A DNA stretch of 64,000 nt from a candidate division WOR-3 bacterium (GCA_016926475.1 JAFGON010000021.1:1-64000), one strand, 5' to 3'; positions 1 to 64,000 are shown, numbered from the stretch's first letter. Translations and numbers: made by a program. Notes: generated from the letters alone by a model not told the origin.

Positions 1-1230
1 ATATTCCCACCTTCCGTACCTTCCCAGCGGAAAAATCGAATTTTTCCCAAAGAAATCAAAAATCATTCTAAGCGATTTTTTTCTCTGAAAATCATACAAG
101 ATGTAAGCCGGGTTGATTTCCCTCACGAGTGAATTCTCCAAAATTGACGAAACATCAACAAGTCCCGCGTTCTTCAACTGATGAATTATACATTCTGCGA
201 GTTCTTTATTTCCAAAAGAAGGCAGTTTTTTGTATTCGCTCGATGAAATTTCAGCGTATATCGAAAATTTGTTTTTTGGAGCGTCGTAAAAATTAGAAGA
301 GCACCCGATTCTGTAAGGTAAAAAGTCCTTTTCGGGAAGGTATATCCAATGAAAATCCGGGCTATTCCCTTTGAAAGCCAGTTCAACGTCTGTCACCGAA
401 ACATGCTTTAATCCGTCAAAAGCGGATTTCAATGTTCCGCTCAGAGGAGGATAAGCTATATCTGAAAATCTATTCAGGGGCAATGTGTAAAACATTTTTT
501 CATATTTGTATTGACCTTTGTCCGTGACGATTTTCTTTTTCTTGTAGAGAATTTTTACAATTTCCTCACCTGTTTTCACCGATTGGAGTCCAGCACCAAT
601 CGACTTTGGCAATTCGCCTATACCTTTTTTGGGATAAAAAAATTCGCTGTTGTACCCAATACGGGTTTTGCTTTCTCTGAAAAACAGCGGTTTCAGAACC
701 TCTTCAAGTTTTACTTTTGGAACAAACCTGCCTGTCCAGTCCATAGACAGTTCTTTCGGATCCTTCGTCCACAATTTTATGTTGTAAGGCCTGAAAAAAT
801 ATTCATACATGACCTCTCCGAAGGAAGATTTGAAATAATCCTCTGTGTTTTTAAACTTCTTTTTTTCTTCTCTTTGGATAAAAGACAACAGGGCCTTGTA
901 GGCTTCTTCCCTTTTTAAAAACGCAAGGTTCGCCTGAAATGGATACGGTATGCGTTTTCCAGACCTCGAAATAAACGCCCTTCTCGTCTTTTTTAGGAGT
1001 TCTATTCCCAAACCCTTTACAAATTCATAAACATCGTTCCTAGAAAAGTGGAGGAGGTGCCCCGTATAGTCAAAAATCAACCCACCTTTTTTTGAAGACC
1101 TGCATAGTCCTCCTGTATCCAGTTCTTTTTCAACTAAAACAAAATCCACGAGTTTTCTTTGAAGAAAAAAAGCAGAAGTGAGTCCCGACAGACCCCCACC
1201 GGCAATAAATATTGTGTATTTTTCAGAAAT
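1..1230 (-). CDS. FAD-dependent oxidoreductase, amine-oxidase/UDP-galactopyranose-mutase-like (partial, runs off left edge)
   Basis: The 410 visible codons are open throughout and the C-terminus lies outside the window. An N-terminal dinucleotide-binding fold is plain: IFIAGGGLSGLTSA at about residues 7-20, followed by VLVEKELDTGGLCRS, which is the FAD-binding pattern of the protoporphyrinogen-oxidase/UDP-galactopyranose-mutase-like flavoproteins. FPLGRYGRWEY close to the cut edge fits the same family. No ATG, GTG or TTG lies close to the fold. The best start is ATT at 1230, five nt behind a perfect GGAGGT and one base after the stop of the upstream WecA-like gene; TTG at 1302 is an alternative without a clear SD. 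Its place downstream of wecA-like and ligase-like genes suggests a role in surface polysaccharide metabolism, but the substrate cannot be read from the sequence. Confidence 0.8.
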   Translation of the reverse strand, partial: MSEKYTIFIAGGGLSGLTSAFFLQRKLVDFVLVEKELDTGGLCRSSKKGGLIFDYTGHLLHFSRNDVYEFVKGLGIELLKKTRRAFISRSGKRIPYPFQANLAFLKREEAYKALLSFIQREEKKKFKNTEDYFKSSFGEVMYEYFFRPYNIKLWTKDPKELSMDWTGRFVPKVKLEEVLKPLFFRESKTRIGYNSEFFYPKKGIGELPKSIGAGLQSVKTGEEIVKILYKKKKIVTDKGQYKYEKMFYTLPLNRFSDIAYPPLSGTLKSAFDGLKHVSVTDVELAFKGNSPDFHWIYLPEKDFLPYRIGCSSNFYDAPKNKFSIYAEISSSEYKKLPSFGNKELAECIIHQLKNAGLVDVSSILENSLVREINPAYILYDFQRKKSLRMIFDFFGKNSIFPLGRYGRWEY

Positions 1231-1231
1231 C

Positions 1232-2236
1232 TCAGACCTCCGTCTTGAGAAGAATAATCCCGAAAAAAGAGCTGAGCAACACGAATATTCCCGCGATGAC
1301 AAAAGATAATGGCAGAGCTATATACACCAGCGAAAATGAAACAAAACCGGAAAGAAGGGCAAAAACCGAAATCACATAGAGGATTTTCCGGTCCGAAAAT
1401 CCTTTTTTTCTCAATCTCAGAGCAAAGTGATCCGGGGAGCCCAAGTAAAAAGGTTTTTTCTTTGCTATTCTTATCAAAACCACATAGACGAGATCATACA
1501 GCGGAACAAATAAAATGAACAGCGGAGCGAAAATACCCGTGCTGTAAGAGTGGCTGTAACCTACTCTCATGGAGAGCGCTCCTACCAGCAGTCCTATCAG
1601 CATGCTTCCAGAATCTCCGAGGAAAATAGTGGCTTTCGGCTTGTTGTATCTTAAAAATCCCAGAAGAGAACCGCACAAAATTATTGAAAGGGTTGCGATT
1701 TGGTAGTCAGACTCGGCAAACGCGAAAAATGCTATCAGCACAGCCGAGAAAAAAGCCGAAAGAGAACACATGCCGTCTAGGATATCTATTATGTTGAAAG
1801 CGTTCATGCAGGTCAAAAGCCAAAATACAGTGAGTGGAAAATTGACCCACCAGGGTAGGTTGACGACGTCTATCATCACGCCTGATTTTATAACCGTGAG
1901 AGCGGCGAATATTTGACCGGCGAGTTTTACAGAGGGTTTTAAAGCTTGCAGGTCATCCAGAATACCGACAATAATTATAATACTCGAAGATAGAAGAATG
2001 CCAAGGACAACATTGTCGAAAAAAAGAAAAGACGAAGCTGTGATCAAAACAGAAACGAACAGGGCTATGCCTCCGAGATAAGGTGTTGGAGAATCGTGTT
2101 TTTTCAGTTTATCATCAGGTATGTCGACTATTCCGAAAAAAAGCGCCGCCTTCCTCGCCAGCGGAGTCGTGTATAAACAGAGCAAAGCCGAAACTACAAA
2201 AGCACCTACGAGAGACAACTTTTCGTCAGAAAACAA
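1232..2236 (-). CDS. Polyprenyl-phosphate GlcNAc-1-phosphate transferase, WecA/TagO/MraY family
   Basis: Integral membrane enzyme expected to move a sugar-1-phosphate from a UDP-sugar to undecaprenyl phosphate, the first step of a lipid-linked polysaccharide. Family motifs are present in order: HDSPTPYLGG near residue 48, DDL at 94-96 followed by KPSVKL, NAFNIIDILDG at 145-155, FLGDSGS at 205-211 and SPDHFALRL at 267-275. About ten hydrophobic segments and a length of 334 residues are normal for the family. The TTG start sits 7-8 nt behind a strong GGAGG and overlaps the end of the ligase-like gene by 11 nt, so the two are probably translationally coupled. WecA versus another member of the family cannot be decided from motifs alone. 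Confidence 0.88.
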   Translation of the reverse strand: MFSDEKLSLVGAFVVSALLCLYTTPLARKAALFFGIVDIPDDKLKKHDSPTPYLGGIALFVSVLITASSFLFFDNVVLGILLSSSIIIIVGILDDLQALKPSVKLAGQIFAALTVIKSGVMIDVVNLPWWVNFPLTVFWLLTCMNAFNIIDILDGMCSLSAFFSAVLIAFFAFAESDYQIATLSIILCGSLLGFLRYNKPKATIFLGDSGSMLIGLLVGALSMRVGYSHSYSTGIFAPLFILFVPLYDLVYVVLIRIAKKKPFYLGSPDHFALRLRKKGFSDRKILYVISVFALLSGFVSFSLVYIALPLSFVIAGIFVLLSSFFGIILLKTEV

Positions 2237-4289
2237 TTCTCAACCTCCTCAGAGAATCCTGCGCGCGGGGTGAGATTTCGACTGTTTGGATAGAATCCAG
2301 AAACCCTGAAAACTCATCTTGAGCTTGGCAGGAATAAAGAAAAGTCGCGTAGGAAACAATAAAATCTTCTCTGTGTCGATATATGGGCTTTATTCTCTTC
2401 ATGAAGTACAATGCTTCATCCCTGTATCCTCTTTTGAAAAGTTTTTGCGAAATCGGCATCGCATAATTGAAATCGCTGACGAAAACAGTGTCCTGAAAAT
2501 TTTTGGAGTTTGAAAGCAGACTATCGAAGTTCCAAATTATTACCTCGCTTTCAGACACTTTATCCCATCGATAGGCGAATTCCAAAACCGCTATCGACCT
2601 CGGTTCAAGTTTCAAAGCTTCGGAAATCAAACTGTCTCTTGTTCTGCCATTAACTTCAAATTGCGCCAAATCGATTAAATTAGAAGCATTTTTCGGTTCA
2701 AGCAGAGCAACTTCGAGAGCCGCTTCATATATTTGAGAGCTGTCGCCTTTTTCACGTGCAAGGGCTAAAACTCTTTTCCATCTTCTGTAATCCCTCTCAA
2801 ATTCAGCCGACCTTTGCGCATGGTCGTATGCTTTTTGAAGCCAAAGGGTGTTTTTTGATTTTATCCAATAATATTCGTACACAAAACTTTTTATGTAATC
2901 CGTGTCGGGGTTTAAAGGATCAATAAAAGACAAAATTTGCAGTTCATTTTGACTGGATACTATTCTCTCTGTTTCACCGGACTGTATGTCTTGAGTGGCT
3001 TTCATGTAAAGTATTTTCGAAAAGAAAGCTGACAAGACCCAGATCAAATAAATCGCGAAAACAGCGAACATCCTTCTTTTGACTTTCAAACCCACTCTTC
3101 CAGAAACCTGCTCTTCCTTTCTCGGAAGGCAAATTCCTATGAAGATAGCCCCCAAATATTCGGCGAGGGGCGGGTAGAAGACCGTGTCAAAAAAACCTAC
3201 CAGCACAAGCCATAAAACCGCGAAAGAGAAAAAATCTGATTTGGCTTCCTTCAAAGGGATTCTCAAAGAATCTTTGACCGATCTGAACAATATTATAGAA
3301 AACATAATCAGCGCTGGAATTCCGGCTTCGACTGCAATTTCAAGGTAATTGTTGTGCGCGTATTCAGCGTATCTTCCGTGCCTGAATATTTGGAAGTTTT
3401 GAGCGAAGTTGTTTAAAAGCGATGAAAAGTGAAAACTGCCGGGACCAAATCCAAAAAGCGGTCTCATAAAAACCAAAAAAACACTCTGTTTCCAAATAAG
3501 TAGCCGTGTTAAATGATAAGGGTCGCTGCCGAAAACATCTCTGCCGCCGATTTTTTTTATCAAAAGGAAAACCATCAAGGCGAAAAAAGCTCCCGTTAAA
3601 ATTATACCGATTCTCTTCAGCCAGCTTCTGTTCATAAAGGCGAGCGGAAATATGAGAAAAGGTATGACTCTCGCCCCGGACAATAAAAGTGCTGTGGATA
3701 TCATGAAAATTGGTAAAAATAAAACCAAGAGCTCGTTCCTTGTCCTCAAATTTTTCTCTTTTACGAAGAAATGAACAGAGGCTATTAAGCATACCCCTAA
3801 AAAATGGGAGTAAAAATTCGAGTACGTGCCGAAAGTCCCTGAAGCTCTGGTTGAAAAACCTGCGGCGAATTGAACAATGCCGATTGCGGCTTGAAAAGAG
3901 CCGAAGAGCATCAAGAAGACTTCGATGTATCCTATCCGCAATTTGTCCCGGAGAAACTGGTTGGACAAGAAAATTAACCCGAAAAAAGCGAGCCATTCCC
4001 TCCATCTTTCAAAACTTCCATATGGAGTTGAGGACAGCCAAGCCGAAATACCTGCCCATACGGCTAAAAGACCTAAAATGACGGCGTATTTCGAACGGTA
4101 GAGCACAAAATTTTTATTTATGAAATTGTAAAGATAGAATCCGAACAGCACGAGAAAAGATATCTCAAGAATTAAAGGACCAAAGGAAGTTACACTGCCG
4201 TTGAACACAGCCAGTAAAAAGATAAAAGACAAAAGTGCTGTGTTCAGGATTATTTCAAATTTTCTCTCTTTGTTTCTATTTAAAATCAT
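2226..4289 (-). CDS. O-antigen ligase/polymerase-like membrane protein (Wzy/WaaL family) with C-terminal repeat region
   Basis: The first ~430 residues form about a dozen membrane segments. They contain the Wzy_C type signature AHNNYLEIAVEAGIPAL near residues 313-329, the periplasmic loop motif of O-antigen ligases and polymerases. The last ~230 residues are soluble, helical and TPR-like (for example EAALEVALLEPKNASNLIDLA), as in many bacterial ligase homologues. The expected role is attachment or polymerisation of lipid-linked glycans at the outer face of the inner membrane. The ATG overlaps the end of the pilR-like gene by 14 nt and the SD is weak, so translation may depend on coupling. Ligase and polymerase cannot be told apart here. 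Confidence 0.8.
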   Translation of the reverse strand: MILNRNKERKFEIILNTALLSFIFLLAVFNGSVTSFGPLILEISFLVLFGFYLYNFINKNFVLYRSKYAVILGLLAVWAGISAWLSSTPYGSFERWREWLAFFGLIFLSNQFLRDKLRIGYIEVFLMLFGSFQAAIGIVQFAAGFSTRASGTFGTYSNFYSHFLGVCLIASVHFFVKEKNLRTRNELLVLFLPIFMISTALLLSGARVIPFLIFPLAFMNRSWLKRIGIILTGAFFALMVFLLIKKIGGRDVFGSDPYHLTRLLIWKQSVFLVFMRPLFGFGPGSFHFSSLLNNFAQNFQIFRHGRYAEYAHNNYLEIAVEAGIPALIMFSIILFRSVKDSLRIPLKEAKSDFFSFAVLWLVLVGFFDTVFYPPLAEYLGAIFIGICLPRKEEQVSGRVGLKVKRRMFAVFAIYLIWVLSAFFSKILYMKATQDIQSGETERIVSSQNELQILSFIDPLNPDTDYIKSFVYEYYWIKSKNTLWLQKAYDHAQRSAEFERDYRRWKRVLALAREKGDSSQIYEAALEVALLEPKNASNLIDLAQFEVNGRTRDSLISEALKLEPRSIAVLEFAYRWDKVSESEVIIWNFDSLLSNSKNFQDTVFVSDFNYAMPISQKLFKRGYRDEALYFMKRIKPIYRHREDFIVSYATFLYSCQAQDEFSGFLDSIQTVEISPRAQDSLRRLRIVF

Positions 4290-5595
4290 ACTTTTTCATC
4301 TTTCTGTAGAGAGTAGAGACGTCTATTCCCAGAATTTTAGCCGCTTTATTTTTATTGTTTTTACAGGCCTTAAGGGTCTTAAAGATAGTCTCTCGCTCGA
4401 TTACATCAAGCGTCCCTGAAAAAGAACCGCTTTCCTCGCTGAGGTCTTCTTTGAAATCGTATAAATTTATCACTTCTTGTTCAGACAGGATGACTGCTTT
4501 CTCGATTAAATTTTCCAGTTCCCTGACATTACCCTTCCAAGGTTTGTTCACTAAAAAGCTTTCAGATTTTTTTGAAAGTTTTCTTTTAATGCCGTGTTTT
4601 TTAGAAAACAATTCCGTAAAATATAACGCCAAATTGACTATGTCCTGTTTTCTAAACCTTAGAGGGGGAATTTCAATGTTTATCACATTGACTCTGTAGT
4701 ATAGATCTTCCCTGAATCTGTTTTCCTCCACAAGCTTTTTTAAATCTCTGTTGGTAGCGACAATTATTCTGACGTCTGTTTTCACTGAAGCTGTCGATCC
4801 CAAGGGATTTATTTCTTTCTCTTGTATCGCCCTGAGAACCTTGACCTGAGTTGAAAGAGGGATATCTCCAATTTCATCGAGAAAAAGAGTGCCTCCGTCC
4901 GCTATTTTAAAAAGTCCGTCTTTGTCTTCGTGCGCTCCCGTATAAGATCCCTTTTTATGCCCGAAAAGTTCCCTCTCCAGCAGAGTTTCAGGTATAGCGG
5001 CGCAATTTACAGGGATAAATGACTTGTTTTTGCGAAAACTCCATTTGTGGATTAGTTTGGCTATGACGTCTTTGCCTGTTCCCGTCTCACCCGTCAGCAA
5101 TACCGTGGCATCTGTAGGTGCGACTTTTTTCAATTTTTCAGTCACCAAAGACAATCCACCCTCAAGTCCAATAATCTGCTTTTCGTTTTCGGTAAAACGC
5201 CTTCTCAAATATTGAGTTTCTCTTCTTAGTGAATTTTTTTCTATGACTGACCTAACTCTCGTGATGAGCTCACTCAAGTCAAAAGGTTTTTGTAAATAAT
5301 CGTCAGCTCCGAGCCTTAGTCCTTGAATAGCTGATTCCAAAGTTGCGTAAGCGCTCAAAAGAATAAAACCGGTGTTGGGAGAATCTCTTTTCACCTTTTC
5401 CAAAAGTTCCAAACCGCTCAAGCGCGGCATTTTCAAATCGCTTATCACAATATCAAAATTTTCCTTTTCCATTTTCGAAATCGCTTCGACTCCCGAATCA
5501 CATTCAACTGTCTGAAAACCTTCTTGAGATAAAGCCATGGAAACTACTTTCAAAAGACCAGTTTCGTCATCGACGATGAGAATTTTCTCGCTCAA
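4276..5595 (-). CDS. pilR: Sigma-54-dependent NtrC-family response regulator, PilR-like
   Basis: Receiver domain (KILIVDDE at the N-terminus, phospho-acceptor Asp about residue 53 in VISDLKMPR), AAA+ domain (Walker A GETGTGKD near 168, RFREDLYYRVNV, GNVRELENLIEKAV) and a C-terminal Fis-type HTH (AAKILGIDVSTLYRKMK). The sigma-54 contact loop is GSYTGA rather than GAFTGA. I chose the TTG at 5595: it shares TTGA with the stop of the kinase gene and follows GAGAG; upstream in-frame starts would add about 27 residues unrelated to a receiver domain. The gene lies directly after pilB, pilT, pilC and a PilS-like kinase, the usual PilSR position, so it probably controls pilus genes, although no pilin gene is in the window. 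Confidence 0.85.
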   Translation of the reverse strand: MSEKILIVDDETGLLKVVSMALSQEGFQTVECDSGVEAISKMEKENFDIVISDLKMPRLSGLELLEKVKRDSPNTGFILLSAYATLESAIQGLRLGADDYLQKPFDLSELITRVRSVIEKNSLRRETQYLRRRFTENEKQIIGLEGGLSLVTEKLKKVAPTDATVLLTGETGTGKDVIAKLIHKWSFRKNKSFIPVNCAAIPETLLERELFGHKKGSYTGAHEDKDGLFKIADGGTLFLDEIGDIPLSTQVKVLRAIQEKEINPLGSTASVKTDVRIIVATNRDLKKLVEENRFREDLYYRVNVINIEIPPLRFRKQDIVNLALYFTELFSKKHGIKRKLSKKSESFLVNKPWKGNVRELENLIEKAVILSEQEVINLYDFKEDLSEESGSFSGTLDVIERETIFKTLKACKNNKNKAAKILGIDVSTLYRKMKKYDFK

Positions 5596-7163
5596 TTTTC
5601 TCTCTTTTGAAAATTTTCCAAAACAATAAAAAATTCTGTTCCTTTGCCTTCTTCGGATTCTACTCTTATATCCCAACCGTGCATAGAGGCTATCTTTTTT
5701 ACTATTGACAGTCCAAGACCGTTCCCCTGGCCTGATTCAGTGAAAAATGGATTGAATACTTTAGAAAGAGATCCTGACTTTATTCCGACGCCGGTGTCCT
5801 TGACCGAAAGGAAAATTTTTTCTCCGTATCTGCGGGTTTTTATAAAGACTTTTTTCTCTTTGGAATCCCTGACCGCTTTGCAGGAGTTGCTCAAAAGGTT
5901 TAACATGACCTGTTTAAGCTGATTTTTGTCGGCGTTTACGATTATGTCATCTTCGAATTGATCGATGTTTATTTCAGCGTTGTCCCCGGTAATTGAAAAG
6001 CTTTTGACAGTCTCTTTAACGACTTCGCCTAATTTTATTGGTTTTACTTTTGGTGTAGGCATTTTTGAAAAAGACATGAAATGCTCAATCAGATTGTTTA
6101 TTCTGTCTACTTCATTTTTGGCTATCAGAGCCACTTCTCCGCCTTTTTCATCGAGATTTTTAGTCAGCAAGTCTATAGACACCCTTATGGATGCAAGTGG
6201 ATTTCTGATTTCATGGGCGATATTCGCGCTCATCTCTCCCATCAGCGCCATCTGGTTTATCTCGTTCAGTTTTTTGTCCTTTTCAATAACATCGGTAATG
6301 TCGTGTATTACCATAATGCGGCCTATTACGTTGTCTTTTTGGTCTACAATCTCATTAATATCGATTTTCAAACTTCTTTTTCTGCCGTCTATTCCAACAA
6401 GTTCAATAGACGAAATGTTTTCTTCAAACCAACTCCTGGCTTTTTGAGGTATAATTTTACCGGGTATGAGCATAGACATACCCGAAAACAGTATAAAAGA
6501 AGGGTTGACAAAAACAGTTTCGTAAGAACTGGTTACGCTTAAGAGACCTTCTTTAAGAGACCTTAAAATATCATCGGTAGTATGCCTGACATATTCTAAT
6601 TGCCGCGTTTTTACAGCGGTTTTTTGTTCCATCCAAATAGACATTGCTGTAATTATGGTCGAAGAAAACAGAGCGTATAAATACTGCGTCAAATAGCTGA
6701 AAGTTTGCGTGTTTTTTTGAAATGTCTTCCTGAAAAATTCAATTTTATCATCGGCAAAATAGTAGTATCCAAGCCTTTGAAACAAAAGCACAAAAAAGAA
6801 GACAAACATGGTCGTCGCAAGAGAAGCCCACCCGGCTTTCGCACCCTTTTTCATTGTGTAGACGAGTATCACGAGGAAATAAAGCATGTAAAGAGCGCTG
6901 TCCACCCCGCCGGAAATTACTATTACAGCAGAAGCTGTAATGACGTCGAAAACCAGTATGATTATCCACAGATTTCTCTTCGATAACAGAAGCTCGGTCA
7001 AACTCGACAGCGAAGAGAACAATGTTACAAAAAATATGTTTCTGATGGAGCTTTTGTCAAAGGGCAATGATACTATCAGCATTATCAGAAAAAAAAAGAA
7101 AGGGCGATAGAAAGCTATCGCCTCATCTCTGGCTCGAAATTTTAAAATGCTGAAATTATTCAA
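5592..7163 (-). CDS. pilS: Membrane sensor histidine kinase, PilS-like
   Basis: About six N-terminal transmembrane segments occupy residues 15-190, followed by a PAS domain (TTDDILRSLKEGLLSV onward), a DHp domain with the phospho-acceptor His at about residue 317 (NIAHEIRNPLASI) and an HATPase domain ending in GQGNGLGLSIVKKI. This is the PilS architecture: a polytopic sensor without a large periplasmic loop. The start is TTG, nine nt after the stop of pilC, with only a weak AAAGA as SD. The 3-prime end overlaps the regulator by four bases (TTGA). The cognate partner is inferred from adjacency. Calling it PilS rests on the operon, since kinase domains alone do not assign a pathway. Confidence 0.82.
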   Translation of the reverse strand: MNNFSILKFRARDEAIAFYRPFFFFLIMLIVSLPFDKSSIRNIFFVTLFSSLSSLTELLLSKRNLWIIILVFDVITASAVIVISGGVDSALYMLYFLVILVYTMKKGAKAGWASLATTMFVFFFVLLFQRLGYYYFADDKIEFFRKTFQKNTQTFSYLTQYLYALFSSTIITAMSIWMEQKTAVKTRQLEYVRHTTDDILRSLKEGLLSVTSSYETVFVNPSFILFSGMSMLIPGKIIPQKARSWFEENISSIELVGIDGRKRSLKIDINEIVDQKDNVIGRIMVIHDITDVIEKDKKLNEINQMALMGEMSANIAHEIRNPLASIRVSIDLLTKNLDEKGGEVALIAKNEVDRINNLIEHFMSFSKMPTPKVKPIKLGEVVKETVKSFSITGDNAEINIDQFEDDIIVNADKNQLKQVMLNLLSNSCKAVRDSKEKKVFIKTRRYGEKIFLSVKDTGVGIKSGSLSKVFNPFFTESGQGNGLGLSIVKKIASMHGWDIRVESEEGKGTEFFIVLENFQKREN

Positions 7164-7171
7164 ATATTCTT

Positions 7172-8395
7172 TTAGCCCGCATGCTCCATAAATGTTGAAG
7201 CCATTGTGAAAATTGGCAGATACATCGCCACAACAAGACCTCCTATGACTACGCCGAGAACAATCATTATTATCGGCTCAAGCGCTGCTGTAAGGTTTTC
7301 CACTGCTTGGTCAACTTCCTGGTCGTAAAAATCGGCTACTTTGGAAAGCATCACGTCAAGTTGTCCGCTCTGTTCTCCTATTCTGACCATTTGAATAACC
7401 ATCGGGGGAAATATTTTTTCCCTCGAAAGCGGTCCGGATATGTCCTCCCCTTCGCTTATTGAAGTTCTAGCCGCGTAAATTGCCTGTTCAACAAGAGAAT
7501 TACCGGAAGTTTTAGCCGTTATTTCGAGCGAGTCGAGAATAGCGACGCCGCTTGAAAGCAGAGTCGAAAGAGTTCTGGAAAACCTCGCTATGGATGTTTT
7601 TCTGACAAGAGGTCCAAACACCGGGATGAGAAGTACCAATTTGTCTTTTATGTACAGTCCTTTTGGCGTTTTGACGGCAAGTTTGTATCCTACGATCAAA
7701 CCGATTATGACAACGGCTATCAGCAAGAAAAATTTTCTTATAAAATCCGACAGCATCATTACAATTTGAGTGGGCAAAGGTAGATCAGCTCCGAGTCCTT
7801 CAAACATAGCTTTGAAAGTGGGCAAAACGAAAAGAAGAATTGCCGATACTGCTAAAATAGTGACTATGGTTATCATTGTAGGATAAATCATCGCTCCTCT
7901 GATTTTTGATAAAAGAGCGGCGGATTTTTCAAGATAAACCGCTAACCTTAGCAATATCGTGTCGAGCGCGCCTCCTTTTTCTCCGGCTTCGACCATGTTT
8001 ACATAAAGGTCTGAAAAAAATCTTCTATGCTTTCTCATCGCCTCCGCGACGGTTGTCCCCCCTTCGACGTCGCCGGCAAGTTCTTTTAGCGCCTTTTTGA
8101 AACCAGGGTTCTGTTCCTGCTCGTGCAATATTTCAAGGCACCTCATCAATGGAAGTCCTGCGTTTATCATAGTCGCGAACTGCCTGGTAAAAGTAGCCAT
8201 CTCTCTCGCGCCTATTCCAGTCGTCAACTGGACTTCCTTCATACGGTTGTAAAGCGTATCTTTTCTCTTGATTGAAATCGGAGTGATTTTTTTAGACCTC
8301 AGCTGTATCTTGGCGTCTTGTAAAGAATTGGCGGTTATTTCGCCATTCTCCTCGCTACCGTCACTCTTGACTCCTTTAAATACGAAGACAGCCAT
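7172..8395 (-). CDS. pilC: Type IV pilus inner-membrane platform protein PilC (T2SS F family)
   Basis: Inner-membrane platform protein that couples the pilus ATPases to pilin assembly. It has the two-repeat T2SSF architecture: repeat one starts around MATFTRQFATMINAGLPLMR and repeat two around IARFSRTLSTLLSSGVAILD, each followed by the characteristic helical stretch. Three hydrophobic segments sit near residues 165-190, 215-240 and 375-400, and the N-terminal ~60 residues match the short cytoplasmic lead (MAVFVFKGVKSDG). At 407 residues it is full length. It lies between pilT (18 nt upstream) and pilS in a co-directional operon. The GspF alternative is less likely because a PilT homologue is adjacent. 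Confidence 0.92.
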   Translation of the reverse strand: MAVFVFKGVKSDGSEENGEITANSLQDAKIQLRSKKITPISIKRKDTLYNRMKEVQLTTGIGAREMATFTRQFATMINAGLPLMRCLEILHEQEQNPGFKKALKELAGDVEGGTTVAEAMRKHRRFFSDLYVNMVEAGEKGGALDTILLRLAVYLEKSAALLSKIRGAMIYPTMITIVTILAVSAILLFVLPTFKAMFEGLGADLPLPTQIVMMLSDFIRKFFLLIAVVIIGLIVGYKLAVKTPKGLYIKDKLVLLIPVFGPLVRKTSIARFSRTLSTLLSSGVAILDSLEITAKTSGNSLVEQAIYAARTSISEGEDISGPLSREKIFPPMVIQMVRIGEQSGQLDVMLSKVADFYDQEVDQAVENLTAALEPIIMIVLGVVIGGLVVAMYLPIFTMASTFMEHAG

Positions 8396-8413
8396 ATATG
8401 CCTCCTGGGTATT

Positions 8414-9493
8414 TTATTTTCTAGATTTTCTGAAATCTTCCATCATTCTCTCGAGTTCTTCCGGATTCCTCGAGTTGGAGAAAGCTTGTTCAATGTTTAT
8501 GTCTTTTTTTGCCCAATGCTCGATAAGATTTTCGTTCATAGTCATCATGCCGAATTTTTTTCCAGCTTGCATGAAGTTATAAATCTGGTGAATCTTATCT
8601 TCCCTTATCAGAGCCGAAACAGCAGGAGTTACTACAAGAATCTCCATAGACAACACCCTGCCGCCTTTTATCTTGGGAATCAACGCCTGTGTCAAAACCG
8701 CCCGTAGGACAAAAGCTAACTGCGATCTGACCTGTGACTGTCTGTTGGTCGGAAAAATGTCTATTATTCTGTTTATGCTTTCGACTGCGGAATTAGTGTG
8801 AAGGGTTCCGAATGTCAAGTGGCCTGTCTCAGCTATAGTAAGTGCAGCTTCGGTAGTCTCTAAATCTCTCATCTCGCCAACCATAACCACGTCGGGGTCC
8901 TGCCTGAGAACGTATTTAAGGGCGGTTTGAAATGATTTGGTGTCAGACCCTACTTGCCTCTGGTTGACGATGCAAGACCTGTGTTGAAAGGTGTATTCAA
9001 TAGGGTCTTCCACAGTCACAATGTGTTTTTTCTTTTCAATGTTTATTTTGTTTATGAGAGCCGCAAGGGTCGTAGATTTTCCGCTTCCCGTCGGCCCTGT
9101 CACAAGCACAAGCCCCTTAGAGTAATTTGCCCATTCCGAGACTATCCTCGGTAGGCCAAGTTTGTCAAAGGACAGAATTTCGAAAGGAATTGTCCTTACA
9201 GCCATCGACACGTTTCCTCTTTGGAGAAAAGCGTTTGCTCTGAATCTGCTTACTCCGGGTATGCCGAAACTGAGGTCGAGTTCATGCTCGTTTTCGAATT
9301 TTTTCTTCTGTTCGTCGTTTAAAATCGAATAGACCAGCGCCTGCGCGCTGTCTGGTGAAAGCTTTGGGTACTGCGTGGGCAGTATGTCTCCGTCGACTCT
9401 GAAGACAGGAGGAGAGCCTACCGTCAAATGAAGGTCCGAAGCTTTTCTCTCGACCATTTCCCTGAGAAGATTTTCTATGCTGATGGTAGCCAT
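8414..9493 (-). CDS. pilT: Twitching motility ATPase PilT (pilus retraction)
   Basis: Hexameric ATPase that drives pilus retraction. Walker A GPTGSGKSTT is at about residues 132-141, the Asp box VEDPIEYTFQHRSCIVNQRQVG follows, Walker B lies in DVVMVGEMRDLET and the His box in HLTFGTLHTNSA. The short N-terminal domain (IENLLREMVERKASDLHLTVGSPP) and total length of 359 residues are typical of PilT rather than PilB. The C-terminus has the PilT-like ILVVTPAVSALIREDKIHQI. It sits between a PilB-type ATPase (12 nt upstream) and pilC. Presence of PilT indicates a retractile type IVa-like pilus rather than a type II secretion system. Confidence 0.93.
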   Translation of the reverse strand: MATISIENLLREMVERKASDLHLTVGSPPVFRVDGDILPTQYPKLSPDSAQALVYSILNDEQKKKFENEHELDLSFGIPGVSRFRANAFLQRGNVSMAVRTIPFEILSFDKLGLPRIVSEWANYSKGLVLVTGPTGSGKSTTLAALINKINIEKKKHIVTVEDPIEYTFQHRSCIVNQRQVGSDTKSFQTALKYVLRQDPDVVMVGEMRDLETTEAALTIAETGHLTFGTLHTNSAVESINRIIDIFPTNRQSQVRSQLAFVLRAVLTQALIPKIKGGRVLSMEILVVTPAVSALIREDKIHQIYNFMQAGKKFGMMTMNENLIEHWAKKDINIEQAFSNSRNPEELERMMEDFRKSRK

Positions 9494-9504
9494 TTATCCT
9501 CCTG

Positions 9505-11196
9505 TTACAGCGAAGAAGTTTCGCGAATCATTTCTTCTAGGGTCGTCAGCCCTTTTTTTACTTTGTCAAGAGCATCGTTGCGCATTGAAACCATGCCTTC
9601 TTCCTCCGCGACGGTTTTAATTTTTGCAGCAGACTCGTTTTCAACTATCATTTGCCTTAGCTTTTTGGAGACGGGCATCACTTCTGTAATCGCGACCCTT
9701 CCCTTGTATCCAGTGTTGTTGCAATTTCCGCAGCCTCTGCCTTTGTAAAAGGTTGAATTTTGTATTTCTTCGTCGCTCAATCCGATGTCTTTGAGAAACT
9801 TTTCAGGATAGACAAAGGGAGCCTTGCAGTTCGGGCAGATTTTCCTGACAAGCCTTTGAGCCTGAATTAGATTTAAAGAAGCTGCGACAAGAAAAGATTT
9901 CACTCCCATATCTATCAACCTGTTTACAGTCGAAGGTGCGTCGTTCGTGTGAATGGTGGAAAGAACAAGCTGGCCAGCTAAAGCAGCTCTTATAGCTATT
10001 TCACCAGTTTCTGTGTCTCTTATCTCGCCGACCATTATGATATCTGGAGCGTGCCTGAGAATAGCCCTCAAAGCGTCGGGGAAATTGAAATCTATTTCAG
10101 CGTGGATGGGGACTTGGTTTATACCCCTGATGTTGTATTCAACAGGATCCTCTACGGTCACAATCTGTATATTTGGCCTGTTCAACCTGCTGAGCGCGGA
10201 ATACAGCGTGGTGGATTTGCCGCTACCTGTCGGGCCTGTAATTAGAATTATTCCGTAGGGTCTGTCCAGGGATTCTTCAAATTTTTTTCGCGAAAATTCT
10301 GAAAAGCCGAGGTCTTTCAAGTCTACCATTAAGCTGCTCTTGTCCAAAATCCTCATGACAACTTTTTCACCGACAACCGTAGCAATAATACTCACCCTGA
10401 GGTCTATGTCCCTACCTCTGTATCTCCACTGGATCCTTCCGTCCAGCGGTTTATAATGCTCGGAAATATCCATCTTTGCGAGGATCTTTATTCTTTGAAT
10501 TATCGCCATACTGAATTTACCAGGCGCGTCGACGACTTCCTGCAGAACGCCGTCAATCCTCATCCTCACCCTCTGTCTTTTTCCGATGAACTCGATGTGA
10601 ATGTCGCTCGCCTTTCTCGCTATCGCGTCGTCTATTATGTATTTGACGAAATCAGCGGCTTGAGAAGATGTGCCGAATGAGAGTTCCTCCTCGTACTCCT
10701 CCTCTTCTAATTCTAAGTCTCCCCTCTCTTTTTCCGCTGCCGCCTGTGATTCAAGAGATACCAACCCTCCTTTTATAGTGAAATACTTGTCGAGGTATTT
10801 CTGCATCTGGCTGTCACGGATAAAATACCTTTCCGGATTCAGACCTGTAAGAAAACTGACTTCAGAAACAGCTTCTTCATCTAGGGGATTCACCATTCCA
10901 AGTGTGAGGTTTTTGCCTTTTCTGCTGACAGGAAATATTCTGTACTTATTGGCGATTTCTGGTGTTATCAAATTCAATACCGAAGGGTCCGGGTTTATTT
11001 CGGTTAAATCAAGAGGTTTGAAATCGTATTCTTTCGCTAAAAAAGACATGAGTCTCTGTTCAGTTATGTGGCCGCTTTTTATCAATATCGCAGTTTCGGT
11101 GTCTCCTGTTTCCTGTTTTTTCTCCTCAATGGCGTTGATCTGGCTTTTTGTGATTAGTCTCGCGTTAAGTAGGGCGTTTAAAAGTTCCTTTGCCAT
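9505..11196 (-). CDS. pilB: Type IV pilus extension ATPase, PilB/GspE family (second of two tandem copies)
   Basis: Extension motor of the pilus. It has an N-terminal MshEN-type domain, the RKASDIHIE motif, Walker A GPTGSGKSTT near residues 320-329, Asp box VEDPVEYNIRGINQV, Walker B DIIMVGEIRDTET, His box LSTIHTNDAPS, and a zinc-binding pair CPNC / CGNC near the C-terminus, which is a PilB/GspE hallmark. The ATG shares one base with the stop of the upstream paralogue, implying coupled translation. An acidic insert (ELEEEEYEEELSFG) precedes the ATPase core. It is paralogous to the gene just upstream; which copy is the main extension motor cannot be told. Confidence 0.88.
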   Translation of the reverse strand: MAKELLNALLNARLITKSQINAIEEKKQETGDTETAILIKSGHITEQRLMSFLAKEYDFKPLDLTEINPDPSVLNLITPEIANKYRIFPVSRKGKNLTLGMVNPLDEEAVSEVSFLTGLNPERYFIRDSQMQKYLDKYFTIKGGLVSLESQAAAEKERGDLELEEEEYEEELSFGTSSQAADFVKYIIDDAIARKASDIHIEFIGKRQRVRMRIDGVLQEVVDAPGKFSMAIIQRIKILAKMDISEHYKPLDGRIQWRYRGRDIDLRVSIIATVVGEKVVMRILDKSSLMVDLKDLGFSEFSRKKFEESLDRPYGIILITGPTGSGKSTTLYSALSRLNRPNIQIVTVEDPVEYNIRGINQVPIHAEIDFNFPDALRAILRHAPDIIMVGEIRDTETGEIAIRAALAGQLVLSTIHTNDAPSTVNRLIDMGVKSFLVAASLNLIQAQRLVRKICPNCKAPFVYPEKFLKDIGLSDEEIQNSTFYKGRGCGNCNNTGYKGRVAITEVMPVSKKLRQMIVENESAAKIKTVAEEEGMVSMRNDALDKVKKGLTTLEEMIRETSSL

Positions 11197-12905
11197 CAGA
11201 GCTCCGCCGTTTCTTTGACCACTTCTTCAATATCTGTCTCTCCCGATAGAACTGACTGCAACCCGTGTTCTCTGAGAGAAAGCATGCCTTCTTCGATAGC
11301 CGCTTTGTTGAGTTCGTCAGCAGTCACTCTGTTTAGGACCATCTCTTTGAGACGAGGTGACATATACATCACTTCAAATATGGCTCTTCGCCCTGAATAG
11401 CCTGTTTTTTGACATTGCTCGCACCCAACTCCTTTAAAAAGAGCGACTTTGTTGAATCTTTCAGGTTCGACGCCAATTTCCTTTAGGACATGTTCGGATA
11501 TTCTTATCTGCCTTTTGCAGTGCGGACAGGTTTTTTTTATAAGCCTTTGAGCGACCACCAGAGTCAATGTAGAAGCTATCAAAAAAGGTTCCACACCCAT
11601 GTCGATAAGCCTCGTCACAGTCGCAGCGGCTGTATTGCTGTGAACGGAAGACATGACAAGGTGCCCCGTCAAAGAAGCCCTGACGGCGATTTCAGCGGTT
11701 TCTCTGTCTCTTATCTCTCCGACCATTATGACGTTTGGATCCTGCCTGAGATAAGCTCTAAGGGCAGATGCAAAAGTCAGTCCGGCTTCGGTTTTCATCT
11801 GTACTTGGTTTATACCTTGAAGTACGTATTCCACCGGATCTTCAGCGGTGGTTATATTTATTTCGACGCTGTTGATATGAGTCATGGCCGCATACAGAGT
11901 TGTCGTCTTGCCGCACCCTGACGGACCGCTGACAACTATTATCCCATAGGGGTTGCTTATCGCTTTTTTGAAGTAGTCAAAACCGTGTGTATCCATTCCC
12001 AATTCGTCGATTTTGAAGCTGACATTAGACTTATCGAGAACTCTTACTGCGATTTTCTCGCCGAATATAGTCGGTATAACTGCCATTCTGAAATCCACCA
12101 GTTTGCTCCCCGATTTCATCGTCAATCTTCCGTCTTGAGGTCTTCTCCTCTCGTCAGGTTTCATGCCTCCTAAAAGTTTTATGTATGTTGTGATACTCTG
12201 TCCGAGAGCAAAATTCGGTGAAGCTATTTCGTGAAGTATGCCGTCTATTCTGAACCTGACTCTCAGTTCCTTTTCATAGGGCTCTATGTGAAAATCTGAG
12301 CTTTTCTTGTCGACAGCCATTTTTAGCATTTTTGACACGAACTGCTGAGCTGGCGCTTTGGATTCGCTTTCAAGTCTGTCAAGGTCCATGATTCCTTTTC
12401 CGATCTCGATCGAATCTGCGCCCTGCAGGACTTCGGTGTCCTCGATAGCTTCAACTTTTGAAGCCACAACGTCCAATGCCCCCTGAACCTTGTAATATTT
12501 AGCAAGGGCGTTTTGAATCGCTATTTCAGCGGCGATCAGGGGCTCTACGTCGTATCCGACGCCAAACCTCACGGCTTCTATTGCTCCTTGGTCAAAAGGA
12601 TTGACCATGGCCATTCTCAAGGTCTTTCCGACCCTAGAAATCGGTATAAACTGGTATTTGATAGCCATGTTGGCCGGAATAAGCTTAATAATGTTTCTGT
12701 CGAGATTTAAGTTGCCTATTTCTATGCCGGGTACATGGAGTTTATTCCCTAAAGCTTTGACAAGTTGGGCTTCTTTTACATACCCGAGATGAATCAGGAT
12801 ACTACCGAGTTTTCCTGTGCCTCTTCTCTTTTGTTCTATGAGAGATTTTTGAAGTTGATCTTCGGTGATCAGCTTTTCTTCAACTAAGATTTCTCCAATT
12901 TTCAT
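11196..12905 (-). CDS. Type IV pilus extension ATPase, PilB/GspE family (first of two tandem copies)
   Basis: A 569-residue ATPase with MshEN domain (MKIGEILVEEKLITEDQLQ), KKSSDFHIEPYE, Walker A GPSGCGKTTT near residues 327-336, Asp box AEDPVEYVLQGINQV, Walker B NVIMVGEIRDRET, His box MSSVHSNTAAA and a zinc site CPHC / CEQC. It is the first gene of the pil operon. A very good promoter (TTGACA, 17 nt, AATAAT) ends only 11 nt before the ATG and no SD is visible, so the message may be leaderless. It differs from its neighbour in the P-loop (GCGK against GSGK) and in lacking the acidic insert, so it is not a recent duplicate. It could serve as a second, specialised extension motor. Confidence 0.87.
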   Translation of the reverse strand: MKIGEILVEEKLITEDQLQKSLIEQKRRGTGKLGSILIHLGYVKEAQLVKALGNKLHVPGIEIGNLNLDRNIIKLIPANMAIKYQFIPISRVGKTLRMAMVNPFDQGAIEAVRFGVGYDVEPLIAAEIAIQNALAKYYKVQGALDVVASKVEAIEDTEVLQGADSIEIGKGIMDLDRLESESKAPAQQFVSKMLKMAVDKKSSDFHIEPYEKELRVRFRIDGILHEIASPNFALGQSITTYIKLLGGMKPDERRRPQDGRLTMKSGSKLVDFRMAVIPTIFGEKIAVRVLDKSNVSFKIDELGMDTHGFDYFKKAISNPYGIIVVSGPSGCGKTTTLYAAMTHINSVEINITTAEDPVEYVLQGINQVQMKTEAGLTFASALRAYLRQDPNVIMVGEIRDRETAEIAVRASLTGHLVMSSVHSNTAAATVTRLIDMGVEPFLIASTLTLVVAQRLIKKTCPHCKRQIRISEHVLKEIGVEPERFNKVALFKGVGCEQCQKTGYSGRRAIFEVMYMSPRLKEMVLNRVTADELNKAAIEEGMLSLREHGLQSVLSGETDIEEVVKETAEL

Positions 12906-12916
12906 ATATCAAAAAA

Positions 12917-12945
12917 ATTATTAAATGCCTTTATACTTTTGTCAA
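12917..12945 (-). promoter_or_regulatory. Predicted sigma-70-type promoter of the pil operon
   Basis: On the minus strand TTGACA (12945-12940) is followed after exactly 17 nt by AATAAT (12922-12917). The start codon of the first pilB-like gene lies 11 nt downstream of the -10 element, giving a predicted leader of about 5 nt. An overlapping weaker option is TATAAA at 12935-12930. No sigma-54 motif of the GG-N10-GC kind was seen upstream, although a PilR-like regulator is encoded in the same operon. Confidence 0.6.
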
Positions 12946-13060
12946 TTAAATTCACAAAACCAATTTACAGTTTTGGTCTTTATTTTTATCCAAATTTTAC
13001 TGATTTTATCTAAATTTCATGGGTTTGAGATACGTTCTAATCTACCTTTTTGAGTTCTGT

Positions 13061-13522
13061 CTATAAAGTTATCAAATTTTCAATTTTCGAAAATTTTACC
13101 GGACCTATGCCCCTCACTTTCTGCAGATCACTTGCATGCTGAAAATTTCCATGCTCGTTTCTGTATTCAACTATTCTTTGAGCGATAACCGGTCCAATTC
13201 CAGGCAGCTTTTCAAATTCGTGAGCCTGGGCGGTGTTTATATTAACCAACAGGGTTATGGGAATTTGACACAAGACCGAATCAGACCTCAAGGGGTTTTC
13301 GACGGCCTCAACGCTGTCGTTCAGGGATGAATCGCGTGTATCGAAAAAACGCTTCACATAGGCTCTATTGCTTAAAACCTCTATGGTTGACATTTCCTTT
13401 TCACCGTAGGATGAGAACCGAATACCTTTTTTTTCTCTTAAAACAAGCCCTATGGTCCCTGCAAAAAAAATCAGCAGAATAGTTACGACGAGAATCAACT
13501 CATCTTTAGAAAGAGAACCCAT
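13061..13522 (-). CDS. ComEA-like membrane-anchored helix-hairpin-helix DNA-binding protein
   Basis: One N-terminal transmembrane segment (about residues 9-28) is followed by a poorly conserved linker and a C-terminal ComEA domain: VNINTAQAHEFEKLPGIGP, then RIVEYRNEHGNFQHASDLQKVRGIGP, the classic pair of HhH motifs. ComEA proteins bind incoming DNA at the cell envelope during natural transformation, often together with type IV pili. The pil operon lies directly downstream, which fits such a role, though a 155-nt gap with its own promoter separates them. The start ATG overlaps the end of maf by 17 nt. A general non-competence function of the HhH domain cannot be excluded. Confidence 0.85.
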   Translation of the reverse strand: MGSLSKDELILVVTILLIFFAGTIGLVLREKKGIRFSSYGEKEMSTIEVLSNRAYVKRFFDTRDSSLNDSVEAVENPLRSDSVLCQIPITLLVNINTAQAHEFEKLPGIGPVIAQRIVEYRNEHGNFQHASDLQKVRGIGPVKFSKIENLITL

Positions 13523-14078
13523 ATTTTTTTGTCATGGAAAAAAAAAGGGTGAGTGGAAAACCTATCACGTTGTCCAACGGACCTCTGACGCTTTCTACCA
13601 TAAAACTCCCGAAACCTTGAATGGCGTAGCCTCCCGCTTTATCTTTCCACTCTCCTGTCCTGATGTACAGTTTTATTTCTCTTTGGGAAAGCTCTTTGAA
13701 AACCACCGAGGTCTTCGAAACTTCTGTAATAAAATTATTCCCTAAACCACAGGTCATAGCCGTTAAGACCAAATGTTCTCTGGCAGAAAGTTTTTTCAGG
13801 TAGAGTTCTGCCTGCTTATCTGTTTTGGGTTTATTTAGGACTTCTCCGTCGATCGCGACAATCGTATCCGCGCTGACGACAAGATCGCTTTTTTTACACT
13901 TTTCGACAGAGTATAGAAATTTTTCTTCTGAAATTTTCCGGGCAAAATCCTCGGGGTCTTCCCCTTCTCCGGGAGTTTCGTCGATATCAGGTTCAACAAC
14001 TGAAAAATCTACATTTAAAAATTCAAGAAAAAAACTCCGCCTGCTTGAGGCGGAGGCTAAACAAATATGACCGAGCAC
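13506..14078 (-). CDS. maf: Maf-family nucleotide pyrophosphatase (septum-formation protein family)
   Basis: Maf proteins hydrolyse non-canonical nucleoside triphosphates, dTTP or UTP. The family signature LASASSRR is at the N-terminus, followed by VVEPDIDETPGEGEDPEDFARKISEEK, VSADTIVAIDGEVLNKPKT and the C-terminal DKAGGYAIQGFGSFMVESVRGPLDNVIGFP block (given as a description across residues 135-175). Length 190 is normal. The start is GTG nine nt after the HU gene. The codons for SASSRRSFF also form a terminator-like hairpin followed by seven T residues, so expression may be damped by termination of the HU transcript. Confidence 0.93.
   Translation of the reverse strand: MLGHICLASASSRRSFFLEFLNVDFSVVEPDIDETPGEGEDPEDFARKISEEKFLYSVEKCKKSDLVVSADTIVAIDGEVLNKPKTDKQAELYLKKLSAREHLVLTAMTCGLGNNFITEVSKTSVVFKELSQREIKLYIRTGEWKDKAGGYAIQGFGSFMVESVRGPLDNVIGFPLTLFFSMTKKYGFSF
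14028..14055 (-). terminator. Intrinsic terminator-like hairpin inside the 5-prime end of maf
   Basis: On the minus strand CTCCGCCT, loop CAAGC and AGGCGGAG form a perfect 8-bp GC-rich stem, followed at once by T7. It lies about 35-50 nt downstream of the HU stop codon but within codons of maf that specify the conserved Maf motif. It would terminate or attenuate HU transcripts before most of maf is made. Confidence 0.6.
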
Positions 14079-14086
14079 AAAGTTTT

Positions 14087-14368
14087 TTATTTCTTCTTGT
14101 CGACCACGGCTTTCAAAGAAGATGAAGGCGAGAAATGAGGAACTTTTTTCGCTTTGATCTTGATGATTTCCTGGGTTTGAGGATTTCTTCCCTTCCTAGC
14201 TTTTCTGCTTTTGACGCCGAATGTGCCGAATCCTACCAGCGTCACTTTTTTTCCCTTCTTCAGAGAGTCTTGGACGGCTCCGATGAAACTCTCAAGAGCT
14301 TTCTGAGACTGAGTTTTCGTCAATTTTGTTTCGGCGGCAATCCTATCAATCAATTCGCCTTTGTTCAT
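14087..14368 (-). CDS. hup: HU-family histone-like DNA-binding protein
   Basis: Small basic nucleoid protein of 93 residues. The pattern MNKGELIDRIAAETKLTKTQSQKALESFI, VTLVGFGTFGVKSRKARKGRNPQTQE (described over residues 42-68) and IKIKAKKVPHFSPSSSLK is the complete HU fold with the GRNP arm that intercalates into DNA. A perfect SD (GGGAGG, 8 nt before the ATG) indicates strong translation. Transcription probably starts at a TTGACA element that overlaps a 9-7-9 inverted repeat upstream. HU and IHF subunits cannot be separated strictly by sequence, but a single-gene form suggests a homodimeric HU. Confidence 0.95.
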   Translation of the reverse strand: MNKGELIDRIAAETKLTKTQSQKALESFIGAVQDSLKKGKKVTLVGFGTFGVKSRKARKGRNPQTQEIIKIKAKKVPHFSPSSSLKAVVDKKK

Positions 14369-14421
14369 TCTACCGACCTCCCTTTAAGGTTTTTTAACGC
14401 TTTCAATTATCTTAAAACCAC

Positions 14422-14446
14422 AAAACATTGTATTTGTCAATGTTTT
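14422..14446. promoter_or_regulatory. Perfect 9-7-9 inverted repeat over the -35 region of the HU gene
   Basis: AAAACATTG and CAATGTTTT are separated by seven bases. The minus-strand TTGACA (14440-14435) lies inside it. The -10 match downstream is poor (TTTTAA at 17 nt spacing, TAAGAT at 20). This is a good candidate for a repressor or autoregulatory operator; the protein that binds it cannot be named from the window. Confidence 0.45.
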
Positions 14447-14482
14447 TTATACATTATTTGTTGATTTTTCTCATTTTTGACA

Positions 14483-16543
14483 TTAAATCCGAGGCACAAA
14501 AAAACTGACCATGCTCCTCATGACCCTGACATCTTGTATTGATTTTATTCTAATCGTAAAAGAATAACTCCACGCTTCGTTGAATTTTTGCCATGAAAAA
14601 AAAGCTTCCCAGCAATGAAGATCCCTGTAAACACTGAGTGATTGGTTGACCATGTTGTTTTTTTCGATGTCCCATCTCGCGCTGTATGTAACCTTCCAGT
14701 TATCTGTCGGGTGAATTCCTGCGGTGAACCAGACCTGTTGGTTTTTTGAAAGCCTGTCTTGAGTCATCGAATAGGAAGTCGTCAAACTCCATTGACGGTC
14801 AACATCCGAATAATAATATTTTTTTCCAATGTTTCCGGAAAGAAAAGATGTCAGATAGTATGAAGATGAAATCCTCTCTAATGTGTATGGGTCATACACC
14901 CATCTACAAGATATTGAAAATTTATTTGAAAATCTGCTGTCAAAAGAAAGAGATATATCAGAAAAATTTTTTACACTTTTTTCAAAATCATAACTCGTAG
15001 AAGCTCCCAAAGAAAAAAGTTCAAATCTGCTGATATTTTCGCCGTTTTGCCATTTCAATTGAAGGGACTGAGAAAGGTTCAAATTTAATTTTGACACTTT
15101 GGCGTCTGAAGAATATTCATAGGAGGTGTCCCCAAAACTTCCGTAAACTGTCCCTGGAGAATAAACGTAGGAAACGGAAGGATTCAACACATGCCTTATT
15201 CTCTGCAAAGAACCCGCGCTCCAATTCGTCAAACCGTATATGAAAGTCGAGAGAGTCATGGAGGTTGACCAACTGCGGCTGTAAAAATACACATTCGCGG
15301 TATCGTACTTTTTTACCGTCCCGCTCATCGACAAGCCTGGGTTGAAATTGAAAAACCCTAAAACCTTGATCGGGTTTTGTAACCCTGCGTTCATGCTCAT
15401 TTGATCAGTCTCCAAAGACCCTGTCGAGTCGTTTTGAATACCTCTATTGAATCTTCCAGAATTTGAAAAATAAAGGTTTAAAACATTGGCGGCAGCTAAT
15501 ATCCTCCTTGAAAACAAAGTATAAGATATTTCCGGGAGACTGTATGAAACTCTTTCAGCGATAAGGTCTTCGCTTCTCAAAAGAAGCGCCTGCCCCGAAA
15601 GAAAACTCCAGTTCTTGGAAACCGAAAAATACGAAGACGTCCTTTTGTTTAAATCGACGAGAACATCCGTTCCGTAATCTATCCTGTATCTTTTGTCACT
15701 CTGCCAATCAGCTCTCGCCAGCATTCTCGTGCTCGAGTTTATCTGATGGAAATGGTTTCCCTCTATTCTCCATCTTTCAATTCCAGTGTTGGTCTCCCTT
15801 ATGTACCCCAGACCAAAATTACCCGACAGGAAAGGTTTGACAATATACATCCCAGCTGCATTGAACCTGACGCCTCTCTTTTCCATGATGTCGACCGAGA
15901 AGGTCATATCCGAATAATCGTTGATTGCCCAAAAATAAGCGACGTTTTTCACGTATCTTCCATCGGTTGAACTGTTGCCTACGTTGGGGAACAGAAACCC
16001 GCTGTACCTGCCTCTTTTAATAGGAAAAAACCACCAGGGCAATGCGAAAACCGGCACGTTGCCTATATAAAGTATTACAGGTTCTGCGATGAGCATACCG
16101 TTCTGCTCTATGATCATCGCATTTCCCCAAAAGTGATAGTGAGGAGGGTCGTCTTCACAAGTGGTAAACGTCCCTTTTGTGACATACCAGAGATCGCTTT
16201 GAATCTGCCAGACAGTGTCTCCCGTGAAAAATCCCTCCGTTATGGCTGTTTTGCCGCCATCGACGATACCGTATTTTGTGTCTATGTTGAATACCATTCG
16301 TTCACCCGCAAGTTCTTGTTCTTTCTGCAGTATTTTCATGTTCCCTATGACTTCCACAACCTTTTCATCAGGGTAGTAAATTATGGTGTCTCCGTAAAGC
16401 TTGATATCTCCGTATTCGACGTACGCAGAGTCCGTAAGAATTATTTTTTTTAAATTCCAGTCGTAAGTCATCCTGCCGCATGAATAAGAAATGACTTCCG
16501 CCTGGCCGGTCAGAACTGCCAAGATTAAAAACAGCAAATTCAT
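14483..16543 (-). CDS. lptD: LPS-assembly outer-membrane protein LptD (OstA/Imp)
   Basis: Outer-membrane beta-barrel that inserts lipopolysaccharide into the outer leaflet. The N-terminus is a signal peptide (MNLLFLILAVLTGQA), followed by an LptA-like beta-jellyroll (residues ~20-135: YGDIKLYGDTIIYYPDE, GERMVFNIDTKYGIV). The LptD signature follows: FTTCEDDPPHYHFWGN, IGNVPVFALPWWFFPI and RGRYSGFLFPNVG, and then about 450 residues of alternating barrel strands ending in aromatic VPRI. At 686 residues it is near the usual size. Its ATG overlaps the stop of the NtrC-type regulator gene as ATGA, so lptD is co-translated with a two-component system. It is direct evidence for an LPS-type outer membrane. 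Confidence 0.92.
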   Translation of the reverse strand: MNLLFLILAVLTGQAEVISYSCGRMTYDWNLKKIILTDSAYVEYGDIKLYGDTIIYYPDEKVVEVIGNMKILQKEQELAGERMVFNIDTKYGIVDGGKTAITEGFFTGDTVWQIQSDLWYVTKGTFTTCEDDPPHYHFWGNAMIIEQNGMLIAEPVILYIGNVPVFALPWWFFPIKRGRYSGFLFPNVGNSSTDGRYVKNVAYFWAINDYSDMTFSVDIMEKRGVRFNAAGMYIVKPFLSGNFGLGYIRETNTGIERWRIEGNHFHQINSSTRMLARADWQSDKRYRIDYGTDVLVDLNKRTSSYFSVSKNWSFLSGQALLLRSEDLIAERVSYSLPEISYTLFSRRILAAANVLNLYFSNSGRFNRGIQNDSTGSLETDQMSMNAGLQNPIKVLGFFNFNPGLSMSGTVKKYDTANVYFYSRSWSTSMTLSTFIYGLTNWSAGSLQRIRHVLNPSVSYVYSPGTVYGSFGDTSYEYSSDAKVSKLNLNLSQSLQLKWQNGENISRFELFSLGASTSYDFEKSVKNFSDISLSFDSRFSNKFSISCRWVYDPYTLERISSSYYLTSFLSGNIGKKYYYSDVDRQWSLTTSYSMTQDRLSKNQQVWFTAGIHPTDNWKVTYSARWDIEKNNMVNQSLSVYRDLHCWEAFFSWQKFNEAWSYSFTIRIKSIQDVRVMRSMVSFFVPRI

Positions 16544-17883
16544 TTTAACCCGTAGTATTTCATTTTTTCTCTTAGCGTGTTTCTGTGAATTTTCAATATC
16601 TGAGAAGCTTTCTGCAGGTTCCCCGAAGTCATGGAGAGCACTTTTTCAATTTGTTTTTTCTCCAATGCTTCAAGAGACAAATCTTCCGTGTCGCCGGTAA
16701 GGGACAGGTCTTGAGAATCAATCTCGGCTCCTCTCGACAGGACAAAAGCTCTCTGAAGAACATTTTCGAGTTCCCGGATATTTCCCGGCCAGTTTCCCGT
16801 GATTAGTCTTTTCTCGGCTTCCCAGGTCAACTTGAGCTCTTTTTTTTCTGGAATTTTGCTTGAAAGATTCTTTATTATCCTTCTCGCCAGTGGTATGATG
16901 TCTTCTCTTCTTTCTCTCAGAGGAGGTATTTCGATGTTTACGACGTTCAACCTATAAAACAAATCTTCCCTGAATTTTCCGTCTTTCATCTCCAGTGAGA
17001 GATTTCTGTTGGTCGCAGCTATAATTCTGACGTCGGCTTCTATAGTCTTTTCTCCACCGAGCTTTTCGTATGTCCTCTCGGACAGAAACCTAAGAAGTTT
17101 CACCTGTATTAAAGGGGATATGTCTCCTATTTCGTCGAGAAAAAGTGTTCCGCCCTGGGCGAGTTCAAGCCTTCCTTTCCTCGCAGAAACCGCTCCTGTG
17201 TAAGCTCCTTTCTCCGAACCGAAGAGTTCCGCTTCAAGCAATGTGTCCGGTATCGCAGAGCAGTTTACGGCTATGAAAGGACTATTTTTTCTCAAAGAAA
17301 AGCTGTGTATCGCCCTTGCGACGACTTCTTTCCCGACCCCGCTCTCTCCAGTCAATAGAACTGATATGTTGTAGTTTGCTACCCTTGATACCAAAGAGAG
17401 AACTTCCCTCATTTCCCTGCTTTGAGCGACTATAGGGTGTTCGGAAAATTCTTCCTCGTAAATTTCTTGAAGAGCTCTGCTTTCAATAACAATTTCGAAT
17501 TCTTGCAGTGCCTTGCGCACGAGCTCGATTAAATCCTCAAGTCTTATGGGTTTTGTCATGTAGTAATAAGCGCCATACTTCATTGCTGTGACTGCGCTGT
17601 CTATATTTCCGTAAGCCGTGACTAGAACTACAGGAATCTCGGGGTTGGCTTTCCTGCAGTGTTCAAGTATTTGGATACCGTCCCTACCGTCTTTGAGCTT
17701 TTGGTCGGTTATCACCATGTCAAAAAGTTCAGCCTCGAAGAGGGATTTCGCTTCATCAAAATTTGATGCCGTACCTACTTCATAGCCTTCTCTTATCAAG
17801 GCTCCCGCCAAAAGAGACCTCTGGTCTTCTTCGTCGTCTACCACGAGAAGCTTGAATTTATTTTTCGTCTCGGTTTTTGACAT
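16540..17883 (-). CDS. Sigma-54-dependent NtrC-family response regulator upstream of lptD
   Basis: Receiver domain (LLVVDDEEDQ, phospho-acceptor Asp about residue 60 in VITDQKLKDG), AAA+ domain (Walker A GESGVGKE near 174, sigma-54 loop GAYTGA near 222, GTLFLDEIGDISP, PGNIRELENVLQRAF) and a C-terminal Fis-type HTH (KASQILKIHRNTLREKMK). It overlaps its kinase by 26 nt and lptD by four, so kinase, regulator and LPS exporter form one operon. This suggests control of envelope genes, perhaps including lptD itself, but no sigma-54 promoter was found in the operon leader. Confidence 0.9.
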   Translation of the reverse strand: MSKTETKNKFKLLVVDDEEDQRSLLAGALIREGYEVGTASNFDEAKSLFEAELFDMVITDQKLKDGRDGIQILEHCRKANPEIPVVLVTAYGNIDSAVTAMKYGAYYYMTKPIRLEDLIELVRKALQEFEIVIESRALQEIYEEEFSEHPIVAQSREMREVLSLVSRVANYNISVLLTGESGVGKEVVARAIHSFSLRKNSPFIAVNCSAIPDTLLEAELFGSEKGAYTGAVSARKGRLELAQGGTLFLDEIGDISPLIQVKLLRFLSERTYEKLGGEKTIEADVRIIAATNRNLSLEMKDGKFREDLFYRLNVVNIEIPPLRERREDIIPLARRIIKNLSSKIPEKKELKLTWEAEKRLITGNWPGNIRELENVLQRAFVLSRGAEIDSQDLSLTGDTEDLSLEALEKKQIEKVLSMTSGNLQKASQILKIHRNTLREKMKYYGLK

Positions 17884-19870
17884 TTTTAGAAAGAACTATT
17901 TTAAACATCGCGCCGTTATTACGTTTTTTTTCAACTTCAACCGAACCTTCATAATCTTCAGCGATTTTTTTCACTATATAAAGACCCAATCCGGTTCCCG
18001 AGGGAGAGGTGGTGAAATAAGGTTCAAAAATCTCCTCTGAATGTCTTTCGTCTATTCCATGTCCGTCGTCTTCGAAATATATAAGGACCTTTTCGCCCAT
18101 CCCTGCAATGTTTATGCGGATGTTCTCAGCTCCCGCTTTGATTGAGTTGTCTATCAAATTGTCAAAAAGTCTGTAGAAATCTGTTTTATCACCTTTGATA
18201 ACGATACTTTCGGAATCGCTTTGGGTTATCATGTTAACCGGCCCGTGAATTTTTTTCAAATCCGAAAGAACGACGAGAAGATCTACTTCTACACCTGAAC
18301 TCTTCGAAGTTTTGGCGAACATCAGAAGGTTGCCGAGTTTTCTCTCGAGTGAATCGACAGCCGAAGACAGCATAGCCAAAATTGTCTTTCTCTCGTCCTC
18401 TTCTTTAAATTCAAATTCCCTTTGCAGCCTTTGAACCGCTATTGAAGCCGCGTTGAGAGGATTCCTCAGTTCATGGGCTATAGCTGAAGTCATTCGAGAG
18501 ATATCCCTGATCTTCTCCTTTTCACTTTGGAGTTCTTTTTCAATTTTAAAATACTTGAAATCTTTCAAAAACGACACGACCCCGATAATTTCATCGTTTT
18601 CTCGGAGCATAACGGTATCCAGTAAAAATTCCTCTTTTTTCCCTGAAGGTAAAACGATGTCGACTATGACGTCTTTCATTTCTCTCTCATTCTCGTAGGT
18701 TCTTTTTATGTGCAGTTCATCGTCCGGAAAAGACTCTCCGTATTTCATTTTTTTTTCGTCTTTGTTGCCTAACCCGAACAGTTGTCTTCCATATTCGTTT
18801 ATCCTGAGAAATTTTCCCTGAGCGTTGACAATAAAAATGCCGTAATTGGAAGAATCGACAAGCTTCGTCGTGACACTCTCCGCCGAATGAAGTTCTCTTC
18901 TAAGCGAAAAATACCTTATTCCGAGTACAGATGCTATTATTGAGAGCAAAACCGCGAGCCAAAGAAAAAGAAACATAAACAGTATTCTGCCTCTGTAATC
19001 GCTTATTATTTTCTGGTAATCGTCGAGGTAGATACCTATTCTTATAACCCCTTTCGGGACTCCTTCATAACTCAAAGGTGAGATCACTTCGTAGATTCTT
19101 TTCCCTCGAAAATCCGTTTCTCTGACGATTGGTTTTTGCAGTCTTACCGAAGAGAGCAAAACAGAATCTTCCTCGATTTTGCAAAGTTGGGTTATCTTTC
19201 CGGAAGCGGATATTATACCTTCAAAACCCTGAACGGCCACGTAAGCAAAGCCAGGTGAAGTTCCGACGTCTTTGACCAGTTTCGAAACAGAAGCGTAGGA
19301 CATGACCGACGCGACCCATGATTCATCGAGATAAACCACCACTGCTCCGTTGTCATCGGTTCTTACAGCGGCAAGTTTGAAACTCCTGAAAGGAATTCCG
19401 ATTATGGAATCTGCTCTTTCGGTCGACCAAATGATTATTTCGTTTCTCTTCCCGCTGGTGAGAAATTTCAAACCGGGGTAATAAGGTATTTCAAGGTCTT
19501 CAGATGAAGATACGGTCACTCTTCCAGTGCTGTCGAGAATGTCTATTCTCGCCAAATTATTTTCAATAACGACACTTTTGAGATCTTCGGCGGTAATCTG
19601 CGGGTTTTTTTCTATTATGTGCGCGGTTGATATGGCGAACAACTTTAGTAGTTTTTCCTTTACCTGCCCCGACGAATACAACTGCTGTATGCTTTGGTTG
19701 TAAGCTTCGGAGAGAGCGAGAAGCTCCTTTTCGGTCATAGACAAAACAGCCTTTTCTCCGTTGTCCATGAGCAACATTGAAAACCAGATCATGAGAAATG
19801 AGACAGGCACGAGAATTACAAACACGACAGGATAAAGAGGAATTGAAAAACCGCTCTTTTTAAAAAACAA
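17858..19870 (-). CDS. Membrane sensor histidine kinase with extracytoplasmic sensor and PAS domain
   Basis: A transmembrane segment at about residues 10-33 is followed by a ~260-residue extracytoplasmic region of Cache-like character (ENNLARIDILDSTGRVTVSSS, GVIRIGIYLDDYQKIISDYRG), a second transmembrane segment near 298-320, a PAS domain (SSNYGIFIVNAQGKFLRINE), a DHp domain with phospho-His about residue 466 (IAHELRNPLNAAS) and an HATPase domain with GTGLGLYIVKKI. The TTG start is eight nt behind GGGAGA. The operon continues into an NtrC-type regulator and lptD, so the sensed signal is plausibly an envelope state. The ligand is unknown. Confidence 0.88.
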   Translation of the reverse strand: MFFKKSGFSIPLYPVVFVILVPVSFLMIWFSMLLMDNGEKAVLSMTEKELLALSEAYNQSIQQLYSSGQVKEKLLKLFAISTAHIIEKNPQITAEDLKSVVIENNLARIDILDSTGRVTVSSSEDLEIPYYPGLKFLTSGKRNEIIIWSTERADSIIGIPFRSFKLAAVRTDDNGAVVVYLDESWVASVMSYASVSKLVKDVGTSPGFAYVAVQGFEGIISASGKITQLCKIEEDSVLLSSVRLQKPIVRETDFRGKRIYEVISPLSYEGVPKGVIRIGIYLDDYQKIISDYRGRILFMFLFLWLAVLLSIIASVLGIRYFSLRRELHSAESVTTKLVDSSNYGIFIVNAQGKFLRINEYGRQLFGLGNKDEKKMKYGESFPDDELHIKRTYENEREMKDVIVDIVLPSGKKEEFLLDTVMLRENDEIIGVVSFLKDFKYFKIEKELQSEKEKIRDISRMTSAIAHELRNPLNAASIAVQRLQREFEFKEEDERKTILAMLSSAVDSLERKLGNLLMFAKTSKSSGVEVDLLVVLSDLKKIHGPVNMITQSDSESIVIKGDKTDFYRLFDNLIDNSIKAGAENIRINIAGMGEKVLIYFEDDGHGIDERHSEEIFEPYFTTSPSGTGLGLYIVKKIAEDYEGSVEVEKKRNNGAMFKIVLSKNVKNRDEK

Positions 19871-19911
19871 AACAGAAATCTCCCTTTGTCATTCTCACCT
19901 TACCAATAAAG

Positions 19912-19940
19912 TTTACTTCTATCAAAATTCAATATACCAT
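19912..19940 (+). promoter_or_regulatory. Possible promoter of the 90-residue membrane protein
   Basis: TTTACT (19912-19917), 17 nt, TACCAT (19935-19940), each matching four of six consensus bases. The ATG at 19947 comes six nt after the -10, so the transcript would begin at or next to the start codon. This agrees with the absence of an SD before that ATG. Confidence 0.35.
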
Positions 19941-19946
19941 ACATAG

Positions 19947-20219
19947 ATGATATATCGTAGCCCTAAAGACCCTTGTGTGCCTATAATGGTGTTGCTTATG
20001 TTTTGCTTGGCAGCTTTCGTGGTAGGTCTTTTTTCCGGAAAATTCATGCTTCAAAAAAACAAACTTCCTGATGAAACAAATGACACAATTCACTCTCTTC
20101 TGCTGAGGATAACGGTTCTCGAAGACAGCCTCGACAACTCTCTATGGCATTTGAATGACATATCAAAATTCAAAGACTCTGTACTTTTCGAAGGAACTTT
20201 CGAGGACACTTTAGAATAG
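19947..20219 (+). CDS. Small single-span membrane protein of unknown function
   Basis: Ninety residues with one strong transmembrane segment (about 12-33, PIMVLLMFCLAAFVVGLFSG) and a C-terminal region with heptad-like leucines (LLLRITVLEDSLDNSLWHL), suggesting a short coiled coil outside or inside the membrane. I do not recognise a family. It is transcribed away from the sensor kinase and its last nine bases overlap the 3-prime end of purD head-on. No SD precedes the ATG; a second in-frame ATG lies at 19986. Reality is supported by the coherent membrane-plus-coil layout rather than by homology. Confidence 0.55.
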   Translation: MIYRSPKDPCVPIMVLLMFCLAAFVVGLFSGKFMLQKNKLPDETNDTIHSLLLRITVLEDSLDNSLWHLNDISKFKDSVLFEGTFEDTLE

Positions 20220-21482
20220 ATCTTCCGGAATATTTTTTCCTATATCCATTCTCATCCATGCGCCGTCGAATTTAATTTTTTCCGCGTCTTCATAAGCTTT
20301 TTTTCTCGCCGTTTCAAATGATTTTCCGACGCCACTCACGGTGAAAACTCTGCCTCCTGAAGTGACGAGGGATCGACCTTGTCTTTCCACTCCCGCGTAG
20401 AAAACAGAAGCATTCCGTGAAAGTGGTTGGCGTGCAAAGGAAATTGTTTTTCCTTTCTCGTATTTCAAGGGATACCCTTTTGATGCAATGACAACCGAGA
20501 CGGATTTATCGTCAGAAATCTGCAAAGCGCTTTCAGCTTTTCCCCTCGCGCAGGAATAGAGAAGATCAAAAAAACCGCCTTCGATCTGTGCTAAAATCGA
20601 CTGCGTCTCGGGATCGCCAAACCTGCAGTTGAACTCCAATACATAGACTTTTCCCATGGATACAATCGCGCCTATAAAAACCAATCCTCTGTATTGTATG
20701 TTTTCAGTTTTGAAATAATCGAGCAGAGGAAGAGCTATATAATCCTCTACTGTCCTCGTAAGAGTTTCACCGACAGGCGACAAAGATCCCATGCCTCCTG
20801 TGTTGGGTCCTCTATCCCCCTCAAAAGCCTTCTTGTGATCATGGGCTGTGGGAAGCCAAACAATATTCAAACCGTCAGTCGCGAAAAAAAACGAGAGTTC
20901 AAAACCTTCCAAAAACTCTTCGACGACAATTTTCTTTCCCGCTTCTCCGAGTAATTTTCCAGAAAGCATTTCTTGTCCGATACCAGCGGCTTCTTTGCCG
21001 TCACGGCATATAAAAACACCTTTACCCTGCGCCAAACCGCTCGCTTTCAGGACATATGGCGGTTTTATTTCGTCAAGGGCTCTGTAGAGTTTTTCGATAG
21101 ACGCCACCTTATTCCACTTGGCGGTGGGTATGCCGGTCTGCGTCATAATCTTTTTCGCGAAAGATTTGTCCGATTCAATAGACGCGCCTTTCGCTCCGGG
21201 TCCGAAGACGACAAACCCGTGCGCTCTGAGTAAATCAGATATTCCACTGGATAGAGGGTCTTCTGGTCCAACGACAACAAGCTCAGGTGTTATTGCTTTT
21301 ACAGCGTCGAGAATTTTTGGGTTGTCGCCGGTGTCGACTTCCACGTTTCGGCAATTCTTTTCTGTTCCGGGGTTTCCGGGAAGGCAGTAGACATCGGAAA
21401 CATTCTCATCTTCCAGAAGCGACTCAGCGAGAGCGTGTTCTCTCGCCCCTTTACCTATGACCGCCACTTTTTTGTCTTTCAT
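20211..21482 (-). CDS. purD: Phosphoribosylamine--glycine ligase (GAR synthetase)
   Basis: ATP-grasp enzyme of purine synthesis that joins glycine to 5-phosphoribosylamine. Visible features are the N-terminal domain VAVIGKGAREHALAESL, GPEDPLSSGISDLL, the ATP-grasp hinge PPYVLKASGLAQGKGVFI, the binding loop DHKKAFEGDRGPNTGGMGSLSP (described near residues 210-231) and GLVFIGAIVSMGKVYVLEFN with the metal-binding CRFGDPETQ. Length 423 is full. The ATG begins one base after the lepA stop, so it is the second gene of a lepA-purD operon. No other purine gene is nearby. Confidence 0.96.
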   Translation of the reverse strand: MKDKKVAVIGKGAREHALAESLLEDENVSDVYCLPGNPGTEKNCRNVEVDTGDNPKILDAVKAITPELVVVGPEDPLSSGISDLLRAHGFVVFGPGAKGASIESDKSFAKKIMTQTGIPTAKWNKVASIEKLYRALDEIKPPYVLKASGLAQGKGVFICRDGKEAAGIGQEMLSGKLLGEAGKKIVVEEFLEGFELSFFFATDGLNIVWLPTAHDHKKAFEGDRGPNTGGMGSLSPVGETLTRTVEDYIALPLLDYFKTENIQYRGLVFIGAIVSMGKVYVLEFNCRFGDPETQSILAQIEGGFFDLLYSCARGKAESALQISDDKSVSVVIASKGYPLKYEKGKTISFARQPLSRNASVFYAGVERQGRSLVTSGGRVFTVSGVGKSFETARKKAYEDAEKIKFDGAWMRMDIGKNIPEDLF

Positions 21483-21483
21483 G

Positions 21484-23286
21484 TCAGTTGTCGCTTTCTA
21501 TTGAAAGGACGCTCATGAAAGCTTCCTGGGGAATTTCAATTTTTCCCAGCATTTTCATCCTCTTTTTCCCTTCCTTTTGTTTTTCGAGCAGTTTGCGTTT
21601 TCTCGTTATGTCTCCTCCATAGCACTTCGCCGTGACATCTTTTCTCAGGGGCTTTATAGTCTCTCTCGCGATTATTTTACCGTTGACCACTCCCTGAATA
21701 GCCACTTCGTAGAGTTGACGCTTTATTGTCTTTCTCAATTTAAGGCATATTCTTCGGGCCAAGTTGTAAGCTTCGTCGCTCTGTACTATGATTGAAAGAG
21801 CGTCAATTGGTTCGTTGTTTATGAGAAAATCGAGTTTAGTCATCTTCGCCTGAGAAAAACCTGTCCACTCGTAATCGAGGGATGCGTATCCTTTTGTCGA
21901 AGATTTCAACAAGTCATGAAAATCTACTATGACGCTCGAAAGGGGCATCTCGTAGTCAACACGGACATGGTTTTCAGCGATGTATTCTATTTTTTTCTGT
22001 GTCCCTCTTTTTTCATGGCAGATTTTTATCACGTTTCCCAAAAATTCCGACGGGGTGTGTATGGAGACTTGCGACATGGGCTCCTCTATACTCTCTGTTT
22101 CCGACGGACCAGGAAGTTCAGAGGGGGAATTAACCTCCCGGATTTCTCCGTTCCTCAAGGTCACCCTGTAGGGTACTGTGGGAGCCGTGACGACGAGTTC
22201 TACGCCGAACTCCCTCTCCAGCCTTTCCTGAACTATGTCCATGTGCAAGAGACCCAAAAAACCAGCCCTGAATCCGAACCCGAGGGCGTTCGATTTTTCC
22301 GGAGAGAACACGATCGCTGAATCGTTTATTGAAAGCCTTTCGAGGCTCTCCTTGAGATCCCTGTATTTGTCGTTTGTAGAAGGATACAGACCCGCGTATA
22401 CCATGGGTTTTGATTTTCTGAAACCCGGAAGAGGTTTTACCAGCATCCCGGACAAAGTCAACGTGTCGCCTATGTTGACATCTTTCAACGATCTTATTCC
22501 GGCAGAAACAAAACCGACTTCGCCGGTTGAAATTTTTTTGGTCTCGTTTATCTCGGGGGAAAAAAAACCTAAGTGCTGAACGTCGAATTCTCTGTCGGCG
22601 CTTACGAGTTTTATTCTGTCTCCTGTTTTCAACTCGCCTGAGACCACCTTGACAAACAAAACAGCTCCCCAGAACTCGTCGTAGTAGCTGTCGTAGACCA
22701 GAGCTCTCAAATCCGCGTCTCTCGTCTTTACTGGAGGAGGAACATATTCTACTATGCTTTCGAGAAGTTCTTCGATACCGTGACCCGTCTTGGCGCTGAC
22801 CATGACCGAGTTTTCCGTGTCGAGGCCGAGGTATTCTTCTATTTCAAATTTGGTCTTTTCTGGATCTGCGGAAGGTAGGTCTATCTTGTTTATCACGGGT
22901 ATTATCTCAAGCCCCTGGTCTATGGCGAGATAAGCGTTGCTAACAGTTTGGGCTTGAACCCCTTGGGTGGCGTCGACTACGAGAAGAGCTCCTTCGCAGG
23001 CTGATATCGACCTTGAAACTTCATAGGAGAAATCTACGTGTCCGGGTGTGTCTATGAGGTTGAGCTGGTATTGATGCCCCTCACTGGATTTGTAGTTCAT
23101 CCTCACGTTGTGCGATTTTATGGTTATTCCTCTTTCTTTCTCCAGGTCCATGTTGTCCAAATACTGTTCGAGTTTTATCCTTTTGTGGACGGTCTGGGTG
23201 TGTTCGAGAAGCCTGTCGGCGAGCGTCGACTTGCCGTGATCTATGTGGGCGATTATACAGAAATTCCTTATGTCGTTTTTAGCCAT
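21484..23286 (-). CDS. lepA: Elongation factor 4 (LepA), ribosome back-translocase GTPase
   Basis: Translational GTPase with G1 AHIDHGKST, the DxxG motif in LIDTPGHVDFSYEVSRS, and NKID in VINKIDLPSADPEK. It carries the LepA-specific C-terminal domain (YGGDITRKRKLLEKQKEGKKRM, described near residues 550-575) that distinguishes it from EF-G. Length 600 is exactly typical. A TTGACA / TATAGA promoter ends seven nt before the ATG, and no SD is present, so the mRNA is predicted to be leaderless. It is first in an operon with purD and divergent from the lytic transglycosylase gene. Confidence 0.97.
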   Translation of the reverse strand: MAKNDIRNFCIIAHIDHGKSTLADRLLEHTQTVHKRIKLEQYLDNMDLEKERGITIKSHNVRMNYKSSEGHQYQLNLIDTPGHVDFSYEVSRSISACEGALLVVDATQGVQAQTVSNAYLAIDQGLEIIPVINKIDLPSADPEKTKFEIEEYLGLDTENSVMVSAKTGHGIEELLESIVEYVPPPVKTRDADLRALVYDSYYDEFWGAVLFVKVVSGELKTGDRIKLVSADREFDVQHLGFFSPEINETKKISTGEVGFVSAGIRSLKDVNIGDTLTLSGMLVKPLPGFRKSKPMVYAGLYPSTNDKYRDLKESLERLSINDSAIVFSPEKSNALGFGFRAGFLGLLHMDIVQERLEREFGVELVVTAPTVPYRVTLRNGEIREVNSPSELPGPSETESIEEPMSQVSIHTPSEFLGNVIKICHEKRGTQKKIEYIAENHVRVDYEMPLSSVIVDFHDLLKSSTKGYASLDYEWTGFSQAKMTKLDFLINNEPIDALSIIVQSDEAYNLARRICLKLRKTIKRQLYEVAIQGVVNGKIIARETIKPLRKDVTAKCYGGDITRKRKLLEKQKEGKKRMKMLGKIEIPQEAFMSVLSIESDN

Positions 23287-23293
23287 CCATGTT

Positions 23294-23321
23294 TCTATAT
23301 CAAGGACTCGCCTTTTGTCAA
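23294..23321 (-). promoter_or_regulatory. Strong predicted promoter of lepA, placed for a leaderless mRNA
   Basis: Minus-strand TTGACA (23321-23316), 16 nt, TATAGA (23299-23294). The lepA ATG follows after seven nt, the usual distance from -10 to the first transcribed base, so transcription should start at or within a base of the start codon. Confidence 0.65.
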
Positions 23322-23393
23322 TCCGAGATTTGACGCTTCGTAAAAATCCGCGCTCTCACTAAAACACGTTACTTGTCATAGGCTCAGATTTCG

Positions 23394-23422
23394 TTTACAA
23401 ACGCCGTATTTTATGGTTTAAT
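23394..23422 (+). promoter_or_regulatory. Predicted promoter of the lytic transglycosylase gene
   Basis: TTTACA (23394-23399), exactly 17 nt, TTTAAT (23417-23422), each five of six to consensus. It is followed by a ~32-nt leader with the SD AAGGGGTG at 23449-23456. It stands back to back with the lepA promoter in a 174-nt intergenic region. Confidence 0.6.
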
Positions 23423-23460
23423 CTGGAAATAAAACCTCATATTATTGTAAAGGGGTGTGA

Positions 23461-24834
23461 ATGAACCGAAAAATATTATTTTCCTTGTCTTTATCGGTTT
23501 TGTTTTTTTGTTCACCTTACAGGGGAACTTCAACCGACAGTCAAGTAACGGCGGTAGAAGACGATTATCCCTACGTCGAAGCGGTCTCCGCTGACACTCT
23601 GGCCTCGATAATGCTGACGATAGCCGAAGAACAATTCACACAGGCGAACGAAGCTCTGAAAAGTTCAAATTTTCTTCTCGCGCACCAGTTCGCCAACGAC
23701 GGCATGCGGTACCTTCTGGACATTCCCATAGAAGACGTGGAGGATTCATTTCTAATAAGCAGGTACAACATCAACCTCAGAAGGCTGTCTTCGGCTCAGA
23801 TAAGGGCGGCGAACTCACTCTGGGGCTACCCGGTCATCGAGACATCCGACTTCAGGCTGATACCTATAAACCCCGACGAGTCCGAAAGGCTGAGGCAGTC
23901 ATTGAACACGTGGACAGGTCCAAGCAGAAACACACTTATAGGCTGCTTGAGAAGGGGCGGTCAATACTTGCCGCTGATAGAAGAAGTTCTCGAGGACTAC
24001 AACCTGCCTCATGATATTGCGTATCTACCGATAATCGAAAGTGGATACAATACTGGCGCTATTTCACCCGCTTCAGCGGTCGGAATGTGGCAGTTCATAC
24101 CAGGAACAGCGCGGACTTTCGGTTTGACCATAAACAACTACGTCGATGAAAGACGCGACCCGTATAAATCGACTATAGCCGCGGCGAGATACCTCTCGTC
24201 ACTTTACGAGAGGTTCGGAGACTGGAAGCTCGCTTTTGCTGCTTACAACTGCGGCGAGGGGACCGTTGAAAGAGCAATAAACAACGCGGGAACAAACGAT
24301 TTCTGGAAGCTCTCCCTTCCGAGCGAGACCATGATCTATGTACCCTATGCTCTCGCTGTCATGCTCGTCGCGAGAGAACCCGAGATTTACGGAATGTCGA
24401 TTGATTACGCTGCGCCACTGGAATACGACACAATACACCTCAACGGCCCGGTTCAGCTCTCTGTAATAGCCAATTCAACCGGTTCTTCAAAAGACGATAT
24501 AAAGAAACTCAACCCGCACATTCTTCAGGATTTTACGCCTCCGGGCGATTATCCTTTCGTTTTGAAGATCCCCTCGGGCACAAGAGACATGTTCAAAGCG
24601 AGTTTCGACATTTTACCTGACTCTCTGAAATACCTTTCTTCCACACAGATAAGCTCACGGACAGCCCCTGTTGTAACTACCCCGACTTGGAAATATTACA
24701 CAATAAGGTCCGGTGACACGCTTTCGAGAATAGCCAGGAGGCTCGGGGTCACCGTCGAAGAGCTGAAGAGATGGAATCCAAACGACGCCGGCGGAAGGTA
24801 CCTTCAGATCGGCGCGAAACTCAGATATCGTTGA
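23461..24834 (+). CDS. Membrane-bound lytic murein transglycosylase (MltD-like) with LysM
   Basis: Exported enzyme that cleaves peptidoglycan glycan strands. A hydrophobic signal segment ends in LFFCSPYRG, so the Cys near residue 17 may be lipidated, though the lipobox is imperfect. The SLT domain carries the catalytic Glu in YLPIIESGYNTGAISPASAVGMWQF (described near residues 185-210) and FAAYNCGEGTVERAI. One clear LysM repeat closes the protein (YYTIRSGDTLSRIARRLGVT), and a degenerate LysM-like stretch lies before it (VQLSVIANSTGSSKDDIKKL). Domain order and 457-residue length match MltD. The next gene, a lipoprotein, is 27 nt downstream on the same strand. Confidence 0.92.
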   Translation: MNRKILFSLSLSVLFFCSPYRGTSTDSQVTAVEDDYPYVEAVSADTLASIMLTIAEEQFTQANEALKSSNFLLAHQFANDGMRYLLDIPIEDVEDSFLISRYNINLRRLSSAQIRAANSLWGYPVIETSDFRLIPINPDESERLRQSLNTWTGPSRNTLIGCLRRGGQYLPLIEEVLEDYNLPHDIAYLPIIESGYNTGAISPASAVGMWQFIPGTARTFGLTINNYVDERRDPYKSTIAAARYLSSLYERFGDWKLAFAAYNCGEGTVERAINNAGTNDFWKLSLPSETMIYVPYALAVMLVAREPEIYGMSIDYAAPLEYDTIHLNGPVQLSVIANSTGSSKDDIKKLNPHILQDFTPPGDYPFVLKIPSGTRDMFKASFDILPDSLKYLSSTQISSRTAPVVTTPTWKYYTIRSGDTLSRIARRLGVTVEELKRWNPNDAGGRYLQIGAKLRYR

Positions 24835-24861
24835 TAGAATAGCATTCAACCAGGAGGGCTG

Positions 24862-26355
24862 ATGACTAGAAAAGAATTGACCGTAATCCTGCTCCTCGGT
24901 ATTTTGTCTGTCTTTATCGGCTGCACAAAAAAACCGCAGGTCGAACAGATCGAATTGGCCGAATTAGTTCCAAATGACATCCCCATGTTTTTATACGTCG
25001 ACCTTCAGAAAATAAATGCGGATGCGATATTGACGAAAGTTTTTAAAGATGAAACAGAGGACTTCGACTACCAGGAATTCAAAGACAACGGATTCGACCC
25101 GACGGGTAAAATCGGGATGGCGATGCTAGATCTGGAGTTTTCAAACCAGGAAGACATGAAACCGCCTACTTTTGTCCTTTTAATTCCTTCTACGAATCCT
25201 GAAAAACTCCTTGAATACATCATATCCAAGACCAAAGAAGAAGGAGACCAGGAAATAACACAAGACGGTGATTTCACGGTGATAAAGGACGAAGACGGCG
25301 AGAACATTTATTTCACCGAATTTGAGAGCTATGTACTTTTTGGAATGGGGGAAAAATTCAAAGACCTGCACCAGAAGATGGCTCAGACAAAACCTGAAAA
25401 CTCCCTCGCTCAATGTCCTGAATTCAAAGAATCGTATTTATCCATCGGGATGGAATCTCCTGCTCTCTACGCCTACATCGGAGGAAGTTTTTACGATGTA
25501 CTCGAAAAAAGTTTGAAAGAAAGTGCCGACACACTGGATGAGATAGCTTCCGCTTTCATGGATATGCCGGAAGTAGAATACGCTGTTATCGGCGGTGACA
25601 TCGAACAAAAAAGGATCGTTCTCAAATCATACGCCAAATACGGGGAAGATATTTCAAATCACCCCATGGTGGCTCTGTATCTTGCCGAGTTGCCGAGCGG
25701 AGTCGCGGATTTAAGCGAATTAAGCGGAGACCTGACGCTTTACATGCGGCTTGTAATGGATTTTATGGTTCTCAAAGAAATGGTCTCTCCTTTCATGGAA
25801 GGGCAAATCGATTTCTCCCAATTCGGCATGACCGAAGACGAATTCTGGGGCATGCTTAGAGGCGATATACAGTTGATGATCGGGAACTTCAACATGACAG
25901 CTCCGGAAGCCGGTGGGATAGTCGGTCTAAACAACAAGGAAACGCTGATAAAAATCATGACAATAGCCGTTGCGGGAGCAGGAGGAGCCCTCAAGGGAGA
26001 GAACGATTCCTACACGTTCACTCAGGGTAACAACGTCGTCGACATTAAAATAAACGAAAACGAAGCGGTCGTTCTCTTGAACACCCAGTCATTTTCAGCT
26101 TCGGGAACAACCTTGAAACAGAAGCTTGAGGAAGCCGGAATAGAAAATCCCGATCAATACCCGGTTATTATATATATAGACGCCCAGAAAATACTTCCTA
26201 TGATGAGAATGTTCGCGCCTGAAGCGGGTGAGAAACTCTCCTTCATCGGGACGGTAGCTTCAGCCAGCAAGATCGAAGACATGACTTCAACAGGGATATT
26301 TATCGTAAACGGTTCGGGTGAAAATATTCTCGAAGACATAATCTCGGCCTTTTAA
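24862..26355 (+). CDS. Lipoprotein of unknown function
   Basis: A signal peptide with a lipobox (LSVFIGC, Cys near residue 21) marks an envelope lipoprotein of 497 residues. The mature part is acidic and repetitive in style: a domain beginning ELVPNDIPMFLYVDLQKI recurs in looser form later (QYPVIIYIDAQKILPMM), pointing to two related halves. Resemblance to DUF3352/DUF4836-type lipoproteins is a recollection, not a match I can prove. It follows the lytic transglycosylase after an SD (GGAGG) and is closed by a strong inverted repeat, so the two genes form a small operon, perhaps for cell-wall turnover. Confidence 0.75.
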   Translation: MTRKELTVILLLGILSVFIGCTKKPQVEQIELAELVPNDIPMFLYVDLQKINADAILTKVFKDETEDFDYQEFKDNGFDPTGKIGMAMLDLEFSNQEDMKPPTFVLLIPSTNPEKLLEYIISKTKEEGDQEITQDGDFTVIKDEDGENIYFTEFESYVLFGMGEKFKDLHQKMAQTKPENSLAQCPEFKESYLSIGMESPALYAYIGGSFYDVLEKSLKESADTLDEIASAFMDMPEVEYAVIGGDIEQKRIVLKSYAKYGEDISNHPMVALYLAELPSGVADLSELSGDLTLYMRLVMDFMVLKEMVSPFMEGQIDFSQFGMTEDEFWGMLRGDIQLMIGNFNMTAPEAGGIVGLNNKETLIKIMTIAVAGAGGALKGENDSYTFTQGNNVVDIKINENEAVVLLNTQSFSASGTTLKQKLEEAGIENPDQYPVIIYIDAQKILPMMRMFAPEAGEKLSFIGTVASASKIEDMTSTGIFIVNGSGENILEDIISAF

Positions 26356-26362
26356 CACTTTT

Positions 26363-26387
26363 CCCGGGGCGAAATTATCGCCCCGGG
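26363..26387. terminator. Bidirectional terminator-like hairpin between convergent genes
   Basis: CCCGGGGCGA, a five-base loop and TCGCCCCGGG form a perfect 10-bp GC-rich stem. It fills the 35-nt gap between the stop codons of the lipoprotein gene (plus) and the glycosyltransferase gene (minus). The flanking T tracts are short on both strands, so efficiency is uncertain. Confidence 0.65.
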
Positions 26388-26390
26388 ATT

Positions 26391-27395
26391 TCAAACACTT
26401 TTAATCCATTCACCATTTTTGATTTTTCCCGAGTCAATAAACGTTGACCTGGTGAAATATCTTTCAATAGCCTTTTTCAAAACATCATATTCCCTGAACG
26501 GACCTCGGTCGCAATAAATCGTCCTTTTCTCAAAGCCAAGCATTTTCAAAAAGGTCAATTCCGACACAATTCCATAACCGGGTTTCGTGACAACGCAGTC
26601 TGATGCGAGCAATACATCGGGAAGCCTATGTATATGCGTAGATATCATCCTGACGTTTTTTGTAATAAACTTATCTTCAAATCCAGGAATCAAAACCGTA
26701 TATGCATCCCCCCTGTTCTTGAAATCCGAAAAAACGTTGAAGCCTCCGAAAGCAAAGACCACCGTCTTTCTACCCTTTTCCACTCCCAAGTGTTCCTTCG
26801 CTTCAACAGGGTTTGACAATAAAGGTCTCCTTCCAACGAGTCCAGTCCTAATTTTTTTTTTGAAATTATCCAGACCCCCTGAAAAAGGGAGCTCGAAGAC
26901 AACGTCAGTTTCCGAATACTTTTTCCTGTAGAATTTCTCCAAAGTTGAATATTTTGAATCTACCCGGGCAAAACCTCCATAAATCCAGTCCCATGTGAAA
27001 TTTCCCACTATATAACCTGGAATGCCGAGTTTTCTTGCGGCTGAAATAGGAACAGGAGATACGTCGGAAAAAACAGCTTCGATTTTGTTTTTTGAAATGA
27101 AATCTAATTCTCTTTGGACCAATTTTTCGTATTCTGATATGTATGCGAAGTTCTCTTTTAGGGTTTTTTCCAAATCCATTTCAAGCGCGTCTTTTTGAGC
27201 TACACCTATATCGGTACATTGCTCTGTGTAGGACTTAGCCCCGATGTCGCAATACCCGAAATTTTTTGCGATTTCAAAAGGGTACCCGCACACTACACGG
27301 GTATCGAAACTGGAAAATTTTTTTATTATCTCAAAACTTCTCGTAATGTGGCCGAAACCGTGAGAAGAAATGTAATAAGCGGTTTGAATTCTCAA
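26391..27395 (-). CDS. GT-B-fold glycosyltransferase-like protein
   Basis: The N-terminal motif YISSHGFGHITRSFEIIKKF and the C-terminal donor-site-like stretch LLASDCVVTKPGYGIVSEL are those of MurG-related GT-B proteins, closest in style to the N-terminal domain found in L-arabinokinase-type proteins. Length 334 covers one complete GT-B unit. I chose TTG at 27395, which shares TTGA with the upstream stop; starts further upstream would encode a basic tail (MGCKCIGSQRHRNN) not typical of the family. Donor and acceptor cannot be inferred. The gene follows a membrane-GAF protein and the class II reductase gene, with no obvious pathway link. Confidence 0.72.
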   Translation of the reverse strand: MRIQTAYYISSHGFGHITRSFEIIKKFSSFDTRVVCGYPFEIAKNFGYCDIGAKSYTEQCTDIGVAQKDALEMDLEKTLKENFAYISEYEKLVQRELDFISKNKIEAVFSDVSPVPISAARKLGIPGYIVGNFTWDWIYGGFARVDSKYSTLEKFYRKKYSETDVVFELPFSGGLDNFKKKIRTGLVGRRPLLSNPVEAKEHLGVEKGRKTVVFAFGGFNVFSDFKNRGDAYTVLIPGFEDKFITKNVRMISTHIHRLPDVLLASDCVVTKPGYGIVSELTFLKMLGFEKRTIYCDRGPFREYDVLKKAIERYFTRSTFIDSGKIKNGEWIKSV

Positions 27396-29419
27396 ATTTG
27401 AAGGTCTATGAGCATTATTTCGGTGTCTTTGAGACCCGATGCATTTACAGCCCACGCGTCAATTTCGCTGTAGACTTTTTGGGCGAAATCATCAAAATTC
27501 TCATGTTGGTGGGAAGAAAGAATGCTGACAATCCTTTCTTTTCCTATCTTTTCGTATTTGACGTTTCTCAATTCAAAAATGTCAGTAGAACTCAAAAACA
27601 GCCGTTTTGCAGTTGTCTGAAGATCGGGAGTGTAGTTTGTCACTCCTTCAGGGGTCAAACAAAATAAAGATTCGCAGTTTTCTGAAATTGCATCAAAACT
27701 TTTAGAACCGATTACAATCAAAGCAGACTGGGTAACAACCAGAGAAGTGATTTTTTCGAAAAAAGAGTTTAAACCGTTGTTGTCTTTTAACTCATAGGTC
27801 AGGTTTTCAAGTCTGCTTATTTTCAGCCAGTCGAGTTCATCAGGAACCCACTTCAAATATCCGCAGAACGTTTTATCCTGATACTTGAAAAGGAAAAAAG
27901 CGCATTCGCCGGCGTCGTCGCCGTTTATTTTTTTTATCTCAACCCTTTCATCTCTACCTTTTTTAAAACTTTCAAAAACCTCTTCCCTTATTTTCTTTTT
28001 CTCTTCTCTTTTTATCTCTTCGGATAAATTATCAATTTTTAAGAGAGCGGTTAAAACGCCGGAAACTCTTCTCGAGAAAACCGTCAGAGCATCCATAATG
28101 GTCTTGTCCATCGGTTTTCGCGGTTTGGTTCCCATCGCAAACGCGATCATCTCCCATCCGGAGAAAAAAGGCAGAATCCAATAACCTTCTTCTTTTTTTA
28201 CCTGCAGCATATCTTCGACGGAAAGGTTTCTAAAACCCGGACTTGTCTCTTCCTCAAATACCACCGGTTTTGTAGTGCTTTCGAGAAAATTGACCAATCC
28301 GTCCTTTCGAGAAGCGTCAAATACACCGCAGGACGTGTTCTTTGAACCTGAAAGGCACGCAAATGATTGCTTTCTTCTCGCGTATACCCAGCATTTTTCG
28401 CAGCCGACAGACTGCAAAAGGGTCTCGCCAAGTCTTTTCGCGAATTCCACTGTGCTTTCGTTTATGCTGATGGTTTTCTCAAAATTCATGAGGTTTTGAA
28501 TTCTTTTATCGGGATTGCCGTAGAAAGCCATATACATAAGTGAGAAAGAATATTTGAAAGACCATGCCAAAAATAGCGACCCGAGCATACCCATGACGAA
28601 TATCTTCCATTTGCCGAGGTTCAAAAACGACGCTGGCATAATTGAAATCAAAAAGAAAGATGCTGATGAAACCAGAATAGACAGCAAAAACACAACAAGT
28701 TTTCTCGAAGGAACGTTTTTCAAATTCGGGATTAAATCTTCAAGAAGAAAAAATAAAGCGAACAGGACAGAATACAGGGGTTTTTTATCCGGTGCAAACA
28801 ATACGAAGACAACCCATAAAAATACCGAGAGAAACGCCCCCATGACAAAGTGTTCGGATTTCCTCTTGTGTGTGACCGAACATTTTTTTGAAACGAAACG
28901 GCTGGTAGCCAGAACGAGGAAAACGGATGCTGACAATGCCAAAATGTAAAGTCCCTTCAATAAAACAGCCTCGAAGCTTCCGCCCAAAAAAGCGCTGACG
29001 AAAAAAAAGAAAGATGAGAAGACAAAAGAAAGTAGATAGAAAATTCTGACAAAGAGAAAGCCCGACTTGCTGTAAAAGGGTTTCTCTTCCGGGAAAACCA
29101 TGGAAAGATGAAAAAGTAACGAGGTTATGAAAGAGAGGCTTATCGCCTTAAGAGAATTCAACGAGTTTCCGTGTCCACAAAAAAGAAGAGCCGTAAAAAG
29201 CGAGAGGAAACACGATACGACCAAATACTTCGGCATTTTAGACCTGGGAAATTTGGTCAACAAAAGAAAAATGGGGATGACAGGAGAAAACAGTATTGAC
29301 GGGTTCATTACTCCTCTGGACAAAGAAAAGACAGCTGGCAAAACAGTCAGGATAAAAACTAAAACTGCCGAGATTTTGATTATTCTTTTAAAGTTCCTGT
29401 CTCTGGAGTTTCTCATCAT
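27392..29419 (-). CDS. Polytopic membrane protein with GAF-like and degenerate PP2C/SpoIIE-like domains
   Basis: Roughly ten hydrophobic segments fill residues 10-320, a GAF-like region follows (LLQSVGCEKCWVYARRKQSF to ~450), then a short coiled linker (EEIKREEKKKIREEV) and a ~200-residue C-terminal domain with the outline of a SpoIIE-type PP2C phosphatase. INGDDAGECAFFLF matches the usual GGDxYDFF strand, RLFLSSTDIFELRN matches LLLYTDGxTEARN, and DTEIMLIDL matches the DDxTLLVL end. The metal-binding GDVSGKG block is replaced by YLKWVPDEL, so activity is doubtful. I chose ATG at 29419, which overlaps the nrdJ stop as ATGA. This is a domain assignment by eye; the function is unknown. Confidence 0.65.
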   Translation of the reverse strand: MMRNSRDRNFKRIIKISAVLVFILTVLPAVFSLSRGVMNPSILFSPVIPIFLLLTKFPRSKMPKYLVVSCFLSLFTALLFCGHGNSLNSLKAISLSFITSLLFHLSMVFPEEKPFYSKSGFLFVRIFYLLSFVFSSFFFFVSAFLGGSFEAVLLKGLYILALSASVFLVLATSRFVSKKCSVTHKRKSEHFVMGAFLSVFLWVVFVLFAPDKKPLYSVLFALFFLLEDLIPNLKNVPSRKLVVFLLSILVSSASFFLISIMPASFLNLGKWKIFVMGMLGSLFLAWSFKYSFSLMYMAFYGNPDKRIQNLMNFEKTISINESTVEFAKRLGETLLQSVGCEKCWVYARRKQSFACLSGSKNTSCGVFDASRKDGLVNFLESTTKPVVFEEETSPGFRNLSVEDMLQVKKEEGYWILPFFSGWEMIAFAMGTKPRKPMDKTIMDALTVFSRRVSGVLTALLKIDNLSEEIKREEKKKIREEVFESFKKGRDERVEIKKINGDDAGECAFFLFKYQDKTFCGYLKWVPDELDWLKISRLENLTYELKDNNGLNSFFEKITSLVVTQSALIVIGSKSFDAISENCESLFCLTPEGVTNYTPDLQTTAKRLFLSSTDIFELRNVKYEKIGKERIVSILSSHQHENFDDFAQKVYSEIDAWAVNASGLKDTEIMLIDLQI

Positions 29420-31476
29420 ACCCCGCACTCTTCGCATCCGCCTGAATACTCAGAGTCCACGGTTTTGAGGCGGCAAACTTTGTCCCTCGGTTTGACGAGA
29501 ACCTGGCTGTCTTTACTTCCGTCTCTGTATATTGTGATTCCTTTGCACCCGAAATCGTAAGCGTTGAGGTAAACCTCTTCTATTTGTTTCCGCGTGGCGT
29601 CGCTCGCGAAATTGACGGTCTTGCTCACCGCGTTGTCCGTGTACTTCTGGAAAGCAGCCTGTATTCTGACGTGCCAGACAGGATCTATATCGTGAGCTGT
29701 TACAAATAGATTTTTCAGCTTTTCTGGTACTGTATCTATATCTTTGAGTTTTTCACCTTCGCTAATTCGGGATATTATGTATTTTTCGTCCAACCCTTCG
29801 ATTTTTAGCGCTCTGCTGAGCTGTTCGTTGACTTCCAAAAATTGAGTTCCGTCCAAAACATTTCTGATAAATACCAGATCAAAAAAAGGCTCTATACCGC
29901 TAGAAGTTCCGGCTATTATGCTTATCGAACCAGTTGGTGCGATAGTAGTCAGAGTGGCGTTTCTTCTCGGTTTTTCACCTCTTTTCGCCATCTCGCTTAA
30001 TGCAAAACTAGGAAAAGCGCCTTTTTCCAAAGCGATTTCTTTTGAGGTCATGTCGGCTTCGGCGGTGATGAATTTCATCACTTCTTCGGCGGTGTTTTCT
30101 GCCTCTTTGGAGTCATACCTGATTCCTAGAGACACAAGAAAATCGGCGAAACCCATAAGTCCCAATCCGATTTTTCTGTTCATCTTTACGGTCTTTTCAA
30201 TAATCGGAAGGGGGTATTTGGATACTTCTATGACGTCATCGAGAAACCGAACGCATAATGACACGACTTGACCCAAAGAATCCCAGTCCACGCTTTTGTT
30301 TTTTACGAATTTCGAAAGGTTTATCGAACCGAGATTGCATGCCTCATTCGGAAGCAGGGGCTGTTCGCCGCAGGGGTTCGTGGATTCAATCAACCCCAAA
30401 TCCTTCAAACTGTGCAGTCGGTTTATCCTGTCTATAAAAAGAATTCCCGGATCGCCTCTTTCCCATGCTTTTGAAACTATCAGCTGAAAAATTTCATGGG
30501 CGTCAGCTTTCGCCGTCTCCCTTCCGTTTCTGGGGTTGACCAGTGAATACTTTCTGCTTTTTTTTACCGCCTCCAGAAAAGAATCTGTCAGAGCAACGGA
30601 GATATTGAAATTCGAGAATTGTCCGTCGATGGATTTCGAAGTTATAAAAGATACTATGTCAGGATGGTCAACCCTCAGAACCCCCATGTTCGCGCCTCTT
30701 CTTTTACCCCCTTGTTTGATAACTTCGGTCGCGACATCGAAAACTCTCATGAAGGAAACGGGTCCGGAAGCGATTCCTCCCGTAGACCTGACTTCGTCGT
30801 TTGCAGGCCTGAGTCTGGAAAACGAGAACCCTGTGCCTCCACCAGTCTTGTGAATCAAAGCCGCGTATTTAACCGCGTCGAAAATATCTTCTATCGAATC
30901 CTCCACGGGTATGACAAAACAAGCTGAAAGTTGAGGGAAATCAGTACCCGCGTTCATCAGCGTCGGTGAATTCGGCAGAAATATTTTTTCTTTCATAATC
31001 TCGTAAAACTTTTCTCTCCATTGTCCCGGTTTATCCTCCGCTGAAGATACATATTTCGCAACTCTTTCGAACATTTCGCAGGGAGATTCTTTTATGTTTC
31101 CAACAGCGTCTTTGAGAAGGTACCTTGATTTTAAAACTTCGAGAGCGTTTATCGGAAGTTTTGTCTCATCTCCTTCAATGCCCAAAATAACTTTTTTCGC
31201 GGTTCTTAATGAAGCCCTCTCCTGCCTGTATATGATGTATGCTTTAGCCACATCGAAATAACCAGCTTTCATCAGCTCATTTTCTACCAAGTCCTGTATT
31301 TTCTCGATGTCCACGATTTCATCGAAGGTTTTATCGATTTCTTCAACGACGCTTTTTGTTATCAGTGCAGCCGGACCTGGATCCAAGCCTTTTGCTTTAA
31401 AGGCTTTTGATACAGCTCTGTCAATTTTTTCCGGGTCGAATTGAACGATTGTGCCGGATCTTTTTTTTACTTTCAT
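29416..31476 (-). CDS. nrdJ: Adenosylcobalamin-dependent (class II) ribonucleotide reductase
   Basis: Converts ribonucleotides to deoxyribonucleotides using B12 and needs no oxygen. An N-terminal ATP-cone (VKKRSGTIVQFDPEKIDRAV) is followed by the catalytic barrel: SACFVIPVEDSIEDIFD near 190, the active-site NPCGEQPLLPNEACNLGS (about 363-380), PTGSISIIAGTSSGIEP and GCKGITIYRDGSKDSQVL, the last a hallmark of the B12-dependent class. The C-terminal CEECGV supplies the mobile redox cysteine pair. At 686 residues it is shorter than the largest class II enzymes. It overlaps nrdG by ATGA, so class II and class III enzymes are made from one operon. Confidence 0.93.
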   Translation of the reverse strand: MKVKKRSGTIVQFDPEKIDRAVSKAFKAKGLDPGPAALITKSVVEEIDKTFDEIVDIEKIQDLVENELMKAGYFDVAKAYIIYRQERASLRTAKKVILGIEGDETKLPINALEVLKSRYLLKDAVGNIKESPCEMFERVAKYVSSAEDKPGQWREKFYEIMKEKIFLPNSPTLMNAGTDFPQLSACFVIPVEDSIEDIFDAVKYAALIHKTGGGTGFSFSRLRPANDEVRSTGGIASGPVSFMRVFDVATEVIKQGGKRRGANMGVLRVDHPDIVSFITSKSIDGQFSNFNISVALTDSFLEAVKKSRKYSLVNPRNGRETAKADAHEIFQLIVSKAWERGDPGILFIDRINRLHSLKDLGLIESTNPCGEQPLLPNEACNLGSINLSKFVKNKSVDWDSLGQVVSLCVRFLDDVIEVSKYPLPIIEKTVKMNRKIGLGLMGFADFLVSLGIRYDSKEAENTAEEVMKFITAEADMTSKEIALEKGAFPSFALSEMAKRGEKPRRNATLTTIAPTGSISIIAGTSSGIEPFFDLVFIRNVLDGTQFLEVNEQLSRALKIEGLDEKYIISRISEGEKLKDIDTVPEKLKNLFVTAHDIDPVWHVRIQAAFQKYTDNAVSKTVNFASDATRKQIEEVYLNAYDFGCKGITIYRDGSKDSQVLVKPRDKVCRLKTVDSEYSGGCEECGV

Positions 31477-32177
31477 ATAAAACCTCTTGCGCTGACTTTT
31501 GAAAAATATTTCTTTGCGGTTTGAACCATTTCTTCAATGACTTCCCTTTTGTGTGGCTTGATTTTTTTGTAATCTTCTGAAAAGGTCTTATCAGGGATAA
31601 AATTTTGAATCACGTATCTTCTGTCTCCCCCGAGAACAGAGCCAATCCAGGTGATGTCCCCTATTTCGACAAGTCCGGGGACGGCCGTAGTCCTCAATTC
31701 ATAGGCTATATGTTCAGAATCTAAAATTTTCACAATTTCAGCAATACCTTCAAAATTGAATTTTACTCCGGTTGCAGCGTCATATTTTTCAGGTGAACTT
31801 TTGACGTCCATGGAAACATAGTCCACAATTCTTTTTCTTGCAATCTCTTCTATCTTTACGGGGTTCGTGCCGTTTGTGTCAAGTTTTACCTGAAACCCTT
31901 TTTGTTTGAGATCAGACATGAAATCAGCCAAATCATTTTGTAGAGTCGGTTCACCTCCGGTAATCGCGACCGAATCTATAAGCTTCTTTCTGGCTTCAAG
32001 AATTTTGAACGCCTCATCTAAACTCATGAAATTTTCATTTTTGAAAGGTATGAGTTCCGGGTTATGGCAGTAAGGGCATCTGCAATTGCAGCCCTGAGTA
32101 AAAAACACCGAGCTCAGATGTTCTGGATAATCAATCGCTGAAAACGGGAGAAATCCTCCAAAGACCATTTCTGACAA
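31473..32177 (-). CDS. nrdG: Anaerobic RNR-activating radical SAM protein (NrdG)
   Basis: Radical SAM enzyme that installs the glycyl radical on NrdD. The cluster motif is CNCRCPYC (CX3CX2C, near residues 30-37) after FGGFLPFSAIDYPEHLSSVF, and the SAM-binding AITGGEPTLQ follows near 73-82. Length 234 matches the longer NrdG type that pairs with Thermotoga-like NrdD. It lies 12 nt after nrdD and overlaps nrdJ at its own end, so it belongs to the nrdR-nrdD-nrdG-nrdJ operon. A pyruvate-formate-lyase activase is the only other reading, and the neighbouring NrdD argues against it. Confidence 0.93.
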   Translation of the reverse strand: MSEMVFGGFLPFSAIDYPEHLSSVFFTQGCNCRCPYCHNPELIPFKNENFMSLDEAFKILEARKKLIDSVAITGGEPTLQNDLADFMSDLKQKGFQVKLDTNGTNPVKIEEIARKRIVDYVSMDVKSSPEKYDAATGVKFNFEGIAEIVKILDSEHIAYELRTTAVPGLVEIGDITWIGSVLGGDRRYVIQNFIPDKTFSEDYKKIKPHKREVIEEMVQTAKKYFSKVSARGFI

Positions 32178-32189
32178 CCGTTCTTTCTA

Positions 32190-34325
32190 TCACGCAGGGA
32201 CAGCAGCCATTTTTGTGTTATCTCTCCGCTTGGATTCGTCGGTATTTTGCCGCGAATCTTTTTCGACCTTGTATGTGATCCTCTCCGAAAATTCTTCCTT
32301 TTTGCCCTTGTTCCAATTCTTCACCGGTCTGTAGTACCCAACGACTCTGCTGTAAATCTCTGTCTCTCTGCCGCACTTAGGGCAGGTTTCGACTTTCCCT
32401 TTTATGTAACCGTCTACAGGGCACACAGAAAAGGTCGGTGATATGGTGAAGTAAGGTAAAGTGTATCCGTAGGCGACCTTTCTTACAAGGTTTTTAATGC
32501 TGGATGAATCGCCACTCTCTCCAAGAAATATATGCAGGACGGTTCCACCGGTGTATTTTGTCTGCAGTTCTTCCTGATGCTCTAAAACTTCAAATACGTC
32601 CTGAGAAAAATCGACCGGAAGAAGGCTTGAGTTAGTATAGTATGGGTTTTCGCTTCCGCTGGTTATTATATTTCTGAACATTTTCTTGTCTATTTTCGGC
32701 AGTCTGTAAGATGCTCCTTCGGCAGGAGTGGCTTCTAAATTGTACATACTACCAGTCTGCTGCTGGAACGACATCAGTTTTTCGCGCATAAAATCCAGAA
32801 CTCTTGCCGCAAAAGCTTTGCCTTTGGGCGTCGAAATATCGTTTTCAGGACCCATGAAATTCAACACGGCTTCATTCATGCCTACCAGCCCTATGGTAGA
32901 GAAATGATTTTCGAGCGTACCCAGATAAACCTTAGTATAGGGAAAAAGCCCTTTCTCCATGTTTTTTTCCACGATTTTCCTCTTTATTTCAAGGCTGTCC
33001 CTGGCAATATTCATGACAGACGACAGTCTTTTAAAAAATTCATCTTCATTCGACGAAAGGTATCCAATTCTCGGCATATTGATAGTCACTACGCCTATGG
33101 ATCCGGTTTGCTCTCCGCTTCCGAAAAGTCCTCCTGTTTTGTTTTTGAGCTCTCTTATATCGAGCTGCAGCCTGCAACACATGGATCTTACATCGGAGGG
33201 TTTAAGAGAACTGTTTACGAAATTCTGGAAATAGGGAATTCCGTATTTTGCAGTCAATTCAAATAGCAAATCGACATTTTCATCTTCCCAGTCGAAATCC
33301 CTTGTTATGTTGTATGTGGGGATGGGAAAAGTGAATATTCTGCCTGTCGAGTCGCCTTCCATCATCACTTCTATAAAGGCTTTGTTGATGATATTCATCT
33401 CTTTTTGAAAATCTCCGTATACGAAATCCGTGAATTCGGTGCCTATCTGAACGGACTGGTCTTTCAAGTCTTCGGGGACAACCCAGTCAAAAGTCAGGTT
33501 AGTGAAAGGGGTCTGCCCTCCCCACCTTGAAGCCACGTTGAGGTTGAATACAAACGCCTGTATAGCCTGTTTAACTTGCTGGTAATTGAGGTTGTCAAAC
33601 CTGACATAAGGAGCAAGATACGTGTCAAAAGAGCTGAAAGCCTGCGCTCCGGCCCACTCGTTTTGAGCTGTGCCCAAAAAGTTAACTATCTGACCGAGAG
33701 CGGAGAGTAAATGCCTGGGAGGTTGGGCGGAAACTTTGGCTTCTACCCCGCCAAAACCTTGGGTCAAGAGGTTTCTTATCGACCAACCCGCGCAGTACCC
33801 AGCAATCCCCATCGAAAGATCGTGGATGTGTATGTCCCCATGCCTGTGAGCATAGGACACTTCCGGCGGGTATATTTTGTTTAGAGTGTAATTTGCGACC
33901 ACGCTTCCAGCGGCGTGAAGAAGAAGCCCGGAAAAGGAGTAATCCGAGTTGGAATTTTCGTTGACACGCCAATCGCTCTGCTGGACGTAACTGTCGAGTG
34001 TGTCTACGACGTCGAGCAGAGATTTTCTGACGTCTCTTAAGCTTTTATGCTGTTCTCTGTAGAGTATGTATGCTTTCGCGGCGTCGTATTCGTTGTTTTC
34101 AAAAAGTTTTTTCTCGACTATATCCTGTGTTTCTTCGACTTCAGGATAATATCCTCTCTGAGATGATTTCAAAATACTATAGGTCTCTTCGGAAATTTTC
34201 TTTACCTTTTCCTGGTCAGACACTCCGACGGCTGCAAGAGCTTTGCTTATAGCATTTTCTATTCTCGAAATCTCAAACGGCATAATCCTGCCGTCTCTTT
34301 TTTTCATGTAATTCATGTCTCTCAT
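32190..34325 (-). CDS. nrdD: Anaerobic (class III) ribonucleoside-triphosphate reductase
   Basis: Oxygen-sensitive glycyl-radical reductase. An N-terminal ATP-cone (MKKRDGRIMPFEISRIENAI) precedes the barrel with HIHDLSMGIAGYCAGWS, TNLTFDWVVPEDL and NMPRIGYLS. A C-terminal zinc site (CPVDGY, CPKCG) is followed by the glycyl-radical motif RVVGYYRPV, Gly about residue 663. The protein continues for about 30 basic residues beyond the usual end. The ATG follows the nrdR stop directly and is nine nt behind GGAGGT, which lies in the last codons of nrdR. The gene partners nrdG downstream. Confidence 0.95.
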   Translation of the reverse strand: MRDMNYMKKRDGRIMPFEISRIENAISKALAAVGVSDQEKVKKISEETYSILKSSQRGYYPEVEETQDIVEKKLFENNEYDAAKAYILYREQHKSLRDVRKSLLDVVDTLDSYVQQSDWRVNENSNSDYSFSGLLLHAAGSVVANYTLNKIYPPEVSYAHRHGDIHIHDLSMGIAGYCAGWSIRNLLTQGFGGVEAKVSAQPPRHLLSALGQIVNFLGTAQNEWAGAQAFSSFDTYLAPYVRFDNLNYQQVKQAIQAFVFNLNVASRWGGQTPFTNLTFDWVVPEDLKDQSVQIGTEFTDFVYGDFQKEMNIINKAFIEVMMEGDSTGRIFTFPIPTYNITRDFDWEDENVDLLFELTAKYGIPYFQNFVNSSLKPSDVRSMCCRLQLDIRELKNKTGGLFGSGEQTGSIGVVTINMPRIGYLSSNEDEFFKRLSSVMNIARDSLEIKRKIVEKNMEKGLFPYTKVYLGTLENHFSTIGLVGMNEAVLNFMGPENDISTPKGKAFAARVLDFMREKLMSFQQQTGSMYNLEATPAEGASYRLPKIDKKMFRNIITSGSENPYYTNSSLLPVDFSQDVFEVLEHQEELQTKYTGGTVLHIFLGESGDSSSIKNLVRKVAYGYTLPYFTISPTFSVCPVDGYIKGKVETCPKCGRETEIYSRVVGYYRPVKNWNKGKKEEFSERITYKVEKDSRQNTDESKRRDNTKMAAVPA

Positions 34326-34787
34326 CTACTTCTTACCTCCGTCTGACATTTTCTCGAGTTCTTTCAAGAACTCTTCTTTATCTTTAAACTGTCTGTAAAC
34401 AGATGCGAATCTGACGTAAGAGACTTCGTCGATGTCTTTCAGCGCTTTCATAACCTTCTCTCCAATTTCTTCAGAGGGGACTTCGACCTTCGACAGCGTG
34501 TAGACATCAGCTTCTATGTCGTCCACAATTTTTTCAATTTGATCCCTCGAAATCGGCCTTTTCTTGCAAGCCAATTCTATGCCTTCTAAAAGTTTTTCCC
34601 GGCTGAAAGGTTCTCGTCTGTCATCTTTTTTTACCACCATCAAAGGGACTTTCTCGACGTATTCATAAGTTGTGAACCTTTTTGAACAGTTGAGACATTC
34701 CCTTCTTCTCCTGACAGAATGTCCCTCTTTGCTCGGTCTAGAATCGACAACTTTATTGTCTTCACTTCCACAAAATGGACACCTCAT
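34326..34787 (-). CDS. nrdR: Transcriptional repressor of ribonucleotide reductase genes, NrdR
   Basis: Zinc-ribbon plus ATP-cone regulator that senses ATP/dATP and binds paired NrdR boxes. The zinc ribbon is MRCPFCGSEDNKVVDSR with a second CLNC pair (residues 34-37), then RRRECLNCSKRFTTYEYVE, and an ATP-cone from VVKKDDRREPFSREKLL onward. Length 153 is canonical. It is the first gene of the operon it is expected to control. The SD GGAGG is close to the ATG. A strong NrdR-box match overlaps the -10 of its promoter, which supports autoregulation and control of both reductases. Confidence 0.97.
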   Translation of the reverse strand: MRCPFCGSEDNKVVDSRPSKEGHSVRRRRECLNCSKRFTTYEYVEKVPLMVVKKDDRREPFSREKLLEGIELACKKRPISRDQIEKIVDDIEADVYTLSKVEVPSEEIGEKVMKALKDIDEVSYVRFASVYRQFKDKEEFLKELEKMSDGGKK

Positions 34788-34809
34788 ATTGCCTCCTATG
34801 AATTAGTCG

Positions 34810-34845
34810 AGACTATATTTTGTGGTATCTGTACTCATTTGTCAA
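34810..34845 (-). promoter_or_regulatory. Promoter and NrdR box of the nrdR-nrdD-nrdG-nrdJ operon
   Basis: Minus-strand TTGACA (34845-34840), 17 nt, CAAAAT (34822-34817). A NrdR-box-like sequence, CCACAAAATATAGTCT, covers 34825-34810 and agrees with the remembered consensus acaCwAtATaTwGtgt at 13 of 16 positions, lying over the -10. A weaker match, AGGCAATATGAGGTGT (11 of 16), starts exactly 31 bp further downstream, the spacing usual for paired boxes, and covers the start codon. Confidence 0.6.
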
Positions 34846-34937
34846 GGGATAGTATAAAAATATTTTTCACTAAAAAATAAAGTTATAAGATTCGATAAAT
34901 CGCAGTATACAATAAATAATTAAAGTTATGGTTTAAA

Positions 34938-36071
34938 TTAATAGGTCTGAGGCGGAACAGAGCCTTTCTGCGCCAAAAATGCCGCGTCTTTCAAGGCTTT
35001 CATCTCGTCTCCTCCAGGCAGGCAAAAGAAACTGCCCATCCATTGGACTCTATTTTTTATGAATTCGACTATGAAATCGCAATAAGCGATTCCCCCTGTG
35101 AGCACAATAGCGTCAGGTCTTTCGCCAAGAGCGCCACAGAGAGAACCCGTCTCTTTGCATATCTGATAAGCCATTGCCTCAATTACATCTTTAGCATATT
35201 CAACAGTCACGGAAGGCAATATTTGAGATTTCTCTTTATCCGTCAAATCCCTGTTTTCTATGAACTTCTCAAGAATTATCAGGTCTGAAGTTCCCAGGTA
35301 AGCAACGAGGCCGCCTCTGCCTTTGATTTTAAGCTTAATCTCTTGATGGGTGAAATTACCCGAAAAGCACATTTTTGCCAATCCTCCCGAAGGAACGCCT
35401 CCGCTTCTTTGAGGTGTAAAAGGTCCATCCCCGTCGAGTGCGTTGTTGACATCGACGACTCTTCCCTTTCTGTGAAGCCCAACTGAAATCCCTCCTCCAC
35501 CGTGTATTATTATCATGTTCAATTCTTCGTATTTTTTACCCATATTTTCAGCGACGTTTCTCCCCACCCTCCTCTGGTTGAGAGCGTGAAAAATTGAAAT
35601 TCTCGGGTTTTCCGGCATGCCTGAATACCTCGACCATTTCCACATTTCATCGACTACGACAGGATCGGATATGTAAGCATCGATTTCTTTTCCGGAAAAT
35701 TCCTTTACCCTGTCAGCCAACGCTTTGGCTAGTATTCCTCCAAGATTCGAAGGGTGATCACCGTTCAGCCCATTTTTTAGGTCTTCGAGCATATCATCGG
35801 TGACGAGATAAGTTCCTCCGGGAATCGGCTTGAGCAAACCTCCCCTTCCTATAACAGCGTCTATTTGTCCAATGTCCACGTTCTTTTCTTCGAGTGTTTT
35901 CATTATGAGGGCAAACCTTAACTCGTACTGAGAAATTACAGACTTTGATTCGTAAGGTTTCATTTCTTCTGCGGAATACCTGGTCACCGCGTGAAATATC
36001 TCTTCATCTCCGTCAAAAAAACTCAATTCGTCGCTTGTAGATCCAGGGTTTATGACAAAAATTTTCAACAT
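34938..36071 (-). CDS. buk: Butyrate kinase
   Basis: Acetate-kinase-superfamily enzyme that makes ATP from butyryl phosphate (or phosphorylates branched acids). Signatures are the N-terminal phosphate loop VINPGSTSDELSFF, VIGRGGLLKPIPGGTY, GDHPSNLGGILA, MIIIHGGGGISVGLHRKG and ALDGDGPFTPQRSGGVPSGG (described near residues 215-235). I start at the second ATG, 36071: it follows GGGGAG by seven nt and gives the normal N-terminus MLKIFVINPG, 377 residues in all. No phosphotransbutyrylase gene is in the window, so the partner must lie elsewhere or the kinase acts on another acyl phosphate. Confidence 0.93.
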   Translation of the reverse strand: MLKIFVINPGSTSDELSFFDGDEEIFHAVTRYSAEEMKPYESKSVISQYELRFALIMKTLEEKNVDIGQIDAVIGRGGLLKPIPGGTYLVTDDMLEDLKNGLNGDHPSNLGGILAKALADRVKEFSGKEIDAYISDPVVVDEMWKWSRYSGMPENPRISIFHALNQRRVGRNVAENMGKKYEELNMIIIHGGGGISVGLHRKGRVVDVNNALDGDGPFTPQRSGGVPSGGLAKMCFSGNFTHQEIKLKIKGRGGLVAYLGTSDLIILEKFIENRDLTDKEKSQILPSVTVEYAKDVIEAMAYQICKETGSLCGALGERPDAIVLTGGIAYCDFIVEFIKNRVQWMGSFFCLPGGDEMKALKDAAFLAQKGSVPPQTY

Positions 36072-36107
36072 ACATTCACTCCCCATTCAATGGCTAAAAC
36101 GCCCCCT

Positions 36108-36863
36108 TTAAAACAAGCCTTCGTAAGTGATCTCCATACACCTCGCTATTTTCGACCACCTGGTGCCGCTTTGCCCATTTTCGGTGACGTTGATAAAATA
36201 AAAGGCGACGCTCAAATCGTTTGAAGGCCAAACCTTCAGTCCTGCGTTCAAGTATCCTCTGCCCTCCCCGAAAATGCCGTCATTCTCCATATCGTTGAGA
36301 GCGAATCTGTAATCAGCCAACAATTCAACTATTCTCTCGAAGCAAACCTGGCCACCCGCAAAAATGTCGACGGCGTTTTCCGTGCTGTCTGCGTCCGGTT
36401 CAAAAGAAAGTCCTCCGTGAAGCCCTAAATAATCGAACACTGCGAAGGCCTTGCTGCCTACGAGATAAAACTCCGATGGTTTTCTGTCAAACCTGCTGTA
36501 TCCCCTTTCGTAAGAACCGTAGCCAAAAGAGCTGTAACCTACGGCGACAGCCGGAAAATAGATGTTTTCTTCAAAAATCCTGAAACGAGCTTCTATGAAA
36601 GGATAAGGGTTCCAGTCCGGATCCCCTTCTCCGATGATGTTCCCTCCCCCGTAACCCAAAATTACGTAAAACCTGTTGATAAAAGCCACTCCGGTATACC
36701 CCGTGAGTCTTCCGCCGGGATCTTGTCGAAGGTCGAATACATAACCACCGTGTGGAGGGACCCCTGCTGTGGGCACTTCTATGACTTTAAGAGGTTGAAA
36801 ATCCGCGTAAGAACAACTAAAAGCTGCAGTTAAAATCAAAAAAGCAGATATAAAATATCTCAT
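36108..36863 (-). CDS. Exported protein, probable small outer-membrane barrel, unknown function
   Basis: A clear signal peptide (MRYFISAFLILTAAFSCSYA) is followed by a 230-residue mature region rich in aromatic and glycine residues with alternating patterns (TGYTGVAFINRFYVILGYGGG, YFPAVAVGYSSFGYGSY) that fit an 8-12-stranded barrel. The sequence KVIEVPTAGVPPHGGY after the signal recalls entry strands of YjbH-like barrels, a weak resemblance. It lies 9 nt downstream of dnaE and upstream of butyrate kinase on the same strand. No specific function can be given. Confidence 0.65.
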   Translation of the reverse strand: MRYFISAFLILTAAFSCSYADFQPLKVIEVPTAGVPPHGGYVFDLRQDPGGRLTGYTGVAFINRFYVILGYGGGNIIGEGDPDWNPYPFIEARFRIFEENIYFPAVAVGYSSFGYGSYERGYSRFDRKPSEFYLVGSKAFAVFDYLGLHGGLSFEPDADSTENAVDIFAGGQVCFERIVELLADYRFALNDMENDGIFGEGRGYLNAGLKVWPSNDLSVAFYFINVTENGQSGTRWSKIARCMEITYEGLF

Positions 36864-36872
36864 GAACCCTCC

Positions 36873-39800
36873 CTAGCAGCTGATTTCAGCCACGTATTTT
36901 ACTTTACCCCTGTAATCAACAATATTCTCCAATTCATTCACCAGAGATCTGTCGAAACACACGCTTAGACCGCTCTTTATTTTTATCTTCCTGTTTCTCT
37001 CTCTCAGCAAAAAAAACACTTCACATTCTCCATTGTGCAAATCAATTGCTTCTTTGATGTTATTCAAAACAGAGTCTTTCATGTCTTCTTCTTTGATTTC
37101 AATTTGCAGAAATTTTTTGCTCTGTGAAATAGCGTCATCAATTGGTTTCGCTTCATCGGCGTAGAGAATTTTTTTTCCGTCGACTTTTTTTGTCACACCC
37201 CTTACGGCGATTATCTTCCCTATATATTTTCTCGACAAAAAACCAGAATGAATCTTGCTGTCGGGATTGACTAAAACGACTTCCATAACAGTATTCTTGT
37301 CCTCAAGGGTCAAATTGAGGCTTTCTTTTCCATTCTCGACTTTTATTAGCATTCCGGCGGCATAGCAATTTTCATCCTTGACGTTGGGCAGTTCACATAT
37401 TTCGCAGAGTCCTTTGAAATTTATGAATTTTTTGTATTCTTCGAGTGGGTAGGCGTCAATTTTAAACCCGAAAGCCTCCTGCTCCGCATCCACCTTTTCC
37501 CTGTAAGACCATGGGTCCACAGAGATACTGTCAATTTCATGCCGGTCGAGTTCTCCGTTGCCGAAGAGTTCTATCTGCCCCATAAGCTTGTGTTTTTTCT
37601 TAGAAGCCGCTTTTTCAATTCCTTTGTCGAAGTAGTCGAGAAGCTTTTTTCTGTCCGGATCTAAATCGTCAAAAGCCCCTGCTTTTACTAGATACTCCAC
37701 AGTTCTTTTGGTTGCGGAATCGAAATTTATCCTGTTTAAAAAATCGTCAAAATCTTTGAACAGCCCTCTCTCCTCCCTCTCATGGACTATCTCGTTCGCA
37801 GCCTTTTCACCTACATTTTTTATCGCTCCGAGGGCGTACCTGATGTACTTGTTTTCAACGGAGAAGGCGACCTCGGAATAATTAACCTGAGGCGGGAGTA
37901 TATTTATCTTCAAACGCCTCGCTTCTTCGACGAATTCGGCAATTTTGTCGGTGTTTGAAATCTCCGTTGTCAAGGTCGCTGTAATGAATTCGACAGGATA
38001 GTGCGTTTTGAGATATGCAGTGTAATAGGCTAAAAAAGCGTATCCTGCTCCATGGGATTTATTGAAGCCGTACCCGGCGAAAGGTTCTATCATTTCCCAA
38101 ATTTTCTGCGCTGTTTTTTTGTCTATTCCCCTTTCACGGGCTCCATTAAAAAAATTTTCCTTTTCGCTTTCCATCACTTCCTTTTTTTTCTTTCCCATAG
38201 CTCTTCTTAGAATGTCGGCTTTTCCGAGGTTGTAACCCGCGACCGCGCTTGTAATCTGCATCACCTGTTCCTGATATATCGGTATCCCGTATGTCTCTTC
38301 GAGAATAGGTTTAAGGCATTCGTGCAAAAAATCGGTTTTCTCTTTTCTGTTTTTTCTCGCAATGAATTTGTCTATGTGATCCATCGGACCCGGTCTGTAG
38401 AGAGATATTATAGCAATTACTTCCTGTATGGATTCCGGCTTGAGTTGAACGCAGAGATTTTTCATACCTTTCGATTCAAGTTGAAAAATGCCCTTCGTCT
38501 GACCGGAAGAAAGCAGTTTAAAAGTCTTTTTGTCTTCTAGAGAAATCTTTTCCATATCGACAGGGTTGTTTCTCGACTTTTCGATGAGATCAACCGTCTT
38601 GTCTATTGTCGTCAGAGCTGTGAGGCCGAGAATATCTACTTTTATGAGTCCAACATCGGTAATTGAATCCATGTCATACTGGCATACTATTTGACCGAAT
38701 TTGTCTTTTCTTAGAGGGACAAAATCGGTGAGGTTTCCTGGCGCTATGATGAATCCGGCGGCGTGAATCCCGGGTTGTCTTTTCAGACCTTCGAGCTTAG
38801 AAGCAATTTGGACGAGTTTTACAAGTCTTGCGTCAGAATCGACTTTTTCTCTGAATCCGTTTAAATTGTTTTCATAAACCCATTCGACATCAGATCTTGA
38901 ATCTTCCGAAGGTTTGTCGATGAAGTAAGTTTCAGGCATATTCGAGGACAATTCATCTATTTCTTTTGGGGTGAGACCGAGAACTTTGGCGACGTCTCTG
39001 ACAACTTGTCTTGCTCCAAGACTCGCGGCGGTACCTATGTAGCAAACAGCGTCTCTTCCGAATCTTCTCACCATGTATTCTATTACTTCGTTTCTCCTGT
39101 CGTCGGCAAAGTCGAGGTCGATATCTGGAGCCGTCACCCTTTCGGGGTTCAAAAACCGTTCGAAAAGAAGAGAATATTCCATCGGATTTATCGTCACTAT
39201 GTCGAGACAGTAAAGGACCATGCTGCCGACAGCCGATCCTCTTCCCGGTCCGACTCGGATCTTGTTTTTTTTCGCTTCTCTGACTATATCCGCAATTATT
39301 AGAAAATAACCAGCGTATCCAGTCTGTTCAATTACACTCAATTCTTCTTCTATTCTCGAAACAATTTTCTCTGTCATACCCCCTTTAAATTTTTGCTTCG
39401 CCCCTTCCCATGTCAGATGTTTCAAGTATTCCTCCGGTCTTTTAAACCCCGGGGGTATGTCAAAATCAGGCAGTCTCGGAGAATTTGGGTCAAGCGTCAT
39501 CTCAAAAACGCATTTTTCGGCAATTTTAACGGTGTTTTCCAACGCCTCCGGCACTTCACGAAAACTTTCGTACATTTCTGCTTGTGATTTGAAATATATC
39601 CCTTTCGGGCTCGTCATTCTGTCTTCATCAGTGAATGTCTTCTTCGTGTTTATGCACAAAAGAGCTTCATGAGCCAAATGATCCTGTTTATCAATAAAAT
39701 GGACATCATTTGTGGCGACAACTCCTATTCCGGCTTTCTTGGCAAGTTCAATTTGAGCTCTGTTGAGCGAATCGTTTTGAGGAAGGCCTATATCCATGAG

Positions 39801-40319
39801 TTCGAGATAGAAATCGCCATGAAAAATTTCAGAGAGTATTCCGGCGAATTTTTCGGCTCCCTTTTCGTCTCCAGCCAAAAGTCTTCTGGGTATCTCCCCG
39901 CTCATGCATCCTCCAAGCGCTATCAACCCTTCGGAATAGCTGCCGAGGATATCAATATCTTGCCTTGCTCTGCCCCAGAAATACCCTTCGATAAAGCCTA
40001 GCGAAGAGAGCTTGACGAGGTTTTTATACCCTGCTTCATTCTTGCAAAGAAGGGTGAGGTGCCTGAAATCCGAAACTTTGCTTTTTGCCCTAATCCCAGC
40101 AGGATCAATGTAAGCTTCCATCCCTATTATCGGTTTTACGCTGGCTTTTTTGCACTTTTTGTAAAACTCAACCGCTCCTGACATATTCCCATGGTCGGTC
40201 AGAGCCAAAGCCTTCATCCCGAGAAACGAGGCCTTTTTTACCAGTTTTGTTATAGATGCGGCTCCGTCTAAAAAACTGTAATCCGAGTGGACGTGGAGAT
40301 GGACAAAATCTTTGACCAA
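36873..40319 (-). CDS. dnaE: DNA polymerase III alpha subunit
   Basis: Replicative polymerase. An N-terminal PHP domain (FVHLHVHSDYSFLDGAAS, ALTDHGNMSGAVEF), the polymerase core with PDIDLDFADDRR carrying the catalytic aspartates near residues 398-405, GPGRGSAVGSMVLY, YIGTAASLGARQVVRDVAK and PIYQEQVMQITSAVAGY are followed by a tandem HhH region (ALGAIKNVGEKAANEIV) and an OB fold. The 1148-residue length is normal for DnaE1-type. No proofreading domain is inserted, so it is not PolC. It starts one base after the stop of the CorC-like gene and ends just before an exported protein. Confidence 0.96.
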   Translation of the reverse strand: MVKDFVHLHVHSDYSFLDGAASITKLVKKASFLGMKALALTDHGNMSGAVEFYKKCKKASVKPIIGMEAYIDPAGIRAKSKVSDFRHLTLLCKNEAGYKNLVKLSSLGFIEGYFWGRARQDIDILGSYSEGLIALGGCMSGEIPRRLLAGDEKGAEKFAGILSEIFHGDFYLELMDIGLPQNDSLNRAQIELAKKAGIGVVATNDVHFIDKQDHLAHEALLCINTKKTFTDEDRMTSPKGIYFKSQAEMYESFREVPEALENTVKIAEKCVFEMTLDPNSPRLPDFDIPPGFKRPEEYLKHLTWEGAKQKFKGGMTEKIVSRIEEELSVIEQTGYAGYFLIIADIVREAKKNKIRVGPGRGSAVGSMVLYCLDIVTINPMEYSLLFERFLNPERVTAPDIDLDFADDRRNEVIEYMVRRFGRDAVCYIGTAASLGARQVVRDVAKVLGLTPKEIDELSSNMPETYFIDKPSEDSRSDVEWVYENNLNGFREKVDSDARLVKLVQIASKLEGLKRQPGIHAAGFIIAPGNLTDFVPLRKDKFGQIVCQYDMDSITDVGLIKVDILGLTALTTIDKTVDLIEKSRNNPVDMEKISLEDKKTFKLLSSGQTKGIFQLESKGMKNLCVQLKPESIQEVIAIISLYRPGPMDHIDKFIARKNRKEKTDFLHECLKPILEETYGIPIYQEQVMQITSAVAGYNLGKADILRRAMGKKKKEVMESEKENFFNGARERGIDKKTAQKIWEMIEPFAGYGFNKSHGAGYAFLAYYTAYLKTHYPVEFITATLTTEISNTDKIAEFVEEARRLKINILPPQVNYSEVAFSVENKYIRYALGAIKNVGEKAANEIVHEREERGLFKDFDDFLNRINFDSATKRTVEYLVKAGAFDDLDPDRKKLLDYFDKGIEKAASKKKHKLMGQIELFGNGELDRHEIDSISVDPWSYREKVDAEQEAFGFKIDAYPLEEYKKFINFKGLCEICELPNVKDENCYAAGMLIKVENGKESLNLTLEDKNTVMEVVLVNPDSKIHSGFLSRKYIGKIIAVRGVTKKVDGKKILYADEAKPIDDAISQSKKFLQIEIKEEDMKDSVLNNIKEAIDLHNGECEVFFLLRERNRKIKIKSGLSVCFDRSLVNELENIVDYRGKVKYVAEISC

Positions 40320-41147
40320 CTATTTCTTCCTGACCCTGAGTTTGATAATTTTTTGCCTTGTGGCTTCGACAACTTCAAAATCCAGTCCATGAGCTGAAAA
40401 TTCATCCCCTTTTTTGGGGATTTTCTCCTGGTTGTCGAGGACAAATCCGCCCACCGTGTTGTAGTCCTCCGATTCGAGATTCAAACCCAGTAGTTCGTTG
40501 AAATCGGAGAATTCCATCCTCGCGTTTACAAGATACCACCCATCTTCCTGCTCTATGTAGTCATCTTCTTCCCCTTCCCTCGAATCCTCGATTTCTCCAA
40601 TAATTTCTTCTATGAGGTCTTCGAGAGTGACAATGCCGCATACACCGCCGTATTCGTCGACGACCATCGCAATGGAGAGATGCCTTTCCTGTAGGTCTTT
40701 AATAGTCTCGAGGACTGTTTTGCTCTCAGGGATAAAATGAGGCAAAAGAGCGAAGTCTATCGCTTTGTAAGGAACTTCCATTATCTCGTGGAGAAATGGT
40801 ATAACGTCTTTTACCTTTAAAATCCCAACGACATCGTCAATGTTGTTACCGTAGAGAGGAATTTTCCCAAATCGGTGAAGAGTGTAGTTTTCAATAATCT
40901 CTTCAACAATGGCTGTTGCCGGCAAAAAAACAGTCTCAACCCTCGGAACCATAATCTCTTCAACTCTTGTGCTAGTGAGGTATATGACCCCTTTTAGTAT
41001 GTCGGCTTCGGCTTCAGAAATTATACCTGATTCTTTCCCCTGTTCAATTATTGTTTCGGCTTCTTTTTGTTTGTTCTCTTTTCTGTTTTTTATCAGTTCT
41101 CTTATGAATTCAATGATTTTTTTCCGCCTTGTTGTTTTTCCGTCCAT
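40320..41147 (-). CDS. CBS-domain protein of the CorC/HlyC family
   Basis: A soluble 275-residue protein with paired CBS domains (VEEIMVPRVETVFLPATAIVEE and LQERHLSIAMVVDEYGGVCGIVTLEDLIEEIIGEI, described over residues 60-190) and a C-terminal CorC_HlyC transporter-associated domain (DGWYLVNARMEFSDFNELLGL). The membrane DUF21 domain of larger hemolysin-like transporters is absent, as in CorC, which modulates magnesium and cobalt efflux. It sits between a DUF502 gene (7 nt) and dnaE (0 nt). No CorA or other ion channel is nearby, so the partner is unknown. Confidence 0.85.
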   Translation of the reverse strand: MDGKTTRRKKIIEFIRELIKNRKENKQKEAETIIEQGKESGIISEAEADILKGVIYLTSTRVEEIMVPRVETVFLPATAIVEEIIENYTLHRFGKIPLYGNNIDDVVGILKVKDVIPFLHEIMEVPYKAIDFALLPHFIPESKTVLETIKDLQERHLSIAMVVDEYGGVCGIVTLEDLIEEIIGEIEDSREGEEDDYIEQEDGWYLVNARMEFSDFNELLGLNLESEDYNTVGGFVLDNQEKIPKKGDEFSAHGLDFEVVEATRQKIIKLRVRKK

Positions 41148-41154
41148 TTCCTTT

Positions 41155-41814
41155 TTATCCCTCTCTTATTTTTACTATTTTTTTCGGCGTAATTATGCCA
41201 CCTGACACTATAATCCTCAACCCCTCTTCTATGGTCAGATCCGTCATTTTTATCTCCTTCTCCGGTAAAAGCAAATAAAACCCCGATGTCGGGTTGGGAG
41301 TCGTCGGAATAAAAACTGAACTCAGTTTTGTGCCATTCCCCTCCGCGCAAGTTTTTTCAACCCATGATTCTGTGTTGGTCAAAAATCCGAGTGACCAACA
41401 TCCGGTTCTTGGATATTCAATCATGACAACTTTTTGAAAAGCCCTTTTATCGAGAAAAAAAGTCTCCGTGAGTTCTTTGACACCGTTGTAGACTATCTTG
41501 ACAAGAGGGAGTTTAGTCATAACCGAATGTGTCCAGTTAATCAACATTTTACCTAAAAAAGTTCTCGCCACCGCACCTATCAAAAAAACGAATCCGACCA
41601 ATATGGAAAAACCGATAATATCTTCAACAATTTCGGGTAAGTTCAAATAATCGGCGAAAGGTTTCAGGACATTTCCGCCCAATTCAATTATGAATTTGAA
41701 CGCTATCAGGGTTAAGCCCAACGGCAAAACAGTCACAATTCCGGTCACAAAGATGTTTCTTATCTTGGATTTAAACCCCAGCCCAGGGTGAGGCAGGTCG
41801 TCTTTGTCTTCCAT
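41155..41814 (-). CDS. DUF502-family membrane protein
   Basis: Two strong transmembrane segments (residues ~20-42 GIVTVLPLGLTLIAFKFIIE and ~68-90 IIGFSILVGFVFLIGAVA) followed by a soluble domain with LPLVKIVYNGVKELTETF, VMIEYPRTGCWSLGFLTN and VFIPTTPNPTSGFYLLLPE. These are the recurring motifs of DUF502 proteins, whose biochemical role is unknown. The C-terminus (EGLRIIVSGGIITPKK) completes the family pattern. The gene starts three nt after the preceding stop and is followed by the CorC-like gene, so it may be part of a longer membrane operon that begins near 45180. Confidence 0.85.
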   Translation of the reverse strand: MEDKDDLPHPGLGFKSKIRNIFVTGIVTVLPLGLTLIAFKFIIELGGNVLKPFADYLNLPEIVEDIIGFSILVGFVFLIGAVARTFLGKMLINWTHSVMTKLPLVKIVYNGVKELTETFFLDKRAFQKVVMIEYPRTGCWSLGFLTNTESWVEKTCAEGNGTKLSSVFIPTTPNPTSGFYLLLPEKEIKMTDLTIEEGLRIIVSGGIITPKKIVKIREG

Positions 41815-41817
41815 CTT

Positions 41818-42435
41818 CTATTTCATTATTCCGAGCCAGTCGTGAAGCAGAAAATAAAACCTTCCGATCAGCAAAGATATTCTCGCCATTACAGTGTAAC
41901 CAAAAGAAGCGCCAAATGTGATCATCAAAAATATCATTCCCAACCTTCCTCCCGCCCTGAAAATTCCTCTGTGCTCGATAGAAAAAAAGAAGTAGAAAAG
42001 TCCGGTCGCGGTCCCTAAAAGAAGGATTATCTGCCCCAAAGAAATCCAGATGTTTCCGTTCCAAAGAGGGACGATGGCTGAAAAGACCTGTTCGTAAAGA
42101 TTTGATTTCAAAAAAGTGACAAATCCGTAGCCAGCTCCGATTCCGACCACAAAAGCTATAGACAAATGAGAAAACCACCTGGTCTTGTTAAAAAGTTGCA
42201 ACATCATGAAAACAGAGAGAATCGCCGGAAACACGTAGATCCAGTTGCCGGTTTTAAGGGGAATTATCAGGTTCGGTATGACAACGTCATGCCAGCCTTG
42301 GACCAACAGGTATCCGGCTGAAACTCCGACGTATATAGACTCGGCGATTTTATAAAATACATTGTCTCTGTATAAAAAGCTAAATATCGCCAAGGTCAGG
42401 AAGCCGGCGATCCAAATTCCAATTGTCTCAACCAT
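41818..42435 (-). CDS. Six-span membrane protein of unknown function (cluster member D)
   Basis: About six hydrophobic helices cover the 205 residues (for example IGIWIAGFLTLAIFSFLY, NWIYVFPAILSVFMMLQLF, WISLGQIILLLGTATGLFYFFF). Small residue patterns such as GVSAGYLLVQGW and GIGAGYGFVTF suggest tight helix packing. The ATG at 42435 is preceded by GGGAAAG and overlaps the previous gene by eight nt; upstream starts would lie deeper in that gene. It is the last of four unknown membrane genes read from 45180. No family is recognised; a structural partner of the other three proteins is the natural reading. Confidence 0.75.
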   Translation of the reverse strand: MVETIGIWIAGFLTLAIFSFLYRDNVFYKIAESIYVGVSAGYLLVQGWHDVVIPNLIIPLKTGNWIYVFPAILSVFMMLQLFNKTRWFSHLSIAFVVGIGAGYGFVTFLKSNLYEQVFSAIVPLWNGNIWISLGQIILLLGTATGLFYFFFSIEHRGIFRAGGRLGMIFLMITFGASFGYTVMARISLLIGRFYFLLHDWLGIMK

Positions 42436-43264
42436 CTTTCCCGTCTCGTTTTCCAATAAAATATACAACGTTGCCGAAAAGTATAAATACTATTATGCAC
42501 ACATGCGCTATTGATTGTGCTCCCATGCCGCTAGAAGCCATGCCCGGGTTTTCGAGCAGCTGTTCGTAATCAGCCGCTCCCGCCATTCCGCCGATCAAGC
42601 CCTGGAGTTGTCCTGAATTGAAATACGGAGTGTACGCCGGAGCGCTCACAGCAGTGCAACCGGCTATTATCTGCTTTTCGTATTTGTCTTTACCTATCTG
42701 AACCCAACCAATAACTCCTGGATCACCCGCTGAAAGTGTCACAATTACGGAAACCCTGTCGAGGTTGAAGTTGACCCCTTGGAGCAGTTCGATTTCATCG
42801 GCGCTCTTTCCTGTCAGATCTCTGGGGCAGGTTTTCCTGATATCTCCAATTATGTTGTCAATGGCTACAATTCCGCCTGATTTGTATCCGAGGTTCACGT
42901 AGTTTTTCCATCTCTCTTTTCCGTATTTGGAAGCTCCTTCGTTGAGGGCGTTCTCGGCGAATCGCACACCTTGAGGCCAAAGAGCTACAACTATCACATC
43001 GATGTCTTTTGAAAAAGCGTGTTCGATTATCGACTTACCCATCGGATAAAGTTCCGGTGCCGCCGCGGGATCAAAATCAAAAGAGACGAGAATTATTGAA
43101 TTTTCAGGCAGGCTGTCAATAAAAGAATACGCTTCCCAAACAGCTTTGGAGTCATTTTTGTTTACGATGATCGGTATATTGAGAGGGAGAACTAAAGGTA
43201 CAGCGACTGCCAGTGCGATAAAAAGGAAAATTATCCTCCTGTCTAGTTCAAAAAACCTTTTCAA
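42428..43264 (-). CDS. Membrane-anchored alpha/beta protein of unknown function (cluster member C)
   Basis: An N-terminal transmembrane anchor (residues ~12-34, IIFLFIALAVAVPLVLPLNIPI) and a C-terminal one (~252-272, SIAHVCIIVFILFGNVVYFIG) enclose a ~210-residue alpha/beta domain. That domain begins with strand-like ENSIILVSFDFDPAAAPELYPMG and continues with IDVIVVALWPQG, in Rossmann-like alternation, then GGIVAIDNIIGDIRK and VSVIVTLSAGDPGVIGWVQIG. It overlaps member B by four nt (ATGA) and member D by eight, so translation is coupled. Function is unknown; the topology suggests the domain lies between the two membranes. Confidence 0.75.
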   Translation of the reverse strand: MKRFFELDRRIIFLFIALAVAVPLVLPLNIPIIVNKNDSKAVWEAYSFIDSLPENSIILVSFDFDPAAAPELYPMGKSIIEHAFSKDIDVIVVALWPQGVRFAENALNEGASKYGKERWKNYVNLGYKSGGIVAIDNIIGDIRKTCPRDLTGKSADEIELLQGVNFNLDRVSVIVTLSAGDPGVIGWVQIGKDKYEKQIIAGCTAVSAPAYTPYFNSGQLQGLIGGMAGAADYEQLLENPGMASSGMGAQSIAHVCIIVFILFGNVVYFIGKRDGKDG

Positions 43265-43875
43265 TTGAGGTATGACCTTTCAATTCCGAAAATAATTCTC
43301 AGAGATGTCGAAATTACTCCGAGAGCTGCGCCTATCATTATTGCTCTTTGCCCCGCCGTGTTTGGTATCTCCATAATCCAGGCTTGAACAGAGGGAAGAT
43401 ACGGGAATATCATTTTTCCTATCGGTACCCTGCCCAACATGACCAAAATCGCCGCCAAAAGAAGCAGTCCCGCTTCAAGGTTTCTCGCTCTGAAAGCCCT
43501 GAAAGAAGCCGAAGCGACAAAAAAAGCAAGAAGGGAAAACATAGTGGCATTCAGGGGGGTGTAGAAATGGCTGAAAATATAATCAAAAGCCGACCCTTCT
43601 TCCATTCCACCACCCCAACCGGCGAAAACAGTCACCAAAAGAGAAAATATTATAATGGAAGAATAAATCCACCCTTTTCTTTTTTTCATTATTTTAATGG
43701 AATTCACTCTGATGAGGTTTAAAATACCGAGTATCATTGAAAACACCGCAACGACCATGTACCAATTTTTAAGCGTGTTCGCCGCTTCTCCTATGGGATA
43801 CCTCGGTACGTAAAAAGACGCTATTATCATCATACCGCTTAAAAAAGTTATCGCGAGAGGAATATACCTTTTCAT
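43261..43875 (-). CDS. Polytopic membrane protein of unknown function (cluster member B)
   Basis: Six or so transmembrane helices over 204 residues (YIPLAITFLSGMMIIASFYV, MVVAVFSMILGILNLIRV, IYSSIIIFSLLVTVFAGWGGG, MFSLLAFFVASASFRAF, GLLLLAAILVMLGRV, IMIGAALGVISTSLRIIFG). A basic loop KIMKKRKGW marks a cytoplasmic face. The pattern ASASFRAFRARNLEAGLLL is reminiscent of small conserved loops in transport subunits, but I recognise no family. Coupled to member C by an ATGA overlap and 18 nt from member A. Confidence 0.72.
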   Translation of the reverse strand: MKRYIPLAITFLSGMMIIASFYVPRYPIGEAANTLKNWYMVVAVFSMILGILNLIRVNSIKIMKKRKGWIYSSIIIFSLLVTVFAGWGGGMEEGSAFDYIFSHFYTPLNATMFSLLAFFVASASFRAFRARNLEAGLLLLAAILVMLGRVPIGKMIFPYLPSVQAWIMEIPNTAGQRAIMIGAALGVISTSLRIIFGIERSYLN

Positions 43876-43893
43876 GCCTGTTGGTTTCCCTTT

Positions 43894-45180
43894 CTAACCA
43901 GTGAAAAAAATGTTTTTGACGAAATCGATTCCAAATGAACTGAGAATGCTCCCGAGAATCAGCGCGATGATAGCAGCCGCTTTGCCGAAGTCTTGCGCTT
44001 TAAGACTGCCTACAAGACGAGGGTCGTCTGACAAGTATGCGCTTGCAGCGAAAAATTCTTCTCCGATTAGAGTATAGTCGCATGCGGCGACAAAGAATGG
44101 CAACTGAGAGGGGTCGGCGGTACCTGAAATCTGGATAGCTCCAATGGAATGACCCGTTTCGGCTAATATCAGAGATTCTGCGTAAAAATGACCCATCAAA
44201 AAAACCGTGGCTGGTTTTTCTCTAACCATTATGCCGTCGACAGCTGCGGCGTAGCCGAATTGGTCTCCCGTAAGGTAGAAAACCGAATTTTCGTCGTAGG
44301 AATCGGGCTTGCCCTCCTGAATATAAGCTTGCCTGACTATTTCCTTCGCAGTGTTATAAGCCACCGGAGCTATGGAAGGAACAGAAAGTTTACTCTCGTA
44401 GTTGGCGACTTTTTTCGCTACTCTGCCCAGAATTATCATACCTGCTATCGTCTGAACGTCGTCCATATCCATAATTCCGGGTATAAAAAGAACATCTTTT
44501 CCCATTTCAGTTGCTCTGCCTATCGCTTCATCTACCGCATCTATTCCGCTCAATTTTCTTATAAAAAAGTTTTTGCCCCTGCCTGCGCTCACAATGAAAA
44601 AAACCAAAAGAGATGCAAATACCAGGCTTCCGGCAAACATTGAAACATTCGCCTTTAAAAACCATGGTTTGTAGTAGCTCATATATTCGGTCACCGACGA
44701 GGTCAATGCTTTTGAACCTTTGAAATAAGCCATTGCATAATAACTGTACTTTCTACCTTCAAGTATATTTTCGTCAAACACAACCAGGGAATCCGCCCTG
44801 ATGACAGCGGTGTCTCGGCCACATATTTTAAACAAGACCAAGCTGTCGGGGCGTCTCCATTGCGCCTGTTCATCGGGGAAGGGGATTTCCGTAATTATTC
44901 CATTTTCCACAGTTGAAAGGCAGAGGCGAATCTCAAAAACCGTCGTCGAAGTCTCCGTCAGTTTTTTTTTCGTCACTTCCACCGTAATAGTGTCTGGAAT
45001 CTTCCAAGCGTAATAATTCTCAGCGATATTCGAACAGGTATCGACGACATTTTCCTGAGTTTTCGATTCTTCAAAAATCCCGGGCAGGATGGAATTCTTC
45101 GTCTTCCTGGCTACAAAATAAGATACACCGGCTGAAAAGAAAAAAAATATAGCGAGAAGAATCCCCATGGTCTTTGACAT
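43894..45180 (-). CDS. Three-span membrane protein, DUF6754-like, unknown function (cluster member A)
   Basis: Transmembrane segments lie near residues 5-24, 180-199 and 400-418. Residues 60-165 look like a fibronectin-type beta domain (VFEIRLCLST, YSYYAMAYFKGSKALTSSVTEY) facing outward. Residues 205-395 form a conserved-looking cytoplasmic domain (GKDVLFIPGIMDMDDVQTIAG, EKPATVFLMGHFYAESLILAE, ACDYTLIGEEFFAASAYLSDD). I recall a DUF6754 family of this shape but could not search. No SD precedes the ATG; a promoter-like and a hairpin-like signal both lie within 45 nt upstream. It heads a tight cluster of four unknown membrane genes. Confidence 0.75.
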   Translation of the reverse strand: MSKTMGILLAIFFFFSAGVSYFVARKTKNSILPGIFEESKTQENVVDTCSNIAENYYAWKIPDTITVEVTKKKLTETSTTVFEIRLCLSTVENGIITEIPFPDEQAQWRRPDSLVLFKICGRDTAVIRADSLVVFDENILEGRKYSYYAMAYFKGSKALTSSVTEYMSYYKPWFLKANVSMFAGSLVFASLLVFFIVSAGRGKNFFIRKLSGIDAVDEAIGRATEMGKDVLFIPGIMDMDDVQTIAGMIILGRVAKKVANYESKLSVPSIAPVAYNTAKEIVRQAYIQEGKPDSYDENSVFYLTGDQFGYAAAVDGIMVREKPATVFLMGHFYAESLILAETGHSIGAIQISGTADPSQLPFFVAACDYTLIGEEFFAASAYLSDDPRLVGSLKAQDFGKAAAIIALILGSILSSFGIDFVKNIFFTG

Positions 45181-45196
45181 ATTTTTAGATTATTTT

Positions 45197-45221
45197 AAAA
45201 AAAAAATCCCGTCAAGGGATT
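45197..45221 (-). promoter_or_regulatory. Hairpin with T10 tract / promoter-like TTGACG upstream of membrane cluster
   Basis: On the minus strand AATCCC, loop TTGAC and GGGATT form a 6-bp stem whose 3-prime arm merges into a run of ten T residues (45206-45197). The loop also reads TTGACG and, 17 nt on, TAATCT stands six nt before the ATG at 45180. It could be an attenuator or a promoter for a leaderless message; sequence alone does not decide. Confidence 0.35.
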
Positions 45222-45330
45222 CTTGCTTTGTATAAGGATATAAAATCATGTAAGGGTCAATTAAATACCAGATGAAAAAACTTACAGATCCTCTTCAAAT
45301 CAACCCATTCCTCTTCCTCGCAAAAAGCTT

Positions 45331-45356
45331 GGAGCGAATTGTCTCATATTCGCTCC
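45331..45356 (-). terminator. Intrinsic terminator-like hairpin after the 69-residue gene
   Basis: GGAGCGAAT, an eight-base loop and ATTCGCTCC form a perfect 9-bp stem. On the minus strand it is followed by AAGCTTTTTG; on the plus strand by a TTTTG-rich stretch. It lies about 50 nt after the stop of the small protein gene and closes the signalling block. Confidence 0.65.
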
Positions 45357-45404
45357 TCGCTTTTGTTTATTTTCGAGTTTCAACAAACCGTGGTTTTAAA
45401 AAAA

Positions 45405-45614
45405 TCAACCCAATTTGTCCCTCAAATACTCGTCTATGTTCCTTTTGAGAATTTCTTCAGCTATTTTCTTCATTCTGTCTAAGAATTCCTGTTTGTCCTC
45501 AATCGCTTTGGCTTGGCTCATACTCAGCCCGGACTTCTTCGCAAGTAAAAGCCTGCCTTCTGTTCCGCCATGTTCTTCGACAATTTTGTAAATCGCCTCA
45601 AGTTTGTCTCCCAT
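45405..45614 (-). CDS. Small helical protein of unknown function
   Basis: Sixty-nine residues, highly charged, predicted almost entirely helical (IYKIVEEHGGTEGRLLLAKK, IAEEILKRNIDEYLRDKLG). The ATG is preceded by GGGAGGAATCC, a strong SD (GGAGG). It lies 13 nt after the REC-PATAN-roadblock gene and directly before a terminator hairpin, so it is the last gene of a signalling operon. I recognise no family. Possible roles are a partner or anti-activator for the roadblock domain, but this is inference only. Confidence 0.65.
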   Translation of the reverse strand: MGDKLEAIYKIVEEHGGTEGRLLLAKKSGLSMSQAKAIEDKQEFLDRMKKIAEEILKRNIDEYLRDKLG

Positions 45615-45627
45615 GGATTCCTCCCTG

Positions 45628-46725
45628 TCAGCCGATTAAGGCTTCTTCGAAACCCGAAAGCGCTTTAGGCATTATGACATTGAGTAAAAGACCCATCGGC
45701 GCTTTTTTCGAATCTAAAAGCATTCCCCACATGAAATCCCCCATTGGTATGACGACAACCATTTTGTCGTCGACCAAATCTATTAAGTAGTATTTTCCCA
45801 GAGGGGGAAATTTGGATTCTTGAAGGGCCTTTTTTAAATAGTTTGTCATCTGATTGAACATAGCGCTTGCGGCAGGTTGGGTGTTAAATCCCGCTACAGA
45901 CTGTCCGTCTTCTGCCGTGAAAATATCTGTCGCCAACAAACCATCTCCGACATCCTTTTTCAGAACTTCTACAGCTTTGTTCAAACCTTGAACATCCATG
46001 TTATCCTCCTTTTCCAAGTCTAAATTTTCAAAAGCGTTCACCATGTCAGCAACTTCGTCTTTTCTCTTGAAAGCCTCGAGCAACAGGTTCTCAAGAGTCA
46101 TTGACACTTTGTCTTCGACCCCTTCGCCCAGGTCACCGATGTCTATTGTCACGTTCTCCCACGTCACTACATCCAGAGCCGCTTCGAGACCTTTTTTGTA
46201 TTTTGTGTTCGCGTCTATTATCTCCCCCGCCCGCAACGACAACCCTCCCCTCTTGTCGCCGGAAGACACCGCCAAAGCGCAGGTCATCTTCTCCATGCCC
46301 ACAATCTGAAGAAAAGTCGACAAATTGATGCCTTTCAAAGTCCCTCTTTTCCTCACCGACAGCTCTGATGTGATTATCTTCAGAAGCTGCTCGAAATCGA
46401 TCGGCTTCTCTATGTAATGTAGTATCCCGCTGCTCTTCACCTTCTTTTCTATGTCGCTTGTCCCGAATGCCGTCATGACGATTATAGGAATAGCTGAAAA
46501 TTTCCTGCTCATGTGGGCTATCAATTTGAAACCGTCTACCTCAGGCATCCTCAGGTCCGTTATGACGAGGTCTATGTCCTGGTTCTTCTCAAGAATACCT
46601 ATGGCGACCCTCCCATTTTCGGCCGTTATTATCTCCGCGCCTTTCATTTTCTTGCTTATCTTCAAACCGTCAGATAGGCTTTTAAGAAAAAGCGCCTCGT
46701 CGTCGACAATCAAAACTTTACTCAT
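45628..46725 (-). CDS. Response regulator with PATAN/DUF4388-like and roadblock/LC7-like domains
   Basis: Receiver domain (KVLIVDDEALF, phospho-acceptor Asp about residue 57 in LVITDLRMPE). A PATAN-type domain (GTLKGINLSTFLQIVGMEKMTCAL, then GGLSLRAGEIIDANTKYKKG, described over residues 135-200) is followed by a C-terminal roadblock/LC7-like module (GDGLLATDIFTAEDGQSVAGF, DDKMVVVIPMGDFMWGMLLD). Such proteins act as scaffold-like regulators in gliding, pili and gas-vesicle control, with roadblock domains binding small GTPases. No DNA-binding domain is present. It follows the NtrC-type regulator after 181 nt. No MglA-like GTPase lies in the window. Confidence 0.75.
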   Translation of the reverse strand: MSKVLIVDDEALFLKSLSDGLKISKKMKGAEIITAENGRVAIGILEKNQDIDLVITDLRMPEVDGFKLIAHMSRKFSAIPIIVMTAFGTSDIEKKVKSSGILHYIEKPIDFEQLLKIITSELSVRKRGTLKGINLSTFLQIVGMEKMTCALAVSSGDKRGGLSLRAGEIIDANTKYKKGLEAALDVVTWENVTIDIGDLGEGVEDKVSMTLENLLLEAFKRKDEVADMVNAFENLDLEKEDNMDVQGLNKAVEVLKKDVGDGLLATDIFTAEDGQSVAGFNTQPAASAMFNQMTNYLKKALQESKFPPLGKYYLIDLVDDKMVVVIPMGDFMWGMLLDSKKAPMGLLLNVIMPKALSGFEEALIG

Positions 46726-46906
46726 ACTTCCCTATTAATCAAATTCAGTGCCAAAACATTCAACTCTGCGATTGCCCTGCATATTGCGGTCTTCGCTGTC
46801 TTAACTACAAAATGCTTTATAGTATTTAAAACGCTCATTTCGAAAAGCTTAATAAAATTCAAAATGAACGGTTCAAAATAGACAAGTGGGCTATTTGATG
46901 CATAAT

Positions 46907-48253
46907 TTACTGACATTTATAACCACGCAGTTTTCTCTTGAGGGTGGAAAGAGAAATTCCAAGGTCTCTCGCGGTCTTGGCTAAATTTCCTCTGTTTTCT
47001 TCCAAAACGCTTTTTATATGCTCGGTCTCCACATCTATGAGCTTAACGGTTTTTTGTCTTGACATCTCGGGGATTCCAAATTTTTTTTCGATACCCAGCA
47101 ACAGCATCTTCGAAGGAAATATCTCGTCGCCAGTCGCCAAAATGACAGCCCTTTCTATTATATTCCTCATTTCTCTCGCGTTTCCATTCCACCCGTAAGC
47201 CATGAGTATTTGGATTTCGCTTTCAGGGATTTTCAGTTCTTTACCGCCGTCAATACTGTTTAAAAAATACAGCGCCAGGTCTCTTATATCCTGCCTTCTC
47301 TCTCTGAGAGGTGGTATTTCGATTCTAATGACATTCAGCCTGTAATAGAGGTCTTTTCTAAAGAGGTTAACTTCCTGGTTCGCGTCTATGTCCGAATTTG
47401 TCGCTGCGATAATTCTCGCGTCGGTTTTTCTCATAACGACGTCACCGAGCCGTCTGAATTTTTTTTCCTCGAGAACCCCTAAAAGTTTCGATTGAAGCGT
47501 CAGGGGCATCTCTCCAATTTCATCGAGAAGAAGTGTCCCTTGATCCGCGACTTCAAAAAGCCCTTTTTTATCCCCTTCGGCTCCCGTGAAAGCCCCTTTC
47601 TTATATCCAAAAAGCTCCGCTTCCACAAGGCTTTCCGGCAGAGCCGAACAGTTGACGCTGACAAAAGGTCCTTTCTTTCTGCTTTTTTTGTGTATTGTTT
47701 TTGCCAATAGCGTCTTACCGGTTCCTGTCTCGCCTGTAATCAGAACGGGAGAATCTGATTTTGCTGCAAAATCTGCCAGTTCCTCAATTTTTGTTTTAAC
47801 CTCCGATGAACCTGCAAAGACAAGATCATCCTCTTCCTTCTGCTTTAAGTACCTCAAGTCTTCAATCCCTCTTTCGAGGTCGATGTGTTTAAGGCTTCTT
47901 TCAACGACGAGGATCAATTCTTCCAAGTTGAAAGGTTTGGACAAATACCAGAAAGCACCGACTTCTATGGCTTTGACAGCATTATCGAAACTCGGGAAAG
48001 CTGTCGAAAATATTATTTTCGCCTTATCGTTGTAACCGAGTATTTTTTCGCATATTTTATATCCCTCTACATCAGGGAGTTTCTGGTCTAAAACCACTAC
48101 ATCAACAGCTTCTTTTGAACATATCTCAAGGCCTTTTCCGCCTGTTTCAGCGGTGAATACTCTCATCCCTCTGCCGCTGAAAAGATCGGAAAGGGTCGAA
48201 GAAAAAATCTCATCGTCGTCTATGACGAGCAGGCTTTTGTCTTTCAGCAGCAT
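46907..48253 (-). CDS. Sigma-54-dependent NtrC-family response regulator
   Basis: Receiver domain (SLLVIDDDEIFSSTLSDLF, phospho-acceptor Asp about residue 56 in VVVLDQKLPD), AAA+ domain (Walker A GETGTGKTLLAK near 173, canonical sigma-54 loop GAFTGA near 216, GTLLLDEIGEMPL, GNAREMRNIIERAV) and a Fis-type HTH (TARDLGISLSTLKRKLRGY). The start adjoins the stop of the soluble PAS kinase with no gap, so the two form a pair. A REC-PATAN-roadblock gene follows. The target genes are unknown; the 181-nt gap downstream contains a near-match to a sigma-54 promoter. Confidence 0.9.
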   Translation of the reverse strand: MLLKDKSLLVIDDDEIFSSTLSDLFSGRGMRVFTAETGGKGLEICSKEAVDVVVLDQKLPDVEGYKICEKILGYNDKAKIIFSTAFPSFDNAVKAIEVGAFWYLSKPFNLEELILVVERSLKHIDLERGIEDLRYLKQKEEDDLVFAGSSEVKTKIEELADFAAKSDSPVLITGETGTGKTLLAKTIHKKSRKKGPFVSVNCSALPESLVEAELFGYKKGAFTGAEGDKKGLFEVADQGTLLLDEIGEMPLTLQSKLLGVLEEKKFRRLGDVVMRKTDARIIAATNSDIDANQEVNLFRKDLYYRLNVIRIEIPPLRERRQDIRDLALYFLNSIDGGKELKIPESEIQILMAYGWNGNAREMRNIIERAVILATGDEIFPSKMLLLGIEKKFGIPEMSRQKTVKLIDVETEHIKSVLEENRGNLAKTARDLGISLSTLKRKLRGYKCQ

Positions 48254-49246
48254 CTATTCACCCTCGGTGAGTTGTATCAGCGCTTCAGTCCCCTTTTTCC
48301 CGCTCCTTATTTGGATTGAACCTCCCATTTTGAACAGGAGGTTTTTTACTATTGTCAAACCCATGCCGGTGCCTTTGGGTTTTATGGTGTAAAAAGGAAA
48401 AAATATCTTTTCGCTTAAATCTTCTGAAATTCCTATTCCGTTGTCTGTAATTTTCAGAAATACCCCTGACTCAGAGAGCGACACTTCAATTTCAATTTTC
48501 GGGTCCTGGGAGCCTTCTACGGCATCCATCGCGTTAGTTATCACGTTCAAGAGGACCTGCTGCAGGGCTCTTTCGTCAGCTTTTGCGAAAATAAACGGTT
48601 CGGTGTATTTAATGCTGAAGCCTATCCGTCTCTTGGTCATGTCTGTGATAATCAACTTGGAAAACTTTTCAAAAAATGACCTCAAACTGAAAGTCTTCAT
48701 CTTGATGTCCTCATGGGCGTTGAAGACTTTAAACATCCTCAACAGATACTCAATTCTGTTAATCTCGGTCAAGACGCTTTCGAGATACTCCAATGTTTTT
48801 TTTTCCGGGAAATTCTGAATGTTTTCTCTTAGAACACTGGCCATCGTCTTTATAGAATTGAGAGGGTTTCCCACTTCATGAGAAAAGCCCGAGAAAATAT
48901 ATCCTATGTTGTCCATGGTCGCGGATGCTTCGGCTATCTTTTGAAGTCTTTCTTTCTCGGTGATATCGTTGACAAGTATTGCCGCGTTTCCCTTCGGCGT
49001 CGAGTATATAGAATAGCCGAGGGTCTTTTCTCCGTAACGGATTTCTCTCTGTCTTTTCTCCGGCCACAGAAGGTTTTTCCCGCTGATGCCGAGAATCTCT
49101 AAAATTTCATCACAGGAAGATGTCTGAAGGATATTTAGCGCGAAATTGTTTACGAAAAGAGTCTTTCTTTTCTCCGCGTCTATCAGGATAAAACCTGTTT
49201 CAATCTTTTCGATGATCTCGACGCATTCGATCTTTTCTAAATCCAA
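48254..49246 (-). CDS. Soluble PAS-domain histidine kinase
   Basis: No transmembrane segment. A PAS domain (IIEKIETGFILIDAEKRKTLFVN) occupies residues 10-100, the DHp helix carries His at about 123 in GFSHEVGNPLNSIK (the common HEIRNPL with G for R), and the HATPase domain includes ITNAMDAVEGSQDPKIEIEV and PKGTGMGLTIVKNL. Length 330 is short but complete. It senses a cytoplasmic cue, presumably through PAS. It is the first gene of a signalling operon that continues with an NtrC-type regulator and starts 40 nt after the large barrel gene. Confidence 0.88.
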   Translation of the reverse strand: MDLEKIECVEIIEKIETGFILIDAEKRKTLFVNNFALNILQTSSCDEILEILGISGKNLLWPEKRQREIRYGEKTLGYSIYSTPKGNAAILVNDITEKERLQKIAEASATMDNIGYIFSGFSHEVGNPLNSIKTMASVLRENIQNFPEKKTLEYLESVLTEINRIEYLLRMFKVFNAHEDIKMKTFSLRSFFEKFSKLIITDMTKRRIGFSIKYTEPFIFAKADERALQQVLLNVITNAMDAVEGSQDPKIEIEVSLSESGVFLKITDNGIGISEDLSEKIFFPFYTIKPKGTGMGLTIVKNLLFKMGGSIQIRSGKKGTEALIQLTEGE

Positions 49247-49286
49247 AAAAACCCCCTGGCCTAATTCTAACAGAAGTTACAGGTAT

Positions 49287-52200
49287 TTAAAACAGGACTT
49301 TTATTCCCGTGGAGAGTTTTTGGTAAGTGCTTTCTTCAAACCTCTTTTCCCCTCCGTAAGAGAAGAAGAATTGTAAATTAGCAGATAAATAGGCGTTGGA
49401 GGTCAAATCCCAGTGCAAGACATAACCCTGACAGTCGGTCGCCCTGAGTTGAGCCGGAATTGTTTTTGTAGAATAGAAGTTATACGTCAGCCCCAATGAA
49501 AAATCAGATCTTAAAGCCCCTGAAAGCGACAAGCCGCCTGACAGATCTGTTTTGTAAAGGTTGAATTCACCTATTCCCGGGTAATTCAGGTAACCCCTGT
49601 ATTTTCTCGCCTCCAATTCGAAGACAAGTCTTGGTTCAAGGCGGCCGAATTCCGCCCCTGCCAAAGTCTTTGTCGTAAACTCTTCGTAACTCGCCGTTTC
49701 GTCCAAAGAAAGCTTTCTGGAAGCATGCCTGTAAAAAGATAAATCCTCCCGGAAGCGAAAATTGGAATCGAATTCGTATCCGGCTGACAAACCGCCCTTC
49801 GATCTTGAAATATCCTCTTCTTCGGGAGAGCTGAAATAGTTCTCTATTTCAAGATACCCCCATATTTCTGAAATTTCACGGATGTATCTCCGGAAACCTG
49901 CGCGTAAAATCCTCGAACCTTTTACTGTGAAGTCTTGCTTCATGGTCTCTTCAGGATGAAAAACAGCCACGGCGAAGGAATTCTCTGAAGAATTTTGCTC
50001 AACAGCTTTTAATGAAAACAAGAAAAGAGTATTTCCTATCTCGGGAGAAAAATCTAAAACAAAGGAAACATCCGTCACCGGTAGAGAAGCGCCTGTCCGC
50101 TCCCACCTTCTTATGTATCTACCCCGAGGGTCAGGATAATAGAAATGGCCTGAGCTGTCATAACTGTAATTTCCTTCGTTTTCTTCAACCTCTTCGAAAA
50201 TAGCCCTTCGAATATAATGTCTCGTTCTGGATAGAGAGTATTCCGTTTTCAGAAAAACTCTTCCCGAACTTGTCATCTGAAACACCGCTTTTCCCAAATA
50301 GAAAGAACTCTGCGGCGATGGGTTCAGGCGTCCGGGAAATTCCCTCTTTTTCGAAGCGTAAAACTCAGAAACGATACTGCTGCTTCTGTAAGACCCCTGA
50401 ACACCCTCTTCCCTTCCGAGGCTGTATCCTTCTTTTCTGTCCGCTGTACATATAATTTTGTCGTCGAAAAGCGCGAATACGCTGAAAACGAACCTTTCTG
50501 AGAGCAAAAAAGCAATTTTAGCCCTGGCTCTGTCCGTGACAAACTTCATTGAATCTTCAGCGTTCTCTCTTGAAAGAGTAAGTTCCGGCCTGAAAATAGA
50601 ATACGCGCATCCGCCAGTCAAAGAAGTATTAACCATGTTTCTTGAATGCTCATACAATTCCGTGGTGGAGTCGATTCTCTGTTCGATCCTGCCCAAAGAA
50701 ATATATTTTGAAGAGTTTCCCAAGATAAGCGAAAGATATATTCTGCTCTTGTCGAAATCTCTGTTTTTTAGAACCCCGGCGTCGCCCCTAAAGACTATTA
50801 CATTTTTCAAAGATAAGCTCAATTCCGATTTCCCCCAAAAACCTCCAGGACACAAAAATGACGAAAAATATTCAATTGGTGATTTATGTCCGTAATCATC
50901 AATCGGCGAAAATCTGTCTTCAAGAGAAACGATTTCCGATCCAAAACTGAAATTATCCCCTGACAGAGAAAGGTTTACGCCAGATGCGTAACCTTGGTTG
51001 TCCTCGTCGTCATCCCCGGAAAATAAATTTTTGTCGTATTCAGACATCGCTCCAGTAACAGAAAACTCGATGTTTCTGTTGCCGAATCCGGCAGACAAAG
51101 CTTCTACAGACTTGCTCTTTGCAGGGCTCACGCGTATCTTTGGGGTATAGTCGCCTGAATTTTCCCCTACATATCTGTACCCGGGAAGAGCGTCATCGTA
51201 AACATAATCCCCTTCGGTCGTATCGACCTTAAGAAATGAAACTTCGTAAGAACCTTTTTCGTATCCTTTGTAAACGTATACTCCGCCTTCCAATTCGTAT
51301 GACCCTCTTCTCTGACCCACAAAAACACCGGCGTCGATCCATGCCTTGTCTATTGAGTCGCCGAGGTTCTCCAGGATTCCTATTGTCCTGTCGCTTAAGC
51401 TGAATCCGAAAGGCGCTTCTTTGACGTCGAAAAGTCCGGCTCTGTCGTATTTGACAAAAAAATCTCCTAAAAGAGCTTTTAGCGATACTGAATGAGAAAA
51501 CCTTCTAAAAGCGTTTCCCGAAGCTTTATAAAAAACGACCACTCTGTCTTCGTCTTCGAGTTCTACATCCGATGAAAACGTTATAAAAGCTCCGTTGAGG
51601 TTTACAATTCTGTAATCTTCCGAACCGAGAGGTAGCCCGTTAAGATAAACCCTTTCACTTCCAGGGACTAAATTCCTGTTGTCTGAACTCTCTAGAATCG
51701 CGTAAGGTCCCTGAAAACCGAACTGGACCTCTATTGTGACAACTCTCGACTCCTCTTTAACTTCCCCGTAAGATGCCCCCGCCGAGAAATTCGAGCTGTT
51801 TATCTCTGCACGAGCTCCTAAAATATCGTCGGATAACTCTCCCGCCAGACCTAAATACCTTTGTTCTTCGATATCTCCGAGTGAAGCGCAAAACACAGGA
51901 GATTCGAGGGAAAGAAGAATTTTATCTAAATCTCCAAGCGGAACTGGGCCTTCATCTCCTCTACTGCTTATCTGTCCTCCGATCGACCAGTAGTCGTCTA
52001 CTTCACCTGTGAAATTTACCGCCAAATCCTGTCTGATTTCTCCTTTTCCGGCACCGTTCCAAGAAAAACCGAAAGTTTTTTCCCCGCCAATTTCAATTTC
52101 CTCATTTTCTTCCAGTGCATTTACAGCCTCCAAGTCCAAAACATTGGTTGTGTCTTGAATCTGAACAGGTGAAAAAACCGCGTAAACTCTTTGAGAAAAC

Positions 52201-52433
52201 TCAAAAACAGGCACGTATTTAATCGTCAGTGTTTCCATAAACGTATCTGGGAAAAATATAGTTCCATTGACAGGGTCTATTTCAGCAGTTGGAACGAAGG
52301 GATCTATCTGAACCGAATTTATTACAGCCGGTCCGTCGCTAAAATAGTGCAAACCCTGAAACGGCGGATAAATTGTATCTTGAGAAAAAACGAAAGCTTC
52401 GATAAGTAAAAAAAACGTCTGCACTATATCCAA
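49287..52433 (-). CDS. Very large outer-membrane beta-barrel protein, SprA-like style
   Basis: A 1048-residue exported protein: hydrophobic start MDIVQTFFLLIEAFVFSQ, then hundreds of short amphipathic strands alternating with polar turns, and a final aromatic strand ending in KVLF, the outer-membrane C-terminal signature. An early unit reads GFQGPYAILESSDNRNLVPG, SERVYLNGLPLGSEDYRIVN and GAFITFSSDVELEDEDRVVV. This resembles the repeated VPGSExVYLNG...DYxI...G.I.F unit in SprA-like translocon proteins of FCB-group bacteria. The likeness is by eye. Its ATG lies ten nt inside the end of ndk, so it is translationally coupled to that gene. The downstream kinase gene is close. Confidence 0.65.
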   Translation of the reverse strand: MDIVQTFFLLIEAFVFSQDTIYPPFQGLHYFSDGPAVINSVQIDPFVPTAEIDPVNGTIFFPDTFMETLTIKYVPVFEFSQRVYAVFSPVQIQDTTNVLDLEAVNALEENEEIEIGGEKTFGFSWNGAGKGEIRQDLAVNFTGEVDDYWSIGGQISSRGDEGPVPLGDLDKILLSLESPVFCASLGDIEEQRYLGLAGELSDDILGARAEINSSNFSAGASYGEVKEESRVVTIEVQFGFQGPYAILESSDNRNLVPGSERVYLNGLPLGSEDYRIVNLNGAFITFSSDVELEDEDRVVVFYKASGNAFRRFSHSVSLKALLGDFFVKYDRAGLFDVKEAPFGFSLSDRTIGILENLGDSIDKAWIDAGVFVGQRRGSYELEGGVYVYKGYEKGSYEVSFLKVDTTEGDYVYDDALPGYRYVGENSGDYTPKIRVSPAKSKSVEALSAGFGNRNIEFSVTGAMSEYDKNLFSGDDDEDNQGYASGVNLSLSGDNFSFGSEIVSLEDRFSPIDDYGHKSPIEYFSSFLCPGGFWGKSELSLSLKNVIVFRGDAGVLKNRDFDKSRIYLSLILGNSSKYISLGRIEQRIDSTTELYEHSRNMVNTSLTGGCAYSIFRPELTLSRENAEDSMKFVTDRARAKIAFLLSERFVFSVFALFDDKIICTADRKEGYSLGREEGVQGSYRSSSIVSEFYASKKREFPGRLNPSPQSSFYLGKAVFQMTSSGRVFLKTEYSLSRTRHYIRRAIFEEVEENEGNYSYDSSGHFYYPDPRGRYIRRWERTGASLPVTDVSFVLDFSPEIGNTLFLFSLKAVEQNSSENSFAVAVFHPEETMKQDFTVKGSRILRAGFRRYIREISEIWGYLEIENYFSSPEEEDISRSKGGLSAGYEFDSNFRFREDLSFYRHASRKLSLDETASYEEFTTKTLAGAEFGRLEPRLVFELEARKYRGYLNYPGIGEFNLYKTDLSGGLSLSGALRSDFSLGLTYNFYSTKTIPAQLRATDCQGYVLHWDLTSNAYLSANLQFFFSYGGEKRFEESTYQKLSTGIKVLF

Positions 52434-52867
52434 GAGCGCGTGGCGAGAGAATATTCGATGATTTCATCTTCATCGAAAAATATTCCTATTTCGCGCGAAG
52501 CTGATCTGTCGGAATCAGAAGCGTGAATGATATTCTGCCTTATCCTCATTCCGAAATCTCCCCTTATGGTCCCAGAATCAGCCTTCATCGGGTCGGTTGC
52601 CCCGCACATCATTCTCACCACTTCTATCACGTTTTCTCCCTCCAGGACCATGACAACCGAAGGTCCGGAGGTGATAAATTCGACTAGAGAATCGTAAAAA
52701 TCCTTCCCCTGATGTTCTTTGTAATGCTCCTGAGCTTTTTCTTTGGTTATGACAGTGAGTTTCATTGCGACTATTTTCAGTCCTCTTTTTTCAAACCTTG
52801 ATATTATCTCGCCGATAAGTTCTCTCTGTAAAGCATTAGGTTTGATTATCACAAGCGTCCTCTTCAA
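52424..52867 (-). CDS. ndk: Nucleoside diphosphate kinase
   Basis: Transfers the gamma-phosphate of ATP to NDPs. The active-site histidine is at about residue 115 in RQNIIHASDSDRSASREI, preceded by the ATP-binding KPNALQRELIGEIISRFEKRG, MCGATDPMKADSGTIRGDFG and a C-terminal FFDEDEI. Length 147 is normal. The gene is one of few housekeeping genes in this part and shares ten nt with the start of the giant barrel gene. An SD-like AAAAGGAGGGA precedes the ATG. Confidence 0.97.
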   Translation of the reverse strand: MKRTLVIIKPNALQRELIGEIISRFEKRGLKIVAMKLTVITKEKAQEHYKEHQGKDFYDSLVEFITSGPSVVMVLEGENVIEVVRMMCGATDPMKADSGTIRGDFGMRIRQNIIHASDSDRSASREIGIFFDEDEIIEYSLATRSWI

Positions 52868-52880
52868 AAATCCCTCCTTT

Positions 52881-54485
52881 TCATCTTAAATCGCCGCATG
52901 ATCTTAAGGTTCTGGCGAAGTCCGCTTTTGTGGGCAAGTTTTTCTCGTCAAAAGCGAATACGTCTCCACTTTCCAAATCAGACAAAAAAACCCCTTCTTC
53001 TTGCTGTTTTGAGACAAAATGCCTTTTAGCAAAAAAAAGCAGCCATTCATCTTGTTCGCATATTACTGTTATAGAAGATCTCGCGAGTTCATGCCGTACA
53101 ATGCGGTTAATATCCTCTCTTTGAGTTAGGACTGAGGCAGTGTGAGGGGAACCGATTATACTCTTGGTCGAAGAAATGGAAATCAACGTGGGGTATAAAA
53201 TGCAGAATAAACCGGTAAACAAAAAACATTTATCTGAAAAGATTGTTGAGATCAAGAAAAATAAGTATGAGCAAAATAATCCCACTATAAATCCGATGAT
53301 TACACCCTCTCCTTTTTCAATATAATTCAACAACAAAAAGAACGCCGACAATTTCCCGTAAATTCTTCCTGAAGAAAGCGCTTCCGGGTTCGAAAAAAGG
53401 TATAGGCCTCCTTTTCCCACATCGATTTTATGTATTATTGGCGTAGAGGCATAACGCCTTTGACCACTTGGAACCAGTGAAATCATTCCATTCGTCAATG
53501 TCATATTCAAAGGCGTCAACTCTGTAATCATTGAGTTGACGCTGCCGGTAATCACCGGGAAAAATTGAGAGCTCTTTTTGATGTCCCAAACAGTATCTCC
53601 CTCTTTAAATTCAATGGAAGAAATAGAAAAAATTCGACGGGTGCTATCGGTGCGGAAAATTATAGCTGTTGAAAGTTCTGTCTGCGGCAGCAAATTGGAA
53701 AGCAGAATCAGGTTCCATGAGTTCGGTTTTACTACAAACACCCCTTTGTTTCCATTTTCAATCCAATCCAGTATTTTTTTTGTTTTCTCCGTCTCCAGTG
53801 ATTCTGATACCACCCACACCTGATCGAATATTTGATTTTTACCGAGGGTGCTGATTTTAAAAACATCACATCTGCCGGCTTTCAAAAAGTTCTCTGCGTT
53901 CAAAAAAGTTCTGTCGAACTCATGGTCTGGTATATGATAAACGGAAGAGTGCTTTTTCAGGTTTTCATCTCCAAGAAACAGTATTTTTGGATTTTTTTTC
54001 ACTTGACCAAAAAAGGGTATGACGCTGGAAAACAGCAACATCGTACCTATGAAGAGGGAAAGCCTGGATCTTTTTTGAACGTCGCTCCATGATAAAAAGA
54101 AACTGCAGGCAAAAAAGCCTATCAGGCAAGCCAGTGGATTTAAGGGTAAAACAACCAAAAGCGACAAAAGAGAAAAATAACTCTTTTTTCCATATCCCTT
54201 GAGGCTAAATGAAAGCCCGTAGAGCAAAGCTGAAAAATCAAAAATTATGGGATCTGCGTTCAGGTTAAAACCAGAAAGAATCCCCATAGTAGTCTTCATG
54301 AACATAAAACCAACTGCGATCAAAGCGAGGGTTTTTCTTTTTTCCCCTTCAAAAAACGCAATTGCTGAAAACAAGGCGACTAATTCGAAATAGTTGCCCA
54401 AAGGTGTCAAGAAAAGGAAAATGACAAAAAAGCAGGAAACCCACCTTCCAGAACAAACCGAAAGAACGCAAATGGACAGAGCCAT
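52881..54485 (-). CDS. Polytopic membrane protein with DUF4350-like domain, unknown function
   Basis: Six or so transmembrane segments occupy the first ~160 residues, then a soluble region includes FDQVWVVSESLETEKTKKIL followed by DWIENGNKGVFVVKP, which has the outline of DUF4350-type domains (a nested Rossmann-like fold with a loop preceding a strand). Two further membrane segments lie near residues 400-450. The ATG at 54485 has no SD, and codons upstream encode an uninterrupted hydrophobic helix (ISALSVFLLFQQIEVYGLSA), so translation probably begins further upstream, perhaps at a CTG at 54581 behind AGGA. The function is unknown. Confidence 0.7.
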   Translation of the reverse strand: MALSICVLSVCSGRWVSCFFVIFLFLTPLGNYFELVALFSAIAFFEGEKRKTLALIAVGFMFMKTTMGILSGFNLNADPIIFDFSALLYGLSFSLKGYGKKSYFSLLSLLVVLPLNPLACLIGFFACSFFLSWSDVQKRSRLSLFIGTMLLFSSVIPFFGQVKKNPKILFLGDENLKKHSSVYHIPDHEFDRTFLNAENFLKAGRCDVFKISTLGKNQIFDQVWVVSESLETEKTKKILDWIENGNKGVFVVKPNSWNLILLSNLLPQTELSTAIIFRTDSTRRIFSISSIEFKEGDTVWDIKKSSQFFPVITGSVNSMITELTPLNMTLTNGMISLVPSGQRRYASTPIIHKIDVGKGGLYLFSNPEALSSGRIYGKLSAFFLLLNYIEKGEGVIIGFIVGLFCSYLFFLISTIFSDKCFLFTGLFCILYPTLISISSTKSIIGSPHTASVLTQREDINRIVRHELARSSITVICEQDEWLLFFAKRHFVSKQQEEGVFLSDLESGDVFAFDEKNLPTKADFARTLRSCGDLR

Positions 54486-54602
54486 GAAAATCGCCGACAG
54501 CCCATATACTTCAATTTGCTGGAAGAGGAGAAAAACTGAAAGAGCCGAAATCGTTAAAATCGGGTTTTTAATTTTTTTCAGTTCAATCCTGGAAATGCTT
54601 TA

Positions 54603-55769
54603 TCAGCCTCCGAGTCTTTCTTTGAGCAAGTTTAAAAACATCCCAACCCCGAGCGTCAGAGCATCTTCGTCGATGTCAAAATAAGGAGAATGATGAGGGT
54701 GTGAGGCGGCTTTATCCTTGTTTCCCGACCCCAGAAACGACATCGCGCCTGGATATTTTTGAAGGTAGAAAGAAAAATCCTCCGCGACAGCGAGTTTTTT
54801 GTCGCTTACAACCTTTTTAATACCATCGGTTCTAAGCGCCGCGTTTCGAAAATACTCGGAATTTTCCGTATGGTTGACCGTCGGAGGGTAGCTCGCAAAA
54901 AGTTTGAAAAGGGTTTTGACTCTGTAAGCACGTCCGATATTCTCCGTCAATTCTCTTACTCTTTTCAGGATCATGTCTCTTGTCGATTCGTTGAAAGCTC
55001 TGAATGTTCCGCTCAAAACAGCCAATTCAGGGATGATGTTGTGGGCATCTCCCGCCTTAAACTGACCAACTGTTACGACCGAGCTCTCCAAAGGATCAGT
55101 GTTTCTGCTTACGACAGACTGCAACGCGAGGACTATATTGGAAGCGGCTACAATGGGGTCGTCCCCGAGGTGAGGTTGAGCTCCATGAGATCCTTTTCCA
55201 CTGATGATTATCTCGAATTCGTCCGCGGAAGCTAAAAATTCTCCTGACGGACAGATAAGAGTTCCTGTTTCCACACCAGAATAAAGATGTATGCTGTAAG
55301 CTTCTTTTGCTTTGTATTTTTCGAGAATTCCGCTTTCGACCACTTTTTGACCTCCGGCTCCGCCTTCTTCGGCAGGCTGAAAAACCAGAAGAACCGAACC
55401 TCTTAAGCCAAGGTCTTTCCGGGCCAGTATATCCGCTACTCCCAGCAGCATAGCCATATGCCCGTCGTGTCCGCAAGCATGCATGACGTTGTCGTTTTTG
55501 GAAGAATACGAAGCGCCGGTCTTCTCTTGAATTGGAAGGGCATCCATATCCGCCCTCAGAACAACACAAGGTCCTTCTCCGTAACTTTTGTATCCCGCGA
55601 CAGACGTAGACACGAAATTATTTTCTACCTTGAATTCTCTTTCTATCAAATACTTCGAAATAAAACCGGCCGTCTCAACTTCCTTCCACGACAACTCGGG
55701 ATTCATGTGAAAGTGCCTTCTCAGTTGGATCAAGTGGTTTTTAAAATTTTCAGAAATATAAGATTTCAT
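54603..55769 (-). CDS. M20-family amidohydrolase (hippurate / N-acyl-amino-acid hydrolase type)
   Basis: Metal-dependent hydrolase acting on N-acyl amino acids. The metal site residues appear in VLRADMDALPIQEKTG, HACGHDGHMAML (His, Asp, His) and AEEGGAGGQKVVESGILEKY, with the dimerisation domain motif IISGKGSHGAQPHLGDDPI. Length 389 from the ATG at 55769 is typical; that ATG has the SD GAAGGA. A longer reading would begin inside tRNA-Leu (MWVRFPLPARRK) and is rejected. The gene begins 12 nt after tRNA-Leu and has no promoter of its own, so it is most likely co-transcribed with the tRNAs. Substrate unknown. Confidence 0.9.
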   Translation of the reverse strand: MKSYISENFKNHLIQLRRHFHMNPELSWKEVETAGFISKYLIEREFKVENNFVSTSVAGYKSYGEGPCVVLRADMDALPIQEKTGASYSSKNDNVMHACGHDGHMAMLLGVADILARKDLGLRGSVLLVFQPAEEGGAGGQKVVESGILEKYKAKEAYSIHLYSGVETGTLICPSGEFLASADEFEIIISGKGSHGAQPHLGDDPIVAASNIVLALQSVVSRNTDPLESSVVTVGQFKAGDAHNIIPELAVLSGTFRAFNESTRDMILKRVRELTENIGRAYRVKTLFKLFASYPPTVNHTENSEYFRNAALRTDGIKKVVSDKKLAVAEDFSFYLQKYPGAMSFLGSGNKDKAASHPHHSPYFDIDEDALTLGVGMFLNLLKERLGG

Positions 55770-55781
55770 ACTTTTCCTTCT

Positions 55782-55863
55782 TGCCGGGAGTGGGAATCGA
55801 ACCCACATGGTGTAAACCGGCGGATTTTAAGTCCGCTGCGTATACCGATTTCGCCATCCCGGC
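55782..55863 (-). tRNA. tRNA-Leu (anticodon UAA)
   Basis: The 82-base minus-strand gene pairs acceptor GCCGGGA with TCCCGGC, has the T-arm TGGGTTCGATTCCCA, a long variable arm typical of class II tRNAs (CGGTTTACACCATG) and an anticodon loop reading CTTAAAA with anticodon TAA. The 3-prime CCA is not encoded. It is last of three tRNAs. Confidence 0.93.
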
Positions 55864-55869
55864 TTTTTT

Positions 55870-55941
55870 AGGCGGCGTCCGGACTTGAACCGGAGAATAG
55901 CGGTTTTGCAGACCGCCGCCTTACCGCTTGGCTACGCCGCC
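55870..55941 (-). tRNA. tRNA-Cys (anticodon GCA)
   Basis: The 72-base minus-strand gene has acceptor GGCGGCG paired with CGCCGCC, D-arm TAGCCAAGCGGTAAGGC, anticodon loop CTGCAAA with GCA, and T-arm CCGGTTCAAGTCCGG. The discriminator is U, the recognition base for cysteinyl-tRNA synthetase. CCA is not encoded. Confidence 0.93.
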
Positions 55942-55950
55942 ACAAAAAAA

Positions 55951-56023
55951 AGCGGGAGACGGGATTCGAACCCGCGACATCCACCTTGGCAAGGTGGCGC
56001 TCTACCAACTGAGCTACTCCCGC
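55951..56023 (-). tRNA. tRNA-Gly (anticodon GCC)
   Basis: The 73-base minus-strand gene has acceptor GCGGGAG paired with CTCCCGC, D-arm TAGCTCAGTTGGTAGAGC, anticodon loop TTGCCAA with GCC and T-arm GCGGGTTCGAATCCCGT. The discriminator is U. It is the first of the three tRNAs, directly behind a strong promoter. Confidence 0.94.
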
Positions 56024-56034
56024 GATTATTTTTG

Positions 56035-56062
56035 ATTTTATCAGAGGCAAACTTTGTGTCAA
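56035..56062 (-). promoter_or_regulatory. Strong predicted promoter of the tRNA-Gly-Cys-Leu cluster
   Basis: Minus-strand TTGACA (56062-56057), 16 nt, TAAAAT (56040-56035); 11 of 12 consensus positions. The first transcribed base would be near 56028, about five nt before tRNA-Gly. The -35 element sits directly after the stop of the lipoprotein gene. Confidence 0.65.
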
Positions 56063-56065
56063 GTT

Positions 56066-56842
56066 CTATCTAAAACCCATCGCTGTCGAAGCGTCTTTAC
56101 CGAGAATCAAGATAACTCTGTCTTCCTTTAAAACTTCGGAAGGCAAAGAGACGCCGAGTGATTCATCTCCTGTGAAACGATCGCTGAGAATATTCATGTA
56201 TTGAGGAAGGGTTTCCTCTGCTCTTGAAGAAGCTACTGAAATATCGTTCAGACAAGACATAAACAAAATATTGTCATCCCATTCCTTTCTATGCCTTGGC
56301 CAAAGCGCTCCTCTCTCCTTCTCTATGGATCTGCAAGACGCGTGGATAAATATCGGTTTTTCTGTATTGGAAGAATATATATCCGACGGCCTGAAAAAAA
56401 TCCTCCCTGGTGAAAAATAGAGGCATTTGTGAAAAGGCGCTTCCAGGGAATATTTCCTCAAAAAAATTTCGCTTAAATAAGCCAGACATTCCATAATATC
56501 AGAAGTATCTTCATCTCGGGCTGTTGTATAGAAAATCCGGGTGGCAAAATTTTCAGGAGGAGAGAAGAAACTGTTTGCTTTTTCTATTTTGTAAATTCTG
56601 CCCGTCATGCTCAGAAAAGAGTCTATTTCCCTGAGGTTTTGGTCAATAAAACCCGTAGCGACTGGCTGAAAAAGACTTGCATTGTTCACCACTATAACCC
56701 GCAACGTGTCTGAATGAATTTGCTGTTCTGGATCCAAAAAACCTCTTTTTTCACCTGTCAAATCGACGGGTTCGGGAACAGAACAGCCAAAAAGAACCGT
56801 CAACAGAAATAAAACCGCTGATTTGTCAATTCTCGATGACAA
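56066..56842 (-). CDS. Lipoprotein of unknown function
   Basis: A lipoprotein signal (MSSRIDKSAVLFLLTVLFGC, Cys at residue 20) precedes a 238-residue mature domain. Strands DTLRVIVVNNASLFQPVATG and ATRIFYTTARDEDTSDIMEC, and a C-terminal helix-strand VLKEDRVILILGKDASTAMG, suggest an alpha/beta envelope domain. I recall DUF4837-like lipoproteins with this style but cannot confirm. The TTG start is five nt behind AAAGGA and overlaps the previous gene by 17 nt. A tRNA promoter begins immediately after its stop. Confidence 0.65.
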   Translation of the reverse strand: MSSRIDKSAVLFLLTVLFGCSVPEPVDLTGEKRGFLDPEQQIHSDTLRVIVVNNASLFQPVATGFIDQNLREIDSFLSMTGRIYKIEKANSFFSPPENFATRIFYTTARDEDTSDIMECLAYLSEIFLRKYSLEAPFHKCLYFSPGRIFFRPSDIYSSNTEKPIFIHASCRSIEKERGALWPRHRKEWDDNILFMSCLNDISVASSRAEETLPQYMNILSDRFTGDESLGVSLPSEVLKEDRVILILGKDASTAMGFR

Positions 56843-57569
56843 TTATATCCTTTATGTTTTCGTTTTCGTAAATCCTCTTGCCTTCAGAATCCAAAAACCT
56901 GTAAAAAGGAATGAGAACAGGCAGTGGATTTTTTTGAATTGCAGACCTGATAACACTCGGTTTGAATTTCTTCTTGCCTTTTTTCACCGTGTTTACACCT
57001 ACTGGATTTTCGTATGATTTAGCCCATCCGCTCGAATGGACGGCTTTAAAAATTTCGGTGAAGGGGCCTTCTCTTTTAGCAATGTAATCCCAGTCAATGG
57101 GTATTTTTTTTATATTTTTGTCGTCGAGGTTGTTGAAAGATTCTATGGTTTTTATCCATTTTCCCAGCCATTTCTTTTCCCTGTCTTCAAAAATGTGGTC
57201 CCTTGAAGCTTCCTCGTCAAGCCAGTCGAAAAAAAGATTTTCCGCGATTTGGTCTCCTTTCGCCAGAGTGATTTTCACGACTCCTTTGATTTCAACAGAG
57301 ACTTTTTTCCCGGTCACTTTCACGTTGGCTCGTGCGGCGAGAAAAAATTCGTTGTTCTTGATCGAAGAAAGGTTGAGGTCTCCTGAGGCGTAGAGGATAC
57401 AGTCTTTATATAAAGATGAAGATCTCTCTTTTTTTGGGGGTATTTTTTTGTCGTTGAGAACAGGCGCTTTTTTGTTGTTTTTCGTTTTACCAGCCGCAGT
57501 CCCGACGGTTTTTTTCGCGGGTTTTTTTATATTCTTTTTAACTGCTTTCAGCGATTTTTTACTTTTCAA
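56826..57569 (-). CDS. Alkyltransferase-like (MGMT-fold) protein with Lys-rich tail and substituted active site
   Basis: The first ~50 residues are very Lys-rich (KSKKSLKAVKKNIKKPAKK). The C-terminal part has the outline of O6-methylguanine-DNA methyltransferases: GPFTEIFKAVHSSGWAKSY, then SVIRSAIQKNPLPVLIPFYR and FLDSEGK, as in xNPxPxxIPCHRVxxxxG. The acceptor Cys is replaced: PCHR reads PFYR at about residues 221-224, so methyl transfer is not possible by the usual route. Alkyltransferase-like proteins that keep DNA binding but lack Cys are known. I chose TTG at 57569, which follows GAGGTGG and gives a start at MKSKKS. This is by-eye homology; a DNA-binding role is likely but unproven. Confidence 0.6.
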   Translation of the reverse strand: MKSKKSLKAVKKNIKKPAKKTVGTAAGKTKNNKKAPVLNDKKIPPKKERSSSLYKDCILYASGDLNLSSIKNNEFFLAARANVKVTGKKVSVEIKGVVKITLAKGDQIAENLFFDWLDEEASRDHIFEDREKKWLGKWIKTIESFNNLDDKNIKKIPIDWDYIAKREGPFTEIFKAVHSSGWAKSYENPVGVNTVKKGKKKFKPSVIRSAIQKNPLPVLIPFYRFLDSEGKRIYENENIKDIIVIEN

Positions 57570-57583
57570 AATTCCACCTCTTT

Positions 57584-59035
57584 TCAGCAAATTCTGTATA
57601 CTTTAAACTCATACGGTTCCAAGTCAAAATACAGACCCGCGCTTTTTATCGCCTCCTTATCCCTTTCCCAAACTTTACCAGTGAAAACATCTTTGAAAAC
57701 TATCGTGTTTTCAGAGGCTTGAATCCTGTCAACCCTCGCGTACCCGTTTTTATGGAACAGTGTGTTGTTCATTATTATGACCACATCTACTCCTTTGTTC
57801 GACCAATGGTACGAAAACACTCCTGAAAAATCAGGTTCTTCCGGTATATAAATGTCGAGCAGGCACCATTTTCCGAAGTGAAAAACATCATCGGAAAGAA
57901 TTTCCAAAAGTTTTTCGAAAAAACCCATCAGGACAGGATTCGGTTCTTCTTCAGGCCATCTTTTGAACTGAATTGGCATCCTTTTTTTTCTGCCTTGAAA
58001 CTGACCCTGGAAAAAAAGTCTCATGCCGGGTAAAAAGTACGTGAGAACCGCCGCGGTTAAAAGTTTGTCTTTTCCAAACACGAATAGTGATCTCTCCTCG
58101 TCGTGATTTTCAAGAAACCTTACGAGCTTTTCGTAATATACTTTCTCGGCGTGTAGATGACCGTAAACAGAAGAGTTTTCTCCGTATTTAAGCCTGTCAT
58201 AAAGCGTTTTATCGTAAGTGTAGTCAAACCCCTGCTGTTGAAGATCCCACTCCATCCCCCAGTAAACCTCGGCTATGAAAAGGAAATCATCTTTCTGTTT
58301 TTTGACGTCCCTTATAACCGATTTCCAAAATTCTTCAAGGCCGGAGACGTCTTTTCCCCAAGTTTTGGAAAAAACCGAGTTAGTGACCAGCATCGCCATG
58401 TCGCATCTTAAACCATCAGAAAATTTGGCGATATTTTCAACAACTTCTTTCATCTTTTCTCTTGTCAGTGTTTTGGAATAGTCAAGCTGAGCGGTGTCGT
58501 TCCATGGCGGAAAATTCGGATCTTTTCCCATAGCGAAAATTTTATCCCCTCTCACGAAAGCGGAATTGTTTTCAACCATATCTGAGTCTCCCTGCATGTA
58601 AATTTGGGGGAAATTTTCAATCCAGACACTGTCTCGTGAAGTATGATTCGGAACAAAATCCAGGATTATCTTTTTAGGCTCTAACCTTTTTTTGAATTCC
58701 GTAAATCCATCCAAGCTTCCAAATGTTTTATCTACGGAATAATCGCAAACAGAATAAGCCGAAGCGTCGATGTCGATTTCGGGGTTGAAGTTCTCAAAAG
58801 TTTCTTTCCCCGCCGAGACAAGATTTTCGCAGTTCAGGGCTATCTCTCGCGCTTCCGAACTTCTTTTCCAAACGCCCATAAGCCAAAAAGCGTCAAAATT
58901 GCTGTCTCTCATTCTATTCAACTCTTCTTCGGGAAAATCGTCGAAATTTATTGTTCTGCCGTGTTTTTTTGATATTTCTTCCAGCCATATTCTCGTGTGC
59001 AACTCGAGAATATCAGGGTATTTTCTCCATTTCAC
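57584..59035 (-). CDS. Alpha-amylase family glycosidase (GH13)
   Basis: All four GH13 regions are readable: region I DFVPNHTS (126-133), region II GLRCDMAML with nucleophile Asp 212, region III FIAEVYW with acid/base Glu 256, and region IV FLENHDEERS with the transition-state Asp near 312. There is no signal peptide, so it acts in the cytoplasm, for example on glycogen-like or maltodextrin-type substrates. Length 483 is compact. The C-terminal beta domain (DVVIIMNNTLFHKNGYARVD) completes the fold. It overlaps topA by ATGA and leads into the alkyltransferase-like gene. Substrate specificity cannot be read from the motifs. Confidence 0.9.
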   Translation of the reverse strand: MKWRKYPDILELHTRIWLEEISKKHGRTINFDDFPEEELNRMRDSNFDAFWLMGVWKRSSEAREIALNCENLVSAGKETFENFNPEIDIDASAYSVCDYSVDKTFGSLDGFTEFKKRLEPKKIILDFVPNHTSRDSVWIENFPQIYMQGDSDMVENNSAFVRGDKIFAMGKDPNFPPWNDTAQLDYSKTLTREKMKEVVENIAKFSDGLRCDMAMLVTNSVFSKTWGKDVSGLEEFWKSVIRDVKKQKDDFLFIAEVYWGMEWDLQQQGFDYTYDKTLYDRLKYGENSSVYGHLHAEKVYYEKLVRFLENHDEERSLFVFGKDKLLTAAVLTYFLPGMRLFFQGQFQGRKKRMPIQFKRWPEEEPNPVLMGFFEKLLEILSDDVFHFGKWCLLDIYIPEEPDFSGVFSYHWSNKGVDVVIIMNNTLFHKNGYARVDRIQASENTIVFKDVFTGKVWERDKEAIKSAGLYFDLEPYEFKVYRIC

Positions 59036-61242
59036 TGGTCTTGCGATCCTTCCTCTTCAGATTTGACGACAGCTCCACATACAGGGCAAGTATAAACTGT
59101 GCCGTTCTTCGATTTTTTTTCAAGCATCGCCGGACTTGAACATTCCTGGCATACTTTTTTTACCGGCTTTGTCCAATACACTGATTTACATTTATCGCAA
59201 ATCCAGTAGGTTTTCCCCCTTGAACTTGTCTTTTCAATTATTTTACCATCGCATTCTTTTTGAGGACAGTCGACACCTATGTAATAAGGCATGGTTGTCG
59301 GACAATCCGGATAATTTTGGCATTTTAAGTACTTCCCGAATCTGCCGTTGACCAACATCATTGCTCCGCCGCATTTTGGGCATTTCAAGTCTGTTTCAGC
59401 GTTAGACACGTCTTCTGAAAATATGTCTTTTTTTCCTTTGCATTTCGGATAGTCAACACAGCCTAGAAAAGAGCCGTACCTGCTGCTTTTCAAAATCATC
59501 TGTTTTCCGCATAAAGGGCAGATCTTGTCCTCTTCGGGAATTTCGATAGGAATTTTTGAATTTTTCAGATGTTCCATTCTCGTTTGAAAAGGGGAATAAA
59601 ACTCTTTGAGGACTTTTTCCTTTTTCGATTTTCCCTCTTCAATTTCATCGAGTCTTTCCTCCATTAATGCCGTAAATTTCTCGTCGAATATGTCGGGAAA
59701 CGATTTTATTAAATATTTAAGAACTATGCTGCCGAGTTTAGTGGGAATCAGACTTCTGTTGTTTTTTTTAACATACCCGCGCTGGATCAGAATAGATATT
59801 ATCGGTGCGTAAGTACTCGGTCTTCCGATGCCGAGAGAATCTAGTTCTTTTATGAGAGAGGCTTCCGTAAATCTCGACGGGGGCTGAGTGAAATGTTGCT
59901 CGGATCTTTCAGAAAGAACTTTCATCTCTTCGCCTTTTTTCAACTCCGGAAATTCCTTTAGGGCAGAAGCTTCTTCGCCGTTGAAATCGTAAAAATATTT
60001 GAATCCGTCAAAAACAGTCTCGGTTCTCGAAGATCTCAGTTCTAAATCCGTGCCGGCAAAAAACGTGACAGTGTAAGTTTTTTCCAAAGAATCCCTGCAT
60101 TGTGAAGCTAAAAACCTTCTCCAGATCATGGTATACAAAAGCAGCATGTCTTTGTCTATCTTGCCCTTTAAACTCTCTGGAGTTATTGAGACGAAAGTCG
60201 GCCTAACAGCTTCATGCGCGCTCTGGACGTTTTTTTTGGTGTCGGAATACTTGTTGGGCTTATCAGGCACAAGTCTTTTCAATCCCTGCTCTTTTAGATA
60301 ATCCCTTGCCTGAGAGACGGATTCCGAAGACACCCTCACCGAGTCTGTCCTCATATAGGTAATCAAACCTATGGTCTCGTCTTCAATGTCGACTCCTTCA
60401 AAAAGCCGCTGTGCTTTCATCATTGTCTTGTTCGCGCTGAATCCTAATCTGGTCGCGGCATCTTGCTGCATCGTGCTTGTGGTATAGGGGGGTTTGGGCT
60501 TTTTTTTCTTTTCAACGCTGAATATGTCTTTGACCTTTACTGGGTTGTTTTTGACCTCTTTTACCATTCTGGATGCCTGTTCTTCGGTTTCTATCTTGAT
60601 TTTTTTATCGCCTTTTTTTACAAGAGCAGCTTCTATTCGCGCGCTTTCTTTTCCCAGTTCAAACAAGACGTCCCAGTATTCCTGCGAAACGAATTTGTCT
60701 CTTTCGTCTTCTCTTTTGCATATCAGCTTCAAGGCGACGGTCTGCACCCTTCCCGCTGAAAGACCGCTTTTTATGGCTCTCCACAGAATAGGGCTGACTT
60801 GATAACCCACCAACCTGTCGAGTATTCTTCTCGCGTTCTGCGAGTCTACTTTAAGAGAGTCAATTTTACCCGGTTTTTTTATTGATTCTTCTATTGCCTT
60901 AGGAGTTATCTCGAAAAACAACAGTCTTTTTACGGTTTTTTCCTGAGGCAGTTCTTCCTTGATGTGCTGTGCGATTGCTTCGCCTTCTCTGTCGGGGTCG
61001 GTGGCTATGTATATAGTGACGGCTTTTTTCGCGGATTCTTTTATTTTATTTATCTGTTTCATCTTCGACTTGTTCAAAAGATACGTCGTCTTGAAGTTAT
61101 CGGCGATGTCGACCCCCAACCTAGAAACCGGCATGTCCTTTATGTGTCCGTAAGTGGATAAAACGGAAAAATCCTTACCCACAATTTTCGTTATTGTCTT
61201 CGCCTTTGTCGGCGATTCAACTATCAATAAATTTTTAGCCAC
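59032..61242 (-). CDS. topA: DNA topoisomerase I
   Basis: Type IA topoisomerase that relaxes negative supercoils. N-terminal TOPRIM domain (LLIVESPTKAKTITKIVG, YIATDPDREGEAIAQHIKEE), catalytic Tyr about residue 297 in GLITYMRTDSVRVS, and the GIGRPSTYAPIISILIQRGY motif. The C-terminus holds several zinc ribbons (CPLCGKQM, CPKCGGAM, CPVCGAVV and others), the normal DNA-binding tail of bacterial TopA. Length 736 is typical. It is two bases after the small Smg-like gene and overlaps the glycosidase gene by four nt. Confidence 0.96.
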   Translation of the reverse strand: MAKNLLIVESPTKAKTITKIVGKDFSVLSTYGHIKDMPVSRLGVDIADNFKTTYLLNKSKMKQINKIKESAKKAVTIYIATDPDREGEAIAQHIKEELPQEKTVKRLLFFEITPKAIEESIKKPGKIDSLKVDSQNARRILDRLVGYQVSPILWRAIKSGLSAGRVQTVALKLICKREDERDKFVSQEYWDVLFELGKESARIEAALVKKGDKKIKIETEEQASRMVKEVKNNPVKVKDIFSVEKKKKPKPPYTTSTMQQDAATRLGFSANKTMMKAQRLFEGVDIEDETIGLITYMRTDSVRVSSESVSQARDYLKEQGLKRLVPDKPNKYSDTKKNVQSAHEAVRPTFVSITPESLKGKIDKDMLLLYTMIWRRFLASQCRDSLEKTYTVTFFAGTDLELRSSRTETVFDGFKYFYDFNGEEASALKEFPELKKGEEMKVLSERSEQHFTQPPSRFTEASLIKELDSLGIGRPSTYAPIISILIQRGYVKKNNRSLIPTKLGSIVLKYLIKSFPDIFDEKFTALMEERLDEIEEGKSKKEKVLKEFYSPFQTRMEHLKNSKIPIEIPEEDKICPLCGKQMILKSSRYGSFLGCVDYPKCKGKKDIFSEDVSNAETDLKCPKCGGAMMLVNGRFGKYLKCQNYPDCPTTMPYYIGVDCPQKECDGKIIEKTSSRGKTYWICDKCKSVYWTKPVKKVCQECSSPAMLEKKSKNGTVYTCPVCGAVVKSEEEGSQDQ

Positions 61243-61243
61243 T

Positions 61244-61624
61244 TTAATCCTTGTTTATTAGAAATCCGTTCAAAATTATCTCAACAGCTTTTTCGCTCAT
61301 TTTTTCCTCTCTCCTGTTTTCAACCATATCGATGAAGGAGTCGACGTCCCTTTCATCGAGCATCCCGCTGTCCCATACCTGAAGAAAATGCATCATTCCT
61401 CCGTCCGTGAGGTTGTCCATCAGTAAAAGGAGTCTATCATCGCTGATCGATTCGCCCTTTACGCTATGGTAAAAGCGAGGTATCAAACTGAAAACATCCT
61501 GTTCGAGTTCTTCTTGTGATATTCCGACCACATCAAGATAGGACATTATCTCGCCGATATTTTCACCTTTGAGGTTTTTTCTCAAAAAATCAACTAAAAT
61601 TTTCGTTTTGAGTTTTTTGTCCAT
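61244..61624 (-). CDS. Small protein upstream of topA, possibly Smg/DUF494-like
   Basis: A 126-residue, acidic, mostly helical protein. The segment LDERDVDSFIDMVENRREEK followed by MSEKAVEIILNGFLIN has the general feel of the C-terminal half of Smg (DUF494), a family often encoded next to topA. The resemblance is weak and the N-terminal half does not convince me. The ATG has an excellent SD (AAGGAGG at nine nt). It is the first gene of the operon with topA and is divergent from the SPFH gene. Function unknown. Confidence 0.6.
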   Translation of the reverse strand: MDKKLKTKILVDFLRKNLKGENIGEIMSYLDVVGISQEELEQDVFSLIPRFYHSVKGESISDDRLLLLMDNLTDGGMMHFLQVWDSGMLDERDVDSFIDMVENRREEKMSEKAVEIILNGFLINKD

Positions 61625-61807
61625 TTTAAATTGCCTCCTTTTGATCCAGCAACAGAGGGCGTTTGATAATCCGCATGATCTGACCTAAATATATTCAAAT
61701 CAATTGATGACTGCAAATACGTTATGCTTTATATTTACACAATCATAATTTAAAATGAAGGTTTATAGAACTTTCTTCATAAAATCAAGGGAAAAAAGGA
61801 GGTAACG

Positions 61808-62722
61808 ATGACTTTTCTTTCGTTTCTTTTTCTCATCTTCGCGATTTCAGGAGGCATTGCTCTTATCTCGATGAAAAAAAAAGGCCTTGGCATTTTGGTT
61901 TTAATTTCCCTGCTTATGCTTTCGTTTTTTGCCCAGACACTCACTGTGATAGACGCGGGAGAAATTGGCCTTCAGGTTCTTTTTGGAAAAGTTCTTCCGA
62001 ATCCTATGATGCAGGGACTTCATGTAAAAAACCCTCTGGCAAAAATAGTCACTTATTCTATAAGGCTGCAGGAATACACCATGAGCATTGCTCCGGGAGA
62101 AGGAGCAAGATACAACCCGGACCCCATAACTGCGAGAACGCTCGACAACTCTGAGATCACGGTCGACATAACAATCTGGTGGTCTGTCAATCCCGATTCC
62201 GCTGCAAAAATATATTCCGCGGTAGCCACGAATACCGACCAGCTGAGGGATCTTTTGGTCAGACCAGCATCAAGGGCTGTCCTTAGGGACGTCATAAGCA
62301 AATACAAACTTGACGACTGTTTTAAAAAAAGAGACGACATCCGGGTCCGACTCCTCGAGGAATTATCCCTGTATATGAATCCCAAAGGGGTCAAAGTCGA
62401 CAACGTCCTTTTGAGAAACATCACTCCTCCCGCGAGTGTCGATTTGGCTATACAGGAAAAGTTGGCCGCAGAACAACAACTCCAGAAAAGAGAATACGAA
62501 ATCGCAATAGCAAGGCAAGACTCTGTGAAGAGGGTAGTCGAAGCAGGAGGGATAGCTTCGGCCCAGTTTATAATTTCTTCAAACTTGACCGAAAAATACC
62601 TCCAGTGGAACGCTATAGAGGCAATTAAAACGCTGAGTGAGAAGGGGAATTCGGTTTTTTACGTAATACCCACAAGTTCTTCTTCATCCGGCATCCCCTT
62701 GATTTTGAACACGCCACAGTAA
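61808..62722 (+). CDS. SPFH/band-7 (prohibitin/stomatin-like) membrane protein
   Basis: Two hydrophobic segments at the N-terminus (MTFLSFLFLIFAISGGIALI and LGILVLISLLMLSFFAQTL) anchor a 250-residue SPFH domain: VIDAGEIGLQVLFGKVLPN, NPLAKIVTYSIRLQEYTM, ARTLDNSEITVDITIWWSVN and LRDLLVRPASRAVLRDVISKY, then an Ala/Glu-rich coiled region (AIQEKLAAEQQLQKREYEIA). These are oligomeric membrane scaffold proteins associated with protease or lipid-domain control. The start is confirmed by AAGGAGGT five nt upstream. No NfeD or FtsH partner is in view. A histidine-ammonia-lyase-like gene follows after ten nt. Confidence 0.88.
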   Translation: MTFLSFLFLIFAISGGIALISMKKKGLGILVLISLLMLSFFAQTLTVIDAGEIGLQVLFGKVLPNPMMQGLHVKNPLAKIVTYSIRLQEYTMSIAPGEGARYNPDPITARTLDNSEITVDITIWWSVNPDSAAKIYSAVATNTDQLRDLLVRPASRAVLRDVISKYKLDDCFKKRDDIRVRLLEELSLYMNPKGVKVDNVLLRNITPPASVDLAIQEKLAAEQQLQKREYEIAIARQDSVKRVVEAGGIASAQFIISSNLTEKYLQWNAIEAIKTLSEKGNSVFYVIPTSSSSSGIPLILNTPQ

Positions 62723-62732
62723 GGAGATAAAA

Positions 62733-64000
62733 TTGCATCACGAACTCAACGGAAAAAACTTGACGGTAGAGACGGTTGTCGACGTCGCTCGAAAAAAAGG
62801 AACCATATCTCTCAACCCTGACAGCCTCGACAAAATAACCAAATGCAGGAAAATGCTCGAAGAAAAAATTTCATCCGGCGAAATAATGTATGGAATAAAC
62901 ACGGGAATAGGAGAATTTTCTGAAATCGTATTGGACGAAAGTCAGATAAAAGAATTCCAGAAGTACCTGATATACAACCATTCAGCCGGAATAGGCGAAC
63001 CTATGCCAGAAGAATGGGTCAGGGGGGCCATGCTCGGAAGGATAAACGTTCATTGCAATGGGAATTCAGCCTGCAGACCCGAAATCACCAAGACAATTGT
63101 CGAGATGATCAACAAAGAAGTCACTCCGCAAGTATGCAAGAAGGGATCAGTAGGAGCATGCGGAGACCTCGCTCCAATGTCACAGATTGCCCTGCTTTTG
63201 ATGGGTGAAGGAAAAGCGTATCACAGAGGTGAGCTCTTGAACGGGAAAACGGCTATGGAAAGAGCCGGAATAACAATCCCCGGTTTGCAGGCAAGAGACG
63301 GCTTGGCGATGATAAACGGCTCGAATTTCATAACCGCTATGAGTGCTCTTTTCATACAAGACGCGGAAAATTTTCTTAAACAGGCTGAAATTGCCGCAGC
63401 GATGTCTCTCGAAGCCCTGAAAGCAAACCCGTCGCCCTACGACGAAAGGATTCACAAAGCCAGAGGTTTCAAAGGATCCATAAAAAGCGCTAAATCACTG
63501 AGAAGAATTATGTCCGGTGGAGACGTTTTTGAAAAGAGAATAAAAAGCAAAGTTCAAGACGCCTACTCAATGCGGTCCACTCCACAGGTCATCGGAGCGG
63601 CTCATGACGCCTTGGCGTACGCGAAAAGCCAGGTCGAGATTGAGCTAAATGGAGTCGGGGACAACCCTCTTTTTTTTCCTGAAGAAAACCTGCAATTGTC
63701 TGGAGCGAATTTTCAAGGCACCCCCGTATCGGTTCCAATGGAACTCGCTGGTTCTGTTCTGACAATGGTCTGCGTCTTGTCCGAAAGGAGGATGAACAGG
63801 CTGAACAATCCGGCTTTGAGCGTAGGCCTGCCGGCTTTTTTGACAAAAGGAGCGGGTATGTTTTCAGGGCTCATGCTGAGCCAGTACACCGCGGACTCAC
63901 TTATAGTCGAACAAAAAATTCTCTCAACCCCAGCAAGCATTCAATCCATTCCAGCAGCAGCCGACCAGGAAGATTTTGTGTCGATGGGCATGAACACGGC
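62733..64000 (+). CDS. Histidine/aromatic amino acid ammonia-lyase family (partial, runs off right edge)
   Basis: Family that eliminates ammonia from histidine or aromatic amino acids using an MIO cofactor formed from a three-residue motif. The 422 visible codons include YGINTGIGEFSEIVL, NHSAGIGEPMPEEW, KKGSVGACGDLAPMSQIALL, LLNGKTAMERAGI, QDAYSMRSTPQVIGAAHDAL and GVGDNPLFFP. The cofactor triad is Ala142-Cys143-Gly144 rather than the usual Ala-Ser-Gly; the codon is TGC at 63159-63161. The TTG start stands six nt behind AAGGAG. Adjacency to an SPFH gene gives no metabolic clue, and no hutU/I/G gene is visible. Substrate undecided. Confidence 0.88.
   Translation, partial: MHHELNGKNLTVETVVDVARKKGTISLNPDSLDKITKCRKMLEEKISSGEIMYGINTGIGEFSEIVLDESQIKEFQKYLIYNHSAGIGEPMPEEWVRGAMLGRINVHCNGNSACRPEITKTIVEMINKEVTPQVCKKGSVGACGDLAPMSQIALLLMGEGKAYHRGELLNGKTAMERAGITIPGLQARDGLAMINGSNFITAMSALFIQDAENFLKQAEIAAAMSLEALKANPSPYDERIHKARGFKGSIKSAKSLRRIMSGGDVFEKRIKSKVQDAYSMRSTPQVIGAAHDALAYAKSQVEIELNGVGDNPLFFPEENLQLSGANFQGTPVSVPMELAGSVLTMVCVLSERRMNRLNNPALSVGLPAFLTKGAGMFSGLMLSQYTADSLIVEQKILSTPASIQSIPAAADQEDFVSMGMNT

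Follow-up and report, generated by a model that had tools for sequence, protein, structure and literature searches.

A 64,000-nucleotide stretch of DNA from a candidate division WOR-3 bacterium (GCA_016926475.1, JAFGON010000021.1:1-64000), hereafter the window, carries four adjacent genes, A to D, that very probably encode one undescribed membrane machine, since their order is fixed in distant bacteria, where they usually lie behind an ATP-using protein. In the explanation that we consider best overall, with a probability of roughly one in two, the four proteins would form an inner-membrane complex that elsewhere acts together with a MutL-type ATPase and a KOW protein, ATP being used on an envelope component. 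What was computed comprises gene order, co-occurrence, joint evolution, the pattern of membrane topology, the canonical MutL motifs and MutL-KOW fusions.

A four-gene membrane cassette

The four genes are co-directional, as an earlier note on this DNA had described, all being located on the minus strand at 45180-41818. The features of the region are as follows.

45202..45224, minus strand: terminator-like hairpin and T run, just upstream of A
45180-43894, minus strand: gene A, 428 aa, DUF6754 protein
44725..44991, minus strand: FN3-like beta domain of A (aa 64-152), predicted periplasmic, strands from AlphaFold2
43906..44667, minus strand: DUF6754 domain of A with its two flanking TM helices, soluble core predicted cytosolic
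43875-43261, minus strand: gene B, 204 aa, six TM helices, N-terminus inside
43264-42428, minus strand: gene C, 278 aa, TTG start
42435-41818, minus strand: gene D, 205 aa, five to six TM helices
41155..41814, minus strand: DUF502 gene (PF04367, E 1.9e-31), lineage-specific neighbour, non-core
40320..41147, minus strand: CBS + CorC_HlyC gene, lineage-specific neighbour, non-core

A and B are separated by 18 nt, B and C overlap by 4 nt, and C and D overlap by 8 nt. These junctions agree with the earlier note except in the sequence of the B/C overlap, which reads TTGA and not ATGA because C starts with TTG. As had also been recognized, D is followed by the DUF502 gene (after 3 nt) and the CorC-like gene (after a further 7 nt), beyond which lies dnaE. 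Two terminator-like hairpins separate A from its upstream gene, and the one directly before A weakly suggests that A opens its own transcription unit, the number of hairpins in the region being near that expected by chance. Elsewhere in the window, three tRNA genes (Leu, Cys, Gly) stand in a row on the minus strand at 55782-56023.

Protein A comprises an N-terminal signal/anchor helix, an FN3-like domain, a TM helix, DUF6754 and a C-terminal TM helix. It is a clear member of DUF6754, the family named in the earlier note and a Pfam catalogue entry without function, matching PF20539 at E 1.8e-115 over aa 172-425 (384.9 bits against a cut-off of 27; profile positions 4-257 of 257). Across 97 cassettes, 51 positions of this domain are at least 95% conserved. 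Family-averaged hydropathy, interpreted with the positive-inside rule, gave three hydrophobic segments in A, six TM helices with the N-terminus inside in B, and five segments in D. Previously proposed counts of 3, 6 and 2 for A, B and C were therefore reproduced, whereas the six given for D became five with a plausible sixth. Positive charges flank the DUF domain of A, so DUF6754 is predicted to be cytosolic.

Two of the proteins had been thought to carry large beta or alpha/beta soluble domains, and these were recovered as an FN3-type beta domain in A and an alpha/beta domain in C. Among the Foldseek matches listed for the former, nearly all were FN3 domains or FN3-containing proteins (probability up to 1.00), and one relative of A matched Pfam fn3 (E 0.007). 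The FN3 domain was the only part of A that AlphaFold2 modelled usefully, the DUF6754 model being poor and unusable for fold searches. In relatives of A the N-termini reach approximately 700 residues, with several FN3-like stretches discernible by eye, some of them behind a lipoprotein-type signal. Protein C is predicted to consist of a TM helix, a periplasmic Rossmann-like alpha/beta domain and a second TM helix, based on topology and an AlphaFold2 model that was partly confident (mean pLDDT 64; Rossmann-like core at residues 57-203). Its best fold comparison was with VIA (Z 6.4, rmsd 4.3 over 142 residues), and no structural relative can be named because many unrelated enzymes tie.

Conserved motifs were found in B (FRAFRAR and PN.AGQRA..IG..LG) and D (FSFLYRDNP.YK.AE and FGASFGYTVMARISL), and C has conserved Q, H and N residues in and before its last helix. 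No obvious charged pathway was seen within the membrane segments, and these polar residues of C, together with the glycine-rich helices of B and D, might fit a packed membrane assembly slightly better than an ion channel.

Searches of Pfam and NCBIfam returned no convincing family for B, C or D, nor was any Pfam family consistent among their 41-member sets. The HMM-HMM comparison proposed in the earlier note, performed with 41-member profiles of A, B, C and D against the PDB, found nothing convincing, and hhalign detected no homology between A and C or between B and D. There were no relatives in PHROGs, on viral contigs (D as query) or on plasmids (A as query). Anti-phage defence was set aside because no PADLOC model matched at E 0.01 for eight proteins that included MutL and KOW. 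Two candidate assignments for B were likewise rejected, the weak matches being scattered and resembling those of hydrophobic helices: TMD0_ABC (6 of 41 members, best 9e-5), and TssN of type VI secretion, for which the window protein scored 11.4 bits against a cut-off of 30.3 and a single one of 41 members matched at E 0.0018.

Conservation of the cassette and its MutL-KOW partners

When GTDB genomes were searched directly, named relatives of A came to light in WOR-3, Zixibacteriota, Coatesbacteria and unclassified bins, and B, C and D followed in the same order wherever the contig permitted. In the fetched regions, the order A-B-C-D was kept for 44 of the 51 A genes that had enough downstream sequence; of the exceptions, two are succeeded by an A'B'C' set of divergent sequence, a third has B and C plus a D recognized by the D' profile, and others come from single-contig assemblies, in which genes may be masked by frameshifts. 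In total, 97 complete cassettes were identified over 73 regions, and tandem arrays of two to three were common. Among 386 genomes spread over Bacteria, A was present in 102 (67 families), roughly a quarter of the lineages sampled. C occurred in 103 genomes, and 100 had the two together (Fisher p 2e-86, a value that ignores genome relatedness). PF20539 was found in all 118 Zixibacteriota genomes (the phylum of locus L017), mostly in 4-6 copies, and in 0 of 14 control genomes.

The four genes also share their history. Mantel r was 0.69-0.78 for every pair among A-D, with 0 of 500 permutations as high, although these correlated trees partly reflect common ancestry. Within tandem arrays, A, B, C and D agreed on a single paralogous cassette in 402 of 714 comparisons (56%), against the roughly 4-12% that arithmetic gives for random choice. 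Together, these results indicate that A-D duplicate and evolve as one block. The suggestion that the four genes constitute one unit is thereby upheld, in that their order recurs in distant lineages, instead of the genes being separate and scattered, their co-occurrence is near-perfect, and whole cassettes are duplicated in tandem along a joint history.

Outside the window lineage, the usual order in many unrelated families is S-MutL-KOW-A-B-C-D, where S is a small conserved protein often found in front of MutL-KOW. The idea of one unnamed membrane machine gained support, with the qualification that the window holds just part of a system which elsewhere usually includes a MutL-type ATPase, KOW and S. 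The MutL partner (~620 aa) is a full-length member of the MutL/GlmL family of ASKHA ATPases (PF13941, E 2e-129) with intact ASKHA motifs, its canonical form keeping phosphate-1 (DCGSTTTK), phosphate-2 (DIGGATTD) and the GG adenosine motif. The KOW partner (380 aa) combines a barrel-sandwich N-terminus with a KOW-like C-terminus. At six loci (L189, L190, L191, L194, L195 and L196), MutL and KOW-like parts occupy one reading frame of 933-1045 aa, with no A-B-C-D adjoining in the regions read; such fusions point to probable physical contact between the two.

Among the recurrent outer neighbours in a set of 60 regions was a small membrane protein encoded upstream of S at about ten loci (for example L129:14012-14452, L140:3517-3957, L142:6101-6628 and L019:1583-2134, as well as L145, L148 and L156). 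One member matched bPH_6 at E 0.0065, below the cut-off, making a PH-like domain possible, and its gene may be the eighth of the operon. Other recurrent neighbour clusters, such as glycine-cleavage and response-regulator genes, were confined to few loci and were not functionally telling.

The association with MutL and KOW could instead be one of co-regulation, with A-B-C-D alone forming an autonomous membrane transporter or channel and the two cytosolic proteins serving a separate process. Consistent with this, numerous cassettes occur by themselves (e.g., L037, L040-L042 and L147), the window species has no canonical MutL/KOW, and tandem paralogues lack a MutL copy of their own, two to three cassettes being usually accompanied by one MutL. 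However, in the 386 genomes KOW was never found without A (97 of 97 KOW carriers), and MutL-KOW directly adjoins the cassette in widely separated families, so that we regard autonomy as unlikely.

The cassette in the window lineage

The available assembly of the window genome (G000) contains one A-B-C-D cassette and no match to the canonical KOW protein, which is present in its three closest relatives among the genomes analysed. Its one weak MutL match is on another contig, beside a diverged KOW-like gene.

L126:9112-12044 (G000:C48): diverged MutL-like gene (556 aa) and KOW/barrel-sandwich-like gene (462 aa)

Sister genomes have this pair too, next to argS-, recO- and purC-like genes (L192 and L193). 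In the window genome's version, phosphate-2 is degraded, with loss of glycines, and the pair has probably lost ATPase function. With no canonical KOW and a weak MutL of this kind, ATP drive is not claimed for the window cassette.

Additional cassettes adjoin canonical MutL-KOW in the three nearest relatives, and a divergent A'B'C'D' set accompanies them in at least two; in two relatives a strongly diverged A'B'C'D' was seen directly after A-B-C-D-A (L020:7933-10844 and L023:14683-17771). In a tree of concatenated A-D, the window cassette groups with the orthologues that are linked to DUF502/CorC. The 44-member clade around them also includes cassettes from other lineages that are linked to MutL; the MutL-linked ones within the window's own family branch separately. 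This placement indicates that at least two ancient types of cassette were passed down to the window lineage, of which the window species retains only one in the available assembly.

An operon for membrane integrity or ion homeostasis, in which A-D would function with DUF502 and the CBS/CorC protein in the window lineage, is suggested by the contiguity of these genes at 3 and 7 nt and by the same order in sister genomes. DUF502 follows D at L015, L016 and L024 only, with the same CBS/CorC order at L015 and L024, and in the regions read neither gene accompanies the cassette outside the window's family, apart from one weak CorC-like match 3.5 kb downstream at L140. Since they follow the cassette only in this family, and are not part of it in other lineages, the two are not core components, and such an operon appears quite improbable. 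The CBS + CorC_HlyC protein of the window is without the DUF21 membrane domain usual for its family. One scaffold carrying the window-type A-B-C-D-DUF502 block (L016, LKUE01000397.1) is labelled Desulfuromonas sp. SDB, probably wrongly, as it matches G003, which is placed in the window's own family.

A candidate envelope machine

Type VI, Rnf/Nqr-like and glutamate-mutase interpretations were tested and not supported, the last two resting on similarities that merit description. In an Rnf/Nqr-like ion-translocating redox complex, KOW would correspond to the peripheral subunit RnfC/NqrA, B and D to the paired 6-TM subunits, and C to the periplasmic subunit RnfG/NqrC. The N-terminus of KOW does match RnfC_N in 10 of 27 members (best E 9e-6) and NQRA_N in 5 of them, and B and D are similar in size to RnfA/RnfE. 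Yet Biotin_lipoyl matches at least as often, so the likeness is that of a common barrel-sandwich fold. Moreover, no cysteine occurs among the invariant or nearly invariant columns of KOW, which hence has no Fe-S motif, and the protein differs further in its C-terminal KOW-like motif. None of 41 B and 41 D members matched an Rnf-Nqr membrane family at E 0.01, and Rnf/Nqr complexes contain no ASKHA ATPase, making this a very improbable identity.

We consider it just as improbable that the cassette serves a coenzyme-B12 mutase as its membrane partner while MutL reactivates the enzyme as a chaperone, the function suggested for it with glutamate mutase. The PF13941 match does bring with it a named role alongside that enzyme, but in Zixibacteriota MutL was found in 110 of 118 genomes, against 5 of 118 with the glutamate mutase E subunit (the B12 mutase searched) above cut-off, so glutamate mutase is not the general MutL partner there. 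The enzyme is thus absent from almost all carriers in this phylum, in which the MutL gene sits with KOW and A-B-C-D, and no mutase was among the recurrent neighbours of the 60 regions. Finally, that A-D are ordinary neighbours without shared function is hardly credible, since across dozens of families they keep their order, occur together and evolve jointly.

Inference covers the physical assembly of the inner-membrane complex that we favour, the place of docking, its drive by ATP and whatever it may act on in the envelope. A would expose its FN3-type domain on the outer side of the membrane and DUF6754 on the inner side, B and D would be multi-pass scaffold or conduit subunits, and C, anchored at both ends, would hold its alpha/beta domain outside. 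That the four form one complex is highly probable, and it is probable, to a lesser degree, that MutL/KOW belongs to it outside the window lineage. In most carriers, the cytosolic pair of MutL-type ASKHA ATPase and barrel-sandwich/KOW protein would work with the complex, most likely docking on the cytosolic DUF6754 face, and would use ATP to switch its state, enabling it to handle or move some component of the envelope. We put ATP drive at slightly under even odds, and a role in envelope transport or assembly is a tentative proposal with the odds clearly against it. In the window species, the cassette would have to act either alone or with the much diverged MutL/KOW pair encoded elsewhere in the genome.

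No paper naming DUF6754, PF20539 or PF13941 was found in the open-access literature (most subscription journals lying outside the search), and, judged from that literature, the partners B, C and D and the link of DUF6754 to MutL-KOW appear to be undescribed. Among the sources searched, the literature part being open-access, no described system matched. A bolder formulation, possible albeit somewhat against the odds, is that S-MutL-KOW-A-B-C-D is an ATP-driven, envelope-spanning machine with duplicated ABCD modules, belonging to the core genome of entire phyla and unrelated to known transport, secretion or respiratory complexes.

Few undescribed systems are both as widespread and as conserved in gene order as A-B-C-D. 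The presence of A in every sampled Zixibacteriota genome suggests a fundamental role in the envelope that is missing from textbook organisms, and MutL-family ATPases gain a second context, independent of glutamate mutase, that is directly testable.
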